From Flavobacteriales bacterium (GTDB lineage Bacteria; Bacteroidota; Bacteroidia; Flavobacteriales; Flavobacteriaceae): DNA of 64,000 nt. A program made the translations under genes and the position numbers. Positions 1 to 64,000 of this stretch are shown one piece after another (within the stretch, counting starts at the first letter, position 1; each line of letters opens with the position of its first letter). Below the pieces are notes generated by a model. It saw only the letters and a list, made by a program, of their open reading frames with translations. It did not search any database and was not told where the DNA came from. The stretch spans positions 310,001 to 374,000 of the forward strand of contig JAMOUV010000010.1 in assembly GCA_027067965.1 (NCBI GenBank). The letters are read 5' to 3'.

Positions 1-222
1 ATTGCATACATATCTTTCTGCTTATTTTGGCTTGCAAATATAAAGCATTTTTTTGTTATTTCAAAACATAAACTTCGCCAATGGTGTTTATTAAACTCCT
101 TGGTTTATAGTGGGATTAGTCTTTATTTTACCTAATAAGAAAATTATTTATTATTCAAATTGGGTGAAAAAATATTCATGTTTTTTAATAATGATCTGCT
201 AACTCAAATCCGAAAAATAACG

Positions 223-230
223 TAAATTTG
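223..230 (+). promoter_or_regulatory. Candidate -7 promoter box of yebC
   Basis: The sequence TAAATTTG matches the Bacteroidota -7 consensus TAnnTTTG exactly and lies about 30 bases before the chosen yebC start. No clear -33 box is visible. The remaining 220 bases upstream are AT-rich and show no gene. Confidence 0.5.
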
Positions 231-260
231 TCAGAAACCATTTTTATAGAAAAAAATATT

Positions 261-1013
261 ATGGCTGGACATAGTAAATGGGCAAATATTAAACACCGTA
301 AAGGCGCACAAGATGCCAAAAGGGCCAAATTGTTTACCAAAGTATTACGCGAAATTAATATTGCCGTCCGACACGGTGGTCCCGACCCCGATTCCAATCC
401 GGCATTACGCCGCGCTATAGCCAATGCTCGCGGTGTGAATATGCCTAAAGATAACATTATGCGGGCCATTAAAAAGGCCTCCGGAAAAGATGCCGAAAAT
501 TTTCAAGAAGTTACGTTCGAAGGTTACGGCCCCTACGGGGTGGCTTTTATTATTGAAACGGCCACCGATAATACCAACCGGACGGTAGGCATCGTCCGGT
601 CCATCTTTAGTAAACACGGAGGAGAATTGGGCAAAACCGGTTCGCTGCAATATATTTTCGACCGCAAAGGCGTTTTCGTCATCGAAAAAGATAAGGTCAA
701 AGAAATGGACCCCGAAGAATTGGAAATGGAACTCATCGACGGCGGGGCCGAAGATATAGAATCCGACGATGAATTTATTACCGTCTATACCGATTATAAA
801 GATTTCGGAATGATGGCTTCCAAATTGGAAGAACTCGGTATTGACGTAAAAAATGCCGGATTACAATATATTCCCAAAATGACCAAAACCCTTTCGCTCG
901 AGCAGGCCAAAAAAATACTGGCTCTTGCAGAAAAATTCGAGGATGAAGACGATGTGCAAAATGTTTATCATAACCTCGAATTAACCGACGAATTGATTGA
1001 AAATATGGACTGA
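261..1013 (+). CDS. yebC: YebC/PmpR family transcription or translation regulator
   Basis: This 250-aa protein starts with the family hallmark MAGHSKWANIKHRK and is the usual length for YebC/TACO1. Family members are cytoplasmic; some act as DNA-binding regulators and others help ribosomes through difficult stretches such as polyproline. An in-frame start 33 bases upstream would add residues absent from the family and would overlap the TAAATTTG promoter box, so the start at 261 is preferred. The three YebC sections are all present: basic N-terminus, the middle segment with YGPYGVAF, and an acidic C-terminus. The stop overlaps the start of the following MBL gene by one base, so the two are probably translationally coupled. 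Confidence 0.93.
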   Translation: MAGHSKWANIKHRKGAQDAKRAKLFTKVLREINIAVRHGGPDPDSNPALRRAIANARGVNMPKDNIMRAIKKASGKDAENFQEVTFEGYGPYGVAFIIETATDNTNRTVGIVRSIFSKHGGELGKTGSLQYIFDRKGVFVIEKDKVKEMDPEELEMELIDGGAEDIESDDEFITVYTDYKDFGMMASKLEELGIDVKNAGLQYIPKMTKTLSLEQAKKILALAEKFEDEDDVQNVYHNLELTDELIENMD

Positions 1014-1876
1014 TGAAACTATATCCTGTTATTCACGAATATTTTAAATTGGACGGTGGCGCCATGTTCGGTGTGGTCCCCAAAACTATTTGGCAACGTA
1101 CCAATCCCGCCGATGAAGATAATCTGATTCGTATGGCTACCCGGAGTTTACTAATCGATACGGGCGACCGCCTTATTCTAATCGATACGGGATTGGGAAA
1201 CAAACAACCGGAGAAATTTTTCGGCTATTATAAACCACAACGCATCAATCAACTGGATGAAACATTGGAAAAACTCGGTTATACCAAGGACGATATCACC
1301 GATGTAATTATGACGCATTTGCATTTCGATCATTGTGGCGGATCGGTCGAAAAGGACCAATCGGGCAATTTGAAACCCGCCTTTCCGCATGCCCGTTACT
1401 GGACCAATGAACCGCATTGGAATTGGGCTATGAATCCGAATCGCCGGGAAAAGGCCTCCTTCCTCAAAGAAAATTTCGTTCCTTTGGAAGAATCCGGTGT
1501 TTTGCAATTCATACCCGTACCCGACCGGGGAAATCAACTGGGAAGTACGGATTTGCAAATGGATTTCATATTTGTAAACGGTCATACCGAACAACAAATG
1601 CTTCCGGTTATCCGTTACGGAGATAAAACCATTGTATTTATGGCCGATTTATTACCTACCGTAGGACACATCCCTTTGGCATATATCATGGGTTACGATG
1701 TCAGACCCTTGGAAACCCTAAAAGAAAAAGACGCTTTTCTTAACGAAGCGGCCGATAAGGGTTATTATTTATTCTTAGAACACGATCCCGACATAGAGAT
1801 CTGCACCCTTAAACATACCGAAAAGGGTGTTCGATTGGATCAAACCTTTACATTAAATGAAATATTAAACCAATAA
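1013..1876 (+). CDS. MBL-fold metallo-hydrolase
   Basis: This 287-aa protein has a complete metallo-beta-lactamase-fold metal site. HLHFDH is at residues 102-107, followed by H191 (in NGHTEQ), D212 (in MADLLP) and H257 (in LEHD). The layout is that of the lactonase and quorum-quenching-like branch of single-domain MBL hydrolases, which bind two metal ions. The substrate cannot be told from sequence. There is no signal peptide, so it is probably cytoplasmic. It shares the yebC transcript (one-base overlap) and is followed after 13 bases by a secreted protease gene. Confidence 0.85.
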   Translation: MKLYPVIHEYFKLDGGAMFGVVPKTIWQRTNPADEDNLIRMATRSLLIDTGDRLILIDTGLGNKQPEKFFGYYKPQRINQLDETLEKLGYTKDDITDVIMTHLHFDHCGGSVEKDQSGNLKPAFPHARYWTNEPHWNWAMNPNRREKASFLKENFVPLEESGVLQFIPVPDRGNQLGSTDLQMDFIFVNGHTEQQMLPVIRYGDKTIVFMADLLPTVGHIPLAYIMGYDVRPLETLKEKDAFLNEAADKGYYLFLEHDPDIEICTLKHTEKGVRLDQTFTLNEILNQ

Positions 1877-1889
1877 ATCAAACAATAAA

Positions 1890-3635
1890 ATGAGAAATCC
1901 AATTAAATTTTTAACTACCGGCTTAATTTTTCTCATGCTTGCATCATGTGGAACGGTTCAAACTGCAAGCGAGCAAAAGGAATCTACTCAGCCGGAACAA
2001 ACTCAAGAAGTAAAAGCGGATCCTGAAAAAGAAGTGATTAAAAGTTTAAGTTCGCTTTACAAGAAAGAAGAACTAAAAGGGTGGCAACATAAGGCGCCGC
2101 TCAAAGACAAAATTCCCGGCATGAGCGTGGACAAAGCATACGCCCGCTTATTGGCCGATATGCCCCAAGGCGAAACGGTAATTGTTGCCGTATTGGATTC
2201 GGGAATGGATATCGATCATGAAGATTTAAAAGACGTAATTTGGACCAATGAAGACGAAATTCCCGGCAATGGTATCGACGATGATAAAAACGGCTATGTG
2301 GACGATGTGCACGGATGGAATTTCTTGGGAAGTCGAGACGGAAAAAATGCCTATGAAGAACAATTGGAAATGGCCCGGTTAATTAAAAAATATCGTGGTC
2401 AATGGCAAGACAAAACCGAAGAAGATATCCCCGAAGAATACTTGGAATTATTCCGTGACTACAAAAGAGCCGAAAAAGAATTGGCCGAAAAATTGAAGGA
2501 AATAAAACAAATAGCGAATAAGACCGAATTTCTCGAGAATATGGCGAAAAATTATGACAACACATTAAAAAAATATTTAAACACCGATGAATTGACCGAG
2601 GAAAAGGTCAAAGCCATAGAAACAGACGATAAAGCCGTCTTGGAAGCAAAAGAAAAGTTTTTGAATGGATTGAGTATGTATAATGAAGATTTTAAAAATT
2701 GGATTAAAAGAAGAAAAAATTATACCGAATCCCAATTGAAATATAACTTGAACATAGATTTTGACGGCCGTGCTATAGTAGGAGATAATCCCGATGATTG
2801 GAACGACAGGGATTACGGAAATCCCAATGTACGCCCGGTCAAAGAAGAAGAAGCCCATGCCACTCATGTGGCCGGTATTATTGCAGCCGTTCGAAATAAC
2901 GGTATCGGTATGAACGGAATTGCGGATAATGTAAAAATTATGCCCATCCGTGCCGTTCCCGATGGAGACGAATATGATAAAGACATCGCGCTTGGCATTC
3001 GATATGCAGTGGATAATGGCGCCAAAATCATTAATTGTAGTTTCGGGAAATACTACTCGCCTCATAAAGAATGGGTTTGGGATGCCATTAAATATGCAGC
3101 CGATCATGATGTGTTAATCGTCAATGCCGCCGGCAATGATGCCAAGGATATGGATCGATTCGGTGAATTTATTTCCTATCCTAATGACGGTATCAAACCC
3201 GGAGAAGAAATTGCGGACAATTTTATTACCATCGGCGCCTACGGACCGCATTTTGCCGCCGATTTGCCGGCACCTTTTAGCAATTACGGAAAAACAACGG
3301 TTGATGTATTTTCGCCGGGCGTGAGAATCTATTCCACGATTCCTTTTAATAAATACGCGTTTTTCAACGGCACATCCATGGCCGCCCCCGATGCGGCGGG
3401 CGTGGCTGCTCTGATTCGTTCGCGTTTTCCGGAATTATCCGCCTCGGAAGTGAAAGAAATCCTCATGAAGTCGGGAATAACACCTGCTATTTTAGTTTTT
3501 GTTCCGTCGGAAGATAAAGAGATTCCGGATGTAAAACCTTTCAAAGAATTATCGAAAAGCGGTAAAATAGTCAATGCATTTAATGCGCTGGTCATGGCAA
3601 AAAAAATGGCCGAGAAGAAGAAAGAAAATAATTGA
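1890..3635 (+). CDS. Subtilisin-family (S8) serine protease, lipoprotein
   Basis: The 581-aa product has a type II signal peptide ending in LMLASC, with lipidation at C20, so it is membrane-anchored outside the cytoplasm. The subtilase catalytic set is complete: D103 in AVLDSGMD, H323 in HATHVAG, N416 in NAAGN and S496 in NGTSMAAP. The Asp-to-His distance is about 220 residues, far longer than in a minimal subtilase. The extra segment at about 145-310 is highly charged and mostly helical in appearance. It lies 13 bases after the MBL gene and ends before a strong hairpin. The assignment to S8 is firm; the target protein is unknown. Confidence 0.92.
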   Translation: MRNPIKFLTTGLIFLMLASCGTVQTASEQKESTQPEQTQEVKADPEKEVIKSLSSLYKKEELKGWQHKAPLKDKIPGMSVDKAYARLLADMPQGETVIVAVLDSGMDIDHEDLKDVIWTNEDEIPGNGIDDDKNGYVDDVHGWNFLGSRDGKNAYEEQLEMARLIKKYRGQWQDKTEEDIPEEYLELFRDYKRAEKELAEKLKEIKQIANKTEFLENMAKNYDNTLKKYLNTDELTEEKVKAIETDDKAVLEAKEKFLNGLSMYNEDFKNWIKRRKNYTESQLKYNLNIDFDGRAIVGDNPDDWNDRDYGNPNVRPVKEEEAHATHVAGIIAAVRNNGIGMNGIADNVKIMPIRAVPDGDEYDKDIALGIRYAVDNGAKIINCSFGKYYSPHKEWVWDAIKYAADHDVLIVNAAGNDAKDMDRFGEFISYPNDGIKPGEEIADNFITIGAYGPHFAADLPAPFSNYGKTTVDVFSPGVRIYSTIPFNKYAFFNGTSMAAPDAAGVAALIRSRFPELSASEVKEILMKSGITPAILVFVPSEDKEIPDVKPFKELSKSGKIVNAFNALVMAKKMAEKKKENN

Positions 3636-3656
3636 GATTTTCAATAATTTATAAAG

Positions 3657-3691
3657 AACACCCCCGGCGCGCTTTGCGCGCCGGGGGTGTT
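3657..3691. terminator. Bidirectional intrinsic terminator
   Basis: A perfect GC-rich stem (CCCCCGGCGCGC, loop TTT, GCGCGCCGGGGG) extended by AACA/TGTT lies between the convergent ends of the subtilase gene and the outer-membrane barrel gene. A T-rich run follows on the + strand. It can serve both genes. Confidence 0.85.
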
Positions 3692-3707
3692 TGTTCTTTT
3701 GACGAAT

Positions 3708-5336
3708 CTATTTAAATGAATAAGACACACCGGCCAGTATGTGCAAGCCGTGAGCGGGATAATTGTAATAAATTAAATCCTTGCGATTCAGTAAGTTATT
3801 TCCTTCCACATAAATATAGAGGCCTTGGAGCAGATGATATCCTGCTTTGAGGTTCAAGTCCACCGTTTCGCCTGTTTTGACTACCGTATTGTTCCATAAA
3901 TCGTAACGCGGTCCGATGTAATATAAATCGGTGCGCAGATCGAATTTTGCAATATTCATTCGCATTAACCAGGAGACCTTATAGTCTTCCAAGTTCCAGG
4001 CCTTTTGTAACGTTTCCGGGCTATATTGATAATAGTCGAATTTGAGTTTGGTTTCAAAATTCCGGTTGGCCACGTAGGATAAATGGGTTTTAAAATAAAA
4101 ATAATTCAGGTCGTCATAGACGGGTTTGAGGATAATTCCTTCGGCGCGTTTGTCCGTTACTAAAAACGGCCTGTTTTTTTCTTGAGCCATTCCCAACGAC
4201 AGATTAAAATTCATTCGTGTCCCGATCGACCCTTTGAATCCGCCGTTGAGATGATAGGGCGTGGAGGTGGGTTTTAATTCGGTCACGGTGGCAATATATC
4301 GGTTGTTTTTCAACATTTCGTCGTAGGAGACGGTTTTGACCCGGCCTTCGTAGGACAGATATAGGGTAAGCAGTTCCGGAACCATGTTATATTCTACCGA
4401 AATATCGGGGTAAAATAAGATGGCATCATTAATATCGGTGCGGTTTTGGTAAAATAATTTAAAACCGAGTTTAAACAAAAATCGTTCGCGTTCGTACCTG
4501 AAAGCCGGAAAAATGCCGGCTTGAAAATTGCTGTATCCCGTTGCTGCATTTCCGTTTACCCAAGCCGTGGTGAATCCGGTAGTGATATCGAAACCGGCAA
4601 CGGGGAAAACAAATTCCGCATTCAAATCCAAATCGTGTTCATGGGCTGTAAACGAGGACAGAAAACGGTATTTAAAATCCGTTTTTCGTAAAAAACTGTC
4701 ATAAAATTCGGCACCCAAATGAAGACCCGGATGGTGGTTGGTAAAGGCGGTTTTCAAAGTGCCGAAAGGTGTTAAAGTGTCACGGTATGCCGAGTGTCTT
4801 GCCGAATAATTTGCATTTAAAAACCAATGTGAAGCATCGGTTTTTCGACGGGCGAACACTTCCGTGTCAAAATCCGTAAAAGAATTTAACCGGAGGGTAT
4901 CGAACGTGGTACTTCCCAGACTGAAAAAGGAAATAATCCCGCCGGCTTTCCAATCATCCTCCAATGAGACGTCATAAAAACTTTTCAAACGAAATGCCTT
5001 TTCATTTCCTACGGCGAGTTCCACATACCCGGGAATGTTTTCCAAATTTTTATTGGAAACGGAAGGTCGTACCAGTTTGCCTTTTTCGGCAATATAGGTC
5101 GAAACGGCTTCCACATCGAGTGTGGAATAAGATTGCGGAATTTTTTCGAAATTTTCTCCTTGCCCTAATGACGGATTAACCGAAATTTTATCCGCATCGC
5201 GGACAGTGGGCGTATAGGATTTTACTACCGTAACGGTTTGATTCTGAAGCGAATCGCGTTTGGTTTGAGCCGGTGCGGTAATAAAATACATGCTTAGGAC
5301 AAATGCAAACAGGATGGTATGATGATTTGTTTTCAT
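3708..5336 (-). CDS. Outer-membrane beta-barrel protein (TonB-receptor-like)
   Basis: The 542-aa product starts with a signal peptide (MKTNHHTILFAFVLSMYF, cleavage near APAQ). A short plug-like N-terminal segment with VVKSYTPTVRDADKI follows, then alternating aromatic and polar strands to a terminal strand ending GVSYSFK. The segment NNLLNRKDL near the end is typical of TonB-receptor last strands. It is shorter than a full receptor and has no obvious TonB box. The start at 5336 was chosen because longer in-frame starts add a lysine-rich leader before the signal peptide; it lies just after the TPR gene's stop. Receptor class is likely, ligand unknown. Confidence 0.75.
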   Translation of the reverse strand: MKTNHHTILFAFVLSMYFITAPAQTKRDSLQNQTVTVVKSYTPTVRDADKISVNPSLGQGENFEKIPQSYSTLDVEAVSTYIAEKGKLVRPSVSNKNLENIPGYVELAVGNEKAFRLKSFYDVSLEDDWKAGGIISFFSLGSTTFDTLRLNSFTDFDTEVFARRKTDASHWFLNANYSARHSAYRDTLTPFGTLKTAFTNHHPGLHLGAEFYDSFLRKTDFKYRFLSSFTAHEHDLDLNAEFVFPVAGFDITTGFTTAWVNGNAATGYSNFQAGIFPAFRYERERFLFKLGFKLFYQNRTDINDAILFYPDISVEYNMVPELLTLYLSYEGRVKTVSYDEMLKNNRYIATVTELKPTSTPYHLNGGFKGSIGTRMNFNLSLGMAQEKNRPFLVTDKRAEGIILKPVYDDLNYFYFKTHLSYVANRNFETKLKFDYYQYSPETLQKAWNLEDYKVSWLMRMNIAKFDLRTDLYYIGPRYDLWNNTVVKTGETVDLNLKAGYHLLQGLYIYVEGNNLLNRKDLIYYNYPAHGLHILAGVSYSFK

Positions 5337-5337
5337 T

Positions 5338-8300
5338 TTATTCGGTTTCTTGAGGTATATCTTCATTTTTTTTCGCTTGTTCGTTTTTGATTTCTTGCAA
5401 TAAGGCACGTGCTTCCGCTACAATTTCCGGATATTTGTCAAATCGTTTTATGACATTTTCCAAAATATAAGTGGCATTAAAGATATCCCCTTTGGCCCGC
5501 ATGTTTCTGGCCATGACAATCAAGGCCTTTCCACTCCATTTTTTATAAGAAGGATATTTTTTGGAAAGCAACGAGACGGTTTTATTCGATTCGTCGTATT
5601 GTCCTTTTCGGTGTTGGAAAAGTGCTTTGTAGTACATGGCTTCGGCGGCAATTTCTCCGCGTGCATTTTTGCTTAATTCATTGTAGTAGCGTTCGGCCGC
5701 TTCCCAATCTTCCCGTTTAACCGCATCACGAGCCAAAATCAATTTGGCTTCTTGTTCCATCACATGATCGTGTTTGGGGTTTTGCAAAACGGCTCGTGCA
5801 TTTTCAACCGCTTTGTCATGCCGGCCGCTTCGGTCATAAATTTTCATGAGATTCGAAGAGGCAAAGAGTAAATCGTCGTCCGTTTGTGCCACGGATTTTA
5901 ATTTTTCCAACCATTTGGCGGCTTCTTTGTCCCGGTTGTTTTTGAGATTTTCAAGGGCCAAATATCGCAGGGCCTCCACCGTAAATTCATTGACCGGCAT
6001 AAGGGCCAATTTTTCATAGTACTTATAGGCATTGGCCGGTTCGTTGAGTTTGGTGTGGATTTTGGCTAAATAATGAGTGGCTTTTGTACGATAAATGCCA
6101 TCGGGAAAGCGTTTAAGATAAGAAGCAAACGCGGTTCTGGCGGCGGAATAGTCCTGTTCGAAATATTTCTGTTCGGCGGCGGCAAATATTTCGTTTTCCA
6201 GTTGGTTGCTTTCAATGTTGAATCCGGGAATTTTATTGATAAATGCCAAGAATTCGTCCACATTGTTTTCGTCGATATAAATATTCTTAAGATATCCGGC
6301 CGCTTCTACAGCTTCGGGCGTTTTCGGATATTTGACAATGAGTTGCTTGAAGGTTTTTTTGGCATTTTCATTGTCATTGGAATTATAGTAGGCCAAACCT
6401 TTTTTCAGCATGGCCACGGCCACATAGGGGCTATCGGGATGTCCGTTTATCAACCGGTCAAAGGTGGCTATCGCTTCCCGGTATTTACCCAAATTAAGAT
6501 AAGTGCTTCCCAGTTGATATAACGCGTCGTCGGTTAATTTGGATTTAGGATATTTTTGAAGGAATTTGTTTAATTCTTCTATTTTTCGCTTGGTTTTACC
6601 TACAAAACCGTAACTAACGGCTTTTTGATAGAAGGCATAATCCGAATTATGTCCTTGCATGCGAATGGCTTTGTTGTATGCTTCCATTGCAGGCCAGTAT
6701 TTTTTTGCCCCGAAATAACTGTCTCCCAATCGCAAGTAGGCATCTTTAAGCAATTTTGAATCCGGAGTACCGCTTATGAATGCCGAGAAATGTCGGGCGG
6801 CTTGCGGATAATCTTTCATTTTGAAATATACATAGCCCAAGTTATAATCATAAAGTGCTTTTTCGAAGGGAGGCAATTGGGTTTTATCCAAGGATTTATA
6901 TTCGGTAAGCGCATCTCGATAGCGATTGAGCCGGTAAAGGGCTTCGGCTTTCCAAAAAACGGCTTTGTTGCGGTATTGCGGATCCAAACCGTGCTTGAGT
7001 GATAAATCGAAAAGCCGGATTGCATCCTTGTATTTTCCTTCGTTAAAAAGTTCCAAACCGCGCAGAAAAGCAACCTTTTGAAATTCCGGCCGATTGGTCA
7101 TTCCGCTTTGTTGCATGGCCTTTAGCGCTTGCTCGAAATTTCGGGATGTGAGGTAGGAACTGATTAACAATTCTTTTAATTCGTCCCGGTGGGGCGAAGC
7201 GGGAAATTCGCTTAAATAACCGGCAATAATTTGATCCAAACTCTCATAAGGATTTCCAATTTCATAACTCAATTTGATGTATTGGTAACCGGCATCTTCT
7301 TTCATTTTTTTATCAAAATCCATTTCCGCTACCCGTTTAAATGCGTTTAATGCTTGTGTTTTTTTATTTTGTTTCAAGTAACATTTACCCAAATGATAGT
7401 AGGCATTTTGGGCCAAGGCATCATTGGCACTGATAATTTTGTTAAAATAATTAATGGCTTCATCACAATTTCCCGATTTATAGTAGGCATATCCCAGTTC
7501 ATAGTAGTCCTTGTTCGAAAATTTTCCTTTCTTCCCGTGATATGCTTTAAGATAGGGAATGGCCTTGTCATATTGACCCAAATTAAAATAGGAAGAGCCG
7601 ATAATTTTGGCCAATTCGGATTTTTGTTTGCCTCGACTTTTTGGATAGATTTTTTCCGCTTCGGCGATTGCTTTTTCGAACATTCCGGCCCGGTAATACA
7701 TATCTGCATTATAATAAGGAATGTTTTTGGCATATTGACGTTCTTGTTTCACTTGTGAAAAATAACGTTGGGCTTCCACGGTATTTCCTTTCAGGTAAGC
7801 GATATAGCCCAAATAATACTTGGCCTGATTGCCGAAGGTTTTGGAACCCAATAATGCTTTGAATTTTCTTTTTGCCTTAGGTAAATCGTTGTTTTTCAAC
7901 GCTATATATCCCATATAGAATTCCATACGTTCCCGGTCTTCGGCAGGCAGATTATAGAGTTCCAATTCGTCGATCATGCGGCGAACTTCTTTGTAGCGGC
8001 CTTCGGCGAATTTATTATCGATTGCAAAGACTCTGATGCGGTCGCGATAGGGCGAATCGGGATATCGAATCAAATATTTTTCGATTTTTTCGGAGGCAAG
8101 CGGGTCGCCGTTTGAAATGTCAATTAGCGTAATGTAAAAATCAATATCGGGTAACAAAAATTTATCTTTCAATTGGGATTTAAGTTTTTTAAATGCATGA
8201 TAGGCCTGTTCCGTATGATGATTATTAAACAATTCGACGGCATGGGCATATCGGCGAAACAATTCTTTGTGACCCGGGTTTACTTGAGATTTTGCGCCAA

Positions 8301-8346
8301 ATAAGAACAAAACGGATAGAAAAAGGGCTGAAAAAAAGCGTCTCAT
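5338..8346 (-). CDS. Large tetratricopeptide-repeat protein, secreted
   Basis: The 1002-aa product has an N-terminal signal peptide (MRRFFSALFLSVLFLFGAKS). Nearly all the rest is tandem TPR repeats of about 34-36 residues, with recurring patterns such as YYLGYIAYLKGN, AYYHLGKCYLKQ and ALYQLGSTYLNLG. TPR stacks are protein-binding scaffolds, and this one should sit in the periplasm or at the outer membrane. It is transcribed first, and the barrel gene follows immediately, so the two probably work together. I know of such TPR/barrel pairs in Flavobacteriia, but the function of this one is not established. Confidence 0.85.
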   Translation of the reverse strand: MRRFFSALFLSVLFLFGAKSQVNPGHKELFRRYAHAVELFNNHHTEQAYHAFKKLKSQLKDKFLLPDIDFYITLIDISNGDPLASEKIEKYLIRYPDSPYRDRIRVFAIDNKFAEGRYKEVRRMIDELELYNLPAEDRERMEFYMGYIALKNNDLPKAKRKFKALLGSKTFGNQAKYYLGYIAYLKGNTVEAQRYFSQVKQERQYAKNIPYYNADMYYRAGMFEKAIAEAEKIYPKSRGKQKSELAKIIGSSYFNLGQYDKAIPYLKAYHGKKGKFSNKDYYELGYAYYKSGNCDEAINYFNKIISANDALAQNAYYHLGKCYLKQNKKTQALNAFKRVAEMDFDKKMKEDAGYQYIKLSYEIGNPYESLDQIIAGYLSEFPASPHRDELKELLISSYLTSRNFEQALKAMQQSGMTNRPEFQKVAFLRGLELFNEGKYKDAIRLFDLSLKHGLDPQYRNKAVFWKAEALYRLNRYRDALTEYKSLDKTQLPPFEKALYDYNLGYVYFKMKDYPQAARHFSAFISGTPDSKLLKDAYLRLGDSYFGAKKYWPAMEAYNKAIRMQGHNSDYAFYQKAVSYGFVGKTKRKIEELNKFLQKYPKSKLTDDALYQLGSTYLNLGKYREAIATFDRLINGHPDSPYVAVAMLKKGLAYYNSNDNENAKKTFKQLIVKYPKTPEAVEAAGYLKNIYIDENNVDEFLAFINKIPGFNIESNQLENEIFAAAEQKYFEQDYSAARTAFASYLKRFPDGIYRTKATHYLAKIHTKLNEPANAYKYYEKLALMPVNEFTVEALRYLALENLKNNRDKEAAKWLEKLKSVAQTDDDLLFASSNLMKIYDRSGRHDKAVENARAVLQNPKHDHVMEQEAKLILARDAVKREDWEAAERYYNELSKNARGEIAAEAMYYKALFQHRKGQYDESNKTVSLLSKKYPSYKKWSGKALIVMARNMRAKGDIFNATYILENVIKRFDKYPEIVAEARALLQEIKNEQAKKNEDIPQETE

Positions 8347-8503
8347 AAACGGATTTTATTTTATTGAATGAATATATAACGAATTTTCATACGAAAAAAG
8401 TATTTGATATGATTTTTCTATTTTTATCATTAAGAAACTATTAAATTAATTTATTTAAAAGAATAATTTTTGATATAAAAAGTTACAAATGAATTCATTA
8501 TCT

Positions 8504-9178
8504 ATGAAAAAAATTACTTTTTTATTTGTTGTTTTCGGGATTACATCTCTTCTTGCCCAAGATTTTCAGGCGGGATATACGCGAATGTATGTAAATCACA
8601 GCCATTACAACGCTAGTTCAGGTTATTTTCTTTCCTATGCCCGATTGTTGCCAAATAATCACAGTATAGGGATAAGTTTCGAACGCCTTTTCGGCGAAGT
8701 GATCGAGAACAAGAGATACGAAACACGGGATTTGTATTTAGGTGATCTTTTGATTCATCGCTATTTGAGGCGTTATGAACGGTTTTCGGTTATGTTTTTC
8801 TATAAATATTATTTGGGGGGCGGCGAGAAAAATAAGTTTTTTATAGTTCCCGGTTTCGGAATAAATTTGTCCGGCATACGCTCCAATTATCGTATTTATA
8901 ATACGGTAACAAAGAGTTATAAAGAAAAATCACGTCATTTTTTAAGCTTGACTTCTCCTCTCACCCTTTCGGGATATGAATTTCAACTCCGGATCGAATA
9001 TCAACGCAAATGGAATGAGCACTGTAGTTTTTTTGCGAGTTTAAATACTGGGTTTTTGTTTTTACCTGACTATGAAATCATTTCTTCCGGTTGTTTACTC
9101 ACTCATGAAGCGAATCTTTCTCCTCGTGTGTGGATTGGTTTTACCACCGGTTTTCAAATAAATTTTAAAAATTTGTAG
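8504..9178 (+). CDS. Predicted outer-membrane beta-barrel protein, unknown function
   Basis: The 224-aa product has a signal peptide (MKKITFLFVVFGITSLLA, cut near AQDF). The rest alternates hydrophobic and polar residues, rich in tyrosine and phenylalanine, as in small 8-10-stranded barrels. It ends with an aromatic-rich strand (TTGFQINF). No family can be named. An in-frame ATG at 8489 adds five residues; 8504 is preferred because the signal sequence then starts MKK. It is a single gene, divergent from the TPR gene, and the 150-base region between them carries the start signals of both. Confidence 0.6.
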   Translation: MKKITFLFVVFGITSLLAQDFQAGYTRMYVNHSHYNASSGYFLSYARLLPNNHSIGISFERLFGEVIENKRYETRDLYLGDLLIHRYLRRYERFSVMFFYKYYLGGGEKNKFFIVPGFGINLSGIRSNYRIYNTVTKSYKEKSRHFLSLTSPLTLSGYEFQLRIEYQRKWNEHCSFFASLNTGFLFLPDYEIISSGCLLTHEANLSPRVWIGFTTGFQINFKNL

Positions 9179-9341
9179 TCCCATCTGAAGCACTCAAATC
9201 CGGAAAAATTAGCCCCGAAAATTAAATTAAATGCTGAGTACTTTCTCGAAAGGAGCTTTTGATTTTTTTTGATAAAAATTAATCTCCGTTTCACTAAATT
9301 TTTTTTTCTATATTTATCAATCTTTTTAAAATCGATATGAT

Positions 9342-10934
9342 ATGTTAAAGAAATTATTTGTTTCGGGATTATTTTTAATGGGAATATTGGAAGCATGGGC
9401 CCAAGAAGACATGCCCCTTGTCGATAAAATAGACCGCGGGTTTAAACCGATTGCCGATGCTTGGGTGAGTATTATTTTTTATTCGATTCCCATTTCGGGT
9501 TTGGAAGTTCCTTTGGTATTGATTGTGTTGATAGCAGGTGGGCTTTATTTTAGTATATATTTTGCCTTTCCGCAATTTAAATTATTCAAGACGGCCATAA
9601 AAGTAGTGGCCGGCAAATATGACGATATCGATCACCACGATTCCATGCCTATTTACGGAGATCCCACACCTACATTAGATGAAGATATCCCCGAAACTAT
9701 AAAAATAGAAGGAGAACATCATGGAGAAGTGTCTCATTTTCAAGCCCTTTCGGCTGCTTTGTCGGCAACTGTGGGTTTAGGAAATATAGCCGGAGTGGCG
9801 GTTGCCATTGCTTTGGGTGGGCCCGGAGCTACCTTTTGGATGATCTTGGCGGGATTACTTGGAATGGCTTCCAAATTTACCGAGTGTACCCTTGGAGTAA
9901 AATACAGGGACATAGGCCCGGACGGGACGGTTTTCGGCGGACCGATGTATTATCTGAAAAAAGGTCTAACCAAAATGGGTCATGGCCTCTTGGGTAAATT
10001 TTTGGCAATTTTCTTTGCCATTATGGTGGTAGGCGGATCCTTCGGAGGAGGAAATATGTTCCAAGCCAATCAAGCCACGGCCCAATTCATAGAACTATTC
10101 GGTATTCAAAATGCCAACGTCAAAATTATTTTCGGAATAGTTTTAGCATTTTTCGTAGGAATAGTCATTATCGGGGGAATTAAAAGGATAGGTAAAGTGG
10201 CCGAGAAGATTGTGCCGTTTATGGCTGTATTATACGTAGGTGCCGCTCTGTTGATTTTGTTTATGCATTATGATTTGATTCCCCGCGCCTTTTCTTTGAT
10301 TGTATCCGAAGCATTTACACCGCAAGCCGGGTTGGGTGGATTTATAGGCGTGATGATAATGGGATTCCGCCGGGGGACTTTCTCCAATGAAGCGGGCGTG
10401 GGTTCGGCTGCTATTGCACATTCGGCGGTAAAGACCAAATATCCCGCTAGCGAAGGTATTGTGGCCTTATTAGAACCTTTTATCGATACCGTGGTAATAT
10501 GTACAATGACGGCTTTGGTGTTGATTATCACGAACTTAAAGTACGGTTTGTTTAGTTATGGAGAAAAAATTGAAGGGGTTGAATTGACTGCTCGTGCTTT
10601 TGATCAAGTACTTCCTCACTTTTCCATTATTCTTACCGTTGCCGTTATATTATTTGCTTTTAGTACCATGCTTTCATGGTCATACTATGGCTTGCAAGGA
10701 TGGAAATTCATTTTCGGCCGAAGCAAAAAGGTCGATTTGATTTATAAAATTTTATTTCTGTTTTTTATTGTTTTAGGCGCCTCGGTGAAATTGGGTTCCG
10801 TTTTGGATTTCTCCGATGCCATGATTTTTGCCATGGTCTTTCCCAATATGATTGGTATTATTATTTTGGCCCCGGAAGTCAAGCAGGAATTAAAGAGGTA
10901 TTTGCAAGCAATAAAAAATAAGGAAAAAGACTAA
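9342..10934 (+). CDS. Alanine/glycine:cation symporter (AGCS family)
   Basis: This 530-aa integral membrane protein resembles the sodium:alanine symporter AlsT/AgcS. Family motifs include GLGNIAGVAVAI, the FGGPMYYLKKGL segment and GFRRGTFSNEAGVGSA, the last being strongly diagnostic. About 11 transmembrane helices are visible. It should import alanine or glycine with sodium across the inner membrane. An extra N-terminal hydrophobic segment ending near WAQEDM looks like a cleavable signal peptide, which is seen in Bacteroidota members. It is followed after two bases by the HhH gene. Confidence 0.92.
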   Translation: MLKKLFVSGLFLMGILEAWAQEDMPLVDKIDRGFKPIADAWVSIIFYSIPISGLEVPLVLIVLIAGGLYFSIYFAFPQFKLFKTAIKVVAGKYDDIDHHDSMPIYGDPTPTLDEDIPETIKIEGEHHGEVSHFQALSAALSATVGLGNIAGVAVAIALGGPGATFWMILAGLLGMASKFTECTLGVKYRDIGPDGTVFGGPMYYLKKGLTKMGHGLLGKFLAIFFAIMVVGGSFGGGNMFQANQATAQFIELFGIQNANVKIIFGIVLAFFVGIVIIGGIKRIGKVAEKIVPFMAVLYVGAALLILFMHYDLIPRAFSLIVSEAFTPQAGLGGFIGVMIMGFRRGTFSNEAGVGSAAIAHSAVKTKYPASEGIVALLEPFIDTVVICTMTALVLIITNLKYGLFSYGEKIEGVELTARAFDQVLPHFSIILTVAVILFAFSTMLSWSYYGLQGWKFIFGRSKKVDLIYKILFLFFIVLGASVKLGSVLDFSDAMIFAMVFPNMIGIIILAPEVKQELKRYLQAIKNKEKD

Positions 10935-10936
10935 TA

Positions 10937-11809
10937 ATGTCATTGATTAACCGGCACATTCCTTTTGTCCGCTATAGGACCGGCTTCTTGCTAGTAGGAT
11001 TTATAATTTGGTTATTATCTTCATTTTTTTACTTAAAAAAAATCGGAATTTCTAAAGAACCCGTTTTACTAACTTTGGATAGTGTGGCAATGCGCCGCCT
11101 AGATTCACTGAAACAATTCTATGAAATACGGAAAAAGCCGAAAATTTATCCGTTTAATCCGAATTACCTGACCGATTACCGGGCATACATGTTGGGTATC
11201 GATACGCTTGGTTTAAAACGAATAAGGACATTCCGGGAAAAAGGCGGTTATTTTAAAAACAAAAAACACTTCAAAGAAATAAGCGGCATATCCGACAGCT
11301 TATTTGAAATTTTGGCTCCTTACATAAAAATTACTTCCGCTAAAAGATTTTCAACTTTTCGATCTACTAATTTTTATCCGGCTAAGAAAAAATCCGAACC
11401 TATTATCATAAAAGATATCAATACCGCGACGGCCGAAGACTTGAAACGGGTTTACGGCATCGGTGAAGTATTGTCAAAACGAATAATAAAATATAGAAAT
11501 AAATTGGGCGGTTTTACTATAAAAGACCAATTAAAAGATGTGTATGCATTATCGCCGGAAGCATACCGGGAATTATGGAAATATTTTGAAATAGCAAGCC
11601 CCGCTCCGGTGAGTTTTCAAATTAATTTGAATACGGCCGATATGCAAGAACTACAAAAAAATCCATATATCGACATCGACTTGAGCGAAAAAATTGTGGA
11701 ATACCGGAGCTTGAAAGGTAAATTCAAAAGTTTGGAGGATTTGAAAAAAATCGAAGGATTTCCTGAGGAAAAATACGAAAGAATTATATTATATTTACGC
11801 TTAAAATAA
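10937..11809 (+). CDS. ComEA-like helix-hairpin-helix protein
   Basis: The 290-aa product has one transmembrane segment (about residues 14-33) followed by repeated helix-hairpin-helix units. Examples are INTATAEDLKRVYGIGEVLSKRIIKYR and, near the end, LNTADMQELQ with LEDLKKIEGF; the first region also has a weaker copy. HhH pairs bind DNA backbone without sequence preference, as in the uptake receptor ComEA. Here the domain would face the periplasm. ComEC is encoded at 59.3 kb, so a DNA-uptake role is plausible. It lies between the symporter gene and the acyl-CoA dehydrogenase gene, spaced by only a few bases. Confidence 0.8.
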   Translation: MSLINRHIPFVRYRTGFLLVGFIIWLLSSFFYLKKIGISKEPVLLTLDSVAMRRLDSLKQFYEIRKKPKIYPFNPNYLTDYRAYMLGIDTLGLKRIRTFREKGGYFKNKKHFKEISGISDSLFEILAPYIKITSAKRFSTFRSTNFYPAKKKSEPIIIKDINTATAEDLKRVYGIGEVLSKRIIKYRNKLGGFTIKDQLKDVYALSPEAYRELWKYFEIASPAPVSFQINLNTADMQELQKNPYIDIDLSEKIVEYRSLKGKFKSLEDLKKIEGFPEEKYERIILYLRLK

Positions 11810-11815
11810 TGCATT

Positions 11816-12958
11816 ATGTGGCAATTCGAACCTACCGAAGAACAACAACATATTGAACAAGCCGTATTGGATTTTGCCCGGCAACACATTTTACCTTATT
11901 ACAAAGAATGGGACGAAAAACAAATTTTTCCCCGTGAACTTTTCAAAGAATTGGGAAAAATGGGTTTTATGGGCGTGGTCATTCCCGAAAAATATGGTGG
12001 TAGTGGTCTTTCTTATCAGGACTATGTGACGGTAGTGGATGCGCTCTCGCGAATCGATCCTTCCGTCGGATTATCCGTGGCCGCTCATAATTCGTTGTGT
12101 ACTAACCATATATATGAATTCGGAAATGAAGAACAACGTATGCAATGGCTTCCAAAATTGGCTTCGGGCGAGTGGATAGGTGCTTGGTGTTTGACCGAAC
12201 ATAATACGGGTTCGGATGCGGGCGCCATGAGCACTACCGCCAAGGAAGAAGGAGATTATTATGTGCTGAACGGCGCAAAGAATTTTATCACACACGGAAA
12301 GAGTGCCGAAGTATTGGTCGTTTTGGCCCGGACCGCAGAAAAAAATACCAAAAACAATGCTACCGCTTTTGTAGTGGAACGCGGAACACCCGGCTTGTAT
12401 GCGGGCAAGAAAGAAAACAAATTGGGCATGCGGGCTTCCGAAACGGCCGAAGTCATTTTTGATAATGTAAAAGTTCCCAGAGAAAATGTACTCGGCAAAG
12501 TGGGCGAAGGATTTAAACAGGCCCTTAAAATCCTTGACGGCGGACGGATTTCAATCGGTGCCAATGCGTTGGGTATTGCGAAGGGGGCTTATCAGGCCGC
12601 ATTGCAATATTCCAAAGAGCGTTATCAATTCGGACGTCCGATAAGTTCGTTTCAAGCCATTGCCTTTATGCTGGCCGATATGGCGATGGAAATCGATGCG
12701 TCTGAAATGTTAATTCGTCGGGCCGCTTATCTGAAAGACCTCGGTTTACGCATGACCAAAGAAGGAGCAATGGCTAAGTTATATGCATCGGAAGTAAGTG
12801 TACGCGTGTCCAATAACGCCGTGCAAATTTTCGGCGGCTACGGATATACCAAAGACTTTCCCGTCGAGAAATTTTATCGCGATTCCAAATTGACTACCAT
12901 TGGCGAAGGAACAAGTGAAATTCAACGCTTGGTCATTTCGCGACAAATTCTGAAGTAA
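11816..12958 (+). CDS. Acyl-CoA dehydrogenase
   Basis: The 380-aa flavoenzyme has the usual length and all three acyl-CoA dehydrogenase regions. These are the N-terminal helical domain, the middle barrel with AWCLTEHNTGSDAG (FAD and substrate contacts), and the C-terminal domain with QIFGGYGYTKDFPVEKFYRD. The catalytic base is the glutamate of IGEGTSEIQR near the end. It oxidises acyl-CoA to trans-2-enoyl-CoA and passes electrons to ETF. The sequence most resembles short-chain or branched-chain members; exact chain preference cannot be read. It is last in the + strand run before a terminator. Confidence 0.93.
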   Translation: MWQFEPTEEQQHIEQAVLDFARQHILPYYKEWDEKQIFPRELFKELGKMGFMGVVIPEKYGGSGLSYQDYVTVVDALSRIDPSVGLSVAAHNSLCTNHIYEFGNEEQRMQWLPKLASGEWIGAWCLTEHNTGSDAGAMSTTAKEEGDYYVLNGAKNFITHGKSAEVLVVLARTAEKNTKNNATAFVVERGTPGLYAGKKENKLGMRASETAEVIFDNVKVPRENVLGKVGEGFKQALKILDGGRISIGANALGIAKGAYQAALQYSKERYQFGRPISSFQAIAFMLADMAMEIDASEMLIRRAAYLKDLGLRMTKEGAMAKLYASEVSVRVSNNAVQIFGGYGYTKDFPVEKFYRDSKLTTIGEGTSEIQRLVISRQILK

Positions 12959-12990
12959 ATTTTTTTTTTTTTGTATAATGAACATAAATA

Positions 12991-13022
12991 AAAAGTCTTC
13001 CTACCGAAGTGGGAAGACTTTT
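12991..13022. terminator. Bidirectional intrinsic terminator
   Basis: AAAAGTCTTCC and GGAAGACTTTT form an 11-bp stem between the convergent acyl-CoA dehydrogenase (+) and lemA (-) genes. The A and T ends serve as U-tracts in both directions. Confidence 0.85.
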
Positions 13023-13043
13023 TAATGAAGAAAAATTTTCTTC

Positions 13044-13643
13044 TTAGAATTTTACTTCGGGGGCTTTTTCGGCACCTTTTTCACTTTGGAAGTAAGGTTT
13101 TTCGCTAAATCCGAAGATTTTCGCCCAGAAATTATTGGGGAATGTCCGGATATGTTTATTGTATTGCATGACGGCCTTATTGAACCTGTCCCGTTCTACT
13201 TTTATTCGGTTTTCAGTGCCTTCCAATTGACTTTGCAATTCCAAAAAATGCTTGTCGGCTTTCAATTCGGGATAGCGTTCAACCGTTACCAAAAGACTTT
13301 TCAATACGCCCGATAAATTATTTTGGGCTTGTTGAAATTGTTGTAATTGTTCCGGCGTAATATTGGTCGGATCAATTTTTACTTGAGTGGCCGATGCACG
13401 GGCTTTAATAACGGCCTCAAGGGTTTCCTTTTCGTGTTTGGCGTAACCTTTAACGGTTTCCACCAAATTGGGAATCAGATCGGCACGGCGTTGATAGGCA
13501 CTTTCCACATTGGCCCATTGTTGAGTAACTTGCTCTTGCAAGTTTATGGCTGTGTTATAAAAATTTATTGCGGATGTAAAAATAAAAAAAGCAATTAATG
13601 CAATGACAGCCAAAAAACCAAGTAATGCTTTGTTCTTAAACAT
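13044..13643 (-). CDS. lemA: LemA family protein
   Basis: The 199-aa protein has one N-terminal membrane anchor (about residues 7-25) and a helical domain with the LemA signature. That includes VTQQWANVESAYQRRADLIPNLV and the following YAKHEKETLEAVIKARA. LemA proteins are widespread, membrane-anchored with an exposed helical bundle, and of uncertain function; some are linked to the cell envelope. The start MFKNKALL at 13643 is preferred over a longer frame that runs through the promoter. A phosphatase-like partner gene usually seen beside lemA in this phylum is missing here. Confidence 0.92.
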   Translation of the reverse strand: MFKNKALLGFLAVIALIAFFIFTSAINFYNTAINLQEQVTQQWANVESAYQRRADLIPNLVETVKGYAKHEKETLEAVIKARASATQVKIDPTNITPEQLQQFQQAQNNLSGVLKSLLVTVERYPELKADKHFLELQSQLEGTENRIKVERDRFNKAVMQYNKHIRTFPNNFWAKIFGFSEKPYFQSEKGAEKAPEVKF

Positions 13644-13664
13644 AGGGATATGAATTTTGTTAAA

Positions 13665-13672
13665 CAAATATA
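13665..13672 (-). promoter_or_regulatory. Candidate -7 box of lemA
   Basis: On the minus strand the box reads TATATTTG, an exact TAnnTTTG match, 21 bases before the chosen lemA start. A TTG lies 16 bases upstream and could be the -33 element. Confidence 0.55.
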
Positions 13673-13759
13673 TACAATTATCGTGAAACAAGTATCCGTC
13701 AATCTAAAATCTCCATATTATTATTAATTTACTTAGAAGAATCCTAAGAGGAGTTTATT

Positions 13760-14158
13760 ATGAAATCGCTTCTAAAAATTTTTGCTATCCTTGTAATTTT
13801 CACCGGCTTGATTCTAATAATGACGCCCGGTGTATTGATGAACTATCTCCGGGGACATTTAAATTCTCCTTCGGTTTATTATCTCGCCATAACGATAAGA
13901 TTTGTCATAGGAATTTTATTAATTTATGCAGCCCGGCAATCATCGTACCCTTTCCTTATTAGACTTTTAGGTTATATTTTTGTAGCCGTAGCCGCCGGTT
14001 TTTTATTAATGGGACAATCTCGCTTTCAAGAAGCGGTAAAATATTTTATAGATTTAATGGAAGATAAAGAATGGGTTGCCGGTTTGGTGGCAGTGGCTTT
14101 CGGTTTCCTGATATGGCATGTCTTTCCTTCAAGAAATAATAGAGACAAATTAATTTGA
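13760..14158 (+). CDS. Small integral membrane protein, unknown function
   Basis: The 132-aa product has four likely transmembrane segments, at about residues 5-23, 42-60, 66-84 and 103-122. No family is recognised with confidence. The start is preceded by AGAGGAG about six bases upstream, one of the few Shine-Dalgarno-like sites in the window, which supports the ATG at 13760. It is a single gene between lemA (divergent) and the HD hydrolase. Confidence 0.6.
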   Translation: MKSLLKIFAILVIFTGLILIMTPGVLMNYLRGHLNSPSVYYLAITIRFVIGILLIYAARQSSYPFLIRLLGYIFVAVAAGFLLMGQSRFQEAVKYFIDLMEDKEWVAGLVAVAFGFLIWHVFPSRNNRDKLI

Positions 14159-14257
14159 GAGGTGAATTTGTCGATATATTTCATAAAGTCCATATAAAAA
14201 AATGACCTGATTTTTATTGGTTGTCTGTATTTTGTTTTATTTTAGCGATACGAATAG

Positions 14258-16306
14258 ATGATAATGCATATAAAATTCAGAAAAATATTCGGACTGGGAC
14301 CGCAATTATATAAATTGCTATTGGTATTGTTTACCGTACTTCTTTTAGTGGAATTTTATCCTGGAAAATATAATTTTAATTATGAATATGAGTTAAACAA
14401 GCCGTGGGGCTATCCCGATTTATATGCGCCTTTTGACGTGATGGTGGGTTATTCACCCGACGAGGTCGATCAAATAATGGATTCCATAGAGCGCACCGCT
14501 CCTTGGGTGATTGTTAAAGAACCTGTTGATAGCCGTTCTATCAAAGAACATATCGTTGAAGAATTAAAACAATCCGCCGATTCGGTTTCTCCTGCGACCA
14601 TTGCTTTAGTGGAAAAAATCGTTGATTCGATTTACCGGACCGGATTGCTAAATACTAGAATGGCTGCGGACCGGCACGGCTTGATGTTGTTGCAAGGCAA
14701 AGAATTAAAAGAAATAAAACATCGACCTTTTTCGCTGGATGAATTTCATGCTTATATTAATCGTAATTTGAAGGATACCGGAGCGAATCAAACTCACATT
14801 AAAGAATTGTTGTTTCAATATATAAAACCCGATTTGAGCATTGACCGGCATTATACCGAAAAACTGGTGGATGAACTGAAAAATAATTTTAATCCGAATA
14901 AAAAAATCATTTATAAAGGAGAAAGAATAATTTCCAAAGGTGAAAAAATAAATAATGAAACTTTCGAAGTATTGGAATCTTTAAAACGTGCTTTTGCCGA
15001 AGATGTGCAATTCGCCCGGGTAAAAACTTTCGGATTCTTTCTTGTCAGTCTTTTCTTACTGATTCTTTTATTGTTGTTTTTCAAGGAATTTGAAGAAAAA
15101 TTATTTAATAATAATTCCGCTTTGACCCTGATTTTTACCAATATTATCATATTTACCTTGGCATTTTTTCTCACTTCCGCTTATTTGCCGCGTTATTTAT
15201 ATTTGATTCCGTTAATTTTGGTGTCTTTTATCTTGAAAAATTTCTTTAGTTGGCGCGTGGCGTTTGCCACTACTTTTACCATTGCCCTGATTTCTTCTTT
15301 CGGCGTACCCGATCCGTTCGAATTTTTAATGTTACAATTGCCTGCTTCCTGGATGGCTATTATAGGCACAAGCGATCTTACCAAACGATCTAAGATGTTT
15401 ATCTATACCGGCAAGGTGGTTTTGGTCTATATTTTCATGTATATTGCTTACGAACTCGCCATAAAAGGATCGTGGGAATATTTAAATTTGGGATACTTTA
15501 TTTTCTTTATCCTCAATGGATTTTTGGCCGTGGCCTTTGTCAATGAGTTAATTTTGATTTATGAAAAACTTTTCGGACAAGTTTCCGATGTCTCTTTGTT
15601 GGAATTATTGAATACGGATAATAAATTATTAAAAAAATTAGCGGAAAAAGCCCCCGGCACCTTTCATCATTCCCTACAGGTGGCCAATTTGGCCGAAGCA
15701 CTTGCCAATGAGTTGAAGGCCAACGCTTTATTGGTAAGAGTAGGGGCGCTGTATCACGATGTGGGCAAGATGAAAAATCCGCGATATTTTACGGAGAATC
15801 AGACCCGAGGTTTCAATCCGCATGACGATTTGAAACCGCAAGAAAGCGCCCGAATTATTATCAACCATGTGATAGACGGAATTGAAACCGCTCGCCGAAA
15901 TAGATTGCCCGAAAGAGTAATAGATTTCATACGTACGCATCACGGAACCGATGTGGTGCAGTATTTTTATGAAAAAGCCCTTCAACAAGACGGCGAGGTG
16001 GACGAAAGCCAATTCAGATACCCCGGCCCCAATCCGTTTTCTAAGGAAACGGCAATAGTCATGATGGCCGATTCGGTTGAGGCGGCAAGTAAAAGTTTGA
16101 AAAATCCTACGCGAGAACAAATAGATAATTTGGTGGATAAAGTAATTGACCGAAAACTTCATTTGGGATTATTTGACAGTGCCGAGATAACTTTGAAAGA
16201 AATAAGTTTGGCTAAAAAGGTATTGAAAAACAAATTGAGAAGCATTTATCATCCGCGGATTGAATATCCCGAAACGGGATTTGAAAAAAAAGAGGAAAAA
16301 TCATAA
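14258..16306 (+). CDS. PgpH-type 7TM-HD hydrolase (probable c-di-AMP phosphodiesterase)
   Basis: The 682-aa product has an N-terminal transmembrane helix, an extracytoplasmic domain, a run of seven transmembrane helices (about residues 265-435) and a cytoplasmic HD domain. HD motifs include TFHHSLQVANLAEAL (His near 470), LYHDVGKMKNPRYF (His-Asp near 500), DGIETARRN and FIRTHHGT. This order is that of 7TMR-HD proteins such as PgpH, which hydrolyse cyclic di-AMP in Firmicutes. Activity here is inferred. A second ATG at 14264 is equally possible. The tRNA cluster begins 17 bases after the stop, so the tRNAs may be co-transcribed. Confidence 0.88.
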   Translation: MIMHIKFRKIFGLGPQLYKLLLVLFTVLLLVEFYPGKYNFNYEYELNKPWGYPDLYAPFDVMVGYSPDEVDQIMDSIERTAPWVIVKEPVDSRSIKEHIVEELKQSADSVSPATIALVEKIVDSIYRTGLLNTRMAADRHGLMLLQGKELKEIKHRPFSLDEFHAYINRNLKDTGANQTHIKELLFQYIKPDLSIDRHYTEKLVDELKNNFNPNKKIIYKGERIISKGEKINNETFEVLESLKRAFAEDVQFARVKTFGFFLVSLFLLILLLLFFKEFEEKLFNNNSALTLIFTNIIIFTLAFFLTSAYLPRYLYLIPLILVSFILKNFFSWRVAFATTFTIALISSFGVPDPFEFLMLQLPASWMAIIGTSDLTKRSKMFIYTGKVVLVYIFMYIAYELAIKGSWEYLNLGYFIFFILNGFLAVAFVNELILIYEKLFGQVSDVSLLELLNTDNKLLKKLAEKAPGTFHHSLQVANLAEALANELKANALLVRVGALYHDVGKMKNPRYFTENQTRGFNPHDDLKPQESARIIINHVIDGIETARRNRLPERVIDFIRTHHGTDVVQYFYEKALQQDGEVDESQFRYPGPNPFSKETAIVMMADSVEAASKSLKNPTREQIDNLVDKVIDRKLHLGLFDSAEITLKEISLAKKVLKNKLRSIYHPRIEYPETGFEKKEEKS

Positions 16307-16323
16307 ATTTGCAGTCGCAAAAC

Positions 16324-16407
16324 GGAGAGGTGCCGGAGTGGTAACGGAGCGGATTGCTAATCCGTGCACGCGAGAGCGTGTCCAGGGTTCGAATCCCTGT
16401 CTCTCCG
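16324..16407 (+). tRNA. tRNA-Ser(GCU)
   Basis: A complete class II cloverleaf is visible. Acceptor GGAGAGG pairs with TCTCTCC, the anticodon loop TTGCTAA carries GCT, a long variable arm is present (CACGCGAGAGCGTG), and the T arm is CAGGG-TTCGAAT-CCCTG. CCA is not encoded. It reads AGC/AGU codons. Confidence 0.95.
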
Positions 16408-16422
16408 CTTTTTTTTATGAGC

Positions 16423-16497
16423 CGGGGTATAGCGCAGCCCGGTTAGCGCGCCTGCTTTGGGAGCAGGAAGTCGCAGGTTCGAATCCTGCTACCCCGA
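16423..16497 (+). tRNA. tRNA-Pro(UGG)
   Basis: Acceptor CGGGGTA pairs with TACCCCG. The anticodon arm is CCTGC-TTTGGGA-GCAGG with TGG, and the T arm is GCAGG-TTCGAAT-CCTGC. CCA is not encoded. It lies 15 bases after tRNA-Ser. Confidence 0.95.
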
Positions 16498-16513
16498 CAT
16501 AAAAAAATCATCC

Positions 16514-16587
16514 GGTCGCGTAGCTCAGCTGGATAGAGCATCTGCCTTCTAAGCAGACGGTCGCAGGTTCGAATCCTGCCGCGATCA
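16514..16587 (+). tRNA. tRNA-Arg(UCU)
   Basis: Acceptor GGTCGCG pairs with CGCGATC (one G-T pair). The anticodon arm TCTGC-CTTCTAA-GCAGA carries TCT, and the T arm is GCAGG-TTCGAAT-CCTGC. CCA is not encoded. Its last nine bases are also the beginning of the first unit of the tandem array that follows. Confidence 0.95.
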
Positions 16588-17117
16588 CACCCTGACGGTC
16601 GTCCCGACGGAATGTCGGGACCGCGATCACACCCTGACGGTCGTCCCGATGAATATCGGGACCGCGATCACACCCTGACGGTCGTCCCGACGGAATGTCG
16701 GGATCGCGATCACGCCCTGACGGTCGTCCCGACGAATGTCGGGACCGCGATCACACCCTGACGGTCGTCCCGACGAATGTCGGGACCGCGATCACACCCT
16801 GACGGTCGTCCCGACGGAATGTCGGGACCGCGATCACACCCGGACGGTCGTCCCGACGGAATGTCGGGATCGCGATCACGCCCTGACGGTCGTCCCGACG
16901 AATGTCGGGACCGCGATCACGCCCTGACGGTCGTCCCGACGGAATGTCGGGACCGCGATCATTCTCAGACGGTCGTCCCGACGAATGTCGGGACCGCGAT
17001 CACACCCTGACGGTCGTCCCGACGGAATGTCGGGACCGCGATCATTCTCAGACGGTCGTCCCGACGCATGTCGGGACTGCGATCACGCCCTGACGGTCGT
17101 CCCGACGTATGTCGGGA
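16579..17117 (+). repeat. 13-copy 41/42-bp tandem array starting in the tRNA-Arg 3' end
   Basis: Thirteen head-to-tail units begin at 16579, 16621, 16662, 16704, 16745, 16786, 16828, 16870, 16911, 16953, 16994, 17036 and 17077. Each opens with a copy of the tRNA-Arg 3' end (CCGCGATCACA or a close variant), continues CCCTGACGGTCG, and closes with the stem TCCCGAC / GTCGGGA around a loop of three to five bases. Unit length alternates between 41 and 42 because the loop holds GAA or GGAA. Units 10 and 12 share a changed segment (ATTCTCAGA). There are no unique spacers, so this is not CRISPR, and no credible gene lies inside. Confidence 0.95.
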
Positions 17118-17162
17118 CAGCATGAGGGTGATTGATAATTTAATGTTTTAATTATTTGATAT

Positions 17163-17498
17163 ATGAATTATTTTTTTGCTGAAAATTTGGAACAGGCCAA
17201 ATCTTTTATTCGTGAAAATGATGCGGTATTGGTATTTTTCTCCGACGAGTCTTGTAATGTAGGTGATGCGCTTTCGCCCAAATTGCAAAAAATGTTGCAG
17301 GAAAATTATCCGGAGATTAAGTTCATGGAAATCAACGTACAAATGATACCTGAAGCCGCCGGATATTTCAATATTTTTGTTATTCCTTCGGTTTTGGTAT
17401 ATTTTGACGGGAGGGAAAGTATCCGTCAAGCACGACATGTAGGAGTGGCGTCTTTGGAAAAGGAAATTCAACGTTTATATAATCTGATGTTTAATTAA
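17163..17498 (+). CDS. Thioredoxin-like protein with degenerate active site
   Basis: The 111-aa product has a thioredoxin-fold outline: a strand VLVFFSDE, an active-site region ESCNVG, a strand IKFMEINV, a cis-proline loop FVIPSVLVYFDG and a C-terminal helix. Only one cysteine (C31) stands where thioredoxins have CGPC; the second position is G34. Classical dithiol exchange is therefore not expected; a monothiol or structural role is possible. It lies between the tRNA-Arg array and tRNA-Leu and may be transcribed with them. Confidence 0.75.
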   Translation: MNYFFAENLEQAKSFIRENDAVLVFFSDESCNVGDALSPKLQKMLQENYPEIKFMEINVQMIPEAAGYFNIFVIPSVLVYFDGRESIRQARHVGVASLEKEIQRLYNLMFN

Positions 17499-17507
17499 TT
17501 GTAAAAT

Positions 17508-17591
17508 GCCCGAATGGCGGAATTGGTAGACGCGCATGATTCAGGGTCATGTGTCCGCAAGGACGTGCAGGTTCGACTCCTGTTTCGGGCA
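17508..17591 (+). tRNA. tRNA-Leu(CAG)
   Basis: Acceptor GCCCGAA pairs with TTCGGGC. The anticodon arm is CATGA-TTCAGGG-TCATG with CAG, a long variable arm with GTCCGCAAGGAC is present, and the T arm is GCAGG-TTCGACT-CCTGT. CCA is not encoded. It reads CUG codons. Confidence 0.93.
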
Positions 17592-17596
17592 CTTTT

Positions 17597-17626
17597 AAAT
17601 CCGTCCCCGCCGGACGGATTTTTTTA
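17597..17626 (+). terminator. Intrinsic terminator after tRNA-Leu
   Basis: AAATCCGTCC and GGACGGATTT form a 10-bp stem with a five-base loop, followed by a run of T. It ends the tRNA-Leu transcript. Confidence 0.85.
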
Positions 17627-18160
17627 TGGATCGGTAAAAAGCACTTGTTTTTTTATTCACCCCTAGCAACTACCGGCCTACAATTTATAACCATGTACCC
17701 GCGCAAATCTTTACATCATCATTCCCGCGCGAATCTCTTCGTGTGGAATATTTATATTAACCGTCTCCTCTTAAACGCCCGGGGATGATTTACCCCTATG
17801 GGGCCACGGCATTCCTTCCAATGCTTATTCTATTCACGGAATGTCTCGTCATGACCATTTAATATTGAATGTTTCCTAAAAAATGCCGTGGAATGATATT
17901 GTTTATTATTTCATTGTTCACTGAAAAAACTCTTTCACTCCTTCCCTAAAAAAGCTAACGGCTAAAAGCTTGATACAGTAAAGGTTAAAGTTTATTAGAG
18001 ATTCTTCCTCCCTTCGGTCGTCAGTCACAGACTCCTTGGGAGAATGACAATATACACCTTCCGCCGAAGTCGAAAAACCGCTAACGGCTAATAACTTAAT
18101 TTTTAACCGCTTAAGCAATGCATCCATCAAAAATCCCCGAAATGTGTAAGGGTTATGAAA
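17627..18160. other. Non-coding stretch with short repeats
   Basis: No gene is supported in these 530 bases. Visible structure: CCACGGCATT at 17804 and its inverted copy AATGCCGTGG at 17882; GCTAACGGCTAA at about 17953 and again near 18080; and a block at 17998-18050. It may be decayed sequence. Confidence 0.5.
17998..18050 (-). repeat. Possible dispersed repeat with GTCATTCT / AAGAATCTC ends
   Basis: Read on the minus strand this block begins TTGTCATTCTCCC and ends GAAGAATCTC. That frame resembles the dispersed intergenic repeats found in many bacteria that start GTCATTCTG and end GAAGAATCTC. Only one copy lies in this window, so the assignment rests on remembered resemblance. Confidence 0.35.
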
Positions 18161-18167
18161 AAATTCT

Positions 18168-18175
18168 TATATTTG
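18168..18175 (+). promoter_or_regulatory. Candidate -7 box of the SPFH operon
   Basis: TATATTTG matches TAnnTTTG exactly, 21 bases before the SPFH start. The leader between them holds the direct repeat GATATCAAAAT twice. Confidence 0.55.
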
Positions 18176-18196
18176 TGATATCAAAATGATATCAAA

Positions 18197-19060
18197 ATGA
18201 ATACAAACGACACAAAAGAAAAAGAATTTAAAGCCATTAACGGTTTTATTATGTTAGTGGTGGCATTGGCCTTTTTGGCTCTTGCCCTATATGGCGGTTA
18301 TACGGGGAATCCCGTGGCAATGACAATAGGCGGACTATTGTTTTTCTTTACGCTTCCCGGATTTGCAGTGGTAAATCCCAATGAATCGTTGGTATTAACT
18401 TTATTCGGAGAATATAAAGGCACCATTCTAAAAAACGGTTTTTGGTGGTTTAATCCACTTATGTCCCGGAAGAAAATTTCTTTGAAAGCGCGCAATTTCA
18501 ACAGTGATACCATTAAGGTTAACGATAAGATAGGTAATCCTATATTAATCGGTGCCGTGGTGGTTTGGCGAGTGAGAGATACTTATAAAGCGGCCTTTGA
18601 AGTGGATAATTACGAACATTTTGTAGTGGTTCAAACCGATGCGGCCATACGGAAATTGGCGGGCATGTATCCTTATGATGATATTGAAGATGAAGGTGCG
18701 GAAATTACTTTGCGCGAAGGAGGTGAGGAAGTAAATAAACAATTGGAAGCCGAAATTTCCGAACGTTTAAAGATTGCTGGTATCGAGGTATTGGAAGCGC
18801 GAATTAATTATTTGGCATATGCCACGGAAATTGCAGGTGCCATGCTCAAACGCCAACAAGCAGTGGCTATTATAGCCGCCCGTAAGAAAATTGTGGAAGG
18901 TGCCGTGTCGATGGTGGAAATGGCCTTGAAAGAATTGAGTGAAAATCAAATCGTTGAATTGGATGAAGAGCGTAAGGCGCAGATGGTGAGCAATTTAATG
19001 GTGGTACTTACTTCGGATAAAGATGTAACACCTGTAATTAATACGGGTTCGGTTTATTAA
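18197..19060 (+). CDS. SPFH (band 7) domain membrane protein
   Basis: The 287-aa product has two adjacent transmembrane segments (about residues 14-33 and 38-58). A band-7/SPFH domain starting [21 protein letters not shown] follows, with [14 protein letters not shown]-like signature residues near 200 ([10 protein letters not shown]). The C-terminal helix resembles other stomatin-like proteins that form large membrane-bound rings or microdomains. It leads a three-gene operon with a DUF4177-like gene and an Arc-like gene. What the complex does in bacteria of this type is not established. Confidence 0.88.
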
Positions 19061-19071
19061 AATTTGTTGCG

Positions 19072-19251
19072 ATGAAAGAATACAAAGTGTTGAAAATAAA
19101 GAAAAGCATTTTTAAATCCGATTTGGACAAGAAAATTCAAGAAGCATTGGACCGGCATGCCCGCATGGGATGGGAATTGGACGAAATGACCTTGGAGATG
19201 TACGGCGGAGCAATTTATTTGGTGCTGTCGCGTAAATCCGCTAAATTTTAG
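19072..19251 (+). CDS. Small DUF4177-like protein
   Basis: A 59-aa frame begins MKEYKVLKIKK and contains MGWELDEMTLEMYGG and LVLSRK. The pattern (YKV start, a helix, a GWEL turn, and a closing strand) matches DUF4177-like small proteins of unknown function. It starts 11 bases after the SPFH stop and ends two bases before the next ATG, which supports it being real and translated with its neighbours. Confidence 0.7.
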   Translation: MKEYKVLKIKKSIFKSDLDKKIQEALDRHARMGWELDEMTLEMYGGAIYLVLSRKSAKF

Positions 19252-19253
19252 AA

Positions 19254-19454
19254 ATGGCCAAAAAGAAATCTTTCGTATTAAGATTGAATGAAGAAACCTA
19301 TCGTGCTTTGGAACGATGGGCGGCGGATGAATTTCGTAGCGTAAACGGCCAATTGGAATTCATCATTCATCAAGCTTTGCGCAAATCCGGGCGTTTGCCA
19401 AAAAAGAAAGGTGGTGCAAATGCGAATAATAAGAAAGAGAACCTCAAGGATTAA
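19254..19454 (+). CDS. Arc-like ribbon-helix-helix protein
   Basis: The 66-aa product has a ribbon strand (KSFVLRLNEETYRALERWA) and two helices ending in FIIHQALRKSGR, the Arc/MetJ pattern. Such proteins bind DNA as dimers through the N-terminal strand. The C-terminus is a basic, glycine- and asparagine-rich tail. It closes the SPFH operon; similar SPFH-plus-Arc pairs occur in other bacteria. Its last 11 bases overlap the end of the convergent wbqC gene. Confidence 0.8.
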   Translation: MAKKKSFVLRLNEETYRALERWAADEFRSVNGQLEFIIHQALRKSGRLPKKKGGANANNKKENLKD

Positions 19455-20088
19455 AAAATAAGTCGCCGTGATTTTTTAGATACACGGCGGCTTCCGGTCC
19501 TTGCATAAATAATAAATCCAACATACTCAAGTCGGGTAAAAAACCGTTTCGATCGGAAAATTGCTGAAAATAAGGCGATAATCTTTCCTTAAAATCAAAA
19601 TGACTTTTGGCATTGACCAGATATCGAAAATCTATGATTCCTCCGGGATTTTTTTCATATTTTTTTGTAAAGGAAAAACGAAAAGCCAAGTCGAGCAATT
19701 CAAAAATCCGTTCGATGGTTTTTATATTAAAATCTATCAATTTATCGAACTTTTGTTCGAATAAAGGTTTCAAATCGTCTTCGTAATATTCAAAATAAGG
19801 TGAAGTCCGGTAAGCCGTTTCTATGGATTTCCAATGTTGCCGTTGCCAATTGAATTCATTGGCTATTTCGATATCTTTGGTAGCCCTGTGCCTGTTGGAT
19901 TTGCTGTGTTTTACGGGAACCGTCAGCAGCTGTTTACCATGAGCGCCATGTATATAATACCGGTTGCGATAAGTTTGTTTTTCGAAATGATCGTGAATTT
20001 CAAAAAGAATTTCATTTGCATGATACATCACAATAAAATGACTTACCGATGGAAAAACAACCGGATGAATAAGAATACGCTTAGCCAT
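19444..20088 (-). CDS. wbqC: WbqC family protein
   Basis: The 214-aa product resembles WbqC-like proteins. It has KRILIHPVVFPSVSHF at the start, YRNRYYIHGAHGKQLLTVPVKH, the KDIEIANEFNWQRQHWKSI block and AYRTSPYFEYYEDDL. Members are found in surface-polysaccharide or lepB clusters and their reaction is not firmly known. The start at 20088 (MAKRIL) fits the family; a longer frame adds 18 residues that lie in lepB. Its start overlaps the lepB stop by eight bases, as in translationally coupled genes. Confidence 0.85.
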   Translation of the reverse strand: MAKRILIHPVVFPSVSHFIVMYHANEILFEIHDHFEKQTYRNRYYIHGAHGKQLLTVPVKHSKSNRHRATKDIEIANEFNWQRQHWKSIETAYRTSPYFEYYEDDLKPLFEQKFDKLIDFNIKTIERIFELLDLAFRFSFTKKYEKNPGGIIDFRYLVNAKSHFDFKERLSPYFQQFSDRNGFLPDLSMLDLLFMQGPEAAVYLKNHGDLFFNP

Positions 20089-21634
20089 TTTTCTTTTTCT
20101 TACGATAATATTCCCATCCGAAATATAGGATAAGAAATACAAATAAAGTCCATAGATAACTCACTCGCTTGCCTTTGCCATGAACGGTAGTAAATACGCG
20201 TTCCCATCTGATGCGGCCGTCGTCTTTATCGCGGCTGAACCATATAAAGACCGCTTTTCCCATCACATGGGTCCAAGGGACAAATCCCCATACGCGCGAA
20301 TCTTCGGAATTGGAGCGGTTGTCTCCCATCATCCAATAATAATTTTGCTTGAATGTATATTCTTTAACCGGTTTTCCGTTGATATAGGCCGTACCGTCTT
20401 TCCATTCCACTTTATTTTCGGTTAGCGGTTGCATGGTTTCGTATTCTTCGATGGCTTTTTTATAAAGCAGATAATTTTTTCGGTCCAACCGGATTTTATC
20501 TCCTTTTTTAGGCACATAAACAGGTCCGAAATTATCCATGCTCCACCAACCGCTACCTTTAGGAAAAATTCTTTTACTGGAGGTGGTATCTAAAAACATC
20601 GTCACATTGTCCACCGAAGATAATGAACGCAAATAATCAGCCGCTTTTTCCGTAAGATTAATCACATATTTTTTTCCTTTCATTCCTTTTACGGCATTAC
20701 GAAGATTGATATCATAACGTTTTTTAAGTGTTTTGGCTTCATGTCTGCCGAGGGTTTGGCCTTCCTTGAATTGGACTTCATATAGGTGTTGAATTTCCGT
20801 CCGGTCGGGATAGGATGCGGGAAATCCGTTGATATATAATTTTCCTTGACGCACTTCCAACGTATCACCCGGTACGGCAACGCAGCGTTTTACATAATTG
20901 GATTTTTTATCGATAGGTTTGCGGATGCGTCTTTTGGAAACCGTAAAAAATTGTTCTACGGTATCGGCCGGCCAGTTAAATACAACAATTTCGTTTCGTT
21001 TTACTTTTTGAAAACCGGGCAATCGCATATAAGGAAATTGCGGGCGGTTCAAATAGGATTTAATTTTTAATACGGGCACGGTATCATGCACCATCGGTAC
21101 GGAAACCGCGGTCATCGGAATACGCGGTCCGTAATGTAATTTGCTTACAAATAAATAATCGCCTACCAATAAGGATTTTTCAAGCGAAGGTGTAGGGATA
21201 ATAAAAGGTTGAAAGGCAAAGACATGAACCAATGTGGCGGCAATAACGGCAAACACTATGGAGCCGAGCAAGGTGTCTTTGTCATCGTGTTCGGGATGAT
21301 AAGGTGCATCTTTTGCTTGGGTAAAATTCAAATAAATAAAATAAAGCCCCAAGGTCAATACCACCAAAATTTTGTTTTTCAATGTATCTTTACCGAATAC
21401 TTTTAATACCTGAAACCAATAAACAATAAACATTAATTGATTGACCACGGGAATATATAGTAACAGAAACCACCACCACGGCCGGTTGATTATTTTGGTG
21501 AGGATGTAGGCGTTATAAAACGGTATGAGGGCATACCATGCCGGATAACCGGCTCTTTTGTAAAAACAACAATACATCAAGAAATGAACGACGTTCATGA
21601 ATAAGAAAAATATAAGCCATTGTGTAATTGTCAT
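20081..21634 (-). CDS. lepB: Signal peptidase I with N-terminal membrane domain
   Basis: At 517 aa this is longer than most type I signal peptidases. The first 115 residues form a separate membrane domain (WYALIPFYNAYILTKI, as in DUF5684), followed by the LepB region. The nucleophile is S150 in IPTPSLEKSLLVGDYLFVSK, and the general-base lysine is K249 in NYVKRCVAVPGD. GDNRSNSEDSRVWGFVP is box E. A large insertion lies between the catalytic boxes, as in other Bacteroidota. It removes signal peptides from exported proteins at the inner membrane. It follows the DUF5683 gene by 13 bases. Confidence 0.93.
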   Translation of the reverse strand: MTITQWLIFFLFMNVVHFLMYCCFYKRAGYPAWYALIPFYNAYILTKIINRPWWWFLLLYIPVVNQLMFIVYWFQVLKVFGKDTLKNKILVVLTLGLYFIYLNFTQAKDAPYHPEHDDKDTLLGSIVFAVIAATLVHVFAFQPFIIPTPSLEKSLLVGDYLFVSKLHYGPRIPMTAVSVPMVHDTVPVLKIKSYLNRPQFPYMRLPGFQKVKRNEIVVFNWPADTVEQFFTVSKRRIRKPIDKKSNYVKRCVAVPGDTLEVRQGKLYINGFPASYPDRTEIQHLYEVQFKEGQTLGRHEAKTLKKRYDINLRNAVKGMKGKKYVINLTEKAADYLRSLSSVDNVTMFLDTTSSKRIFPKGSGWWSMDNFGPVYVPKKGDKIRLDRKNYLLYKKAIEEYETMQPLTENKVEWKDGTAYINGKPVKEYTFKQNYYWMMGDNRSNSEDSRVWGFVPWTHVMGKAVFIWFSRDKDDGRIRWERVFTTVHGKGKRVSYLWTLFVFLILYFGWEYYRKKKKNG

Positions 21635-21647
21635 AATGTATTTTTTT

Positions 21648-22232
21648 TTAAAATTGATATTTTAAACTCAAGCCCCAAACGGGTTGCACCAGATTCGGCG
21701 GATTAATTTGCCAACTCAAATTGTCATTAATATTCCACAATCGCAAATGCGCCGATACGTTGGCATCAATAATATTAAGTGCATATATTAATATTGTGCC
21801 CATAAGAGATAAATCCCTATTGCGACGGTAATAACTTTGAGCCATAATTAAAATTTCGGTGGAATATTGAGGGAATTCATCGGGAAAACCCAAAAGCCGG
21901 TTTTGGTAGGCCTTTCTGTATTTTAAATAATTTTCTTGGTTGTATAAATATAAATAGATACCTCCGCCGAGAAGCAAATAAATAACGGGAATTTTCCAAT
22001 ATTGTTTATTGTATGCCTGCCCCAATCCGGGGAGTACGGCGGAATAAAAAGCCGATTTAGCAGGCGCATTGATGTCCAAAGTGGCATTTTTCGGAAGATC
22101 AATATTTTCAGGTTGAATGAAATGGATACTGTCTTGCTTGACCCGGAGCGAATCTTGCTGGGCCAATCCGGAGTATATATGAATAAACGAGATTAAGATT
22201 CCCGCGATAAAAATTCGGCAATTTTTTCCCAT
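21648..22232 (-). CDS. DUF5683 domain protein
   Basis: The 194-aa product has a signal peptide (IFIAGILISFIHIYSGLAQ), the conserved AFYSAVLPGLGQAYNKQYWKIP segment, a hydrophobic helix and the YRRNRDLSLM stretch that mark DUF5683. Function is unknown. It lies inside the parAB-lepB cluster, as in Flavobacteriia, and its start overlaps the parB end by 40 bases. No in-frame start nearer to the domain is available. Confidence 0.85.
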   Translation of the reverse strand: MGKNCRIFIAGILISFIHIYSGLAQQDSLRVKQDSIHFIQPENIDLPKNATLDINAPAKSAFYSAVLPGLGQAYNKQYWKIPVIYLLLGGGIYLYLYNQENYLKYRKAYQNRLLGFPDEFPQYSTEILIMAQSYYRRNRDLSLMGTILIYALNIIDANVSAHLRLWNINDNLSWQINPPNLVQPVWGLSLKYQF

Positions 22233-23095
22233 TCTTCTTTGGATTCAAAAGGTATGATTAATTTGCCCGAATAATCTCCTTTCCATAAAACTTTCGTGTG
22301 GGGGGATAATTGTTTTTTTAATGATTTTTCAAAAGTTTTAATGGCTTCCGGTTTTTTCGGTGTTTGTTTTTTTTCTTTTATTTCCAGAATCTTTCCTTCC
22401 CGGTAGTTTTTTACTAATTCTTCGGTTTGTCGTACCGATAAATTTTTCTTAATAATTTGTCTGTAAATGTCAAGTTGCACATCATGGTCTTCGATGGAAA
22501 TCAAGGCGCGTCCATGTCCCATACTGATAAATCCGTCTCGAATTCCGCTTTGAATAATCGGATCAAGTTTAAGTAATCTCAGATAATTGGTCACGGTACT
22601 GCGTTTTTTGCCTACCCGTTCGCTCATTTCTTCTTGGGTTAGTCCCAATTCATCTATCATGCGCTGAAATGAAATGGCTATTTCGATGGGGTCCAGATCT
22701 TCGCGTTGTAAATTTTCCACCAAAGCCATTTCGAGCATTTCGCGGTCATTGGCCAAGCGGACGTAAGCGGGAATGGTTTCCAATCCCGCGATTTTAGCGG
22801 CTCGAAGGCGGCGTTCGCCCGAAATAACGGTAAATTTTCCGTCGTCTTCTTTTTTTACCGTAACGGGCTGAATAATGCCTAATTCCTTGATGGATTGTGC
22901 CAATTCGTTAAGGGCTTGTTCATCGAATTGTGTGCGCGGTTGATATGGATTGGTTTGGATTTTGGATACGGGAATCTCCACGATGCTTCCCAATATTTCC
23001 TTGGCCCCTTTGTCCTTGGCCGATTTAACCTTTTCTACGTTCAAAAGGGCATCCAGCCCACGTCCGAGCCGTTTTTTATTTCCGGATTTTGCCAT
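22193..23095 (-). CDS. parB: Chromosome-partitioning protein ParB
   Basis: The 300-aa product begins KKRLGRGLDALL, the ParB N-terminal motif. It continues with the ParB/Srx CTPase-type domain (IVEIPVSKIQTNPYQPRTQF, then VISGERRLRAAK, the GERR box), a helix-turn-helix region (LTQEEMSERVGKKRSTVTNYLRLLKL) and a C-terminal dimerisation segment. It loads at parS sites and acts with ParA in origin segregation. The gene follows parA by four bases. No parS site was found in the window by eye. Confidence 0.95.
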   Translation of the reverse strand: MAKSGNKKRLGRGLDALLNVEKVKSAKDKGAKEILGSIVEIPVSKIQTNPYQPRTQFDEQALNELAQSIKELGIIQPVTVKKEDDGKFTVISGERRLRAAKIAGLETIPAYVRLANDREMLEMALVENLQREDLDPIEIAISFQRMIDELGLTQEEMSERVGKKRSTVTNYLRLLKLDPIIQSGIRDGFISMGHGRALISIEDHDVQLDIYRQIIKKNLSVRQTEELVKNYREGKILEIKEKKQTPKKPEAIKTFEKSLKKQLSPHTKVLWKGDYSGKLIIPFESKEEWEKIAEFLSRES

Positions 23096-23099
23096 AAAA

Positions 23100-23870
23100 T
23101 TATTTTTCTTCGTTTTTTTTGATTAGTTCATGAGCCAAATTCAAATAATTAATCGCTCCACGGCTATCGGCATCGTATTCGATAATATTTTCACCGAAAC
23201 TCGGCGCTTCACTCAGTCTTACATTACGCTGAATGATTGTATCGAATACCATGTCTTCGAAATGTTTTTTGACTTCTTCCACCACTTGGTTCGAAAGCTT
23301 TAGCCGCGAGTCATACATAGTTAGCAACATGCCTTCGATGTCCAAATCGGGATTATGAAGTTCTTGTACGCTTTTTATGGTATTGAGTAGTTTTCCCAAT
23401 CCTTCCAGCGCAAAATATTCGCATTGAATGGGAATAATTACCGAATCGGCGGCAGTCAAGGCATTTAATGTAATCAATCCCAGGGAAGGAGCGGTATCAA
23501 TGATGATATAATCGTATTGATCGCGAATTTCTTCCAGCGCATTTTTCAACAAATATTCCCGGTTGGGATTATCCACCATTTCTATTTCCACTCCCACCAG
23601 GTTGATGTGGGAAGGAATAATATCCAGGTTAGGCGAGACTTCTTTAATGATCACTTCCCGGGCGTTTTTCAATCCTTCGAGAATTTCATAAGTTCCTTCT
23701 GGCTGTTCCTCGATATCTATTCCCAAACCGGATGAAGCATTGGCTTGCGGATCGGCATCTACAAGCAAAACTTTCTTTTCCAATACACCAAGTGCCGCCG
23801 CCAAATTGACCGCAGTTGTCGTTTTTCCCACTCCGCCTTTTTGATTGGCTATGGCAATGATTTTTCCCAT
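23100..23870 (-). CDS. parA: Chromosome-partitioning ATPase ParA
   Basis: The 256-aa product carries the deviant Walker A motif KGGVGKTTTAVNLA near the start, DADPQANASSGLG, and IIDTAPSLGLITLNAL as Walker B. This is the chromosomal ParA/Soj type, a nucleoid-bound ATPase that positions ParB-parS complexes. It is the first gene of the parA-parB-DUF5683-lepB-wbqC transcript. TAAATTTA at 23896-23903 is a near match to the -7 promoter box. Confidence 0.95.
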   Translation of the reverse strand: MGKIIAIANQKGGVGKTTTAVNLAAALGVLEKKVLLVDADPQANASSGLGIDIEEQPEGTYEILEGLKNAREVIIKEVSPNLDIIPSHINLVGVEIEMVDNPNREYLLKNALEEIRDQYDYIIIDTAPSLGLITLNALTAADSVIIPIQCEYFALEGLGKLLNTIKSVQELHNPDLDIEGMLLTMYDSRLKLSNQVVEEVKKHFEDMVFDTIIQRNVRLSEAPSFGENIIEYDADSRGAINYLNLAHELIKKNEEK

Positions 23871-24010
23871 AAAATCAAACTCTCGTGTTAGCCGGTAAAT
23901 TTACGAATTTTTTTTGTAGGTATCTCTTTTTTAACGGCCGGTGATACCATATTCTTCCTATAATCGCGTGTTTTTCCTATTTTCGCATTATATTGTTTAA
24001 ATAACGCTTC

Positions 24011-25519
24011 ATGCTAAAAAAAATTATCGCCAAAATATGGGCGAAGAAAGCGGCCCGGGAATATAATAAGATTCGAAGTGATGCTATAAAAGACCAACAA
24101 AGATGGATGCACCGGCTCATTTCGGAAGGAAGAAAAACACATTTCGGGCAAGATTATAATTTTGATAAAATTCATACTTATACTCAACTGAAAGAAAATA
24201 TTCCGCTGCTGACTTACGAAGATATCAAACACTACATTCAACGAATTACGGAAGGAGCGGAAAATGTGTTATGGCCCGGACGTCCGCTATACTTTGCCAA
24301 AACATCCGGTACCACTTCAGGAACCAAATATATTCCGATTTCCAGGGAATCAATGCCTTTTCATATCAAAGCCGCACGCGATATGTTATTGTTGTATATC
24401 AACCAATCAGGTTATGCGGATTTTTTGGATGGAAAAATGATTTTCCTGCAAGGAAGTCCCGAGTTGGAGGAAAAGGGAGGAATCCCTACTGGGCGGTTAT
24501 CGGGAATTGCCGCTCATTTCGTGCCGCGTTATCTTCAGAGAAACCGGCTTCCTTCATGGGAAACGAATACCATTTCCGATTGGGAGACCAAATTAAACCG
24601 TATCGTAGATGAAACGATCGACGAAAATATGACTTTGATAAGCGGTATTCCTTCGTGGTTGCAGTCTTATTTTGAAAAACTTATCGAACGGGCGGGTAAG
24701 CCGGTGGGGGAAATATTTCCCGGTTTTTCGGTTTTTGTTCATGGCGGTGTCAATTTCGAACCTTATCGAAGTAAATTCAAACGATTAATCGGCCGGGATG
24801 TGGATACCTTGGAAACTTATCCCGCTTCGGAAGGATTTATTGCTTTTCAGGATGATTATCGCCGCGACGATTTACTTTTGCTCACCAATCACGGTATGTT
24901 CTATGAATTCGTCCCTTTGGAAGAACTCCAATCCGACAATCCGAAACGGCTGAATTTGGCGGAGGTGGAAACCGGCACCGATTATGCCATTGTACTTCAT
25001 ACAAATGCGGGGCTTTGGGGTTATATGATAGGTGATATTGTGCGGTTTACTTCTACGTCTCCTTACCGGATTAAAGTAAGCGGACGTGTGAAGCATTACA
25101 TTTCTGCTTTCGGTGAGCATGTTATAGCCAAGGAAGTGGAAACGGCCGTTAAAAAAGCAAGCCAAAATGCCGGTGTTGCGGTCAATGAATTTTCCGTGGC
25201 GCCATGTATAAATCCCGAAGAGGGATTGCCCTATCACGAATGGTTGGTGGAATTTGATACGGAACCGGAAAATCCTGTTGATTTTGCAAAAGACTTGGAT
25301 AAGGAAATGCAACGGCAAAATATTTATTATAGAGATTTGATCGAAGGAAAAATTTTACGACCCGCAGTGGTTTCTTTTGTCAAAAAAGGAGCATTCCACC
25401 GCTATATGGCCTCGGTGGGAAAATTGGGCGGTCAAAATAAAATACCTCCTTTAAAAGACGATCGAAGTATTGCCGATTGGTTGCATCATAATCGGGAAAT
25501 ATTAAAACAAATTTTATGA
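24011..25519 (+). CDS. GH3-family adenylating enzyme
   Basis: The 502-aa protein matches bacterial GH3 homologues. The ATP-binding region FAKTSGTTSGTKYIPISRESM is near residue 97, the acceptor segment ETYPASEGFIAFQ is near residue 272, and YRIKVSGRVKHYISAFGEHV lies in the hinge region. Plant GH3 enzymes join amino acids to plant hormones through acyl-adenylates. In Bacteroidota the substrate is unknown. The next gene, DUF4286, overlaps its stop by four bases, a common pairing in this phylum. Confidence 0.88.
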   Translation: MLKKIIAKIWAKKAAREYNKIRSDAIKDQQRWMHRLISEGRKTHFGQDYNFDKIHTYTQLKENIPLLTYEDIKHYIQRITEGAENVLWPGRPLYFAKTSGTTSGTKYIPISRESMPFHIKAARDMLLLYINQSGYADFLDGKMIFLQGSPELEEKGGIPTGRLSGIAAHFVPRYLQRNRLPSWETNTISDWETKLNRIVDETIDENMTLISGIPSWLQSYFEKLIERAGKPVGEIFPGFSVFVHGGVNFEPYRSKFKRLIGRDVDTLETYPASEGFIAFQDDYRRDDLLLLTNHGMFYEFVPLEELQSDNPKRLNLAEVETGTDYAIVLHTNAGLWGYMIGDIVRFTSTSPYRIKVSGRVKHYISAFGEHVIAKEVETAVKKASQNAGVAVNEFSVAPCINPEEGLPYHEWLVEFDTEPENPVDFAKDLDKEMQRQNIYYRDLIEGKILRPAVVSFVKKGAFHRYMASVGKLGGQNKIPPLKDDRSIADWLHHNREILKQIL

Positions 25520-25824
25520 TTCTTTTTAATATCACATTCAATGTCGATGATGACATAAAATCCGAATGGTTGGATTACATGCAACATGAGATTATTCCTA
25601 AAATGCTGAAAAGCAACCTTTTACATTCAGCCGTGTTGAGCGAACTTTTGCTAAACGAGCCGCAAGGCACCTCTTATGCATTGCAATTTCTTAGCGAGAA
25701 TCCTGAAATTTTAAATCGGTTTAGGCGGGCAGATTTTCCTGCCATAAAGCGGGAATTATGGGAAAAATACGGCGACAAAGTGGTTTTCTTTCCTACGGAA
25801 ATGAAAGTAATCAAACGCTTTTAA
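25516..25824 (+). CDS. DUF4286 family protein
   Basis: The 102-aa cytoplasmic protein has the DUF4286 pattern: a ferredoxin-like opening MILFNITFNVDDDIKSEWLD and a central SYALQFLSENPEILNRF. Function is unknown. Its start overlaps the GH3 stop by four bases, which indicates coupled translation. Confidence 0.82.
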   Translation: MILFNITFNVDDDIKSEWLDYMQHEIIPKMLKSNLLHSAVLSELLLNEPQGTSYALQFLSENPEILNRFRRADFPAIKRELWEKYGDKVVFFPTEMKVIKRF

Positions 25825-25878
25825 AAACCATATGGCTTTTTCTTTTTTCATTAAACTTAAGTTTTAGGGATAATACCT

Positions 25879-25886
25879 TACATTTG
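25879..25886 (+). promoter_or_regulatory. Candidate -7 box of the rhomboid gene
   Basis: TACATTTG matches TAnnTTTG exactly, 19 bases before the rhomboid start. Confidence 0.5.
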
Positions 25887-25905
25887 TAATACAAAATCAT
25901 AGCAA

Positions 25906-26544
25906 ATGGATTTATTACTTCTCATTATTATTTTAGTTAATGCCGCCTTTACCTTCAAAGGATTAAATGATTATTCTTTTTTCGAACGCTATAAATTCAA
26001 TGCGGGCGCCGTCAGGCGAGGTGAATATTACCGTTTGGTTACGGGTGCTTTTTTGCACGCGGGCTGGGGACATTTCCTTTTTAATATGATTACCTTGTAT
26101 TTTTTCTATAAGCCGGTGGTGGTTTATACGGGCTATACCGGTTTCTTATTAATATATTTCGCAGGAATGATTGGTGGAAACTTGTTGGCTTATTATTTTC
26201 ATAAAAATGATTCTTATTATTCGGCAGTGGGCAATTCGGGCGCGGTAAATGCGGTGGTTTTTTCGGCCATATTATTTCAACCCGGCGCTTCGATTTTTAT
26301 TTTACCTTTCCCAATTCCTATTCCTGCCTACATTTATGCGGTAGGATATTTGCTTTATACCACATTCGGAATGAAAAATCTCAAAGATCATATCGGTCAT
26401 GAAGCACATTTCGGAGGAGCGGCTGCCGGAATTATTTTATCCGTGTTATTGGCTCCCGGGTTATTAAAACAACGCTTGATGTTATTAGTCGCGTTATTAA
26501 TTGTTATTATAGGCGGGTTTATCTATGCCCGAAAAAAAGCTTAA
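25906..26544 (+). CDS. Rhomboid-family intramembrane serine protease
   Basis: The 212-aa product has six transmembrane helices and the rhomboid active site. S111 is in GNSG, H168 in GHEAHFGG, and the upstream HAGWGHFLFNM carries the conserved His and Asn. Rhomboids cut transmembrane segments of other proteins inside the inner membrane. The gene ends one base before the PBP4 start, so the two form an operon. The substrate is unknown. Confidence 0.9.
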   Translation: MDLLLLIIILVNAAFTFKGLNDYSFFERYKFNAGAVRRGEYYRLVTGAFLHAGWGHFLFNMITLYFFYKPVVVYTGYTGFLLIYFAGMIGGNLLAYYFHKNDSYYSAVGNSGAVNAVVFSAILFQPGASIFILPFPIPIPAYIYAVGYLLYTTFGMKNLKDHIGHEAHFGGAAAGIILSVLLAPGLLKQRLMLLVALLIVIIGGFIYARKKA

Positions 26545-26545
26545 T

Positions 26546-27994
26546 ATGAGAATTTTTCTTTCTTTCGTTTTTATTTTTTTGTGGATTTCCGTTCCCGGAC
26601 AAGTAACCGGCGAACAAGTGTCTTATTTGACACTAAAAAAAGTAAAGAAACGCTTTTTGAATGATCCTGCAATAGAAAATGCAGTAGCGGGAATTCATAT
26701 TGTCGATATGTCTAACGGCAAAGAAATAATTTGTCATAACAAGGAAAAATTATTTATTCCTGCTTCTACCATGAAGACCTTATATGTATTTTATGCTTTG
26801 GAAAATTTCGGTAATGATTTTCGATGGGAAACAACATTGATTTATCATGGAAAAATTAAAAACAGTACCTTAAAAGGCGACTTGATTCTCCGTTCTTCGG
26901 GCGATCCCACATTTGGCGGTCAGATAGATAATAAATCCTATGAAGAATTGATTTCCGGCATGGTAGAGTCGTTGCAGGAAGCCGGCATTAGACGAATTAC
27001 AGGAGATTTTGTAATGCAATTGCCGGGAAACCGCTATCCTGCTCATGGGAGTTGGCCTATTGAAGATATAGGTAATTACTACGGAACCGGTGCATGGGGA
27101 TTTAATTTTAATGATAATATGTATAAACTTTATATCCGGACCGGCAAACCGGGCGAACCTTTGGTGCCCGTACGTACCGAACCCGAAATACCCGGATTAA
27201 ATATCGTTAACAGAGGAATGACTGCAGATCCCGACAGCGATGATACTTCTTATTTATATGCGGCGCCATATTCTTTTACGCATACATTGATCGGCGAAAT
27301 TCCTCAAACGGATAGTTTATATGTCATCAAAGGCGGCATTCCCAATCCTCCGAAAGTGTTTTCGCAATTATTCATCAGTGAAATGAAACAAAATGGGGTG
27401 GAATTGCTGGGCGATAATCGTTTTGAATTCACTATAAAACCTTATGATAATGAAAAAATAATTTGGCGACATCAATCACCGGATTTATTGACCGTGGCCA
27501 AGCGTACATTGGATAAAAGTGTTAATCATTACAGCGAGGCATTGGCCCGTTTGGTTATTGAAAAAAACAGGGAAACGAATTTTTATATTCCGAAAGATTC
27601 CATCAACCGGTACTTTTTTCTAAAAGGATTTCGTTTGATTGATTTGGAAGACGGCAGCGGATTGGCTCCGGACAATATGATTGCGCCGGTTGAATATACG
27701 CAGTTCTTTCGCGAATTGGTAAAGAAAAAGGGATTGGATGAAATATTGGACATCATGCCTCAAGGAGGCAAGGATGGATATGCCGTTTATTTTCTGAGAA
27801 ATTCTCCTTATCAACAAAATGTTTGGGTTAAAAGCGGCTCGGTAAGTAAAGTAAGAAATTACGTTGGTATATTTAAAGCGAAATCCGGAAAATATTATGC
27901 CTTTGCAGTAATGGTCAATCATTTCCGGACTAAACATAAACCCGTAAAAAAAGCCATTGAAAAATTTATAGAGGGAATGATGATGAAATTATAA
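26546..27994 (+). CDS. dacB: D-Ala-D-Ala carboxypeptidase/endopeptidase (PBP4)
   Basis: The 482-aa product has a signal peptide (MRIFLSFVFIFLWISVPGQ) and all three penicillin-binding motifs: S74-TMK in FIPASTMKTL, SVNHYSEAL as the SxN region, and KSGSVSKVRNYVG in place of KTG. Class C low-molecular-mass PBPs trim or cut cross-links in peptidoglycan in the periplasm. An upstream in-frame ATG at 26525 overlaps the rhomboid gene and adds seven residues, so 26546 is preferred. Confidence 0.93.
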   Translation: MRIFLSFVFIFLWISVPGQVTGEQVSYLTLKKVKKRFLNDPAIENAVAGIHIVDMSNGKEIICHNKEKLFIPASTMKTLYVFYALENFGNDFRWETTLIYHGKIKNSTLKGDLILRSSGDPTFGGQIDNKSYEELISGMVESLQEAGIRRITGDFVMQLPGNRYPAHGSWPIEDIGNYYGTGAWGFNFNDNMYKLYIRTGKPGEPLVPVRTEPEIPGLNIVNRGMTADPDSDDTSYLYAAPYSFTHTLIGEIPQTDSLYVIKGGIPNPPKVFSQLFISEMKQNGVELLGDNRFEFTIKPYDNEKIIWRHQSPDLLTVAKRTLDKSVNHYSEALARLVIEKNRETNFYIPKDSINRYFFLKGFRLIDLEDGSGLAPDNMIAPVEYTQFFRELVKKKGLDEILDIMPQGGKDGYAVYFLRNSPYQQNVWVKSGSVSKVRNYVGIFKAKSGKYYAFAVMVNHFRTKHKPVKKAIEKFIEGMMMKL

Positions 27995-28155
27995 TACCGG
28001 ATTTTCGAATAATTGAATTCTCCGAAAAGATTCAAGATTATTTTTTATTGATTTTCAAATAATTGTAAAAAACAATAATAACATCACACCCCCATACCAT
28101 TGGGATGCATGAGTTTCAATGAAAATCCGAAAAAAAACTATACTAACCGACAGTA

Positions 28156-28521
28156 TTATTCGGCGGAAGTATCCTCGTCTTTAGAGAGTTTATCTTTTAC
28201 TTTTTGGGCTTTTTCTTTCAATTCGTCCACTTCTTCTTTCAATTCTCCTTTCAATTCGTTTATCTCTTCTTTCGCCTTTTCCGTAAATTCGCCCACTTCT
28301 TCCTTAAGTTCACTTGTAATTTTTTCCGCCTTTTCTTTTAATTCTTGCACTTCTTCTTGGAGGTCTTCTTTAATCTTTCCTGCCTTTTCGGTCAGGTCTT
28401 CTTTAATTTCAGCGGCCTTTTCTTGAATTTCGCCTACTTCTTCTTTGATTTCGTCGAATGCTTTGTCGGCTTTTTCTTTAGCCACACCAAAAATTGATTT
28501 TAATTTGTTTACTATTCCCAT
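28156..28521 (-). CDS. Small highly charged coiled-coil protein
   Basis: The 121-aa product opens MGIVNKLKSIFGVAKEK and is then almost entirely amphipathic helix rich in Lys and Glu. Units resembling KEEVGEIQEKAAEIKEDL recur four to five times. It has no Cys, Trp or Pro and no clear signal peptide. It resembles LEA-like or apolipoprotein-like helices that bind membranes or protect proteins under stress, but this is analogy only. TATCTTTA at 28542-28549 is a near-match promoter box upstream. Confidence 0.6.
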   Translation of the reverse strand: MGIVNKLKSIFGVAKEKADKAFDEIKEEVGEIQEKAAEIKEDLTEKAGKIKEDLQEEVQELKEKAEKITSELKEEVGEFTEKAKEEINELKGELKEEVDELKEKAQKVKDKLSKDEDTSAE

Positions 28522-28592
28522 AACGTTATTTTTTGATTTAATAAAGATAAGAAAAATTGAAATAACCTCATTTGACAGTTCCGGTCAATCGG

Positions 28593-29243
28593 TTATATTT
28601 TTTCTCCGTAGGCCAAATCACCGGCATCTCCCAAGCCGGGAACAATGTATGCATGCTCGTCCAAATAATCGTCAATATCGGCCACCCATAATTCCGTATC
28701 TTCCGGCATGGTTTTATTTAAGTATTCGATGCCTTCCGGGGCGGCAATAACGGAAATAATATAAGTGCGTTCGGGTTTGGCCTCTTTTATCATGAGATCA
28801 TATACGGCCTTCAATGACCGGCCGGTAGCAAGCATGGGGTCCACGAGCAATAAAGTCTTTCCCTTCAGCGAGGGCATGGCCAAATATTCCACTACAATCT
28901 CGAAAGTAGTCTCGTCAATATGTTTTCTATAAGCCGACACGAAAGCATTTTCCGCATCATCAAAAATATTCAATAACCCGTTATGCAAGGGTAATCCTGC
29001 CCGCAATACGGAAGCAATAACGATTTTTTCATCGGGAAGTAAAATCGTTTTTTCTCCTAAGGGTGTGGTTATTTTTACCGGTTTATAACGAAAAGTTTTA
29101 CTTACTTCTTGGGCCATAAATTCACCGATGCGTTCTATATTTCTTCGAAATCGCATGCTGTCTTTTTGAATATGCACATCTCTGATTTGAGCCATATACT
29201 TATTTAGAATGCTCGGTTGCTCGGAAACTTTGGTTATTTTCAT
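28593..29243 (-). CDS. upp: Uracil phosphoribosyltransferase
   Basis: The 216-aa enzyme has the PRPP-binding loop LLVDPMLATGRSLKAVYDL and the C-terminal uracil-contacting region YIVPGLGDAGDLAYG. It converts uracil and PRPP to UMP in pyrimidine salvage. Length and motifs are standard. A terminator for the preceding zinc metallopeptidase gene lies just upstream, so upp has its own start. Confidence 0.96.
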   Translation of the reverse strand: MKITKVSEQPSILNKYMAQIRDVHIQKDSMRFRRNIERIGEFMAQEVSKTFRYKPVKITTPLGEKTILLPDEKIVIASVLRAGLPLHNGLLNIFDDAENAFVSAYRKHIDETTFEIVVEYLAMPSLKGKTLLLVDPMLATGRSLKAVYDLMIKEAKPERTYIISVIAAPEGIEYLNKTMPEDTELWVADIDDYLDEHAYIVPGLGDAGDLAYGEKI

Positions 29244-29263
29244 TTTCTTAAGTTTTATATGAT

Positions 29264-29302
29264 AAAAAAAACCGAACCTCGATTGATACGAAGGTCCGGT
29301 TT
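29264..29302 (-). terminator. Intrinsic terminator after the zinc metallopeptidase gene
   Basis: On the minus strand AAACCGGACCT pairs with AGGTTCGGTTT (one G-T pair) around a loop of about 12 bases, followed by T residues. Confidence 0.75.
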
Positions 29303-29330
29303 GTATGTCAATAAATTGGTTTCAAAGTAT

Positions 29331-30008
29331 TTATCGTCTGCTGTTATAAATATTTAAGTAATAAAGCAAGGTAGCCAACGAACTTAATGCAGCCACCACA
29401 TAAGTGCGTGCCGCCCACTTCAATGCATCGGCCACACCTTTTTTTTCTTCGGGTGTTACCAATCCTGTTCGTTCCAACCATTCCTTTGCACGTTTGCTGG
29501 CATCGTATTCCACCGGCAAGGTGATGAAACTGAAAATGACCGATAAAGCAAACAAAACGATACCTGCCAAAAGTAATTGGGGAAAAGTTTGGACAAGCAT
29601 AATTCCCACTACCAATAAAATCATTACGAGTTTGCTTGAAAAACTAACAACGGGAACCATTGCCGAACGCATTTTCAGCCAAGGATATCCTACGGCATGC
29701 TGCACGGCATGACCCACTTCATGGGCTGCTACGGCTGCTGCAGCCACCGAATCCGATCCGTAAACCGGACTGCTGAGGTTGACGGTTTTGTTTAACGGAT
29801 TATAATGGTCCGTCAAAGCGCCCGGTGTGGAAGTAACTTTCACATCATGAATGCCATGATCTTCCAGCATTTTTTCGGCTATTTCTTTGCCTGTCAACCC
29901 TGCACGCAATCTGATTCGTCCGTATTTACGAAACTTTGCCTTAAGAGTGCCTTGCACAATCATGCCTATGACACCGATTATAAGAATTAAAAAGTATGCT
30001 CCACTCAT
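29331..30008 (-). CDS. YugP-type membrane zinc metallopeptidase
   Basis: The 225-aa product has an N-terminal membrane helix and the HExxH motif HEVGH at 96-100 (AAHEVGHAVQHAVGY). Two more transmembrane segments lie at about 115-165. The pattern matches the YugP/neutral zinc metallopeptidase family; substrates are unknown. It is a single gene with its own promoter and terminator. Confidence 0.88.
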   Translation of the reverse strand: MSGAYFLILIIGVIGMIVQGTLKAKFRKYGRIRLRAGLTGKEIAEKMLEDHGIHDVKVTSTPGALTDHYNPLNKTVNLSSPVYGSDSVAAAAVAAHEVGHAVQHAVGYPWLKMRSAMVPVVSFSSKLVMILLVVGIMLVQTFPQLLLAGIVLFALSVIFSFITLPVEYDASKRAKEWLERTGLVTPEEKKGVADALKWAARTYVVAALSSLATLLYYLNIYNSRR

Positions 30009-30032
30009 ATTAACAAGATATTAATGTTTTTT

Positions 30033-30066
30033 CAAATATACCAAAATTCATGCCTAACTGCAAAAT
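30033..30066 (-). promoter_or_regulatory. Promoter of the zinc metallopeptidase gene
   Basis: On the minus strand TATATTTG (30033-30040) is preceded by TTTTG about 20 bases upstream. This is the best match in the window to a Bacteroidota -33/-7 pair. Confidence 0.65.
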
Positions 30067-30068
30067 TA

Positions 30069-30734
30069 TTAACTTCCCAATAAAGTTATTTTCCAATTAA
30101 AATCTTCTTGCAATTCATACAACACCCGGTGATGAAGACGATTGGGGCGTCCTTGCCAAAATTCGATTTTTCGGGGTTTTACAATATATCCGCCCCAAAA
30201 AGGCGGCCTTGGAATTTCTTTTCCCTCGAATTTTTTTTCGAATTGCCGATATTTTTCTTCCAGTTCGTCGAACGAACGGACGGGTTGGCTTTGTGGTGAA
30301 GCCCAAGCGGCAATTTTACTTCCCCGGGGCCGGCTTTCAAAATAACCGTCCGAAAGATTTTCGGGAATTTTTTCCGCCTTGCCTTTAATAATAATCTGCC
30401 GCTCCAATACCGGCCAGTGAAAATGTAAACTCACGTGTGGATCGGCTTCGATATCTTTCCCTTTGGCACTAAGATAATTGGTATAAAAAATAAAGCCGTC
30501 CCATTGGAATTTTTTTAATAAAACCGTTCGAATTCCAGGAAATCCGTCTCGGCCTGAAGTGGCTAATTGCATGGCATTGACTTCCACACAATTTTCCTTT
30601 TTTTCGGCTTCATGAAACCAATCTCTAAATAACTCCATCGGATTTTCCGGTAATTCTTTGTCATTTAGACGGTATTTTCCATACTGGCGCCTGTAATGGC
30701 TTAAATCTTTTTCGGGTTTGTTTGTCATACTCAA
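30069..30734 (-). CDS. pdxH: Pyridoxamine 5'-phosphate oxidase
   Basis: The 221-aa product has PdxH sections in order: HYRRQYGKYRLND, PGIRTVLLKKFQWDGFIFYTNYLSAKGKDIEADP (FMN contacts), and the C-terminal FWGGYIVKPRKIEFWQGRPNRLHHR with substrate-binding residues. It oxidises pyridoxamine- or pyridoxine-5'-phosphate to pyridoxal 5'-phosphate with FMN. The start overlaps the RNase Z stop by four bases. A second ATG six bases downstream is also possible. Confidence 0.95.
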   Translation of the reverse strand: MSMTNKPEKDLSHYRRQYGKYRLNDKELPENPMELFRDWFHEAEKKENCVEVNAMQLATSGRDGFPGIRTVLLKKFQWDGFIFYTNYLSAKGKDIEADPHVSLHFHWPVLERQIIIKGKAEKIPENLSDGYFESRPRGSKIAAWASPQSQPVRSFDELEEKYRQFEKKFEGKEIPRPPFWGGYIVKPRKIEFWQGRPNRLHHRVLYELQEDFNWKITLLGS

Positions 30735-31639
30735 AAAATTACTTGTTTGCCTTCATATGCCAATTCGGTTTGAGGAAACACTTCGCGTGCTTCTTTTAAT
30801 AAAATATTCGTGTCCCGGTAACGAGACGAAAAATGTCCGATAATCAATTTGCCGACTTGCGCTTGCTTGGCAATCTGTGCCGCTTGCCGGGCGGTGCTAT
30901 GCATGGTTTTTTCGGCCAAATCTTTATCTTCATCCGAAAAAGTGGCTTCATGATACAAAACATCAGCTCCTTTGATATACGGGACGATGTCGGGATAGTA
31001 AGCCGTATCGGAACAATAAGCGTATTTTCGCGGACGCGGGGGCGGTAAAGTCAATTCTTCGTTGGGAATGATTTTGCCCTCCTCGGTTACAAAGTCTTTG
31101 CCCGCCTTCAAATTATGATAAGCCCAAATGCCTATTTCGGGATATTGTTTGATGGCATTCATATTTAATTTTCGTGGAGCGGGCTTTTCCGAAACAAGGA
31201 AACCGTGTGTTTGAATACGATGTTTTAAGGGGAAACTATGAACGCTAAACTTATCGTTATCCAAGATTAATTTCAATCCATTACCGGAAACCGGGCGAAA
31301 AAATAGAGGGAAACTCAATTCTACTTGCGTGGTACGAAAAACATGGTTTAATAAATCTTCCAATTCCGCAGGAGCATATAAATGCATTTCGGTTTGCCGG
31401 TTGAGCAAACGTAAAGTGGAAAGAAATCCGAATAATCCGTAGAGATGGTCGCCATGAAGATGCGAAATAAAAATATTTTTAATTCGTCCGAATTTAATAC
31501 CATAGCGACGTAATTGTACCTGCATGCCTTCACCCGCATCAATCACAATCCATTGATTTTTGACTAACAATGCTTGTGAAGTCGGATATTCGTCCGGCTT
31601 CGGTGTGGCGGAATGACATCCCAAAATGCGTAACTCCAT
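30731..31639 (-). CDS. rnz: Ribonuclease Z
   Basis: The 302-aa product starts MELRILGCHSATPKPDEYPTS and has the metal motif HLHGDH (residues 60-65). A typical substrate-region ILDNDKFSVHSFPLKHRIQTHGFL and the C-terminal IIGHFSSRYRD follow. RNase Z trims the 3' ends of tRNA precursors. None of the tRNAs in the window encodes CCA, which fits its need. The start at 31639 is preferred over a longer frame that reaches the preceding small gene. It is coupled to pdxH. Confidence 0.93.
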   Translation of the reverse strand: MELRILGCHSATPKPDEYPTSQALLVKNQWIVIDAGEGMQVQLRRYGIKFGRIKNIFISHLHGDHLYGLFGFLSTLRLLNRQTEMHLYAPAELEDLLNHVFRTTQVELSFPLFFRPVSGNGLKLILDNDKFSVHSFPLKHRIQTHGFLVSEKPAPRKLNMNAIKQYPEIGIWAYHNLKAGKDFVTEEGKIIPNEELTLPPPRPRKYAYCSDTAYYPDIVPYIKGADVLYHEATFSDEDKDLAEKTMHSTARQAAQIAKQAQVGKLIIGHFSSRYRDTNILLKEAREVFPQTELAYEGKQVIF

Positions 31640-31643
31640 CAAC

Positions 31644-31820
31644 TCAGGCGTATAATCTGAAAAGTAATACAATTAAAGCAATGAAAAGGACAAGTAAAAA
31701 AATGGCTGTTCTTTTCATCAAATTTTCTTGATGTTGTAATCTTTTGTTCAGGTTTTCGATTAATTTTTCCTGTAGATGGGTTAATTGTTCGAGTTCGTCG
31801 ATACGTTTTTCTAAACTCAT
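31644..31820 (-). CDS. Small coiled-coil membrane protein
   Basis: The 58-aa product begins MSLEKRIDELEQLTHLQEKL, a coiled coil, and ends in one transmembrane helix (AIFLLVLFIALIVLLF). The family is not recognised; it superficially resembles SlyX-like helical proteins with a tail anchor. The start at 31820 is chosen because the next ATG upstream falls in the promoter box. It lies five bases before the RNase Z start, so it is probably the first gene of that operon. Confidence 0.6.
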   Translation of the reverse strand: MSLEKRIDELEQLTHLQEKLIENLNKRLQHQENLMKRTAIFLLVLFIALIVLLFRLYA

Positions 31821-31835
31821 GATAATCACTTTTTT

Positions 31836-31843
31836 CAAAGATA
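31836..31843 (-). promoter_or_regulatory. Candidate -7 box of the small membrane protein/rnz/pdxH operon
   Basis: On the minus strand the box reads TATCTTTG, an exact TAnnTTTG match, about 16 bases before the start at 31820. Confidence 0.6.
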
Positions 31844-31927
31844 AGAAATTTCGGGAGATGCTTTTATAAATTGGTTGTTTGAAATAAATAAAAATGCATA
31901 TAAGCCCGATGAATGCGGAAAGAGATT

Positions 31928-32875
31928 TTATTTCTTCTCCACTTTTTTATAGACATCGATGATTTTCTTGACCAAGGGATGGCGTACTACATCATGATCC
32001 GAAAGGCGTATAATATCCACCCCATCGATATCTTTTAGTAATTCGAGGGCTTCCTTGAGACCGGATTTTTGATTTTTGATCAAATCGGTTTGGGAAGGAT
32101 CGCCCGTAATGATAAATTTGGCATTCATCCCCATCCGGGTAAGAAACATTTTCATTTGTCCGCGGGTGGTATTTTGGGCCTCATCCAAAATGACAAAAGC
32201 ATGATCCAAGGTACGTCCCCGCATAAAGGCCAAAGGAGCAATTTGGATCACATTGCGTTCCATATATTCTTGCAATTTGCTGGACGGAATCATATCGAAT
32301 AACGCATCATAAAGCGGTTGCATATACGGATCGAGTTTTTCCTTCATATCACCGGGTAAAAAACCCAAATGTTCGCCGGCTTCGACAGCGGGACGAGTTA
32401 GTATGATGCGTTTTACTTCTTTGTTTTTCAGCGCCTTAACGGCCAAGGCCACACTAATATAAGTTTTGCCTGTTCCGGCGGGTCCGGTCACAAATACCAT
32501 ATCATTTTTCTTGACCGATTCCACGATTTTCAGTTGATTGGGAGTGCGTGGTTTAATTACACGTCCTCCCACACCGTAAACCACCGCTTCGTCGTCTTGC
32601 ATAAATTTGCGGAATTCTTTTTCGTCCGATACGATGATTTTTTCAATGGTTTCGGCATTTATCGAATTAAATCTTTCGATATATTCCAAAATAAGGTTCA
32701 GTTTCCGTTCGAATTCATCCAAATTTTCTTCTTCACCGAGAATTTTTAACATATTTCCCCGGCTTACGATTTTAATTTTAGGGAAAAAACTTCGAATTAC
32801 TTTCAGGTTTTCATTTTGATGACCTAACAATTCGGCAATATTGCCGCCAAGAATTTCCAATGTACGTTCGCTCAA
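31928..32875 (-). CDS. phoH: PhoH-like ATPase
   Basis: The 315-aa product has an N-terminal RNA-binding-like region and the PhoH ATPase domain, with Walker A GPAGTGKT at 131-138 and Walker B VILDEAQN (D231-E232). PhoH proteins are cytoplasmic ATPases linked to RNA metabolism. The start codon is TTG at 32875; the upstream ATG in another frame is followed quickly by a stop. TATTTTTG at 32907-32914 (minus) is an exact -7 box. Confidence 0.92.
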   Translation of the reverse strand: MSERTLEILGGNIAELLGHQNENLKVIRSFFPKIKIVSRGNMLKILGEEENLDEFERKLNLILEYIERFNSINAETIEKIIVSDEKEFRKFMQDDEAVVYGVGGRVIKPRTPNQLKIVESVKKNDMVFVTGPAGTGKTYISVALAVKALKNKEVKRIILTRPAVEAGEHLGFLPGDMKEKLDPYMQPLYDALFDMIPSSKLQEYMERNVIQIAPLAFMRGRTLDHAFVILDEAQNTTRGQMKMFLTRMGMNAKFIITGDPSQTDLIKNQKSGLKEALELLKDIDGVDIIRLSDHDVVRHPLVKKIIDVYKKVEKK

Positions 32876-32906
32876 TAATTTACGATTTTAGTTAAATTTC
32901 ATTATA

Positions 32907-32914
32907 CAAAAATA
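32907..32914 (-). promoter_or_regulatory. Candidate -7 box of phoH
   Basis: The minus-strand sequence TATTTTTG fits TAnnTTTG and lies about 32 bases before the TTG start. Confidence 0.5.
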
Positions 32915-33115
32915 ATGCATATTTTTTATTCTACATATGAAAAATAGATTCCTTTTATTATAATTTTATCGTTGATTTAAAACGTTTTACAACCTTGCCG
33001 CGTTATAAACACTTCATTTGGCAAAATTTCTTATCCCATTATCTTTGGATTTTCGTTAAAATTTCAAAATTCAGATGGCTTTAAAATTTCATATCTTTAC
33101 AAAAAAATTACGGTC

Positions 33116-33343
33116 ATGTCATCTTTTGCTAAAATTTTGATTTTTATCGGTATCATTTTCATCGTTGCCGGTACATTTGCATGGTTATTCGGAAATTGGT
33201 TTTCATGGTTCGGTAAATTGCCGGGTGATATCCGTATTCAACGAGAAAATTTTGTTTTTTATGCGCCGATCACAAGCATGATATTATTAAGCATTATTCT
33301 AAACCTCATCATTTACCTTGTTTCTAAATTTTTGATTAAATAA
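33116..33343 (+). CDS. DUF2905 family membrane protein
   Basis: The 75-aa product has two transmembrane helices (about residues 5-27 and 49-70) around the conserved loop GKLPGDIRIQRENFVFYAP, the hallmark of DUF2905. Function is unknown. It begins the + strand group DUF2905-PASTA-RluD, with 9 bases to the next gene. A near-match promoter box TATCTTTA is at 33091-33098. Confidence 0.85.
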   Translation: MSSFAKILIFIGIIFIVAGTFAWLFGNWFSWFGKLPGDIRIQRENFVFYAPITSMILLSIILNLIIYLVSKFLIK

Positions 33344-33352
33344 CCGGAACTT

Positions 33353-33988
33353 ATGAAATTAATACGATTTATTTTTTCTAAAGTGTTTTGGAAAAATATA
33401 TTTTTGATGTTTATAGTGGCCGCTTTATTGGCGGTGGGTTTATTTTTTTATCTGCGGGCATATACCAAGCACGGACAACGTCTCACCGTCCCTGATTTAT
33501 ATGGCATGAAAGTTCAAAAGGCCTCAAAATTATTGAAAGACAATCAAATGATTTTGGTGGTCACCGATACATTGGATTATGACCCCGATTTGCCGAAATT
33601 TGCCATCCGGGAACAAAATCCCAAGGCGGGTTCGGGCGTCAAAGAGGGCAGAAAGATATATGTTAAAGTAAATGCAGGGAAATATCGTAGTGTAAGTTTA
33701 CCGAAATTGCGCGGATTAACATTGAGACAAGCCAAATCTACGCTTATGGCAATGGATTTAAAAGTAGGAAAAGTGATTAAACGGCCTTATTTTGCCGAAG
33801 TGGTACTGGAAGTCATAAAAGGTAAAGATACGTTGCGTGCCGGAGATAAAATTCCCGTAAAATCAGTAGTAAACCTCGTGGTTGGAAGCGGTGAAGTCCA
33901 ATTTGAAAGTGATACCGGAAAACAAAAAGCCCCTAAAGAAAAAGTGGATATGGACATTTCTCCCGAAGATTTTTTACCGTTTAATTAA
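33353..33988 (+). CDS. PASTA-domain membrane protein
   Basis: The 211-aa product has one transmembrane helix (about residues 14-36) and two to three PASTA repeats outside the cytoplasm. The repeats start VPDLYGMKVQKASKLLKDNQM and LPKLRGLTLRQAKSTLMAMDLKVGK, with NPKAGSGVKEGRKIYVKVN between. PASTA domains bind muropeptides or beta-lactams. No kinase is attached. In Flavobacteriia this gene often precedes rluD, as here. The C-terminal tail is acidic and charged. Confidence 0.87.
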   Translation: MKLIRFIFSKVFWKNIFLMFIVAALLAVGLFFYLRAYTKHGQRLTVPDLYGMKVQKASKLLKDNQMILVVTDTLDYDPDLPKFAIREQNPKAGSGVKEGRKIYVKVNAGKYRSVSLPKLRGLTLRQAKSTLMAMDLKVGKVIKRPYFAEVVLEVIKGKDTLRAGDKIPVKSVVNLVVGSGEVQFESDTGKQKAPKEKVDMDISPEDFLPFN

Positions 33989-33995
33989 TCTGTAC

Positions 33996-35036
33996 ATGGC
34001 TGAAGAAAATAAAAAACCCGCTCCGGATCTTACCGAAAAAGATGATTTATATGAACACTATCGTTTCGAAGTTTCCCGCGGTCAGTCGCCGGTTCGAATC
34101 GATCGATATATAACCGACAAATTAGAAGGTGTATCGCGAAATAAAGTTCAGAATGCTATTAAAGCGGGGAATGTCTTGGTCAATGACAAACCGGTTAAGA
34201 CCAATTATAAAGTGCGTCCGGGGGACGTCATTCGTTTATTATTGCCTTATGCGCCTTACCGGGAATTATTAAAACCCGAACCCATCCCTTTGGATATTGT
34301 TTATGAAGATAAAGATGTCATGGTGGTGAACAAACCGGCAGGTATGGTGGTGCATCCGGCTCCCGGTCATTATACGGGCACGCTGATAAACGGTTTGGTG
34401 TATCATGTGGAAAATTTGCCTCAAGGAAGCGGAGAAGAACGGCCGGGTTTGGTGCATCGTATTGACAAAGATACGTCGGGTTTATTGGTTGTGGCTAAAA
34501 ACGAGTTGGCTATGAATAAATTAGCCAAACAATTTGCCGACAAGAGTACCGAACGAAAATATTATGCATTGGTTTGGGGCGATTTGAAAAATGATGAAGG
34601 GACCATTAAAGGACATATTGGACGGCATCCAAAACACCGGGTTTTGATGCATGTATTTCCGGATGGAGAACAAGGAAAACCTGCTGTAACGCATTATAAA
34701 GTATTGGAACGGTTTCATTATGTAACCTTAGTGGAAGTTCAATTGGAGACCGGTCGTACCCATCAAATTCGTGTGCATTTCAAGCATCTCGGTCATCCTT
34801 TATTCAATGATGCGATGTATGGAGGAGATAAAATTTTAAAGGGTAGCACATTTGCCAAATATAAACAGTTTGTTGAAAACACTTTTAAAGTTTTGCCTAG
34901 ACAAGCCCTGCATGCCAAAACGCTTGGTTTTCAACATCCTACCACCGGAGAATTTATGCGTTTTGATTCGGATCTTCCAGAAGATTTTCACCAAGCATTG
35001 GAGCGTTGGCGTCGATATGTAAAAGGAAGAATCTAA
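33996..35036 (+). CDS. rluD: RluD-type 23S rRNA pseudouridine synthase
   Basis: The 346-aa product has an N-terminal S4 RNA-binding domain (IDRYITDKLEGVSRNKVQNAIKAGNVLVN) and an RluA-family catalytic domain with HRIDKDTSGLLVVAKN. The aspartate there is the catalytic residue. GRTHQIRVHFKHLGHPLFND is the second signature. RluD modifies helix 69 of 23S rRNA. A longer frame from 33882 overlaps the PASTA gene; MAEENKK at 33996, seven bases past the PASTA stop, is preferred. The end faces the GIY-YIG array. Confidence 0.93.
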   Translation: MAEENKKPAPDLTEKDDLYEHYRFEVSRGQSPVRIDRYITDKLEGVSRNKVQNAIKAGNVLVNDKPVKTNYKVRPGDVIRLLLPYAPYRELLKPEPIPLDIVYEDKDVMVVNKPAGMVVHPAPGHYTGTLINGLVYHVENLPQGSGEERPGLVHRIDKDTSGLLVVAKNELAMNKLAKQFADKSTERKYYALVWGDLKNDEGTIKGHIGRHPKHRVLMHVFPDGEQGKPAVTHYKVLERFHYVTLVEVQLETGRTHQIRVHFKHLGHPLFNDAMYGGDKILKGSTFAKYKQFVENTFKVLPRQALHAKTLGFQHPTTGEFMRFDSDLPEDFHQALERWRRYVKGRI

Positions 35037-35081
35037 GGGGTCTCGATACAAGTCTGTGATCTTAGGACAAGACCGCCGTAT

Positions 35082-35324
35082 TTATATGATACCTTTACTT
35101 TTGAGCCAAATTCTCCCGTCAATGCTCTTAAAAAACATTTCCCGCCGATATGCTTCGCTTTTAGTAGGAAAGGTTTCGAAATAATGTATCACCCACGGCC
35201 GGTAGCCCTTGGTCGAACGGACTCTTCCGGCATTGTGATATTTCAGCCGGTTTTCCAAATTTTTAGTATGGCCGAAATAATACCGGTTATATTTTTCACT
35301 ACGAAGGATGTAAGTATAAAACAA
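35082..35324 (-). CDS. GIY-YIG nuclease-like protein, copy 5
   Basis: The 80-aa product has a single GIY-YIG domain: YTY (3-5) for GIY, YFG (16-18) for YIG, R26 in NRLKYHNAG and E62 in YRREMFFK as the catalytic arginine and glutamate. It ends WLKSKGII. The start is a TTG, because family members begin at this point with M(F)Y.YIL; no ATG is nearby. It is last in the array and is followed by TACGGCGGTCTTG before leaving repeat sequence. It differs from the others mainly at the ends. Confidence 0.8.
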   Translation of the reverse strand: MFYTYILRSEKYNRYYFGHTKNLENRLKYHNAGRVRSTKGYRPWVIHYFETFPTKSEAYRREMFFKSIDGRIWLKSKGII

Positions 35325-35457
35325 GAAATTAAGTATAAATAATTGAGCGGAGACACCCCATAGGGGTAAGGGGGGATTCCCTAAAGGTCCTGTGGAGACC
35401 CCCCGGTCCGCTTGCACGGACAACGGTTTTTCCCGTAGGGACAAGCAAGGCCGCCGA
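35325..35457 (-). pseudogene. tRNA-Ser 3' half with inserts, linker 4
   Basis: From the anticodon arm (CGGCGGTCTTG) to the acceptor end (CCTCTCCGCTCAA), this follows tRNA-Ser(UGA) base for base except for three inserts. They sit in the anticodon loop, the T loop and between the T stem and acceptor. The last insert here contains CCCCTATGGGG. The 5' half of the tRNA is absent. Confidence 0.85.
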
Positions 35458-35700
35458 TTAAATAATTCCGTTATTTTTTAGCCAAATTCTCCCGTCAATG
35501 CTCTTAAAAAACATTTCCCGCCGATATGCTTCGCTTTTAGTAGGAAAGGTTTCGAAATAATGTATCACCCACGGCCGGTAGCCCTTGGTCGAACGGACCC
35601 TTCCGGCATTGTGATATTTCAGCCGGTTTTCCAAATTTTTAGTATGGCCGAAATAATACCGGTTATATTTTTCACTATAAAGGATGTAAGTATAAAACAA
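35458..35700 (-). CDS. GIY-YIG nuclease-like protein, copy 4
   Basis: The protein is nearly identical to the other copies, with the same YTY, YFG, R26 and E62 residues; it has YILYSEK at the start and ends WLKNNGII. The TTG start is at 35700. The frame stays open upstream through the tRNA-derived linker to give a 120-residue version. Copies 3 and 4 are identical in protein sequence, which points to recent duplication or gene conversion. Confidence 0.8.
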   Translation of the reverse strand: MFYTYILYSEKYNRYYFGHTKNLENRLKYHNAGRVRSTKGYRPWVIHYFETFPTKSEAYRREMFFKSIDGRIWLKNNGII

Positions 35701-35833
35701 GAATTTAAGTATAATAAATTGAGCGGAGAGGCCCCGTAGGGGCAAGGGGGGATTCCCTAAAGGTCCTGTGGAGACCCCCCGGTCCGCTTGCACGGACAAC
35801 GGTTTTTCCCGTAGGGACAAGCAAGACTGCCGA
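35701..35833 (-). pseudogene. tRNA-Ser 3' half with inserts, linker 3
   Basis: It has the same organisation as linker 4: anticodon-arm start, insert with TCCCTACGGGA, variable arm GTCCGTGCAAGCGGAC intact, T-loop insert with CCACAGGACC, acceptor-side insert with CCCCTACGGGG, then CCTCTCCG. Confidence 0.85.
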
Positions 35834-36076
35834 TTAAATAATTCCGTTATTTTTTAGCCAAATTCTCCCGTCAATGCTCTTAAAAAACATTTCCCGCCGA
35901 TATGCTTCGCTTTTAGTAGGAAAGGTTTCGAAATAATGTATCACCCACGGCCGGTAGCCCTTGGTCGAACGGACCCTTCCGGCATTGTGATATTTCAGCC
36001 GGTTTTCCAAATTTTTAGTATGGCCGAAATAATACCGGTTATATTTTTCACTATAAAGGATGTAAGTATAAAACAA
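35834..36076 (-). CDS. GIY-YIG nuclease-like protein, copy 3
   Basis: The 80-aa product is identical in protein sequence to copy 4, with all catalytic-type residues of the GIY-YIG family retained. The spacing to copies 2 and 4 is exactly 376 bases. The TTG start is at 36076. Confidence 0.8.
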   Translation of the reverse strand: MFYTYILYSEKYNRYYFGHTKNLENRLKYHNAGRVRSTKGYRPWVIHYFETFPTKSEAYRREMFFKSIDGRIWLKNNGII

Positions 36077-36209
36077 GAATTTAAGTATAATAAATTGAGC
36101 GGAGAGGCCCCGTAGGGGCAAGGGGGGATTCCCTAAAGGTCCTGTGGAGACCCCCCGGTCCGCTTGCACGGACAACGGTTTTTCCCGTAGGGACAAGCAA
36201 GACTGCCGA
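36077..36209 (-). pseudogene. tRNA-Ser 3' half with inserts, linker 2
   Basis: It is the same as linker 3: a 3' tRNA-Ser half from CGGCAGTCTTG to CCTCTCCG with inserts in the anticodon loop, T loop and acceptor side. Confidence 0.85.
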
Positions 36210-36452
36210 TTAAATAATTCCGTTATTTTTTAGCCAAATTCTCCCGTCAATGCTCTTAAAAAACATTTCCCGCCGATATGCTTCGCTTTTAGTAGGAAAG
36301 GTTTCGAAATAATGTATCACCCACGGCCGGTAGCCCTTGGTCGAACGGACCCTTCCGGCATTGTGATATTTCAGCCGGTTTTCCAAATTTTTAGTATGGC
36401 CGAAATAATACCTGTTATATTTTTCATTACGAAGGATGTAAGTATAAAACAA
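36210..36452 (-). CDS. GIY-YIG nuclease-like protein, copy 2
   Basis: The 80-aa product has YILRNEK near the start and ends WLKNNGII; the rest equals the other copies. The TTG start is at 36452. Upstream, the linker frame is open to an ATG that lies in the tRNA anticodon arm (ATGCGGCGG), giving a 125-residue alternative. Confidence 0.8.
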   Translation of the reverse strand: MFYTYILRNEKYNRYYFGHTKNLENRLKYHNAGRVRSTKGYRPWVIHYFETFPTKSEAYRREMFFKSIDGRIWLKNNGII

Positions 36453-36587
36453 GAATTTAAGTATAAAAAATTGAGCGGAGAGGCCCCGTAGGGGCAAGGG
36501 GGGATTCCCTAAAGGTCCTGTGGAGAACCCCCGGTCCGCTTGCACAGATAACGGTTTTTCCCATAGGGACAAGCAAGACCGCCGCAT
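36453..36587 (-). pseudogene. tRNA-Ser 3' half with inserts, linker 1
   Basis: It starts ATGCGGCGGTCTTG, then has a 15-base insert (around TCCCTATGGG) after the second anticodon base, an intact variable arm with small changes, a 17-base T-loop insert, a 15-base acceptor-side insert and CCTCTCCG. The stem segments between inserts match tRNA-Ser(UGA). Confidence 0.88.
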
Positions 36588-36830
36588 TTATATAATACCT
36601 TTACTTTTGAGCCAAATTCTCCCGTCAATACTTTTAAAGAACATTTCCCGCCGATATGCTTCGCTTTTAGTAGGAAAGGTTTCGAAATAATGTATCACCC
36701 ATGGCCGGTAGCCCTTGGTTGAACGGACCCTTCCGGCATTGTGATATTTCAGCCGGTTTTCCAAATTTTTAGTATGGCCGAAATAATACCTGTTATATTT
36801 TTCACTACGAAGGATGTAAGTATAAAACAA
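36588..36830 (-). CDS. GIY-YIG nuclease-like protein, copy 1 (next to tRNA-Ser)
   Basis: The 80-aa product has the GIY-YIG layout (YTY 3-5, YFG 16-18, R26, E62) and ends WLKSKGII. Single-domain proteins of this kind (UvrC N-terminal or YhbQ-like) are predicted nucleases of poorly known role. The start is a TTG only 23 bases from the tRNA-Ser 3' end, with no separate promoter visible. It must depend on the tRNA transcript or on readthrough. Confidence 0.82.
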   Translation of the reverse strand: MFYTYILRSEKYNRYYFGHTKNLENRLKYHNAGRVRSTKGYRPWVIHYFETFPTKSEAYRREMFFKSIDGRIWLKSKGII

Positions 36831-36853
36831 GAATTTAAGTATAAAAAATTGAG

Positions 36854-36940
36854 CGGAGAGGGGGGGATTCGAACCCCCGGTCCGCTTGCACGGACAACGG
36901 TTTTCAAGACCGCCGCATTAAACCGCTCTGCCACCTCTCC
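36854..36940 (-). tRNA. tRNA-Ser(UGA)
   Basis: This is a complete class II cloverleaf on the minus strand. Acceptor GGAGAGG pairs with CCTCTCC, the anticodon loop CTTGAAA holds TGA, the long variable arm is GTCCGTGCAAGCGGAC, and the T arm is GGGGG-TTCGAAT-CCCCC. CCA is not encoded. It is the only uninterrupted copy in the locus and reads UCA codons. Confidence 0.95.
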
Positions 36941-36957
36941 AAAATATATTTTTAAAT

Positions 36958-37454
36958 CAAGACCGCCGCATTTCCCGCAGGGATCCTGTGGACAACCACT
37001 CTGCCACCTCTCCGTATTTTAATGAACAATTTTTTTGGTCCGCTTGCACGGACAACGGTTTTTCCCATAGGGAAAAGCAAGACCGCCGCATTTCCAATAG
37101 GGATCCTGTGGACAACCACTCTGCCACCTCTCCGTATTTTAATGAACAATTTTTTTGGTCCGCTTGCACGGACAACGGTTTTTCCCGTAGGGAAAAGCAA
37201 GACCGCCGCATTTCCCATAGGGATCCTGTGGACAACCACTCTGTCATCTCTCCGTATTTTAATGAACAATTTTTTCGGTCCGTTTGCATGGATAATGGTT
37301 TTTCCCGTAGGGACAAGCAAGACCGCCGCATTTCCCATAGGGATCCTGTGGACAACCACTCTGCCACCTCTCCGTATTTTTAATGAACAATTTTTTCGGT
37401 CCGTTTGCACGGACAACGGTTTTTCCCGTAGGGAAAAGCAAGACCGCCGCATTT
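36958..37454 (-). repeat. 120-bp tandem array of interrupted tRNA-Ser 5' parts
   Basis: Full units lie at 37254-37373, 37134-37253 and 37014-37133, with partial ones at each end (37374-37454 and 36958-37013). On the minus strand each full unit reads: acceptor and D arm (GGAGAGGTGGCAGAG), a D-loop insert (GTCCACAGGATCCCTATGGG), the anticodon-arm 5' side, an insert around TTCCCTAYGGGAA, the 3' side and variable arm, then an AT-rich tail with TTGTTCATTAAAATAC. The T arm and acceptor 3' strand are missing, so no unit can be a working tRNA. Confidence 0.92.
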
Positions 37455-37574
37455 CTTGTAAAAATATTAATCTCGCGAGGTCTTTAATTCTTATGAAAAA
37501 TCATATCGATATGTAAAAGAGCATTTTTTGAAATTAACCGAGATTTCTCCGGGAATTTCCTTTTTTCGTGGGCA

Positions 37575-37582
37575 CAAATTTA
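37575..37582 (-). promoter_or_regulatory. Candidate promoter of the tRNA-Ser/GIY-YIG locus
   Basis: On the minus strand the box reads TAAATTTG, an exact TAnnTTTG match, about 120 bases before the first partial tRNA unit. No convincing -33 box is seen. The rest of the gap to murF (37455-37679) is AT-rich without a gene. Confidence 0.4.
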
Positions 37583-37679
37583 TGAATTTTCTCCCAAATA
37601 GAAATTCATTTTCAAATCAATAAACGGTGACGATAGAAAATAAATATCAAGAACTTATAAATTTAATATTCAAATGCAG

Positions 37680-38954
37680 TTAATTGTCCAAAATTTTCTC
37701 CAAAGCCATTGCACGGGATGCTTTAATTAATATGGTAGCATCTTTCAAATCAAAGATATTAATTTGTTTTTTAAATTCCTCCACATTTTTGAATTTTCCT
37801 TTTATGAATTCATGGGTATGAGTTTGACCGAAAATCTTGCCGATTAAAAAAGCGGGAATTTGTTTTTCTTTTAGAAGATTAACTATTTCTTCGTGCTTCT
37901 CCTTCTGTTTTTTTCCCAATTCAAACATATCGCCCAGAATTGCCAATTTGTTTCCCGGAAGCATACTCAAGCCCTCCAATGCCGCTTTCATGCTGGTAGG
38001 ATTGGCATTATATGCATCCAAAATAATTCTCAAATCGTTGATAATCAACAATTGAGAACGGTTGTTTTGAGGAATGTATTTTTCAACTCCATGTTTTATT
38101 TCATCGGCCGATAATCCGAAGAAATCACCGATAGCCACCGCTGCACCTAAATTTGAAAAATGAAATTCTCCGAATAATTTCGATTTGATCCGGGTTCCTT
38201 TGTATTCTAATTCATTGAAAGGAAAATGTTCTTTTTTGATGAGTTTTACTTGGGCTTCTTTTACCTGATGATAAGTGAATCCGAAACGTTTCAGATTACG
38301 AGTATGTTCGATTTGGATCGGATCGTCGAAATTAACAAAAGCCACGCCGTTATTTGATTCGAGAAAACGGTAAAGGGCTGTTTTGGCCTTAATAACGCCC
38401 TGCAAATCACCGAAAAATTCCAAATGTGCTTCACCGAAAGATGTAATATAACCGAAATCGGGTTCGGCAATCTTACAAAGCTGTTCCATTTCGCCGAAAT
38501 GATTGATGCCCATTTCCACAATGGCAATATCGGTATCGGGTTTAATATTTAACAAGGTAAGAGGCACACCAATATGGTTATTTAGATTTCCTTCGGTGGC
38601 TGTAACTTTATATTTTTCAGACAGGACATGCCGGACCAGTTCTTTGGTAGTGGTTTTTCCGTTTGAACCGGTGATGGCAATTACAGGAACGGCTAATTTT
38701 TTACGATGATAATTGGCTAATTTTTGTAAAGCATCCAAAGTATCATCAACTACAAAAACTTTAGGGTGATTTTTGTATTTTTTGTCGGATGTGACGGCAT
38801 ATACGGCTCCGTTTTCCAGGGCTTGGTTAACAAATTCATTTCCATCGAAACGTTCGCCTTTAAGAGCCCAATAAATTTTACCTTGCAGTTCGTTTCGAGT
38901 ATCGCGTTCAATACCTTTCGATTCTAAAAATGCCTTATATATTTGTTCAATCAT
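37680..38954 (-). CDS. murF: UDP-MurNAc-tripeptide:D-Ala-D-Ala ligase
   Basis: The 424-aa product has the Mur ligase ATP loop ITGSNGKTTTKELV near residue 105, then EMGINHFGEMEQL, a conserved NNRSQL segment and a C-terminal domain with DAYNANPTSMKAAL and LGDMFELG, typical of MurF. It adds the D-Ala-D-Ala dipeptide to the peptidoglycan precursor in the cytoplasm. The start overlaps the fbp stop by one base. Confidence 0.94.
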   Translation of the reverse strand: MIEQIYKAFLESKGIERDTRNELQGKIYWALKGERFDGNEFVNQALENGAVYAVTSDKKYKNHPKVFVVDDTLDALQKLANYHRKKLAVPVIAITGSNGKTTTKELVRHVLSEKYKVTATEGNLNNHIGVPLTLLNIKPDTDIAIVEMGINHFGEMEQLCKIAEPDFGYITSFGEAHLEFFGDLQGVIKAKTALYRFLESNNGVAFVNFDDPIQIEHTRNLKRFGFTYHQVKEAQVKLIKKEHFPFNELEYKGTRIKSKLFGEFHFSNLGAAVAIGDFFGLSADEIKHGVEKYIPQNNRSQLLIINDLRIILDAYNANPTSMKAALEGLSMLPGNKLAILGDMFELGKKQKEKHEEIVNLLKEKQIPAFLIGKIFGQTHTHEFIKGKFKNVEEFKKQINIFDLKDATILIKASRAMALEKILDN

Positions 38955-39955
38955 TAATCGTAAATTTGAATGAAGTCTTCGATTTTGTCCACCATTTCCG
39001 TGTTACCCACATAAAAGGGAACCCTTTGGTGAAGTTCGGTCGGTTCTATGTCAAGAATTCTACGTGTTCCGTCCGATGCCTTTCCGCCTGCTTGTTCGGC
39101 TAAAAATGCCATAGGGTTACATTCATAAAGCAGACGCAATTTACCATTCGGATGTTTGGATGTAGGCGGATAAAGGTAAACACCTCCTTTGATAAGATTA
39201 CGATGAAAATCCGAGACAAGCGAACCTATATAGCGCGAGGTGTAAGGACGATCGTCCGTTTCTTCTTGGCAATATTTGATGTATTTTTTGATTCCCATGG
39301 GGAAGTGAACGTAATTTCCTTCATTAATGGAATATATTTTTCCTTTGGGAGGAAATTTCATATTGGGATGCGAAAGATAAAATACACCGATAGCTGGATT
39401 GAGTGTGAATCCGTTTACGCCGTGTCCGGTTGTATAAACCAACATGGTCGAAGTGCCGTAAATTACATAACCGGCTGCAACTTGTTTATATCCGGGTTGC
39501 AGAAAGTCTTCCAATGTCACGGGGCTTCCTGCCGGGCTGATGCGGCGGTAAATGGAAAAAATGGTTCCAACCGACACATTTACATCGATATTGGATGAAC
39601 CGTCTAGCGGATCGATCAAAACCACATATTTGTTCATATTATCACCGTTAATACCTGAAATGGTGATATAGTCCTTTTCTTCTTCCGAAGCGATTCCGCA
39701 TACTATTTCCCTGTTAATCAACGCCTTAATAAAAAGTTCATTAGCCAGAACATCCAATTTTTGTTGTTGTTCGTCATGGATGTTTGTACCGTCGGCTGCA
39801 CCGATTACATCAACCAATCCGGCTTTGTTCACATAGTGATTTACAATTTTGGCTGCCAATCGAATGGAATTTAAAAGACTGCTGAGTTCGCCGGTGGAAT
39901 AAGGAAATTCATGTTGTTTGGCAATAATGAATTCTCCGAGTGTTTTGGGTTCCAT
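38954..39955 (-). CDS. fbp: Fructose-1,6-bisphosphatase class I
   Basis: The 333-aa product has the metal-binding [24 protein letters not shown] motif and [28 protein letters not shown] at the C-terminus, both class I signatures. It removes the 1-phosphate from fructose 1,6-bisphosphate in gluconeogenesis. It is coupled to murF by a one-base overlap and follows the TonB receptor gene by 11 bases. Confidence 0.95.
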
Positions 39956-39966
39956 ATATTGAGTAA

Positions 39967-42420
39967 TTAAAATCTTCCGGTTAATTGAATTTTAAAATTT
40001 CTTCCCGGTTCACTTACAGCCGAAGCAAACCGTTTGTAATGAATATCCAACACATTTTCAACGCCTACATTAAGGGTTAAATTGTATGTAAGATAATAAT
40101 TAAATGATAAATTTAGTATATGCCATTGAGGAAATCCTTCATAGGTTCCTGTCAATGGATTGTATGGACTTTCTTCGATATTATCTATTCCACTTTCTAC
40201 ATCATATTCGTCCAAGGGTTTTTTGGCATTATATTCAAAAAAGGCAATAATTTCAAAAAAATCGTTTTTATATCTTAATTCGGATTGAACCTTTAGAGGT
40301 GGAATCGAGGGCATGGGATCGCCGTTTTCCTTAATTCCCTTTAAGTGTCTAATAAATGTAATCCATTTAATATTTTTGAAAGGAGTGACCGATATTCCGA
40401 TGTCTCCTCCGTATATATTCGCCTTTCCGCTATTCACATTCGCATAAATATCCACCAAGTCGCCGTCATATTGAATTTGTGAAAATCCATTGAGCACATA
40501 AGGTTTTCTTTGGATATAATGATTTATAAAATTGTAATATGCATAAAAGTTGATTGTCAACATTTTATTGAAAAAAGATTTTTCCAATCCGAGTTCGGCG
40601 GTATAAAGATATTCTGGTTTAAGGTCGATATTCGGAACCAGAAGTTTTCCACGTTTCTCACGAATTTTTCCCACGTCATCTACATTGGGCGAACGGAAAC
40701 CACTGGCGGCCGAAATACTAATTTTCCATGTGTTAGGTGAATAAATATAATGAAATGTAGGAGTAAGGGCGAAATTATTGATTAATAAACTTTGAAATGG
40801 TAAATCCACCAATTGTAAGTTTTTCCATTTGGCCTTTAAAAAGGTTTGCGTTGCCCGCAATCCGGCCATGATTTGGTGTCTTGAATTAAACCGATGTTCA
40901 TAATCGGCATAGGCGGCTAATGTCATATAGTAACTACCGGCATTCGGATACCGGGTGGGTACATAATAATCGCCAATTTCCTTAATAACCCTGTTGCCGC
41001 TAATGACAAGTTTTTTTCCGTAAGCTTTCGATAAAACACGATTATAGACAAATTCCGCTCCGTAACTAAGTTTTGTTTTGGTATTTATCTTAGATGATAG
41101 GTCGGCGTTTAGAGTAAAAACATGAACCTTTTCTTTCCGGTATTTACGAATATGCGATGAGAATTTCCTGTAAATTCTGCTTTCTCTTACGAGCTGATAA
41201 GAACCGAAAATTTTGGCTTTTTTGAGAAATTTTCTATCGGTTTCATATTCCCATCGCGGAGAAAAGAAAAAGAAATCCATTGGACCGTATTTCCATTCGG
41301 CAAATTTTAATTTCCCCTTTTTTCTTTCGGTTAATTTATCAAAACGTGGTATTTCAGATGTAGTGTGAAATTGGGTATTAAAAATCAATGAAGAAGAGGG
41401 CGAAATTTTTTTAATGGTTTTATTGAGGAAACCGTATTGTTTGTATCCGGTATTCGGCTGAATACTTAAATCTGCGTTGGGAATGGGGTTGGGATTGTAA
41501 TAAGTTTTCGAATTATTGGAATATTCTTTTACGATTCCCCAATCTTCGTAACCGTGAAGCCGAAGAGTTCCCATTCGAATGTCTCCGAAACCGGAATAAG
41601 TCACGGAACTCAAAGTAGCCCATGTGGGTTTACTAACGTTTAGAGAAAAGTGAAAAGAGGCCTCCTTGTTGGCCGTTCCGAATCGACCGAAAATATTTCC
41701 TGTGATCTCTTCTGGATTATTTATTACGGGGGTTTTGGTTATAAAATGTACCACGCCCCCCAGGGCATCGGAACCGTAGATTGATGAAGGACCGTAGATC
41801 ACTTCCATGCGTTCCAGAATCGGCGTTTCGATAGTAACGGAATTATGCAAATGGCCGGTTCGATAGATGGCATTATTCATACGTACGCCGTCCAATACCA
41901 ATAATACCCGGTTGGCTTCCAGGCCGCGTATTACGGGACTTCCTCCACCTCCTTGGGTTTTTTGTACACTTATTCCCGGTAATTTTTCCAATGCATCCGG
42001 GGCGGTTGAGTTCATTTTTTTTTGTATTTCCCAATGATCCACCACGGCAATTTGGCGCGCTATGTCCTTTTTATCTTTTTCGGAACGTGAAACACTCAAT
42101 ACCACTGTATGAAGCATGGTGAAAGGATGTTGCAATTCAACGCGATATCTGTTTTCAATAATATCTTTTTTTGTGGATTTGACCGTAATATAATTGGGAT
42201 GGGCAAAATAAATTGTATCATGTGATTTGAATACCTTAATATTGACTTCTCCTTTTTTATCGGTGTGCAAGTAAATATTTTTGTGCGGATTATAAACGGC
42301 AACTTTTTTTATTGGTATAAGAGTCTCATAATCAACAACTTTGATCACTTGAGAGTAGGAAAAATCGGTATATAAAATAAAAACTGTTATTAATAAAAGA
42401 AATAGTTTTTTTTCATTCAT
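39967..42420 (-). CDS. TonB-dependent receptor with N-terminal CarboxypepD-like domain
   Basis: The 817-aa product has a signal peptide, a short beta-sandwich domain (about residues 23-100) and the plug domain. The plug carries [43 protein letters not shown] and [21 protein letters not shown] large C-terminal barrel ends FKIQLTGRF. It transports an unidentified ligand across the outer membrane with TonB energy. It lies after recO by 16 bases. No SusD partner is present, so it is probably a metal-complex or cofactor receptor rather than a glycan one. Confidence 0.9.
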
Positions 42421-42436
42421 TTTTTTCTTTTTTCAT

Positions 42437-43102
42437 TCATTCAAAAACTTGATGATATATTTTTAAACTTTCCGGCGGATGAAAATTATCCAAATGGAAA
42501 GTTAAATAGTTTATCCAAAATTTGGTGAGTTTCTGTCTTTCATATTTCTTTTCCGTTTTGCCTGATATTAAAAATTTTTCAAGGATTTTTCTTTCTTCTT
42601 TATTCAATTTTACGACTTTGTTGAAAGCAAAAATTATTCCGTTTTCTTTTTCCTCGGGTAATATTCCTAAGAAAAAAGTGAGATTCTTCAGAAAATGCAA
42701 ATGAAAATCGGGAAAATACGCTTCCCGGTCCAGCGCCCAAAAGGTTCTTTTTATAAAATCAAATAAATTATTATCCGGGGCCGAAACAGTATTTCGTAAA
42801 ATTTCGGTCATAAAAAGAGCGATAGCCGATTTCCTCATATCCGTGAATAAGGATTGATAAACAAATAAAGGGGTGGCCGAAGTAATTTTAGGATAAAATT
42901 TAATGGATTGAACATATTCTATTTCTAACCAATTTGGGGGGCGGATGAGAATACGCTTTTTGTCTTTCTTCCTATTTTTAGAAGTTATGAAACCGAGACT
43001 GGTTTTTCCATGATTACGAGAAAATATATCGACTATATATTGATTATCCTTATATCTCAGGGTTTTTAAAATTAAGACAATATCTTTTTCTTTCTTTGTC
43101 AT
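42437..43102 (-). CDS. recO: DNA repair protein RecO
   Basis: The 221-aa product begins with the RecO OB-fold (DIVLILKTLRYKDNQYIVDIFSRNHGKTSLG) followed by a helical domain (FVYQSLFTDMRKSAIALFMTEIL) as in Bacteroidota RecO. RecO loads RecA and anneals strands in recombinational repair. No zinc cysteines are visible, as is common in this phylum. It overlaps nothing and directly follows porZ, the standard Flavobacteriia order. Confidence 0.88.
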   Translation of the reverse strand: MTKKEKDIVLILKTLRYKDNQYIVDIFSRNHGKTSLGFITSKNRKKDKKRILIRPPNWLEIEYVQSIKFYPKITSATPLFVYQSLFTDMRKSAIALFMTEILRNTVSAPDNNLFDFIKRTFWALDREAYFPDFHLHFLKNLTFFLGILPEEKENGIIFAFNKVVKLNKEERKILEKFLISGKTEKKYERQKLTKFWINYLTFHLDNFHPPESLKIYHQVFE

Positions 43103-45400
43103 TTAGTTGATTATCAACGTTTTTAAAACCTTCGTATGTGTAGCATCTTTGTCGGTAAGTAAAATCAAATATACACCGCTTGCTACTTTTCTACCTTTAA
43201 AATTTCTCAGATTCCAACGTACGGATCCGCCTTTACTTACGGTTTCGTAAACCAAATTTCCTTCAATGTCCGTTATTTTTACATTCAGGTCGCTGATAAG
43301 ATTACGAATAATAAGATGAGGATGCCGGTGGGTAAGGACCGGATTCGGATATACATAGGCCTTATCCAAGTTTTGCATGGATTCGGTGGCATCGCCTTTA
43401 AAGCCGATGAGTCCGTTATCGGTGGAAAAAATCACTAATCCCGTTAACGGGTCCACGGCTATGTCATAAATGGAATTGCCCGGCAAAGGCGAGTTTTGAG
43501 AAGTAAATCGGTAAATGGTTTGTTGACCGTCTGGCGAAAAATAAAATACACCGGCCCCTGTAGTACCAATCCATTTGTTATTCGAACCGTCCACTACAAT
43601 TTCGGTTATTTCGGTATTGAGCAATAATTCGGTTCCTTGATTGTCTTGGCCTTCGAGTTCTTCCAATTCGATAATAATTTTTTCCAATTGGATATCGGGA
43701 TCGGTGAATGCACGACTCGGATTTCTAAGGATGCGTAAGCCGTTAAGTGTTCCGGCCCAAAGGACATTTTCCTTGTCAATGGCAAGGGCGGTAGTATTAA
43801 AAAAGTTTCCTTCGAACGGAAGGTTGTTTCGAGATGTAAGCATCACTGTTTGTTGGGTTTGCGGGTTAAATCCGACAACGCCCATGCTATAGGTTGCAAG
43901 CCAAAGGTTTCCGTCTCGATCAAATTCCATTTGAGAAGTTCCATCGTTTTTGGCAAATAACTCGGATGGAGTATATGATTGCCAATGACCTTGTAGGTCG
44001 TATTGATGAATGGCTTTTTTGACAAGTCCTTGGGCCATCCACAGATGATTGTCCGAATCAAAAAGCAACGGGCTTATTCGGTAACTGTAATGAACCTGCC
44101 CGTCCGGCGTGACGATTGAATCGAACGGAGCATTGGTGGAATCGTATTTTTTATATAAACTCCCGTTACGAAACTCCATTAAACCGCTATGATAGGAGCC
44201 GAAAAATACTTGAGATGTGTCTTGTTTGTTTATTTTTACATCGGTAAGCGTAGGCGTTTTGAAGGCATCATAAGGCGTATTGATCCATCGCCCGTCGATG
44301 TAATGACTAATGCCCAAATAATCAAGCGGATAGGGATTATAGTAGTCATTATAATCGCCGTAAACCACCCAAATATTGCCGTTGTATGTGTCGGTGGCAA
44401 AGGGGCGATTGTATAAAGGAGAATTCGGATAAACGGAAGTATAATTACCCGGAGGTTGAGCCGGAGTTACCAATATACCGTGTTCGCGTGTGCCGATGTA
44501 TAATTTATTATCTTTGGCTGTAATGGATGTCAGTTTGAAAGCATAATTGTTGCTGATAAAAATTTCGGAATTATTAAATGCCGGATTTAATCTAATGACG
44601 CGGTTTTGCAAGCCGATATATAAATAATCATTGTCCGAATCGATATCTTTAATAGTTCCCGGGGCCGTATAAACCGGGATGGTGTGATTGTGATTTATTT
44701 CATAAACGGTTCTTCCTTTTATACCGTATAAATTGCCGTTGAATTCCACTAAAAAAGTCCAAATGCCATGATCTATTTGTTTCCAATGCGTAGGGTCGGT
44801 TTTTAACGGATCATCTACCTCAATATATTTTATCCCTTGGCCGTGAGAAGCTGCAAAAAGATAATTGTTAAAAATGATTATATCATGAATTTTCAAATCG
44901 ACTCCGCTTGTGCCGATATAATAGGTATCCGAGAATTCCAATTTTTCCATATCGTAAGTGGTAATTCCGTAACTCATGGCCAAATAAAGCAAATTTTGAT
45001 GTGAAGCGATTTTAAAGATATATTTGCGTGGTTCGGGAAGAGGTGAAGTAAACAATGCGTTTTCTTGAAAAATTTTATTGTCTTTTTTTAAGATTTCGAT
45101 TTTTCCGTTTGTATGCGCCAAGAAATATTGACCGGAGGGTTGGTGATAATAAAAGGCGGTTACCTTTTCGCCCGACAGTCCGTCGATAGTGGAAAATTTG
45201 GTAAATTCACCGGAATTCGGATTATAAATAAACATGGCATTATCCGTAGCTGCGGTTATGCCGGATTCGTTAATGCTTATGTCTTTTATCGTGGTGTAAG
45301 ATGTCATATTTACCCATCTTGAATTTGATTGAGCAAAAAGGGAGACTGAGGCCATTATAAGACCGAAAAAACTAATCTTTATTACGAAGTTGATTTTCAT
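43103..45400 (-). CDS. porZ: PorZ-like type IX secretion protein
   Basis: The 765-aa product has a signal peptide (ending SLFAQ), two predicted beta-propellers built from repeats such as ISINESGITAATDNAMFIYN and DRDGNLWLATYSMGVVGFN, and a C-terminal type A sorting domain beginning AYVYPNPVLT. Length and layout match PorZ, which takes part in delivering anionic lipopolysaccharide to secreted cargo in type IX secretion. Position next to recO agrees. It overlaps the next upstream gene by 29 bases. Confidence 0.85.
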   Translation of the reverse strand: MKINFVIKISFFGLIMASVSLFAQSNSRWVNMTSYTTIKDISINESGITAATDNAMFIYNPNSGEFTKFSTIDGLSGEKVTAFYYHQPSGQYFLAHTNGKIEILKKDNKIFQENALFTSPLPEPRKYIFKIASHQNLLYLAMSYGITTYDMEKLEFSDTYYIGTSGVDLKIHDIIIFNNYLFAASHGQGIKYIEVDDPLKTDPTHWKQIDHGIWTFLVEFNGNLYGIKGRTVYEINHNHTIPVYTAPGTIKDIDSDNDYLYIGLQNRVIRLNPAFNNSEIFISNNYAFKLTSITAKDNKLYIGTREHGILVTPAQPPGNYTSVYPNSPLYNRPFATDTYNGNIWVVYGDYNDYYNPYPLDYLGISHYIDGRWINTPYDAFKTPTLTDVKINKQDTSQVFFGSYHSGLMEFRNGSLYKKYDSTNAPFDSIVTPDGQVHYSYRISPLLFDSDNHLWMAQGLVKKAIHQYDLQGHWQSYTPSELFAKNDGTSQMEFDRDGNLWLATYSMGVVGFNPQTQQTVMLTSRNNLPFEGNFFNTTALAIDKENVLWAGTLNGLRILRNPSRAFTDPDIQLEKIIIELEELEGQDNQGTELLLNTEITEIVVDGSNNKWIGTTGAGVFYFSPDGQQTIYRFTSQNSPLPGNSIYDIAVDPLTGLVIFSTDNGLIGFKGDATESMQNLDKAYVYPNPVLTHRHPHLIIRNLISDLNVKITDIEGNLVYETVSKGGSVRWNLRNFKGRKVASGVYLILLTDKDATHTKVLKTLIIN

Positions 45401-47153
45401 ACTCTTCCATTAATGGTCTGATGGTTTTTTCCGGAATATCCGTGATGCGAATATACATCAAAGCATCGATACTGTTGTTAAAATTCGGATCCACATTAAA
45501 CCCGATGATTTTGGCATTTTGTTTTATGTATTGTTTAATCAAAACGGGTAAACGCAGGAAGTTCGGTTCCAATTCGTCGATTAGTTTATCCAATTTATTC
45601 AAATCCGCTTGTGTTTTGTCAAATATAAAATCTTTATCGGCATCTTTCAATTTTACTTTAAATTCTTTTCGCGGGTGGATATAAGTGGCCAAAAAAGGAT
45701 CGTAATAATTGGATTTCATAAATTCTATCATAAGTGCTTTTGAAAAATCGGAAAATTTATCACTAATACTAACGCCTCCGACCAAGTATTTATGATGCGG
45801 ATATTTAAAAACCGTCAAAATAATGCCTTGCCACAGTAAAAAGAGCGGATAAGGTTTTTGTTGATATTCGGGCACAACGAAAGCCCGTCCGAGTTCAAGT
45901 CCGTTTTTAAGCAAATAATGGGCTTCGGGTTCAAAACGGAAAAGCGAAGCAATATAAAAGCCGTCAATACCTCTTTCGCGGTATATTTCTTCTCCTACGC
46001 CAATGCGATATGCCCCGGCTATTTTTTTTGCTTTGTCATCCCAAAGAAACAGGTGCTTGTAATATTTATCATATTTGTCCAAGTCTAGCCGGTTGCCCGT
46101 TCCTTCTCCTATTTTTCTGAAAGTAACTTCGCGCAAACGACTGATTTCCATCAGAATGTGAGGAATCTCTTTGCTATCGGCGAGATAAACTTCATAATGA
46201 TTGCGTTTTTTGAGCAATTTATCGTGCCGGCGCAATGCCTTGATTTCGGATTCCAATTTTTCAACCGGAACGGGGTCTATAATTTTTTTCTGACGGCGTT
46301 TGAATAATTTGAATTTTTTGGCTTGTGGCGGTTTTTCAAACGGCTTGGCCAAGAGATAAGTTTTTTTTCGAAGAAAATCGCCCAATTCTTTGTAATCTTT
46401 GAATTGTTCTTGTTCTTTTGGCGAAATGGGATGGCCGATTCTTACTTGAATGGATTTGCGATTTTTATTAAACAGTTCCGAGGGGAGCCGTGCCGTTCGC
46501 AAATAAGGGCTTATTTTCGACAGCCAATAAAATACCCGGCTGTTGCGTGCATGAAAATAAATGGGTACAATCGGTACTTTGGCTTTATAGATTAATTTAA
46601 GCATGGCTTCGTCCCAATCTTTATCCACATAAATATTGCCTTCGCGGTAAGTAGAAACTTCCCCGGCGGGAAACAAACCCAAAGGATGTCCGTTTCGAAG
46701 ATGTAACAAAGCCATTTTTAATCCTTTAAAACTGGATTGTTGGTCTTTACCTTCTTCAAAAGGATTAACCGGAAGAAAAAAATTGGCCAAAGGTTCGATA
46801 CGCGATAGCAAATAATTGGATAATACTTTGAAATCCGGTCGTTTGTCAAGCATTAATTTTATAAGTAAAATACCATCCAGACCGCCTAAGGGATGATTGG
46901 AAATGGAAATAAAAGCACCTTCTTTGGGAATGCGTTTCAAATCTTCTTCGGGAATATAAAGTTCTGCTTCAATTTCTTTCACGATTTGTTCCAAAAATTT
47001 TTTGCCGTCCAAATGTTTATGGCGATCATAAAAATCATTAATGCGTTTGAGTTTTAATATATGCAATAAGATATAACCGATGAAAGTAGCCAACCATTGG
47101 GGTCGTTTGAAAGGAAGAATCGAAGCAATATCTTTGGCGGAGATAAGACTCAT
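45372..47153 (-). CDS. PlsC-GNAT fusion acyltransferase (OlsF-like)
   Basis: The 593-aa product has a glycerophosphate-acyltransferase domain in the first half and a GNAT domain in the second. The first has SNHPLGGLDG as the HxxxxD box and PAGEVSTY. The second spans about residues 310-470, with EVTFRKIGEGTGNRLDLDKYD and the following hemolysin-like region. This order matches bifunctional enzymes that make ornithine or glycine lipids in Serratia and Flavobacteria. The substrate amino acid cannot be told. It follows waaA by 17 bases. Confidence 0.8.
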   Translation of the reverse strand: MSLISAKDIASILPFKRPQWLATFIGYILLHILKLKRINDFYDRHKHLDGKKFLEQIVKEIEAELYIPEEDLKRIPKEGAFISISNHPLGGLDGILLIKLMLDKRPDFKVLSNYLLSRIEPLANFFLPVNPFEEGKDQQSSFKGLKMALLHLRNGHPLGLFPAGEVSTYREGNIYVDKDWDEAMLKLIYKAKVPIVPIYFHARNSRVFYWLSKISPYLRTARLPSELFNKNRKSIQVRIGHPISPKEQEQFKDYKELGDFLRKKTYLLAKPFEKPPQAKKFKLFKRRQKKIIDPVPVEKLESEIKALRRHDKLLKKRNHYEVYLADSKEIPHILMEISRLREVTFRKIGEGTGNRLDLDKYDKYYKHLFLWDDKAKKIAGAYRIGVGEEIYRERGIDGFYIASLFRFEPEAHYLLKNGLELGRAFVVPEYQQKPYPLFLLWQGIILTVFKYPHHKYLVGGVSISDKFSDFSKALMIEFMKSNYYDPFLATYIHPRKEFKVKLKDADKDFIFDKTQADLNKLDKLIDELEPNFLRLPVLIKQYIKQNAKIIGFNVDPNFNNSIDALMYIRITDIPEKTIRPLMEEYENQLRNKD

Positions 47154-47170
47154 TGAGCAAATTTAATCAG

Positions 47171-48406
47171 TCAATTTAAGTATTTTTCCAATATATTGAC
47201 TATTTTTTCACTGGCACCGGTACGATTCCGAACAAAATCCGCAGCAATTCGACCCGCTTGGACTAATTTATCATCAGTCAAATCATTTAAAATCAACGAT
47301 TTAAGTTCGTTTTCCGAATTTATCGAAAAGCCACCGCCAAGTTTCAGCAATTCAATGGCTTCATTGAATTTTCGGTATTTCGGGCCGAAAATAACCGGCA
47401 CACCGTACACGGCGGCTTCCAGTATGTTATGGATTCCTTTTCCGAATCCACCGCCCACATAGGCCGCTTCCGTATATCGATATGCGAATTTGAGCAATCC
47501 CATCACGTCGGCTATAAGGATACGGGCATCACGATCGCCGGAACCGTACGTAGAATAAAGGGCTGTTTTGACGGGCGATTTTTTTAATAATGCATTAATA
47601 TGTTTGGGAGTTGGTTCATGGGGGATGATTAGAAGTTTCCAATCCCGGGCAGCCGGATTGGTTATAAAATTCAGAAGCGCATTCTCATCCGGCGGCCAAG
47701 TGCTTCCGGCCGTTAATAGTTTGGAGTTTCCTTTAAAATCCGAAATTACAGGCAATTCGGATTTGTGATCAAGAAGCTTAAAAACCGTATCGAACCGGGT
47801 GTCTCCGGTAACGTGTACATTTTTAAATCCGTATGTTTGAAGAAGTTTTGCGGATTTTTCGTCTTGCACGAAAAAAGCCGTAAACGCCGATAACGATTTT
47901 TTGAGGAAACTTTGACGAAAAACACTTTGATTTTCCCGAAAGATACCCGAAACGAGGAAAGTAGGAATTTTTTTTTGATGAAGCGTATGAAGAAAATTCG
48001 GCCAAAATTCATATTTGATAAATAAAGCCGCCGAAATATTGGTTTTTTCAAGAAAATAAGTGGCATTTTTACGGGTATCCAAAGGTAAATACAACACATA
48101 ATCGGCCGGTGTTTTGTTTTGGGCGAATCTATATCCTGAAGGTGAAAAGAAGGTGAGTATCAAGGGTCTATCCGGATATTTTTCCTTAAGTTTTTCCATC
48201 ACAGGTTTGGCTTGTTCGTATTCGCCGGCCGATGCCGCATGAATCCATATTCCACCCGGTTTGATTGGTGTGCGGGCAAGAGTTTTTTTCCAGTCCTTTC
48301 GCTCCCGGAAAAATTCTCCCGTTTTGCCGGGTAATAGGGCCAACCATGGAGTAGTTATATCGACTGCACGAACTGTAAGGTCGTAAAGGGCTTTTTTTAC
48401 CGACAT
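47171..48406 (-). CDS. waaA: Kdo transferase WaaA
   Basis: The 411-aa product has the GT30 N-terminal region IWIHAASAGEYEQAKPVME and the donor-side motif ADVMGLLKFAYRYTEAAYVGGGFGKGIHNILEAAVYGVPVIFGP. It transfers Kdo to lipid A precursors at the inner membrane. The first segment is a membrane-associating helix. It lies one base after the yjjG stop. Confidence 0.93.
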   Translation of the reverse strand: MSVKKALYDLTVRAVDITTPWLALLPGKTGEFFRERKDWKKTLARTPIKPGGIWIHAASAGEYEQAKPVMEKLKEKYPDRPLILTFFSPSGYRFAQNKTPADYVLYLPLDTRKNATYFLEKTNISAALFIKYEFWPNFLHTLHQKKIPTFLVSGIFRENQSVFRQSFLKKSLSAFTAFFVQDEKSAKLLQTYGFKNVHVTGDTRFDTVFKLLDHKSELPVISDFKGNSKLLTAGSTWPPDENALLNFITNPAARDWKLLIIPHEPTPKHINALLKKSPVKTALYSTYGSGDRDARILIADVMGLLKFAYRYTEAAYVGGGFGKGIHNILEAAVYGVPVIFGPKYRKFNEAIELLKLGGGFSINSENELKSLILNDLTDDKLVQAGRIAADFVRNRTGASEKIVNILEKYLN

Positions 48407-48407
48407 T

Positions 48408-49100
48408 TTACAACAGATTTTTCAATTCGATGAGCCGGCGTATGGTAGGGGCCACTGTGGCGGGTAAGTTTTCTTTGCCTTCCGGATCAAAAAGAATGGC
48501 TTGCATCCCGGCATTGATGGCCCCCAGCACATCGGATTTTAGACTGTCGCCTATCATCAAACTTTTGTGCGGAACGGTTCCTGCCTTTTCAAGGGCATGC
48601 CGATATACCACGGGATGTGGTTTGAGTTCCCCGGTTTCTTCGCTTACGGTAACAGTTTGAAAATAAGGAGATAAGCCCGAATTTTCTATTTTTCTATATT
48701 GTACTTCAAAAAAACCGTTGGTAATCAAATGCAACGGATATTTTTCGACTAAGTAATTCAATGTCTCCATTGCGCCCGGAAACAAAACCGTGCCTTCGGC
48801 CAGAAAATCCAAGTAACGATCGGCCATGCGTAGAATTTCATCCGCAGGAAAATTAAAACCCAATTGATCCAAGGTGGCCTTGAGCCGGATGATTTTGACT
48901 TGTTCTTTGGTATAAAGGCCGGCGGAATAGTTTTCCCATACCTTTCGATTGATTGGATGATAAATCTCTGCAAATTTTTCAAACGGGACTTCGATGTTTT
49001 CTTCGGCAAGCAGTTTTTTATATGCTTCGTCCGAGTTGGTTTCAAAATCCCAAATCGTATGGTCCAAGTCAAAAAATATGTGTTCCGGTTTATTTTGCAT
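48408..49100 (-). CDS. yjjG: YjjG-family HAD nucleotidase
   Basis: The 230-aa product has HAD motif I (FFDLDHTIWDFE), motif II near HLITNGF and motif IV SLMIGDSLKSDVLGAINAGM. The YjjG type dephosphorylates non-canonical pyrimidine nucleotides. A longer frame starting 39 codons upstream runs inside the neighbouring gene; the ATG at 49100 fits the family. Its first 11 bases overlap the deacetylase-like gene. Confidence 0.87.
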   Translation of the reverse strand: MQNKPEHIFFDLDHTIWDFETNSDEAYKKLLAEENIEVPFEKFAEIYHPINRKVWENYSAGLYTKEQVKIIRLKATLDQLGFNFPADEILRMADRYLDFLAEGTVLFPGAMETLNYLVEKYPLHLITNGFFEVQYRKIENSGLSPYFQTVTVSEETGELKPHPVVYRHALEKAGTVPHKSLMIGDSLKSDVLGAINAGMQAILFDPEGKENLPATVAPTIRRLIELKNLL

Positions 49101-50400
49101 ATTCTTCCAATAATTTGATATATACGTTCGACCAATTTTCCCATTCTTCGAATTCCGAAAGGATGGAGTTATGAAATACCGGTTGAAAATAGCCGCCGGT
49201 TTTCTTGATTTGGTCACCTATTTCTTTTAGTTTTTGCAATGCACGGTTCGGTGATAATTTCTCGATAAAGTTGAGTTGATAATCCGTGATGACAATGGGA
49301 TGAACGGTCAGGTCGGTAGGTTCTTCGTTTTCCAAATCATAAAAAGGATAGGGGAATGCCGTAGAAGCCCGGTAACCGCTATGCTTGGGATAACCGCATG
49401 AAAAATCTTCTTTGAATTCCAATTTATAAAGCAATTTATAGGACAGGGGAATTTTCTGTCGGTAATAATGAAAATGTACTTTTTCGACGGGTTTATGAAT
49501 GAGATTTTCCAAGGATTGACGTTCTTTTTTTATCTTTTTTTCATCATAAGAATGATGATACGAAATCATTAATCCTATATCCGAATAGTCGGCCATGGTT
49601 TTAATAATTCGGCGGTAAGCGGGGCGGGTAAGGGAAATATTATGATCGAAATCGGAAAAAGAGCCGACAAGAAAAAAACTAATTAGCGGATGACTATATT
49701 GCTTTTTTAATGCGATAATTTTATAAAAAGTATCGTAAGGATCGCGTTTCTTGGTAAAAATAAAAATCAAACGACGCATGAGGTTTTTGAATTGCAAATG
49801 AAATAGATTATCCGCCATGCCGCCTATATGCCGGATGAGCCCTTTATGTTTAAATAAATGGGAAATGCTGACATTTAGCAAAGGGCGAAAATAAAAAACA
49901 GGTGGCGGAAAACGATATGCCGGATTTTGTGCTTCAAAAATACGTTTGAATTTTTCTAACCAGATGTCAATCAACGGTTTGTCTAAAAATCCATAGCGGT
50001 AGGCCAAACTTTGTTTATAGGAAAATCGGTCGTGTTCGTCAGTGTCTTTAGTAAGATATTCTTCATAGCGGCTGATGAGAAAAAAAGCGGCCGAAAGTAA
50101 ATCGAAAGGAATGCTGGCATTTTCATTTGTGTGAAAAATTACAGGCAAATCGTCCCATTTTCCCGGCATGATATTTTGTGGGCGGATACCTTTTTCGTGC
50201 AGTAATCCGGCATCATGGATATGAAATTCATTGGCCAGCCGTGCACGGGTATAGGAAAATTTGGGGCCGTTGTAGGCCACAAATTCTTCTAGTTTGGTAG
50301 TGAACCGGTAAGGTACATTTAAGATGCGGAATATAAAACGGAACGTATAAAGCATACGTGCATTGAGTTGATTCACATATATCAGGATGCTGTTTTCCAT
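49090..50400 (-). CDS. Polysaccharide-deacetylase-like protein
   Basis: The 436-aa product matches a Bacteroidota family with an N-terminal DUF7033-like part (EFVAYNGPKFSYTRARL) and a C-terminal NodB-like region. The usual carbohydrate-esterase metal triad is only partly recognisable: SDFDHNISLTRPAYRRII and SYHHSYDEK. It has no signal peptide. Activity is therefore uncertain. It is the first gene of the long minus-strand run to 37.7 kb; no promoter box was recognised. Confidence 0.7.
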   Translation of the reverse strand: MENSILIYVNQLNARMLYTFRFIFRILNVPYRFTTKLEEFVAYNGPKFSYTRARLANEFHIHDAGLLHEKGIRPQNIMPGKWDDLPVIFHTNENASIPFDLLSAAFFLISRYEEYLTKDTDEHDRFSYKQSLAYRYGFLDKPLIDIWLEKFKRIFEAQNPAYRFPPPVFYFRPLLNVSISHLFKHKGLIRHIGGMADNLFHLQFKNLMRRLIFIFTKKRDPYDTFYKIIALKKQYSHPLISFFLVGSFSDFDHNISLTRPAYRRIIKTMADYSDIGLMISYHHSYDEKKIKKERQSLENLIHKPVEKVHFHYYRQKIPLSYKLLYKLEFKEDFSCGYPKHSGYRASTAFPYPFYDLENEEPTDLTVHPIVITDYQLNFIEKLSPNRALQKLKEIGDQIKKTGGYFQPVFHNSILSEFEEWENWSNVYIKLLEEYAK

Positions 50401-50829
50401 TATCCGCCGGTGATACTTAGGTTCAAATTTAAACTAATTTTTTGAATGGCTATGCAGGATAATAAACAAAAATTTCTTCAAATAAGGATGAGTGAATATA
50501 GTGGCATTATAAATTTTTGGAAAAAGCACTTACCGTAAGTAAATTATAATTTTTTTAACTTTAGGTACTCTAAAAAATTAATAATGAGAAAAGTAATATT
50601 GTATATAAATATTTTAATATTTTACTGTTATTACTCGATATTTATTTTTTTGCAACAGGAAAAATTAAATTTCTTTCCTTTTTGCTCATAGGAATCGCAT
50701 TAATATTGAATATGCTTATTTTATTAATGAATAGGAAAGAGGAGAATAGGTAAAATATACTTCCGGACCATATTTTCGAAGAAAACGATTTTTATGGAGT
50801 AAGAATACTTAATTAGTCGGTGCGATGGT
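50401..50829. other. Gap with a frameshifted small gene remnant
   Basis: This 429-base gap contains one candidate, listed separately at 50584-50753. Otherwise it is AT-rich with CTTACCGTAAG, a short near-palindrome, at about 50530. Confidence 0.5.
50584..50753 (+). pseudogene. Frameshifted small two-helix membrane protein
   Basis: An ATG opens MRKVILYINILIFYCYY and stops after 34 codons. Adding one T to the run of seven T near 50645 would keep the frame open to 50753 and give a 56-residue protein with two hydrophobic helices (ending LILNMLILLMNRKEENR). Either a sequencing slip, a real frameshift or slippage could explain it. The stop is preceded by AAGAGGAGA, which would not be needed. Confidence 0.4.
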
Positions 50830-51966
50830 TCATGCCAATTCATATCCGGCAAAGAAAACAGGTATTTTTCCGTTAATTAATTTGTAGGAAGCAATGGGTT
50901 TTTTGGCGAAATATTTCTGCAAGGGTTCGGGCGTGAGCAACCAAGCGTTGGACCAGCGAAAGTTTTCGTTGAGATGCCGGACAATTTTTCGGTAAAATTC
51001 TTCGCGGTTTTTAACCGGAAGGCGCTTATCATAAGGCGGGTTAAATAACAGGGTAACGGGTCCGGGAATTTTGCGGGTATCGAAAAAGTCTTTTACTTCC
51101 AATCGGACAAAATCTTCTACGCCTGCGTTTTTGGCGTTTTTCAATGCCTTTTCAATCATGGCGGGATTGTTATCGTAACCGATTATCTCTATTAAATCGG
51201 TGGGTTCTTTAATGCGGTCGAGCAAACTTTTCCTGATCAAATTATATAAATCCTTATCAAATCCATGCCAGTGCATAAAGGCAAATTCATCCCGGTAAAT
51301 ATTGGGCGGTATATTGGCAGCCAGCAAGGCGCCTTCAATAGGTATGGTACCCGAGCCGGTCATCGGGTCAATCAAATGGGTGTCACCGTTCCAACGTGCC
51401 AGACGGATTAATCCCGCCGCCAAAACTTCATTGAGCGGCGCAAAGCCGGTTTCTTCCCGGTAGCCGCGTTTAAAAAGCGGATTACCCGAACTGTCGAGCG
51501 ATATGCTTATTTGATTGCGAAATAAATGCAGATTAATAATTATTTCGGGCTTGTCTTTGTCCACATCCGGACGGTTGCCGTAACGGTCGCGGAATCTGTC
51601 CACTACGGCGTCTTTCACTTTTTGGCTGATAAAACGTGTATTTGGAATCGTATCCAGTTCTCCGGACACATGAAAATAAATTCGTTTTCGGGAATGGAAA
51701 AATTTTTCCCATGGCACGTCGTAAACTTTGTTATACAGGGCTGCCACCGATTTTATGTTACGCAAATGTGCGATAGGTTTAAGGATCCGGATGGCCGTTG
51801 CCAATTTCATATTGGCTTTATACATAAATCCCTTATCACCGTAAAATTCAACCGCTCTGATAAGTTCACGCGGTTTTTGTCCACCCAATTCCAGCACTTC
51901 TCTCTTCAATACCCTTTCCAACCCTTTGAAGGTGGTGGCTATCATTTTGAAATTTTCCTGCTTCAT
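50830..51966 (-). CDS. THUMP-domain rRNA guanine-N2 methyltransferase (RlmL N-terminal type)
   Basis: The 378-aa product has a THUMP RNA-binding domain (about residues 45-160), a SAM-binding region with LIDPMTGSGTIPIEGA, and the catalytic NPPYDKRLP motif for N2-guanine methylation. It corresponds to the first half of E. coli RlmL or to stand-alone members of that family, which modify 23S rRNA. Its start overlaps the sanA-like stop by four bases. Confidence 0.88.
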   Translation of the reverse strand: MKQENFKMIATTFKGLERVLKREVLELGGQKPRELIRAVEFYGDKGFMYKANMKLATAIRILKPIAHLRNIKSVAALYNKVYDVPWEKFFHSRKRIYFHVSGELDTIPNTRFISQKVKDAVVDRFRDRYGNRPDVDKDKPEIIINLHLFRNQISISLDSSGNPLFKRGYREETGFAPLNEVLAAGLIRLARWNGDTHLIDPMTGSGTIPIEGALLAANIPPNIYRDEFAFMHWHGFDKDLYNLIRKSLLDRIKEPTDLIEIIGYDNNPAMIEKALKNAKNAGVEDFVRLEVKDFFDTRKIPGPVTLLFNPPYDKRLPVKNREEFYRKIVRHLNENFRWSNAWLLTPEPLQKYFAKKPIASYKLINGKIPVFFAGYELA

Positions 51967-52604
51967 TCTATTTTGACTTTTTCCCCTAGGAATTTAGGTT
52001 TCGTTCCGGTGAGCAAATCCCATGTGGCTTTGGCTCGGGCTCCGGCTTCGCGTAAAATGATTTTGAATTTTGAAAATCCTTTTACGGGCCGCGTTCGAAC
52101 CCCTTCCACATAAATTCCTTTGTTTCTTCCGATAAAGATAGCCCTTTTTATGTGAAAATCCTGTGATATAACCAACAAACTGTCCAGTCCGAAAATTTCT
52201 TTTGCTCGTACCATGGAATCGTATGTTCGGAATCCGGCATAGTCCAAATAAATCTTATCGGCCGGAATACCTTTTTTGATTAAATCGTTTTTCATTCGGA
52301 GCGGTTCGTTGTAATATTTCGAAGAATTGTCCCCGCTGATAAGAATATTTTTGATTTTTCCTTTTTTGAATAATTTCGCCGTGGTTTGAATCCGGTATTT
52401 GTAGTAAAGATTTTCGCGATTTTCGCGGGTGTATTTTGATGTGCCCAAAACTAAGCCGGTTTTAAAATTATCAAAATCGTCATCCGGATTGTGTACATGA
52501 GGAGCCGAATAAATTTCAATAAAAAAATAATTTGCCGCCAATAAAACAATTAGCAGAATGAAAAAAGTGATTAAATATCCCAATAATTTTTTAATGGTTT
52601 TCAA
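51963..52604 (-). CDS. SanA/YdcF-family envelope protein
   Basis: The 213-aa product has one transmembrane helix (about residues 8-30) and a DUF218 domain. Motifs are VLGTSKY near the start, ILISGDNSSKYYNEPLRMKNDLIKKGIP in the middle and SLLVISQDFHIKRAI. SanA affects envelope permeability to vancomycin in E. coli. The reaction is unknown. It overlaps the methyltransferase gene by four bases and lies 6 bases after the lipoprotein gene. Confidence 0.85.
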   Translation of the reverse strand: MKTIKKLLGYLITFFILLIVLLAANYFFIEIYSAPHVHNPDDDFDNFKTGLVLGTSKYTRENRENLYYKYRIQTTAKLFKKGKIKNILISGDNSSKYYNEPLRMKNDLIKKGIPADKIYLDYAGFRTYDSMVRAKEIFGLDSLLVISQDFHIKRAIFIGRNKGIYVEGVRTRPVKGFSKFKIILREAGARAKATWDLLTGTKPKFLGEKVKIE

Positions 52605-52610
52605 GGCAAA

Positions 52611-53141
52611 TTAAATTCCAAGTATTTTGGCATTCACTTCAAATACACTTTTAATATCAATCGTGTAATCTTGCGTGATTAATTGATCGGTTGTAACTCT
52701 CAATCGCAAGTTAAAAGAATCGGTTTTGATATATTCCTGAAGATCCGAGCCGGTGGTTTCCAATATAATTTCATTGCCGATGCTGTCCGGAATGTTGTTT
52801 AACCACGCGATTTTTATTTCGGGTAATCCGTCGGCGGAAATATAAATTTCTATATCCGAAAGAAACGAAAAATCTCCGTTGACCGGGTCGGTGATTTTTA
52901 CTTTTAATTCTTTTAAATGAATTTCTTCAATCAGGTCTTTATGCGTATTATGATTTTCAAAAGTGTGATTGGATTCCGTTGTGATGGAAGGTAGCGGAAT
53001 ATCCATGGGCAGATTCAATGAAACTCTGGCCGGAATAACCGCTTCGGTATGATAAACTATGTTAAATTTCGTATATTCGTCTAATTTATTGCAAGCCAAA
53101 AAAAGGTTAAGAAATATAAGTAATGCTAAAAATTTTCTCAT
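52611..53141 (-). CDS. Predicted lipoprotein, unknown function
   Basis: The 176-aa product has a lipoprotein signal (LNLFLAC, Cys 17) and a beta-rich domain with DPVNGDFSFLSDIEIYISADGLPEIKIAW. The family is not recognised. It is the first gene of a three-gene minus-strand operon and faces the DUF2851 gene; the 53-base divergent region contains TAAATTTG on the minus strand at 53170-53177. Confidence 0.6.
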   Translation of the reverse strand: MRKFLALLIFLNLFLACNKLDEYTKFNIVYHTEAVIPARVSLNLPMDIPLPSITTESNHTFENHNTHKDLIEEIHLKELKVKITDPVNGDFSFLSDIEIYISADGLPEIKIAWLNNIPDSIGNEIILETTGSDLQEYIKTDSFNLRLRVTTDQLITQDYTIDIKSVFEVNAKILGI

Positions 53142-53169
53142 TTTAAAAAATATTATATATTGTGGGAGG

Positions 53170-53177
53170 CAAATTTA
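53170..53177 (-). promoter_or_regulatory. Candidate -7 box of the lipoprotein operon
   Basis: The minus-strand sequence TAAATTTG fits TAnnTTTG exactly and lies 29 bases before the lipoprotein start, in the divergent region with the DUF2851 gene. Confidence 0.45.
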
Positions 53178-53194
53178 CAAAATAATATTTATTC

Positions 53195-54478
53195 ATGTTT
53201 TTAACTGAAGATTTTTTATATTTTGTATGGAAAAATGCATTATTCGAAACTCGTGATTTGCTTGACGATAACGGCGAACGGATAAAAATTTTATTTCCGG
53301 GTTATAGAAATGACGGTCCGGGTCCCGATTTTACGGAAGCTAAAATAAAAATAGGCGAACAATTATGGGTGGGAAATGTGGAAATTCATCTAAAATCTTC
53401 CGATTGGTATGCCCATCACCACGAAACCGATAAAAATTACGATTCGGTAATCTTACATGTAGTGTATCAACATGATATGCCGGTTTTTAACACACATGGG
53501 GTGCGCATCCCCGCCTTGGAATTGAAAGATAAAATTTTCTCGCAGGTATCCGATAAATATTTGGCATTACAATCTTCGGAACATGCGCTAAAATGCAGTC
53601 CTTTTTTACCTGATTCGGATTTGCGATGGACCAAATGGAAAGAGCGTTTATTTATCGAAAGATTGGAAAGTAAAGTCCGGGATATCCACCGGTTGCTCGA
53701 CGAAAATATTAATGATTGGGAACAAGTTTTGTTTATGATGTTGCTTCGTTATTTCGGCATGTTGCATAATACGGACAGTTTTTTACAAATAGCCAAAAAT
53801 GTAGATTTTAAGGTTTTTAGAAAATATTTGGAACGCCCGCATTTTTTAGAAGCGTTATTAATGGGTGTGGCGGGTATGCTGGATGAAGTGGAAATTCAAG
53901 ACGATTATGTGCGTGAATTGGTTTCCACTTATCATTTTTTGCGCCATAAACATCAGTTGAAAAATATCGATATCCCGATTACACACGGTAGAATGCGTCC
54001 GGCGAATTTTCCCGCCGTCCGGCTTAGTCAATTTGCCATGTTGTATCATCGTCATGCCCAATTGTTTGAAAAATTAATGCATGCCGAAGAGTTATCCGAA
54101 TTACAAAATCTTTTACGGGTTTCCGTTTCTTCTTATTGGGAATCGCATTATTTTCCCGGAAAAGAAAGTAAAAGGCGTAAAAAGATTTTAGGAAAATCAT
54201 TTATTAACTCATTGATAATCAACGTTATTTTACCTTTTCGTTTTGCTTATGCCAAATACTTGGCCGATGAGCGGAGTTTGGAAAAAAGCATTCAGCCCGC
54301 AAGTGAGTTGCCTGCCGAAAACAACCGGATTGTGCGATTATTTATAGCATCCGGTTTAGCGGTCAGGCATGCGGGGGAATCACAAGCGGTTGTGCAGTTA
54401 TATAAAAATTATTGTACTCAAAATAATTGCATAAATTGCGCTATCGGAAAAAATATACTTTCCCGTGCGAACAATTGA
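53195..54478 (+). CDS. DUF2851 family protein
   Basis: The 427-aa product starts LTEDFLYFVWKNALF and contains FPGYRNDGPGPDFTEAKIKIG and NVEIHLKSSDWYAH, the DUF2851 hallmarks; the C-terminus has CTQNNCINCAIG with cysteines. The E-I-H-x-K pattern is nuclease-like in appearance, but function is unknown. It overlaps the PspC gene by 14 bases. Confidence 0.87.
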   Translation: MFLTEDFLYFVWKNALFETRDLLDDNGERIKILFPGYRNDGPGPDFTEAKIKIGEQLWVGNVEIHLKSSDWYAHHHETDKNYDSVILHVVYQHDMPVFNTHGVRIPALELKDKIFSQVSDKYLALQSSEHALKCSPFLPDSDLRWTKWKERLFIERLESKVRDIHRLLDENINDWEQVLFMMLLRYFGMLHNTDSFLQIAKNVDFKVFRKYLERPHFLEALLMGVAGMLDEVEIQDDYVRELVSTYHFLRHKHQLKNIDIPITHGRMRPANFPAVRLSQFAMLYHRHAQLFEKLMHAEELSELQNLLRVSVSSYWESHYFPGKESKRRKKILGKSFINSLIINVILPFRFAYAKYLADERSLEKSIQPASELPAENNRIVRLFIASGLAVRHAGESQAVVQLYKNYCTQNNCINCAIGKNILSRANN

Positions 54479-54692
54479 TAAAATACGCTTGGCTTTCGAA
54501 CGATACGGATTCGATGTTTCTTACCGGCTTGCCAATAAATTGGGGGTGCCGGCCAGAAATGTGCGTTTGTTTTTTATTTATTTATCCTTTCCTACCCTCG
54601 GTTTGTCATTTCTTTTGTATATTTTGTTGGCTTTTGCCTTGCGGATCAAAGATTTTTTTATTAAAAAAAGGCCATCTGTATTTGATTTATGA
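54465..54692 (+). CDS. PspC-domain membrane protein
   Basis: The 75-aa product has an N-terminal PspC-like segment (FERYGFDVSYRLANKLGVPARNVRLFFIYLSF) with one or two hydrophobic helices. PspC domains sense membrane stress in other bacteria. The start codon is GTG at 54465 within the DUF2851 end, and the stop overlaps the channel start by four bases, so all three are coupled. Confidence 0.75.
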   Translation: MRTIDKIRLAFERYGFDVSYRLANKLGVPARNVRLFFIYLSFPTLGLSFLLYILLAFALRIKDFFIKKRPSVFDL

Positions 54693-55708
54693 AAAAGATA
54701 TTTAAATATAATTTATACCGGGCGGCATTGATGCTATTTTTAGTATTGCTCACCGGTACAATCGGTTATCACTTTATCGAAGGATTTTCATGGATTGATT
54801 CGCTCTACATGACCATGATTACCATTACTACCGTCGGATTCGGTGAAGTACAACCATTGAGTTTGAACGGAAAAATCTTTACCATTATCCTGATTATGTT
54901 CAGTATTTTGGTCTATGCCTATTCCTTTACTATCCTAAGTGAATTTATTTTGGAAGGTCATTTTTTTAAAAATTTAAATCGGCGTCGTATGAGAAAAAAA
55001 ATAGCACAACTTCGCAATCATGTTATTCTAATCGGTTTGGGAAAACATGGTAAGGAAGCATATAAAAATTTAAAACAAAACGAGAAAACCGTAGTAGTAC
55101 TTGAAAAGGATCACAGCAAAATAGAAGCATTGGAAGACAAGTTGGATTATTATTTGGAAGGTGATGCCACGCGGGATGAATTATTGATAGATGCGGGCAT
55201 AAAAAATGCCGCGGTATTAATTTCCACTTTACCCGAGGATGCCGATAATTTGTTTATTATTCTGTCGGCACGCCAACTGAATCCCGACATTCGGATTATT
55301 ACTTTGGCCGCCGACGAAAATACCGAACGTAAACTGAAACTTGCAGGTGCCAATCATGTGGTGATGACCTATCGTATCGGTGGAGAATATATGGCTTCTT
55401 TGGTTACCTCGCCCGAATTAATCAACTTTTTGCGCTTGCTTTCGGTCGAAAATCCCGAGCATGACCATTTAATTGAAAAAATCAGCGTAAAAGAATTGCC
55501 CGACGAATATAAAAATAAAACCTTGAAGGATTTGGACCTTCGCCGAAAAACAGGCGTCACGGTAATCGGATTTATTACGCCCGAAGGAAAATATATCATT
55601 AATCCGCCGGCCGAAACGGTTCTGACCGACGGGGCTTCCATTATTGTGTTGGGCCAACCGGAACAGATCGAGGCCTTGAACCGGTTGTTTCATATCGCCC
55701 GGAATTAA
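54689..55708 (+). CDS. Potassium channel with TrkA-N/TrkA-C regulatory domains
   Basis: The 339-aa product has two transmembrane helices around the selectivity filter ITTVGFGE (residues 46-53). A RCK domain starts VILIGLGKHGKEAYKNL (nucleotide-binding GxGxxG region), and a C-terminal TrkA-C domain contains LTDGASIIVLG. Such channels conduct K+ across the inner membrane gated by ligands. It is the last gene of a coupled three-gene operon. Confidence 0.9.
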   Translation: MKKIFKYNLYRAALMLFLVLLTGTIGYHFIEGFSWIDSLYMTMITITTVGFGEVQPLSLNGKIFTIILIMFSILVYAYSFTILSEFILEGHFFKNLNRRRMRKKIAQLRNHVILIGLGKHGKEAYKNLKQNEKTVVVLEKDHSKIEALEDKLDYYLEGDATRDELLIDAGIKNAAVLISTLPEDADNLFIILSARQLNPDIRIITLAADENTERKLKLAGANHVVMTYRIGGEYMASLVTSPELINFLRLLSVENPEHDHLIEKISVKELPDEYKNKTLKDLDLRRKTGVTVIGFITPEGKYIINPPAETVLTDGASIIVLGQPEQIEALNRLFHIARN

Positions 55709-55714
55709 TGAATT

Positions 55715-56239
55715 TTATTTCTTCGTTTCTCCGCTCGAATTGTTAAGTGCGTCAAGTAATTCGTCGGTGATGTCTTTATCTTCCTTCCCGTATGCCACGC
55801 CGGATAATTCGGTTCGCGAAAAGATATAGGTGAAATTATGCGATTTTCCGTATTCTTCAATAAATTTCTTTAATTTTTCCGATGCTTCCTCCGAGGCCTT
55901 TTCAAATTCTTGTTGAAGTTGTTGGGCTTCTTGTTGTTGCTGTAATCCGATACGTTGTTGTTCGGCCATAAATTCATCATAAAGTTTTTGGGCTTTTTTC
56001 GGATTCATCCGTCCGGCTTTGGCAAGGAATTTTTGATATTCTTGCTGAAAAGCCCTGCCAATACTGTCGTATTTTTTGTTAAATGCTTCTTCTTTGGCTT
56101 TAAATTCCTCTTTGATATTTTTCATCACATTGTATTCTTCTACCACTTTGTTTAGGTCTATAAAAGCGGTTTTTTCGGCCTTTTCACAGGATGACAAACC
56201 GAGGAGCAAGGCCACTAAAATAATAATCGAATTTTTCAT
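55715..56239 (-). CDS. OmpH/Skp-like periplasmic lipoprotein
   Basis: The 174-aa product has a lipoprotein signal (LLGLSSC), the OmpH opening FIDLNKVVEEYNVMK and a long coiled coil, as in Skp chaperones that hold unfolded outer-membrane proteins. The Gln-rich section EFMAEQQRIGLQQQQEAQQL is notable. The start at 56239 (MKNS) is preferred. It converges with the channel gene at a six-base gap with no clear terminator. Confidence 0.8.
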   Translation of the reverse strand: MKNSIIILVALLLGLSSCEKAEKTAFIDLNKVVEEYNVMKNIKEEFKAKEEAFNKKYDSIGRAFQQEYQKFLAKAGRMNPKKAQKLYDEFMAEQQRIGLQQQQEAQQLQQEFEKASEEASEKLKKFIEEYGKSHNFTYIFSRTELSGVAYGKEDKDITDELLDALNNSSGETKK

Positions 56240-56264
56240 AACATCAAATTTTTGCCCCAAAGAT

Positions 56265-56293
56265 AATAAAAAAGCGCCCCGAAAGGACGCTTA
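56265..56293 (-). terminator. Intrinsic terminator after hpf
   Basis: On the minus strand AAGCGTCC pairs with GGGCGCTT (one G-T pair), followed by a T run. It ends the rpsU-xerC-hpf transcript before the OmpH-like gene. Confidence 0.7.
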
Positions 56294-56320
56294 GTTTTTG
56301 ATTTTTTATAAAAATAAAAG

Positions 56321-56614
56321 TTACGTGCGTTTCTTTTCTTTGTTTTTTCGCAATCTTCGTTTAAGTACATCGTAAACCAAGTCGGTGGCTTTTTCAAAGG
56401 TTTCCGCATCTCTGCTTACCACCAAACTATTTCCGCTTACGTGTACTTTAACTTCCACTGTTTTGTTCATTTTTCCGGTATTATTTACCTTCAAATAAAC
56501 ATCCGATTCAACAATACTGTCGTTGAATTTTTCCAAGCGATCCAGTTTTTTCTGAATCAAAGCCAATAATTTTTTATCGGCATCGAAATTAACGGCATGA
56601 AAATGAATTCTCAT
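56321..56614 (-). CDS. hpf: Ribosome hibernation factor HPF/RaiA family
   Basis: The 97-aa product has the family fold: MRIHFHAVNFDADKKLLALIQKKLDRLEKF, then a beta strand with VKVHVSGNSLVVSRDAETFEKATDLVYDVLKRR. It binds the 30S subunit in stationary phase. It is the short type without the dimerisation domain. It lies in the conserved order rpsU-xerC-hpf, after xerC by 31 bases. Confidence 0.92.
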   Translation of the reverse strand: MRIHFHAVNFDADKKLLALIQKKLDRLEKFNDSIVESDVYLKVNNTGKMNKTVEVKVHVSGNSLVVSRDAETFEKATDLVYDVLKRRLRKNKEKKRT

Positions 56615-56645
56615 AATATATGGATTTAAGTATAAATAAATATAA

Positions 56646-57539
56646 TTATTTTTTTCGACTTCTCGGGTGAGATTCCCGGTAAATTTTTTTTAATTCGCCC
56701 AGTCCCGAGTGCAAATAATGTTGGGTGGCGGCAAGTCCCGAATGTCCGAGCAATTCTTTAATCGTATTGAGATCGGCGCCCCGGTTCAGGATATGCGTAG
56801 CAAAACTATGACGAAGCATGTGCGGACTTTTCTTTTCTTTACTACTAACCGCGCTGAGGTAGCGATTGATGAGCCGGTGGACAAACATTTCGTAAATTTT
56901 TTTTCCCGAATTGGTGAGAAAAAAAGGACTTTCTTTAGCCAATCCTGGCCATTTTTCCTCTTTGAACCGGCGATAGGTGAGCAAAGTTTCCATTAAATCG
57001 GGGAGCATGGGCACAAGCCGTTCTTTATGGCCTTTTCCTAAAATACGAATCACGCCGTTGTCCCAATCGAAGGATTTTTCAGTAAGGGAAATTAATTCGG
57101 CACGCCGCATGCCCGTATCGTAAAAGGTTTTGATGACGGCATAGTCACGCCAACCTTCGAAATTATTTTCAAATAAAAAATCATCGAGCAGGCGTTTCAT
57201 TTCGGTTTCGGATAAGGGAACGGATTGTTTTTTTCTTACCTTGAGTCCGGGAATGCCGGTGGTAGGGTTGCTTTTAATAGTTTCGGTTTTGAGCAGGAAT
57301 TTGTAAAAACTTCGCAGAGCGGTTAATTTTCTGTTTACCGAACGAGGTTCCAGTCCTTGCGAAGACAGGTACACAATCCACCGGCGGATATCTTTGGAAC
57401 CGGCATTCTTCAAAGTTTTGCCGTAAATTTCTTTTAAAAAAGATTCAAATGATTGTATATCAACGCGATAGGCGTCAATTGTTTTTTCCGAATAGTTTCT
57501 TTCTTTATGTAAATATGTGCAGAATTTGTCGATTAGCAT
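56646..57539 (-). CDS. Tyrosine recombinase XerC/D-like
   Basis: The 297-aa product has the SAM-like N-terminal core-binding region and the catalytic set: Arg in TGMRRAELI, Lys in LGKGHKERLVP, HxxR in HMLRHSFATH, His in LLGHSGLA and the tyrosine in TQHYLH. It resolves chromosome dimers in Xer systems. Position beside rpsU and hpf is typical of the Flavobacteriia xerC-like gene. Confidence 0.9.
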   Translation of the reverse strand: MLIDKFCTYLHKERNYSEKTIDAYRVDIQSFESFLKEIYGKTLKNAGSKDIRRWIVYLSSQGLEPRSVNRKLTALRSFYKFLLKTETIKSNPTTGIPGLKVRKKQSVPLSETEMKRLLDDFLFENNFEGWRDYAVIKTFYDTGMRRAELISLTEKSFDWDNGVIRILGKGHKERLVPMLPDLMETLLTYRRFKEEKWPGLAKESPFFLTNSGKKIYEMFVHRLINRYLSAVSSKEKKSPHMLRHSFATHILNRGADLNTIKELLGHSGLAATQHYLHSGLGELKKIYRESHPRSRKK

Positions 57540-57547
57540 AAAAAGAA

Positions 57548-57587
57548 AAAAGTATAGCCCAATATACGAAACCGGGCCATACTTTTC
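57548..57587 (-). terminator. Possible hairpin terminator after rpsU
   Basis: On the minus strand AAAAGTATGGCCC pairs with GGGCTATACTTTT (one G-T pair), followed by TTC and T residues. It may end part of the rpsU transcripts before the recombinase gene. Confidence 0.7.
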
Positions 57588-57611
57588 AAGTCTTTTGTAG
57601 TGAAACGGAAT

Positions 57612-57803
57612 TTATTCTTCCATTGCACGTTTGAGTTCACGATAGCGCGCACGCAACAATTGTTGGCGTCTTTTTTCCGAAGGTTTGGTATAATGCATAC
57701 GTTCGCGAATTTGTTGCATCATCTTTACCTTGTTGAATTTACGTTTAAAACGTTTCAACGCGCGATCAATGGACTCTCCTTCTTTTACAGGTATTATTAA
57801 CAT
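57612..57803 (-). CDS. rpsU: Ribosomal protein S21
   Basis: The 63-aa product (MLIIPVKEGESIDRALKRFKR, ending ELKRAMEE) is S21 of the small subunit, with the usual basic helical character. The start at 57803 is preferred because a longer frame adds residues between the promoter and the gene. TATATTTG on the minus strand at 57828-57835 is its likely -7 box. Confidence 0.94.
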   Translation of the reverse strand: MLIIPVKEGESIDRALKRFKRKFNKVKMMQQIRERMHYTKPSEKRRQQLLRARYRELKRAMEE

Positions 57804-57827
57804 ATCTTTACACCTCTTTTTCGGGGG

Positions 57828-57835
57828 CAAATATA
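57828..57835 (-). promoter_or_regulatory. Candidate -7 box of rpsU
   Basis: The minus-strand sequence TATATTTG is an exact TAnnTTTG match, about 25 bases before the rpsU start. Confidence 0.6.
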
Positions 57836-58135
57836 GAAATATTTTTTTATATACCTTTTATTTCCATCAATAAAATTAAATTTGAATTTAGCGAGAAAGA
57901 GAAATAGATGACAGTATGAAAAAATGAAACCGGATTTTTATGGAAGATAATTGACAAATTTCGACTAAAATCGAAAAATGTTATAACAATTTTCGGTTTG
58001 AATCGAAAAATGTTAGGTTTTTTGGGTAAGGTTTACTTGTGAGTAAATTTCATGGAATTTTGTAACGGATTTTACTTGTAAGTAAATTTTGCAGAACTTT
58101 ACCCGGAAATTTCCGGCCGCTTGTTTCAAACACCT
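57836..58135. promoter_or_regulatory. Palindrome-rich upstream region of queG
   Basis: This region holds two pairs of palindromic repeats. TTTCGACTAAAATCGAAA and the related TTTCGGTTTGAATCGAAA, each followed by AATGTTA, lie at about 57960-58015. TTTACTTGTGAGTAAA and TTTACTTGTAAGTAAA lie at 58032-58047 and 58071-58086. The arrangement, two copies each, is operator-like, but no regulator is known. No gene is seen here. Confidence 0.45.
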
Positions 58136-59068
58136 ATGAATCAATTCGAATTAACATCCTTAATCAAACAAAAAGCACTCGAACTCGGTTTCGACAGCGT
58201 GGGCATTGCGCGGGCGGAATTTTTGGAAAACGAAGCGCCGCGCTTGGAAAATTGGTTGGCCAAGGGCTACCATGACAAGATGAAATACATGGAAAATCAC
58301 TTCGACAAGCGCTTGGATCCGCGTAAGTTGGTCCCGGGTGCCAAGTCGGTGGTGGTGGTGATGCACAATTATTATCCCAAGGAAAAACAACCGGAAAACA
58401 CCTATCAAATTGCCAAATATGCCTATGGCGAGGATTATCATTACGTACTGAAACGCAAGCTATATCAATTGGTGGATTTTATTCGTGAACAGGCGGGCGA
58501 CATTGCCTTCCGCGTGTTTACCGATTCGGCGCCGGTATTGGAACGCGAATGGGCGCGCCGCGCGGGATTGGGATGGATCGGTAAAAATTCCTTGCTCTTG
58601 CAACCGGGCAAAGGTTCGTTCTACTTCATCGCCGAAATCATCACGGATTTGGAATTGGCTTATGACACACCGACTTTGTTCGACCGCTGCGGAAGTTGTA
58701 CGCGCTGCGTGGATGCTTGTCCCACGCAAGCCATTTTACCGGACCGCCAAATCGACGCATCGCGGTGTATTTCCTACCTGACCATCGAGCTGCGCGATGA
58801 AATACTACCGGCCGAGTTCAAGAGCAAATGGAACGATTGGATTTTCGGGTGTGATATTTGTCAGGACGTGTGTCCCTGGAACCGTTTTTCACTTCCGCAT
58901 ACCGAACCTGCCTTCGACCCGCCGCCGGACCTTCTTCAAATGACCCGCCGCGACTGGGAAGAACTCACCAAACCGGCTTTTAAACGCCTCTTTAAAAAAT
59001 CCGCCGTCATGCGGACGGGTTATAAAGGATTGATGCGGAATATCGGGTTTTTACGGAAGGAAAAATAA
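58136..59068 (+). CDS. queG: Epoxyqueuosine reductase QueG
   Basis: The 310-aa product has the DUF1730 region at the N-terminus (FDSVGIARAEF and further) and two 4Fe-4S cluster motifs, CGSCTRCVDACP and CDICQDVCPW. It completes queuosine synthesis in tRNA with a cobalamin cofactor. The gene is visibly richer in G and C than its neighbours. It starts at ATG 58136; a TTG five codons upstream is less likely. Confidence 0.93.
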   Translation: MNQFELTSLIKQKALELGFDSVGIARAEFLENEAPRLENWLAKGYHDKMKYMENHFDKRLDPRKLVPGAKSVVVVMHNYYPKEKQPENTYQIAKYAYGEDYHYVLKRKLYQLVDFIREQAGDIAFRVFTDSAPVLEREWARRAGLGWIGKNSLLLQPGKGSFYFIAEIITDLELAYDTPTLFDRCGSCTRCVDACPTQAILPDRQIDASRCISYLTIELRDEILPAEFKSKWNDWIFGCDICQDVCPWNRFSLPHTEPAFDPPPDLLQMTRRDWEELTKPAFKRLFKKSAVMRTGYKGLMRNIGFLRKEK

Positions 59069-59291
59069 GTCAGGAATATTCAAGAGTAAAAAAATAATCA
59101 GTCTCCTACCGGAAATGTTATAGTAGAAAAAATCTCAACGCCTTCGGGACAAATCCCAAATCCGGAAAAGTTCCAAAATCCAATAGTCTTTCCGTACCAA
59201 AATCCCATTTTCCAATAGTTTTTCGGGACAAAAGTACCGGAATTTATGGGTTTCTCTACTTTATAATTCTTCCTCATTATAAAACAATTAG

Positions 59292-59337
59292 CAATATAAT
59301 TTTTTTTATTACTTTTAACAAAAGTAAAATTATATTG
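59292..59337 (+). promoter_or_regulatory. Long AT-rich hairpin covering the comEC start
   Basis: CAATATAATTTT at 59292-59303 and AAAATTATATTG at 59326-59337 are perfect inverted copies; ACTTTT and AAAAGT continue the stem inside, leaving a seven-base bulge. The TTG start of comEC is the last three bases. In the mRNA this would hide the start. The earlier part of the gap (59069-59291) shows imperfect direct repeats (CCAAAATCC, CCAATAGT twice) and no gene. Confidence 0.55.
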
Positions 59338-61350
59338 TTATTTTTTAGAAAATATCCTGCTTCTGTTTTGCTTATTTTCTGGTTAATCGGGCTGATTATC
59401 TCGGATTTTACGCATTGGAATGAAAAATTTGTATTCGTTCTTTCGACACTTGTATTAATTTTATCGGTTATTACGTATTTTATCGGCTTAAAAAGACGTA
59501 TTTTTGCTGCCTATTTTATCCTTTTATCAATTCTTTTGTTTTTTCTTGCAGGAAATTTATACGGAGAATTGCATCAAATCGATAAACATCACAAGCATGT
59601 TGTCTCTCAATTACCCGCCGATGTGTTGGAAATAAAATTCCGGATCAAAAAGCAATTGCCCGGTACGGATTACTATAGGCGCTATGTAGCGGAAATTCGC
59701 GAAGTAAACACCAATCCCATCGAATTTAAAGTACTATTGCAAATACAGAAGGACTCCGCTTTTTACCCTTTTCCCGGTAGAGAATATATTTATCACCCTC
59801 AACCCGGTGAATGGCGCGACCTGCCACCACCTTCTTTGCCTTTCGGATTCGATTATAGTCATTATTTAAAATCACATGGGATTTACTACAAATTGAATCT
59901 TAAATATTCTTCAAATGTCAAAACCGGCCATGCTTTTTTTCCGGGACCGGTCAGGTATCGCACGAAGATTAGAGAAGGAATCTTTCACTCGATGAACGAT
60001 AGTCTTTCCGCCCGGATTCTTTCTGCATTGTTGTTGGGTGAGCGTTATTTATTAGACCGGGATATTAAACATTCATTTGTGAATGCCGGGGTGGTTCATG
60101 TATTGGCAATATCCGGTTTGCATGTGGGAATCTTACTTCTTTTTTTACGCATAATGTTTAGGCCATTCAGGCGTAAAAAGTTGATTTACAACCTTTTGAT
60201 TATAGGTATTTTGTGGTTTTATGCGGCTTTAATCGGCTTTCCGGTTCCCGTTACAAGGGCGGTTTTAATGTTTTCCTTGTTTCAAATCGGTTACGAATTA
60301 AAGCGCCGGACCTCGCCTTATTATATCTTGCTTTTATCGGGATTTTTAATATTGCTTATTGCTCCCCGTTCATGGAAAGATACCGGTTTTTTGTTAAGTT
60401 TTACAGCGGTTTTATCGATTTTAATTTTTTATCCATTCTTAAAGCGGATTTATTATCCGCATAGCAAAACGGGACGTTATTTGATAGATTTGGTATATGT
60501 TTCCATAGCGGCGCAAATCGGACTTCTTCCTTTATTGTTTCTTTTCTTTCACCGGTTTTCTTTCGGATTTTTATTTGCCAATTTATTGGTCATTCCCTTG
60601 GTAACCATTATTTTGATCACGGGATTTTTAATGCTGCCTTTTTGGGCCATGGGCATTCGCATTCCGCCCGTAACATGGATTTTGACCGAATCAATCGATT
60701 GGATGTTGCTTGTCATAAACCGGATTTCCGCTTGGGATTTTTTGATTTTCGAAAATATTTATTTTTCTCCCTGGACGGCCTTGGCGCTTGGTATATGGAT
60801 TTATGCTTTGTATGTGATTTTAAAGGAAGGAAGAAAAGGGTTATCTAAATTTTTAGTGGTTTTATGGTTGGGAGCGATTTTTTTATTTGTGGACAAATAC
60901 CGGCGGACGGTCAGGCAACAAGTGGTTTTAAGCTTATACCATTATCAGCCGGTGATTGACCTGTTAAACGGTGAAAAATTATCGGTATATTCGGATACCT
61001 CCATTCATCGAAATCATTTTGAAAATTATAAAAAATACTTGGGCGTCACGCAAATAAAAAAACATGAGTTTCCAAGGATATTCGATATATCCGGTAAAAA
61101 ATATTTCTTAATAAAAGAGAGTTTCCCGGATTCGTTGTTATTTTTTAAAACGGACGTACTTATTTTACAAAATTCGCCACATATTAATTTGGATTTATGG
61201 TTAAATCGTTTGAAACCGCAAGAAGTGGTGTCGGCGGGGAACAATTATAACTATCTCAAGCGTCGATGGGAAGAGAGTTGCCGAAAAAGAGGAATTGAAT
61301 ATACCGATTTGACGCGAGAAGGATATAAAATTTTATACCGTTCGAAATGA
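59335..61350 (+). CDS. comEC: ComEC/Rec2-family DNA uptake channel
   Basis: The 671-aa product has an N-terminal DUF4131-like region, the competence domain with HVLAISGLHVGILLLFL, and many transmembrane helices to about residue 510. The following 160 residues are a shortened remnant without an MBL motif. ComEC carries single-stranded DNA across the inner membrane. The start is TTG at 59335, because no earlier ATG is in frame and the hydrophobic N-terminus begins there. Confidence 0.88.
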   Translation: MLFFRKYPASVLLIFWLIGLIISDFTHWNEKFVFVLSTLVLILSVITYFIGLKRRIFAAYFILLSILLFFLAGNLYGELHQIDKHHKHVVSQLPADVLEIKFRIKKQLPGTDYYRRYVAEIREVNTNPIEFKVLLQIQKDSAFYPFPGREYIYHPQPGEWRDLPPPSLPFGFDYSHYLKSHGIYYKLNLKYSSNVKTGHAFFPGPVRYRTKIREGIFHSMNDSLSARILSALLLGERYLLDRDIKHSFVNAGVVHVLAISGLHVGILLLFLRIMFRPFRRKKLIYNLLIIGILWFYAALIGFPVPVTRAVLMFSLFQIGYELKRRTSPYYILLLSGFLILLIAPRSWKDTGFLLSFTAVLSILIFYPFLKRIYYPHSKTGRYLIDLVYVSIAAQIGLLPLLFLFFHRFSFGFLFANLLVIPLVTIILITGFLMLPFWAMGIRIPPVTWILTESIDWMLLVINRISAWDFLIFENIYFSPWTALALGIWIYALYVILKEGRKGLSKFLVVLWLGAIFLFVDKYRRTVRQQVVLSLYHYQPVIDLLNGEKLSVYSDTSIHRNHFENYKKYLGVTQIKKHEFPRIFDISGKKYFLIKESFPDSLLFFKTDVLILQNSPHINLDLWLNRLKPQEVVSAGNNYNYLKRRWEESCRKRGIEYTDLTREGYKILYRSK

Positions 61351-61400
61351 TATATGCAATGATATAAAATTCCGTTGAGGAAAAAATGATTTCTTTTACT

Positions 61401-61408
61401 TAAATTTG
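61401..61408 (+). promoter_or_regulatory. Candidate -7 box of the terminal gene
   Basis: TAAATTTG is an exact match to TAnnTTTG, 16 bases before the ATG at 61425; a TTG 23 bases upstream may be the -33 box. Confidence 0.5.
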
Positions 61409-61424
61409 ATTATAAACTTTATTT

Positions 61425-64000
61425 ATGAAACGTTTTTTGTTAATTATATTTATTTTAAAAGTTTTCTTTTCTTATACCCAACAATTGCCTCCCGGCATCA
61501 AATGGTATGAATTACAAACCACTCATTTGCGCATTATATATCCTGCACATTTAAAAAACCAAGCGTTATATACCGCCCGTTATATCGAACATTATCATCA
61601 CCGGATCGTGCAACCTCATTCCGGAAAAGTCAAGAAAATCGCGTTAATTTTAAATCCTTATACAGCCGTTCCGAACGGTTATGTAGGAATGGCGCCGCGC
61701 AAATCGGAATGGTATTTACAACCTCCGGCCGGATTATTTTTCGGTGGGGAATCATGGTTAAAAACCTTGGCCAATCATGAATATCGTCATGTGGTTCAAA
61801 TAGATGTAACAAACCGCGGTTTTGTAAAACTCGGTCAATTGTTAGGAGGCGGATACGGTCAATTGGCTACAAGTTTTCTTATTTATCCGATGTGGTATTT
61901 TGAAGGTGACGCAGTGGATACGGAAACCCGCTTGTCTCAGGCGGGTCGAGGGCGTTCGGGCGGATTTGCCATGCCTTTTTATATGATAACAAACGAGTAT
62001 GACAAGAAAAATTTGAATTATTATAAACTCTATTTCGGTTCATATAAACGTTATTATCCTTCTCATTATCATACCGGATATTACCTTACGCGTCATATCA
62101 AGCGGCAATACGGAGATAGTATCTGGAACAAAATTGTAAAATCGGCGGCATGGTTTCCTTTGCCCGGGGGTTTTCAATTGAGTTTGTATCGTAATACCAA
62201 AAAAACATATAAAACCCTCACATACAACGTTTTGGAACAATTCAAAAATCGAGATTCACTGCTTACATCCGGTGAATCATTGGATTTAATAAAGCGTAAA
62301 CGTAAAATTTTTGCGCACGAGTTGTTTCCGGTTTTTACTTCACCTGATACACTTTTGTTTTTACATTACGGGTTTGAGAAGACGCCCGCTATTTATTTGC
62401 ATGATTTTTCAAAAGGAGAAAACCGAAAAATAGTTTCCATTCCCGCTTATTATTTTTCGGCTAATAAGAAATATATCGCTTGGACAGAGTTTCGTCCGGA
62501 TACGCGTTGGTCCGACCGGATTTATTCTCGGGTTCGGGTCTTCGACCGGCAAACGGGAAAACAATTTTATTTAACCGGCGCAGGTAAATATCAATCACCC
62601 GTATTGAGTAAAACCGATGAAGATATATTGGCCGTAGTGCGATATGATTTGGATTTGATACCGCATTTGGAAGTTTGGCAAGTTCCCCGGCAAGAAAAAA
62701 TTAAGGATTTGGTGTTTCCGCAATTTGAGAGCATACGCCATCCTTCTTTTGTTTCGGGAGATTCTTTGAGGTTGATATTCAACGGCTTGGTTCAAGGACA
62801 GGGAACCGGTACATTTATTACCGATACAACGTCCAAAAAGCCGGAAGAAATATTTCCGCCGGTCATGGAAAATTTGAATTATCCGCAATTATACGGTGAT
62901 TATTTATTGTTTCAGAGTGATCCGTCGCAAAAAGATGTGCAAATTTATTCATACCATATCCCCACCCAAAGACGCTATCAATTGACGCATGCCAAATATG
63001 GGGTGAAAACCTTTTCGGTATGGCAGGATACTTTATATTATTCGGTTTATTCCCCCGGTGGCTTTTTTATGGTTAAAAAGAAATTAACTACTGACAATCT
63101 CCCGGTGATGAAAGATTGGCAACCCCGCAAAGAGGCGGATGGGATTGCAAGCGAGTTTCCTGATACCGTTTCCTATAAAATTAAAAAGTTTAATCATTTG
63201 AAATCCTATTTCAATCCGCATTCATGGGCTTATTTTGCTTTTCCCGAAAATGATTCCGTGATATCCGCATCGGTAAATGTGATGATGAATGATGTGTTGG
63301 ACGAGTCGTCTATTTTATGGGGTGCTTCAATAAATAGTGCAGGCGACAGGAATATTTTTGCCCGTATGGAATGGCGGCGTTATTATCCGGTTTTGGGGTT
63401 GGAAGCAAATGCCGTTCAATTACGAAATGATTCACTTCATTTTTACGGAATCCATTCTTATATAAAATTGCCCTTGAATTTCTCTTCGGGTAATTGGTCC
63501 AGGCATTTTACGCCTGAAATAAAAGTTTCCTATTTTACTCGAAACGGAGACAATTATTTTCCTTATGAATTTTCATTTGGTTTTTCGGCTTATCGGCACC
63601 GGGCTTTCCGGCATGTCGGTTCGAGATTTGCATACGGTTTGTCCGGCACATATACGGCCGAAAGAGAAACTGTATCGGAATTCAAACGGGCGGCAGGTTT
63701 TTTGCACTTGCCCGGACCGGGTCGAAACGATTATGTGAGATTCCATTTCGGAACGGAAGAACGAACGGGAAATTTTCATTTCGGAAAAGTTTTGCGACCC
63801 GTAAGAGGCAGCAAATATTTTTTGACATATCGTCATTTGACATCGGCCGGTCTGACTTATCACGCGCCGTTGGCCTATCCCGAAACGGGATGGTTTCGAG
63901 TCGTGTATTTAAAACGTTTACGTTATAAATTATTTGTGGATTTGGCAGTAGCGGACGGCACTAATTTTCAATCGGCGGGATTGCAATTAATCGGCGATTG
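61425..64000 (+). CDS. HExxH zinc-peptidase-like protein with propeller and barrel regions (3' end outside window)
   Basis: This frame opens at 61425 with a signal peptide (MKRFLLIIFILKVFFSYTQ) and stays open to the window edge (at least 858 residues). HEYRH at residues 118-122 and WYFEGDA with E160 form a gluzincin-like zinc site. The region at about 280-560 shows repeated strand patterns with the D-R-x-T-G-K type, suggesting a TolB-like propeller. From about 600 on it looks like an outer-membrane barrel. The family cannot be named, and the peptidase role is inferred from the motif only. Confidence 0.7.
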   Translation, partial: MKRFLLIIFILKVFFSYTQQLPPGIKWYELQTTHLRIIYPAHLKNQALYTARYIEHYHHRIVQPHSGKVKKIALILNPYTAVPNGYVGMAPRKSEWYLQPPAGLFFGGESWLKTLANHEYRHVVQIDVTNRGFVKLGQLLGGGYGQLATSFLIYPMWYFEGDAVDTETRLSQAGRGRSGGFAMPFYMITNEYDKKNLNYYKLYFGSYKRYYPSHYHTGYYLTRHIKRQYGDSIWNKIVKSAAWFPLPGGFQLSLYRNTKKTYKTLTYNVLEQFKNRDSLLTSGESLDLIKRKRKIFAHELFPVFTSPDTLLFLHYGFEKTPAIYLHDFSKGENRKIVSIPAYYFSANKKYIAWTEFRPDTRWSDRIYSRVRVFDRQTGKQFYLTGAGKYQSPVLSKTDEDILAVVRYDLDLIPHLEVWQVPRQEKIKDLVFPQFESIRHPSFVSGDSLRLIFNGLVQGQGTGTFITDTTSKKPEEIFPPVMENLNYPQLYGDYLLFQSDPSQKDVQIYSYHIPTQRRYQLTHAKYGVKTFSVWQDTLYYSVYSPGGFFMVKKKLTTDNLPVMKDWQPRKEADGIASEFPDTVSYKIKKFNHLKSYFNPHSWAYFAFPENDSVISASVNVMMNDVLDESSILWGASINSAGDRNIFARMEWRRYYPVLGLEANAVQLRNDSLHFYGIHSYIKLPLNFSSGNWSRHFTPEIKVSYFTRNGDNYFPYEFSFGFSAYRHRAFRHVGSRFAYGLSGTYTAERETVSEFKRAAGFLHLPGPGRNDYVRFHFGTEERTGNFHFGKVLRPVRGSKYFLTYRHLTSAGLTYHAPLAYPETGWFRVVYLKRLRYKLFVDLAVADGTNFQSAGLQLIGD

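Follow-up and report, generated by a model that had tools for sequence, protein, structure and literature searches.

How can an intact tRNA gene come to be followed by a row of thirteen altered copies of its own 3' half? This question is raised by the tRNA-Arg(TCT) gene in a stretch of 64,000 nucleotides from a Flavobacteriales genome, which as a whole is called the window below. The first-pass annotation had described a thirteen-copy repeat behind this gene, consisting of the last nine or more bases of the tRNA and a palindrome, and had proposed the 3' end of the tRNA as the origin of the array. Tandem Repeats Finder locates the array at 16579-17118, with a period of 41 (or 83), 13.0 copies and 91-94% matches, which confirms an array with units of 41 or 42 bp at this place. 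Its unit 1 (16579-16620) shares the 10 last bases of the tRNA-Arg(TCT) gene, and growth from the tRNA 3' end is thereby borne out. With respect to the composition of the unit, tRNA tail and palindrome are both present, but the tRNA-derived part is longer than had been described.

T-arm exchange in the tRNA-Arg array

Because the sequence GACGGTCG that precedes each palindrome is the variable loop of tRNA-Arg, the unit is a tRNA 3' half in which the T arm is replaced. It consists of the variable loop GACGGTCG, a hairpin TCCCGAC-loop-GTCGGGA in the place of the T arm, and the acceptor strand CCGCGATCACA. When the unit (tGACGGTCG-TCCCGACGGAATGTCGGGA-CCGCGATCACA) is aligned with tRNA-Arg (aGACGGTCG-CAGGTTCGAATCCTG-CCGCGATCACA), the T arm is seen to have given way to an unrelated hairpin of like length with the same closing G-C pair, whereas the variable loop is retained, as is the 3' acceptor strand. 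We use the term "arm swap" for such an exchange of a tRNA arm for an unrelated hairpin.

A perfect 7-bp palindrome is found in all 13 units, as TCCCGAC/GTCGGGA in 12 of them and, with a paired change, as TCCCGAT/ATCGGGA in the remaining one, whereas the loops differ (GGAAT, GAAT, GCAT, GTAT). Substitutions affect 2 of 182 stem bases, forming the one compensated pair, versus 16 of 299 bases in the tRNA-derived part. The T-loop sequence GTTC is absent throughout the array. The variant CATTCTCAGACGGTCG, present in two units (at 16953 and 17036), matches the tRNA further upstream (CAGACGGTCG). A reversed control of the palindrome pattern gave zero matches in the same genome. The features of the array, its surroundings and the tRNA-Ser(TGA) locus are collected in the table.

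Table. Positions of the tRNA-Arg array, its neighbors and the tRNA-Ser(TGA) locus within the window.
Feature	Position	Strand	Evidence
tRNA-Ser(GCT), opens the tRNA cluster	16324..16408	+	ARAGORN, Rfam
tRNA-Pro(TGG)	16423..16498	+	ARAGORN, Rfam
tRNA-Arg(TCT), intact; its T arm GCAGG-TTCGAAT-CCTGC is exchanged in the array units	16514..16588	+	ARAGORN, Rfam
Array of thirteen arm-swapped tRNA-Arg 3' halves, 41/42 bp each	16579..17118	+	Tandem Repeats Finder
Unit 1 palindrome TCCCGAC-GGAAT-GTCGGGA, in the T-arm place	16602..16620	+	Unit/tRNA comparison
Unit 2 palindrome TCCCGAT-GAAT-ATCGGGA, compensated pair change	16644..16661	+	
Unit 13 palindrome, the last; no tRNA part after it	17100..17117	+	
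Thioredoxin-like ORF; directly after the tRNA cluster in array-free relatives L022, L048	17163..17498	+	PF00085
tRNA-Leu(CAG)	17508..17592	+	ARAGORN
Intrinsic terminator-like site, first strong one downstream of tRNA cluster and array	17597..17621	+	
3' array of tRNA-Ser, fragments alternating with five GIY-YIG ORFs, period 376	35068..36852	-	
GIY-YIG nuclease copy 5	35088..35321	-	
GIY-YIG nuclease copy 4	35461..35697	-	
GIY-YIG nuclease copy 3	35837..36073	-	
GIY-YIG nuclease copy 2	36213..36449	-	
GIY-YIG nuclease copy 1, 3' of tRNA-Ser(TGA)	36594..36827	-	PF01541
tRNA-Ser(TGA), intact	36853..36940	-	ARAGORN, Rfam
5' array of tRNA-Ser, palindromes in D loop and anticodon loop, period 120	36954..37455	-	

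The array unit has no second site in its own 2.05-Mb, 33-contig genome, and the array was therefore rejected as a dispersed genome repeat. Likewise, an arm-swapped Arg array of the window type is missing from all eight further genomes of the genus, and a genus-conserved array was rejected on these grounds; in relatives, the tRNA cluster runs directly into the thioredoxin-like gene. Promoter-like TATATTTGC motifs precede the tRNAs. When the 64-kb window was searched with Rfam at gathering thresholds, RF00005 alone matched and the rtT RNA model remained unmatched. No GIY-YIG hit was obtained near the tRNA-Arg array (C10:326514). Between tRNA-Arg and the thioredoxin ORF there is no integrase and no inserted DNA beyond the 41-bp units, so the array does not represent tandem attachment sites of an integrative element. 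A phage origin was rejected as well, since the array had no match in the phage collection; plasmid matches spanned about 10-13% of the query only, around the tRNA itself.

Arm-swapped copies and GIY-YIG genes at other tRNA loci of the genome

A likeness of the array to the tRNA-Ser locus in the same window had been pointed out earlier; it holds and goes deeper than noted, since the arm swap is common to both. At tRNA-Ser(TGA), the palindromes of partial tRNA copies interrupt the D loop, the anticodon (CTTG^AAAA) or the T loop (GGTTC^GAATC), or precede the acceptor strand; in the fragments of the 3' array they occupy the anticodon loop, the T loop and the T/acceptor junction. The accompanying GIY-YIG ORF, present in five copies, encodes 80 aa and belongs to PF01541, with Y5, Y16, G18, R26, H30 and E62 invariant. 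Partial tRNA copies in which a palindrome interrupts or replaces an arm are thus found at both loci, and a same-strand GIY-YIG ORF 3' of the intact tRNA is found five times at tRNA-Ser and is missing at tRNA-Arg. The tRNA-Ser(TGA) arrays (35068-37455, minus strand) are open in frame into the GIY-YIG ORFs, with ORFs of 120-125 aa beginning within tRNA copies, and automated annotation of this region may yield nucleases whose N-terminus is encoded by a tRNA copy.

Arm-swapped tRNA fragments occur in the same genome at tRNA-Ser(TGA), Asp, Met, Ala and Pro(AGG), and eight of the nine non-UvrC GIY-YIG ORFs of the genome lie directly 3' of Ser(TGA), Asp or Met tRNAs. The tRNA-Asp and tRNA-Met loci are organized like the tRNA-Ser locus, each with GIY-YIG genes of its own. 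At tRNA-Ala and tRNA-Pro(AGG) a single T-arm-swapped fragment was found in each case (GGTCG-TCCCTACGACTGTAGGGA-TCGGCTCCACC and GGTCG-TTCCGACGGCTGTCGGAA-TCATCC, respectively), and no nuclease was seen at either. The tRNA-Asp array, which is split over the start of contig C11 (L320) and the end of contig C10 (L093), consists of 97-bp pseudo-tRNA units between a promoter-like region and the intact tRNA-Asp. As it sits on the promoter side, the intact tRNA-Asp may be transcribed through several arm-swapped copies. Contigs of the assembly break inside two sister arrays, those of tRNA-Met and tRNA-Asp (C3 end; C10 end/C11 start), and exact copy numbers in such arrays are therefore uncertain.

The sole stand-alone GIY-YIG gene away from a tRNA (C4:14586, L081) has many CGGCCCTTCGACAAGCTCAGGG-type repeats around it. 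At C7:56063, C10:530008 and C15:97181 (L322-L324), dispersed intergenic repeats that contain AAGTCCCGATAGCTATCGGGACGACGAGACATCTC and TGTCCGCCTCAGGCGGGA were noted; their palindromes, although far from tRNAs, have the same form as those of the tRNA copies. The genome encodes a single Y1_Tnp ORF (C7:27287), which has no TCCCGA palindrome nearby.

Distribution of arm swaps and tRNA-linked nucleases in other genomes

Within the genus, an independent case at the same tRNA is provided by G001, where tandem tRNA-Arg copies are split in the T loop (GGTTC[TCCGCAGGATCCCTACGGGA]GAATCC). The 18-mer TCCCGACGAATGTCGGGA, which occurs in several units of the Arg array, has an exact match in the tRNA-Asp locus of G005, also of the same genus, and the hairpin is therefore not derived from tRNA-Arg. 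In another genus (G020, L168), tRNA-Arg(TCT) is flanked on both sides by copies in which the anticodon arm is swapped for CCCGC..GCGGG, together with two GIY-YIG genes; this locus is an Arg-linked nuclease of the arm-swap class. A different kind of repeat follows tRNA-Arg(TCT) in further genera, as arrays in L164 and L165 and as single copies in L166 and L167: these rtT-like repeats comprise tRNA nt 59-75 plus a terminator, recur every roughly 165 bp and start with the second half of the T loop. They are free of arm swaps, and no GIY-YIG gene was seen alongside.

A search for arm swaps that does not depend on the tRNA-Arg sequence employed the pattern GGTCG + TCCCGA-N3-9-TCGGGA in 395 genomes. 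The pattern was present in 25 of them and its reversed control gave no match. Most matches are T-arm-swapped 3' halves of the adjoining tRNA (Asp, Gly, Pro and the window's Arg), so that the junction GGTCG[TCCCGA..TCGGGA] is common to Asp, Gly and Pro tRNAs of other genomes. An occurrence of the repeat at places unrelated to tRNAs had initially been considered to speak against a tRNA-derived array. The unit itself is found nowhere else in its genome, and the swap pattern lies mostly beside the matching tRNA, but three or four single, chance-like matches do lie elsewhere. Viral contigs yielded four matches; no tRNA was found there, and a GIY-YIG motif was near one of them. A GIY-YIG gene accompanies most of the tRNA-linked matches. 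At the tRNA-Asp arrays of G194 and G054 it is absent within the 1.5 kb read on each side. As nuclease-less swapped arrays recur in this way, the tRNA-Arg array belongs to a recurring class, in which it is one of the members without a nuclease.

A profile of 14 tRNA-linked nucleases was used as the query for a survey of the phylum, and relatives were detected in 73 of 118 sampled genomes. In our judgement this phylum is Bacteroidota, given the protein content, the promoter-like motifs ahead of the tRNAs and those relatives that carry a name. A tRNA was located at most 300 bp upstream on the same strand for 89 of 190 distinct GIY-YIG copies and on the opposite strand for none; since the loci were picked by similarity to linked nucleases, the resulting 47% linkage should not be taken as the rate for GIY-YIG genes in general, but the strand bias is unaffected by this choice. 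The distance to the upstream tRNA ranged from 1 to 242 bp (median 51 bp) and 24 tRNA species were involved. Linkage to tRNA-Ser(TGA) was encountered, for example, in Melioribacteraceae, Cyclobacteriaceae and Rhodohalobacter, and linkage to tRNA-Gly in a Liptonbacteria genome.

Partial tRNA copies beside the nucleases contained 170 distinct interruptions, most often of the anticodon arm (75), followed by the T arm (55) and the D arm (25). Of the 170 interruptions, 55% included a stem of 6 bp or more, compared with 2.6% after shuffling, and the palindromes most often begin with TCC (59 of 105). The T-loop motif is destroyed by 47 of the 55 T-arm interruptions, 17 of which lie exactly at GTTC^RA. 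In the anticodon arm, a mean of 18 nt replaces an arm of 17 nt.

The lineages of the nucleases track tRNA identity rather than host, judging from a tree of 84 tRNA-linked sequences that required 39 changes of tRNA label, compared to a mean of 63.6 (minimum 59) when labels were shuffled within host families; the underlying alignment is short and many forks of the tree are unresolved. For tRNA-Asp, separate nuclease lineages are associated with differing swap positions (35-38^51 and 50^59). Within one tRNA species the tie between swap position and nuclease relatedness is weak (Spearman 0.11, permutation p 0.006), and a strict tie between lineage and swap position was rejected. The tRNA-linked nucleases retain the GIY-YIG catalytic residues. 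Their nearest solved relatives are UPF0213 proteins and the structure-specific SLX1 (PDB 1ywl, 1zg2, 7cq2) rather than I-TevI, and sequence-specific cutting is therefore not assured. SLX1 possesses a further domain and acts with its partner SLX4, and we know of no reported link of UPF0213 proteins to tRNA genes.

Origin of the array and known systems

The reading we prefer, at a probability of roughly 0.5, is that the tRNA-Arg array was produced by a GIY-YIG element specific to a tRNA gene, was amplified in tandem and is without a nuclease, the swapped arms having removed the cut site. According to this proposal, a free-standing GIY-YIG nuclease of small size that is devoted to a single tRNA gene would cut this gene in a hairpin arm, for example in the T loop at GTTC^GA or in the anticodon arm, and recombination repair between the gene and adjoining partial copies would generate tandem tRNA fragments, which may or may not include the nuclease gene. 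Once its cut arm had been swapped for an unrelated palindrome, a copy would be uncuttable and would persist and multiply, and one intact copy would be retained on account of the cell's need for the tRNA. At tRNA-Arg, only fragments would remain, in line with the tRNAs, and unequal crossing-over would then alter their number; the array may be the remnant after a former Arg-specific nuclease was lost, or may be acted on in trans. Certain observations speak against the involvement of a nuclease. A GIY-YIG gene is absent at tRNA-Arg, and the eight genus relatives lack an Arg array of this type, so that the nuclease link at this array is drawn by analogy. Also, the intact tRNA beside each nuclease would stay cleavable, and the proposal does not account for its sparing.

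The same absence of a nuclease at tRNA-Arg is what would be expected if the array had grown passively, the tRNA 3' half being duplicated by slippage or unequal crossing-over in an rtT-like manner and one copy receiving a small mobile or self-propagating palindrome of the genome ahead of amplification, with the GIY-YIG genes as mere hitch-hikers at tRNA loci. The rtT-like tRNA-Arg repeats of several genera, beside which no such genes were seen, and the dispersed intergenic repeats with palindromes of the same form are in line with this possibility. We nevertheless consider it rather unlikely, as 24 tRNA species have swapped copies together with GIY-YIG genes, the strand bias being absolute, and as the palindromes nearly always sit in tRNA arms, often replacing an arm of similar length, which is unlike random insertion. 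A misassembly, affecting the copy number or the array itself, would fit with contigs ending within the sister arrays at tRNA-Asp and tRNA-Met. It is hardly credible here, given that the units bear distinct variants in an ordered series, that the array is joined to unique sequence on both sides and that like arm-swapped copies exist in single-contig genomes such as G067 and G103.

The first-pass annotation had also suggested that the units are sources of short hairpin RNAs or serve as false sites for RNase Z or for termination, and a regulation of tRNA-Arg processing could be imagined from the tRNA 3' sequence and strong hairpin in each unit and from the conserved stems with their compensated pair. 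The suggested terminator function is not supported by the sequence, as no unit hairpin is followed by a T run, no terminator-like site was found inside the array and the first strong one is located past tRNA-Leu; independent hairpin terminators were rejected on these grounds. RNase Z needs an acceptor/T-arm minihelix, but the best fold of the unit is an interrupted hairpin. Nothing was found in favor of a hairpin-RNA or RNase Z function, and since eight further genomes of the genus do without the array, no genus-conserved function depends on it, making a regulatory role of the units very improbable. Another possible benefit to the cell would be that of selected decoys, transcribed arm-swapped tRNA pieces that absorb or resist enzymes attacking tRNAs or the genes for them (integrases, or nucleases of phage or host). 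Hairpin-for-hairpin exchange would keep part of the tRNA fold, the array is in line with the tRNAs and ahead of the first strong terminator, and tRNA supplementation is known to counter a tRNA-cutting defence in T6 (PMC13096335). The RNA of the array region also folds better than shuffled sequences (z -4.4), but this is expected from perfect palindromes alone. As the unit contains the 3' half only, a full acceptor stem or cloverleaf is impossible, and the restriction of the array to one genome of its genus likewise makes a protective role improbable.

tRNA genes are classic landing sites of mobile DNA, and the well-studied tRNA-gene-tied nucleases that we found in the literature are phage homing endonucleases only. 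Small cutting-enzyme genes beside single tRNA genes, among altered tRNA fragments, constitute a widespread pattern that apparently has not been described before; in the literature searched, with subscription papers and preprints outside its scope, we found no account of bacterial loci that combine tRNA-linked GIY-YIG genes and arm-swapped copies of the tRNA. Tentatively, and with less than even confidence, we propose that Bacteroidota and neighboring phyla harbor a large undescribed class of minimal selfish elements, each devoted to one tRNA gene and composed of a GIY-YIG nuclease of 80-105 aa and of tRNA copies immunized by arm-for-hairpin exchange, of which the tRNA-Arg array would be a nuclease-less, array-forming derivative. 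If so, a cellular family in which each tRNA species has its own nuclease lineage, and which leaves behind copies with swapped arms, would supply many natural enzyme/target pairs with which the recognition of a single tRNA gene by a small GIY-YIG domain could be studied. Repeat arrays and assembly breaks at tRNA loci would find an explanation, and altered arms could be tested as a form of immunity to cutting. Such a family connects directly to the 2026 finding of tRNA gene amplification by SegB in phages.

Among known systems, the rtT RNA repeats of the E. coli tyrT operon are 178 bp long and each contain the tRNA-Tyr 3' end. Like them, the tRNA-Arg array is a tandem row downstream of a tRNA gene in which every unit starts from the 3' end of the tRNA, but its unit has 41 bp instead of 178, the T arm is replaced by a palindrome and the rtT model of Rfam does not match; the rtT-like arrays at tRNA-Arg in other genera of the family look unlike it as well. 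Rickettsia palindromic elements of about 100-150 bp are inserted in genes, including RNA genes, and the host gene stays functional, whereas here palindromes of 15-35 bp replace arms of extra, non-functional copies. REP/BIME sequences are short GC-rich palindromes in many copies that are mobilized by RAYT (TnpA-REP, a Y1 transposase); in contrast, the palindromes of the tRNA copies sit in tRNA arms beside tRNA genes, and the lone Y1_Tnp of the genome has no TCCCGA palindrome close to it.

The closest parallel is SegB, a GIY-YIG homing endonuclease of T-even phages that cuts within tRNA genes, prefers the motif RAWTSGAAC and drives tandem amplification of tRNA-Tyr and segB through recombination (PMC13096335). 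By our own reading, the reverse complement of this motif, GTTCSAWTY, would correspond to the tRNA T loop. Because swaps are most frequent in the anticodon arm (75 of 170 interruptions), the SegB motif cannot be the general target and was rejected as a universal one. SegB is nonetheless a working precedent for the presumed cutting by the bacterial tRNA-linked nucleases and for break-induced amplification. Its locus resembles theirs in having a free-standing GIY-YIG gene adjoining tRNA genes. A GIY-YIG catalytic domain lies beside the tRNA at the tRNA-Ser locus and is missing at the tRNA-Arg array. SegB differs from the bacterial loci in being of phage rather than cellular origin and in that no arm-swapped tRNA copies or palindromes are reported for it (PMC13096335, in which the word "palindrome" is absent). 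It also represents one nuclease near several tRNAs, whereas the bacterial lineages each tend toward one tRNA species.
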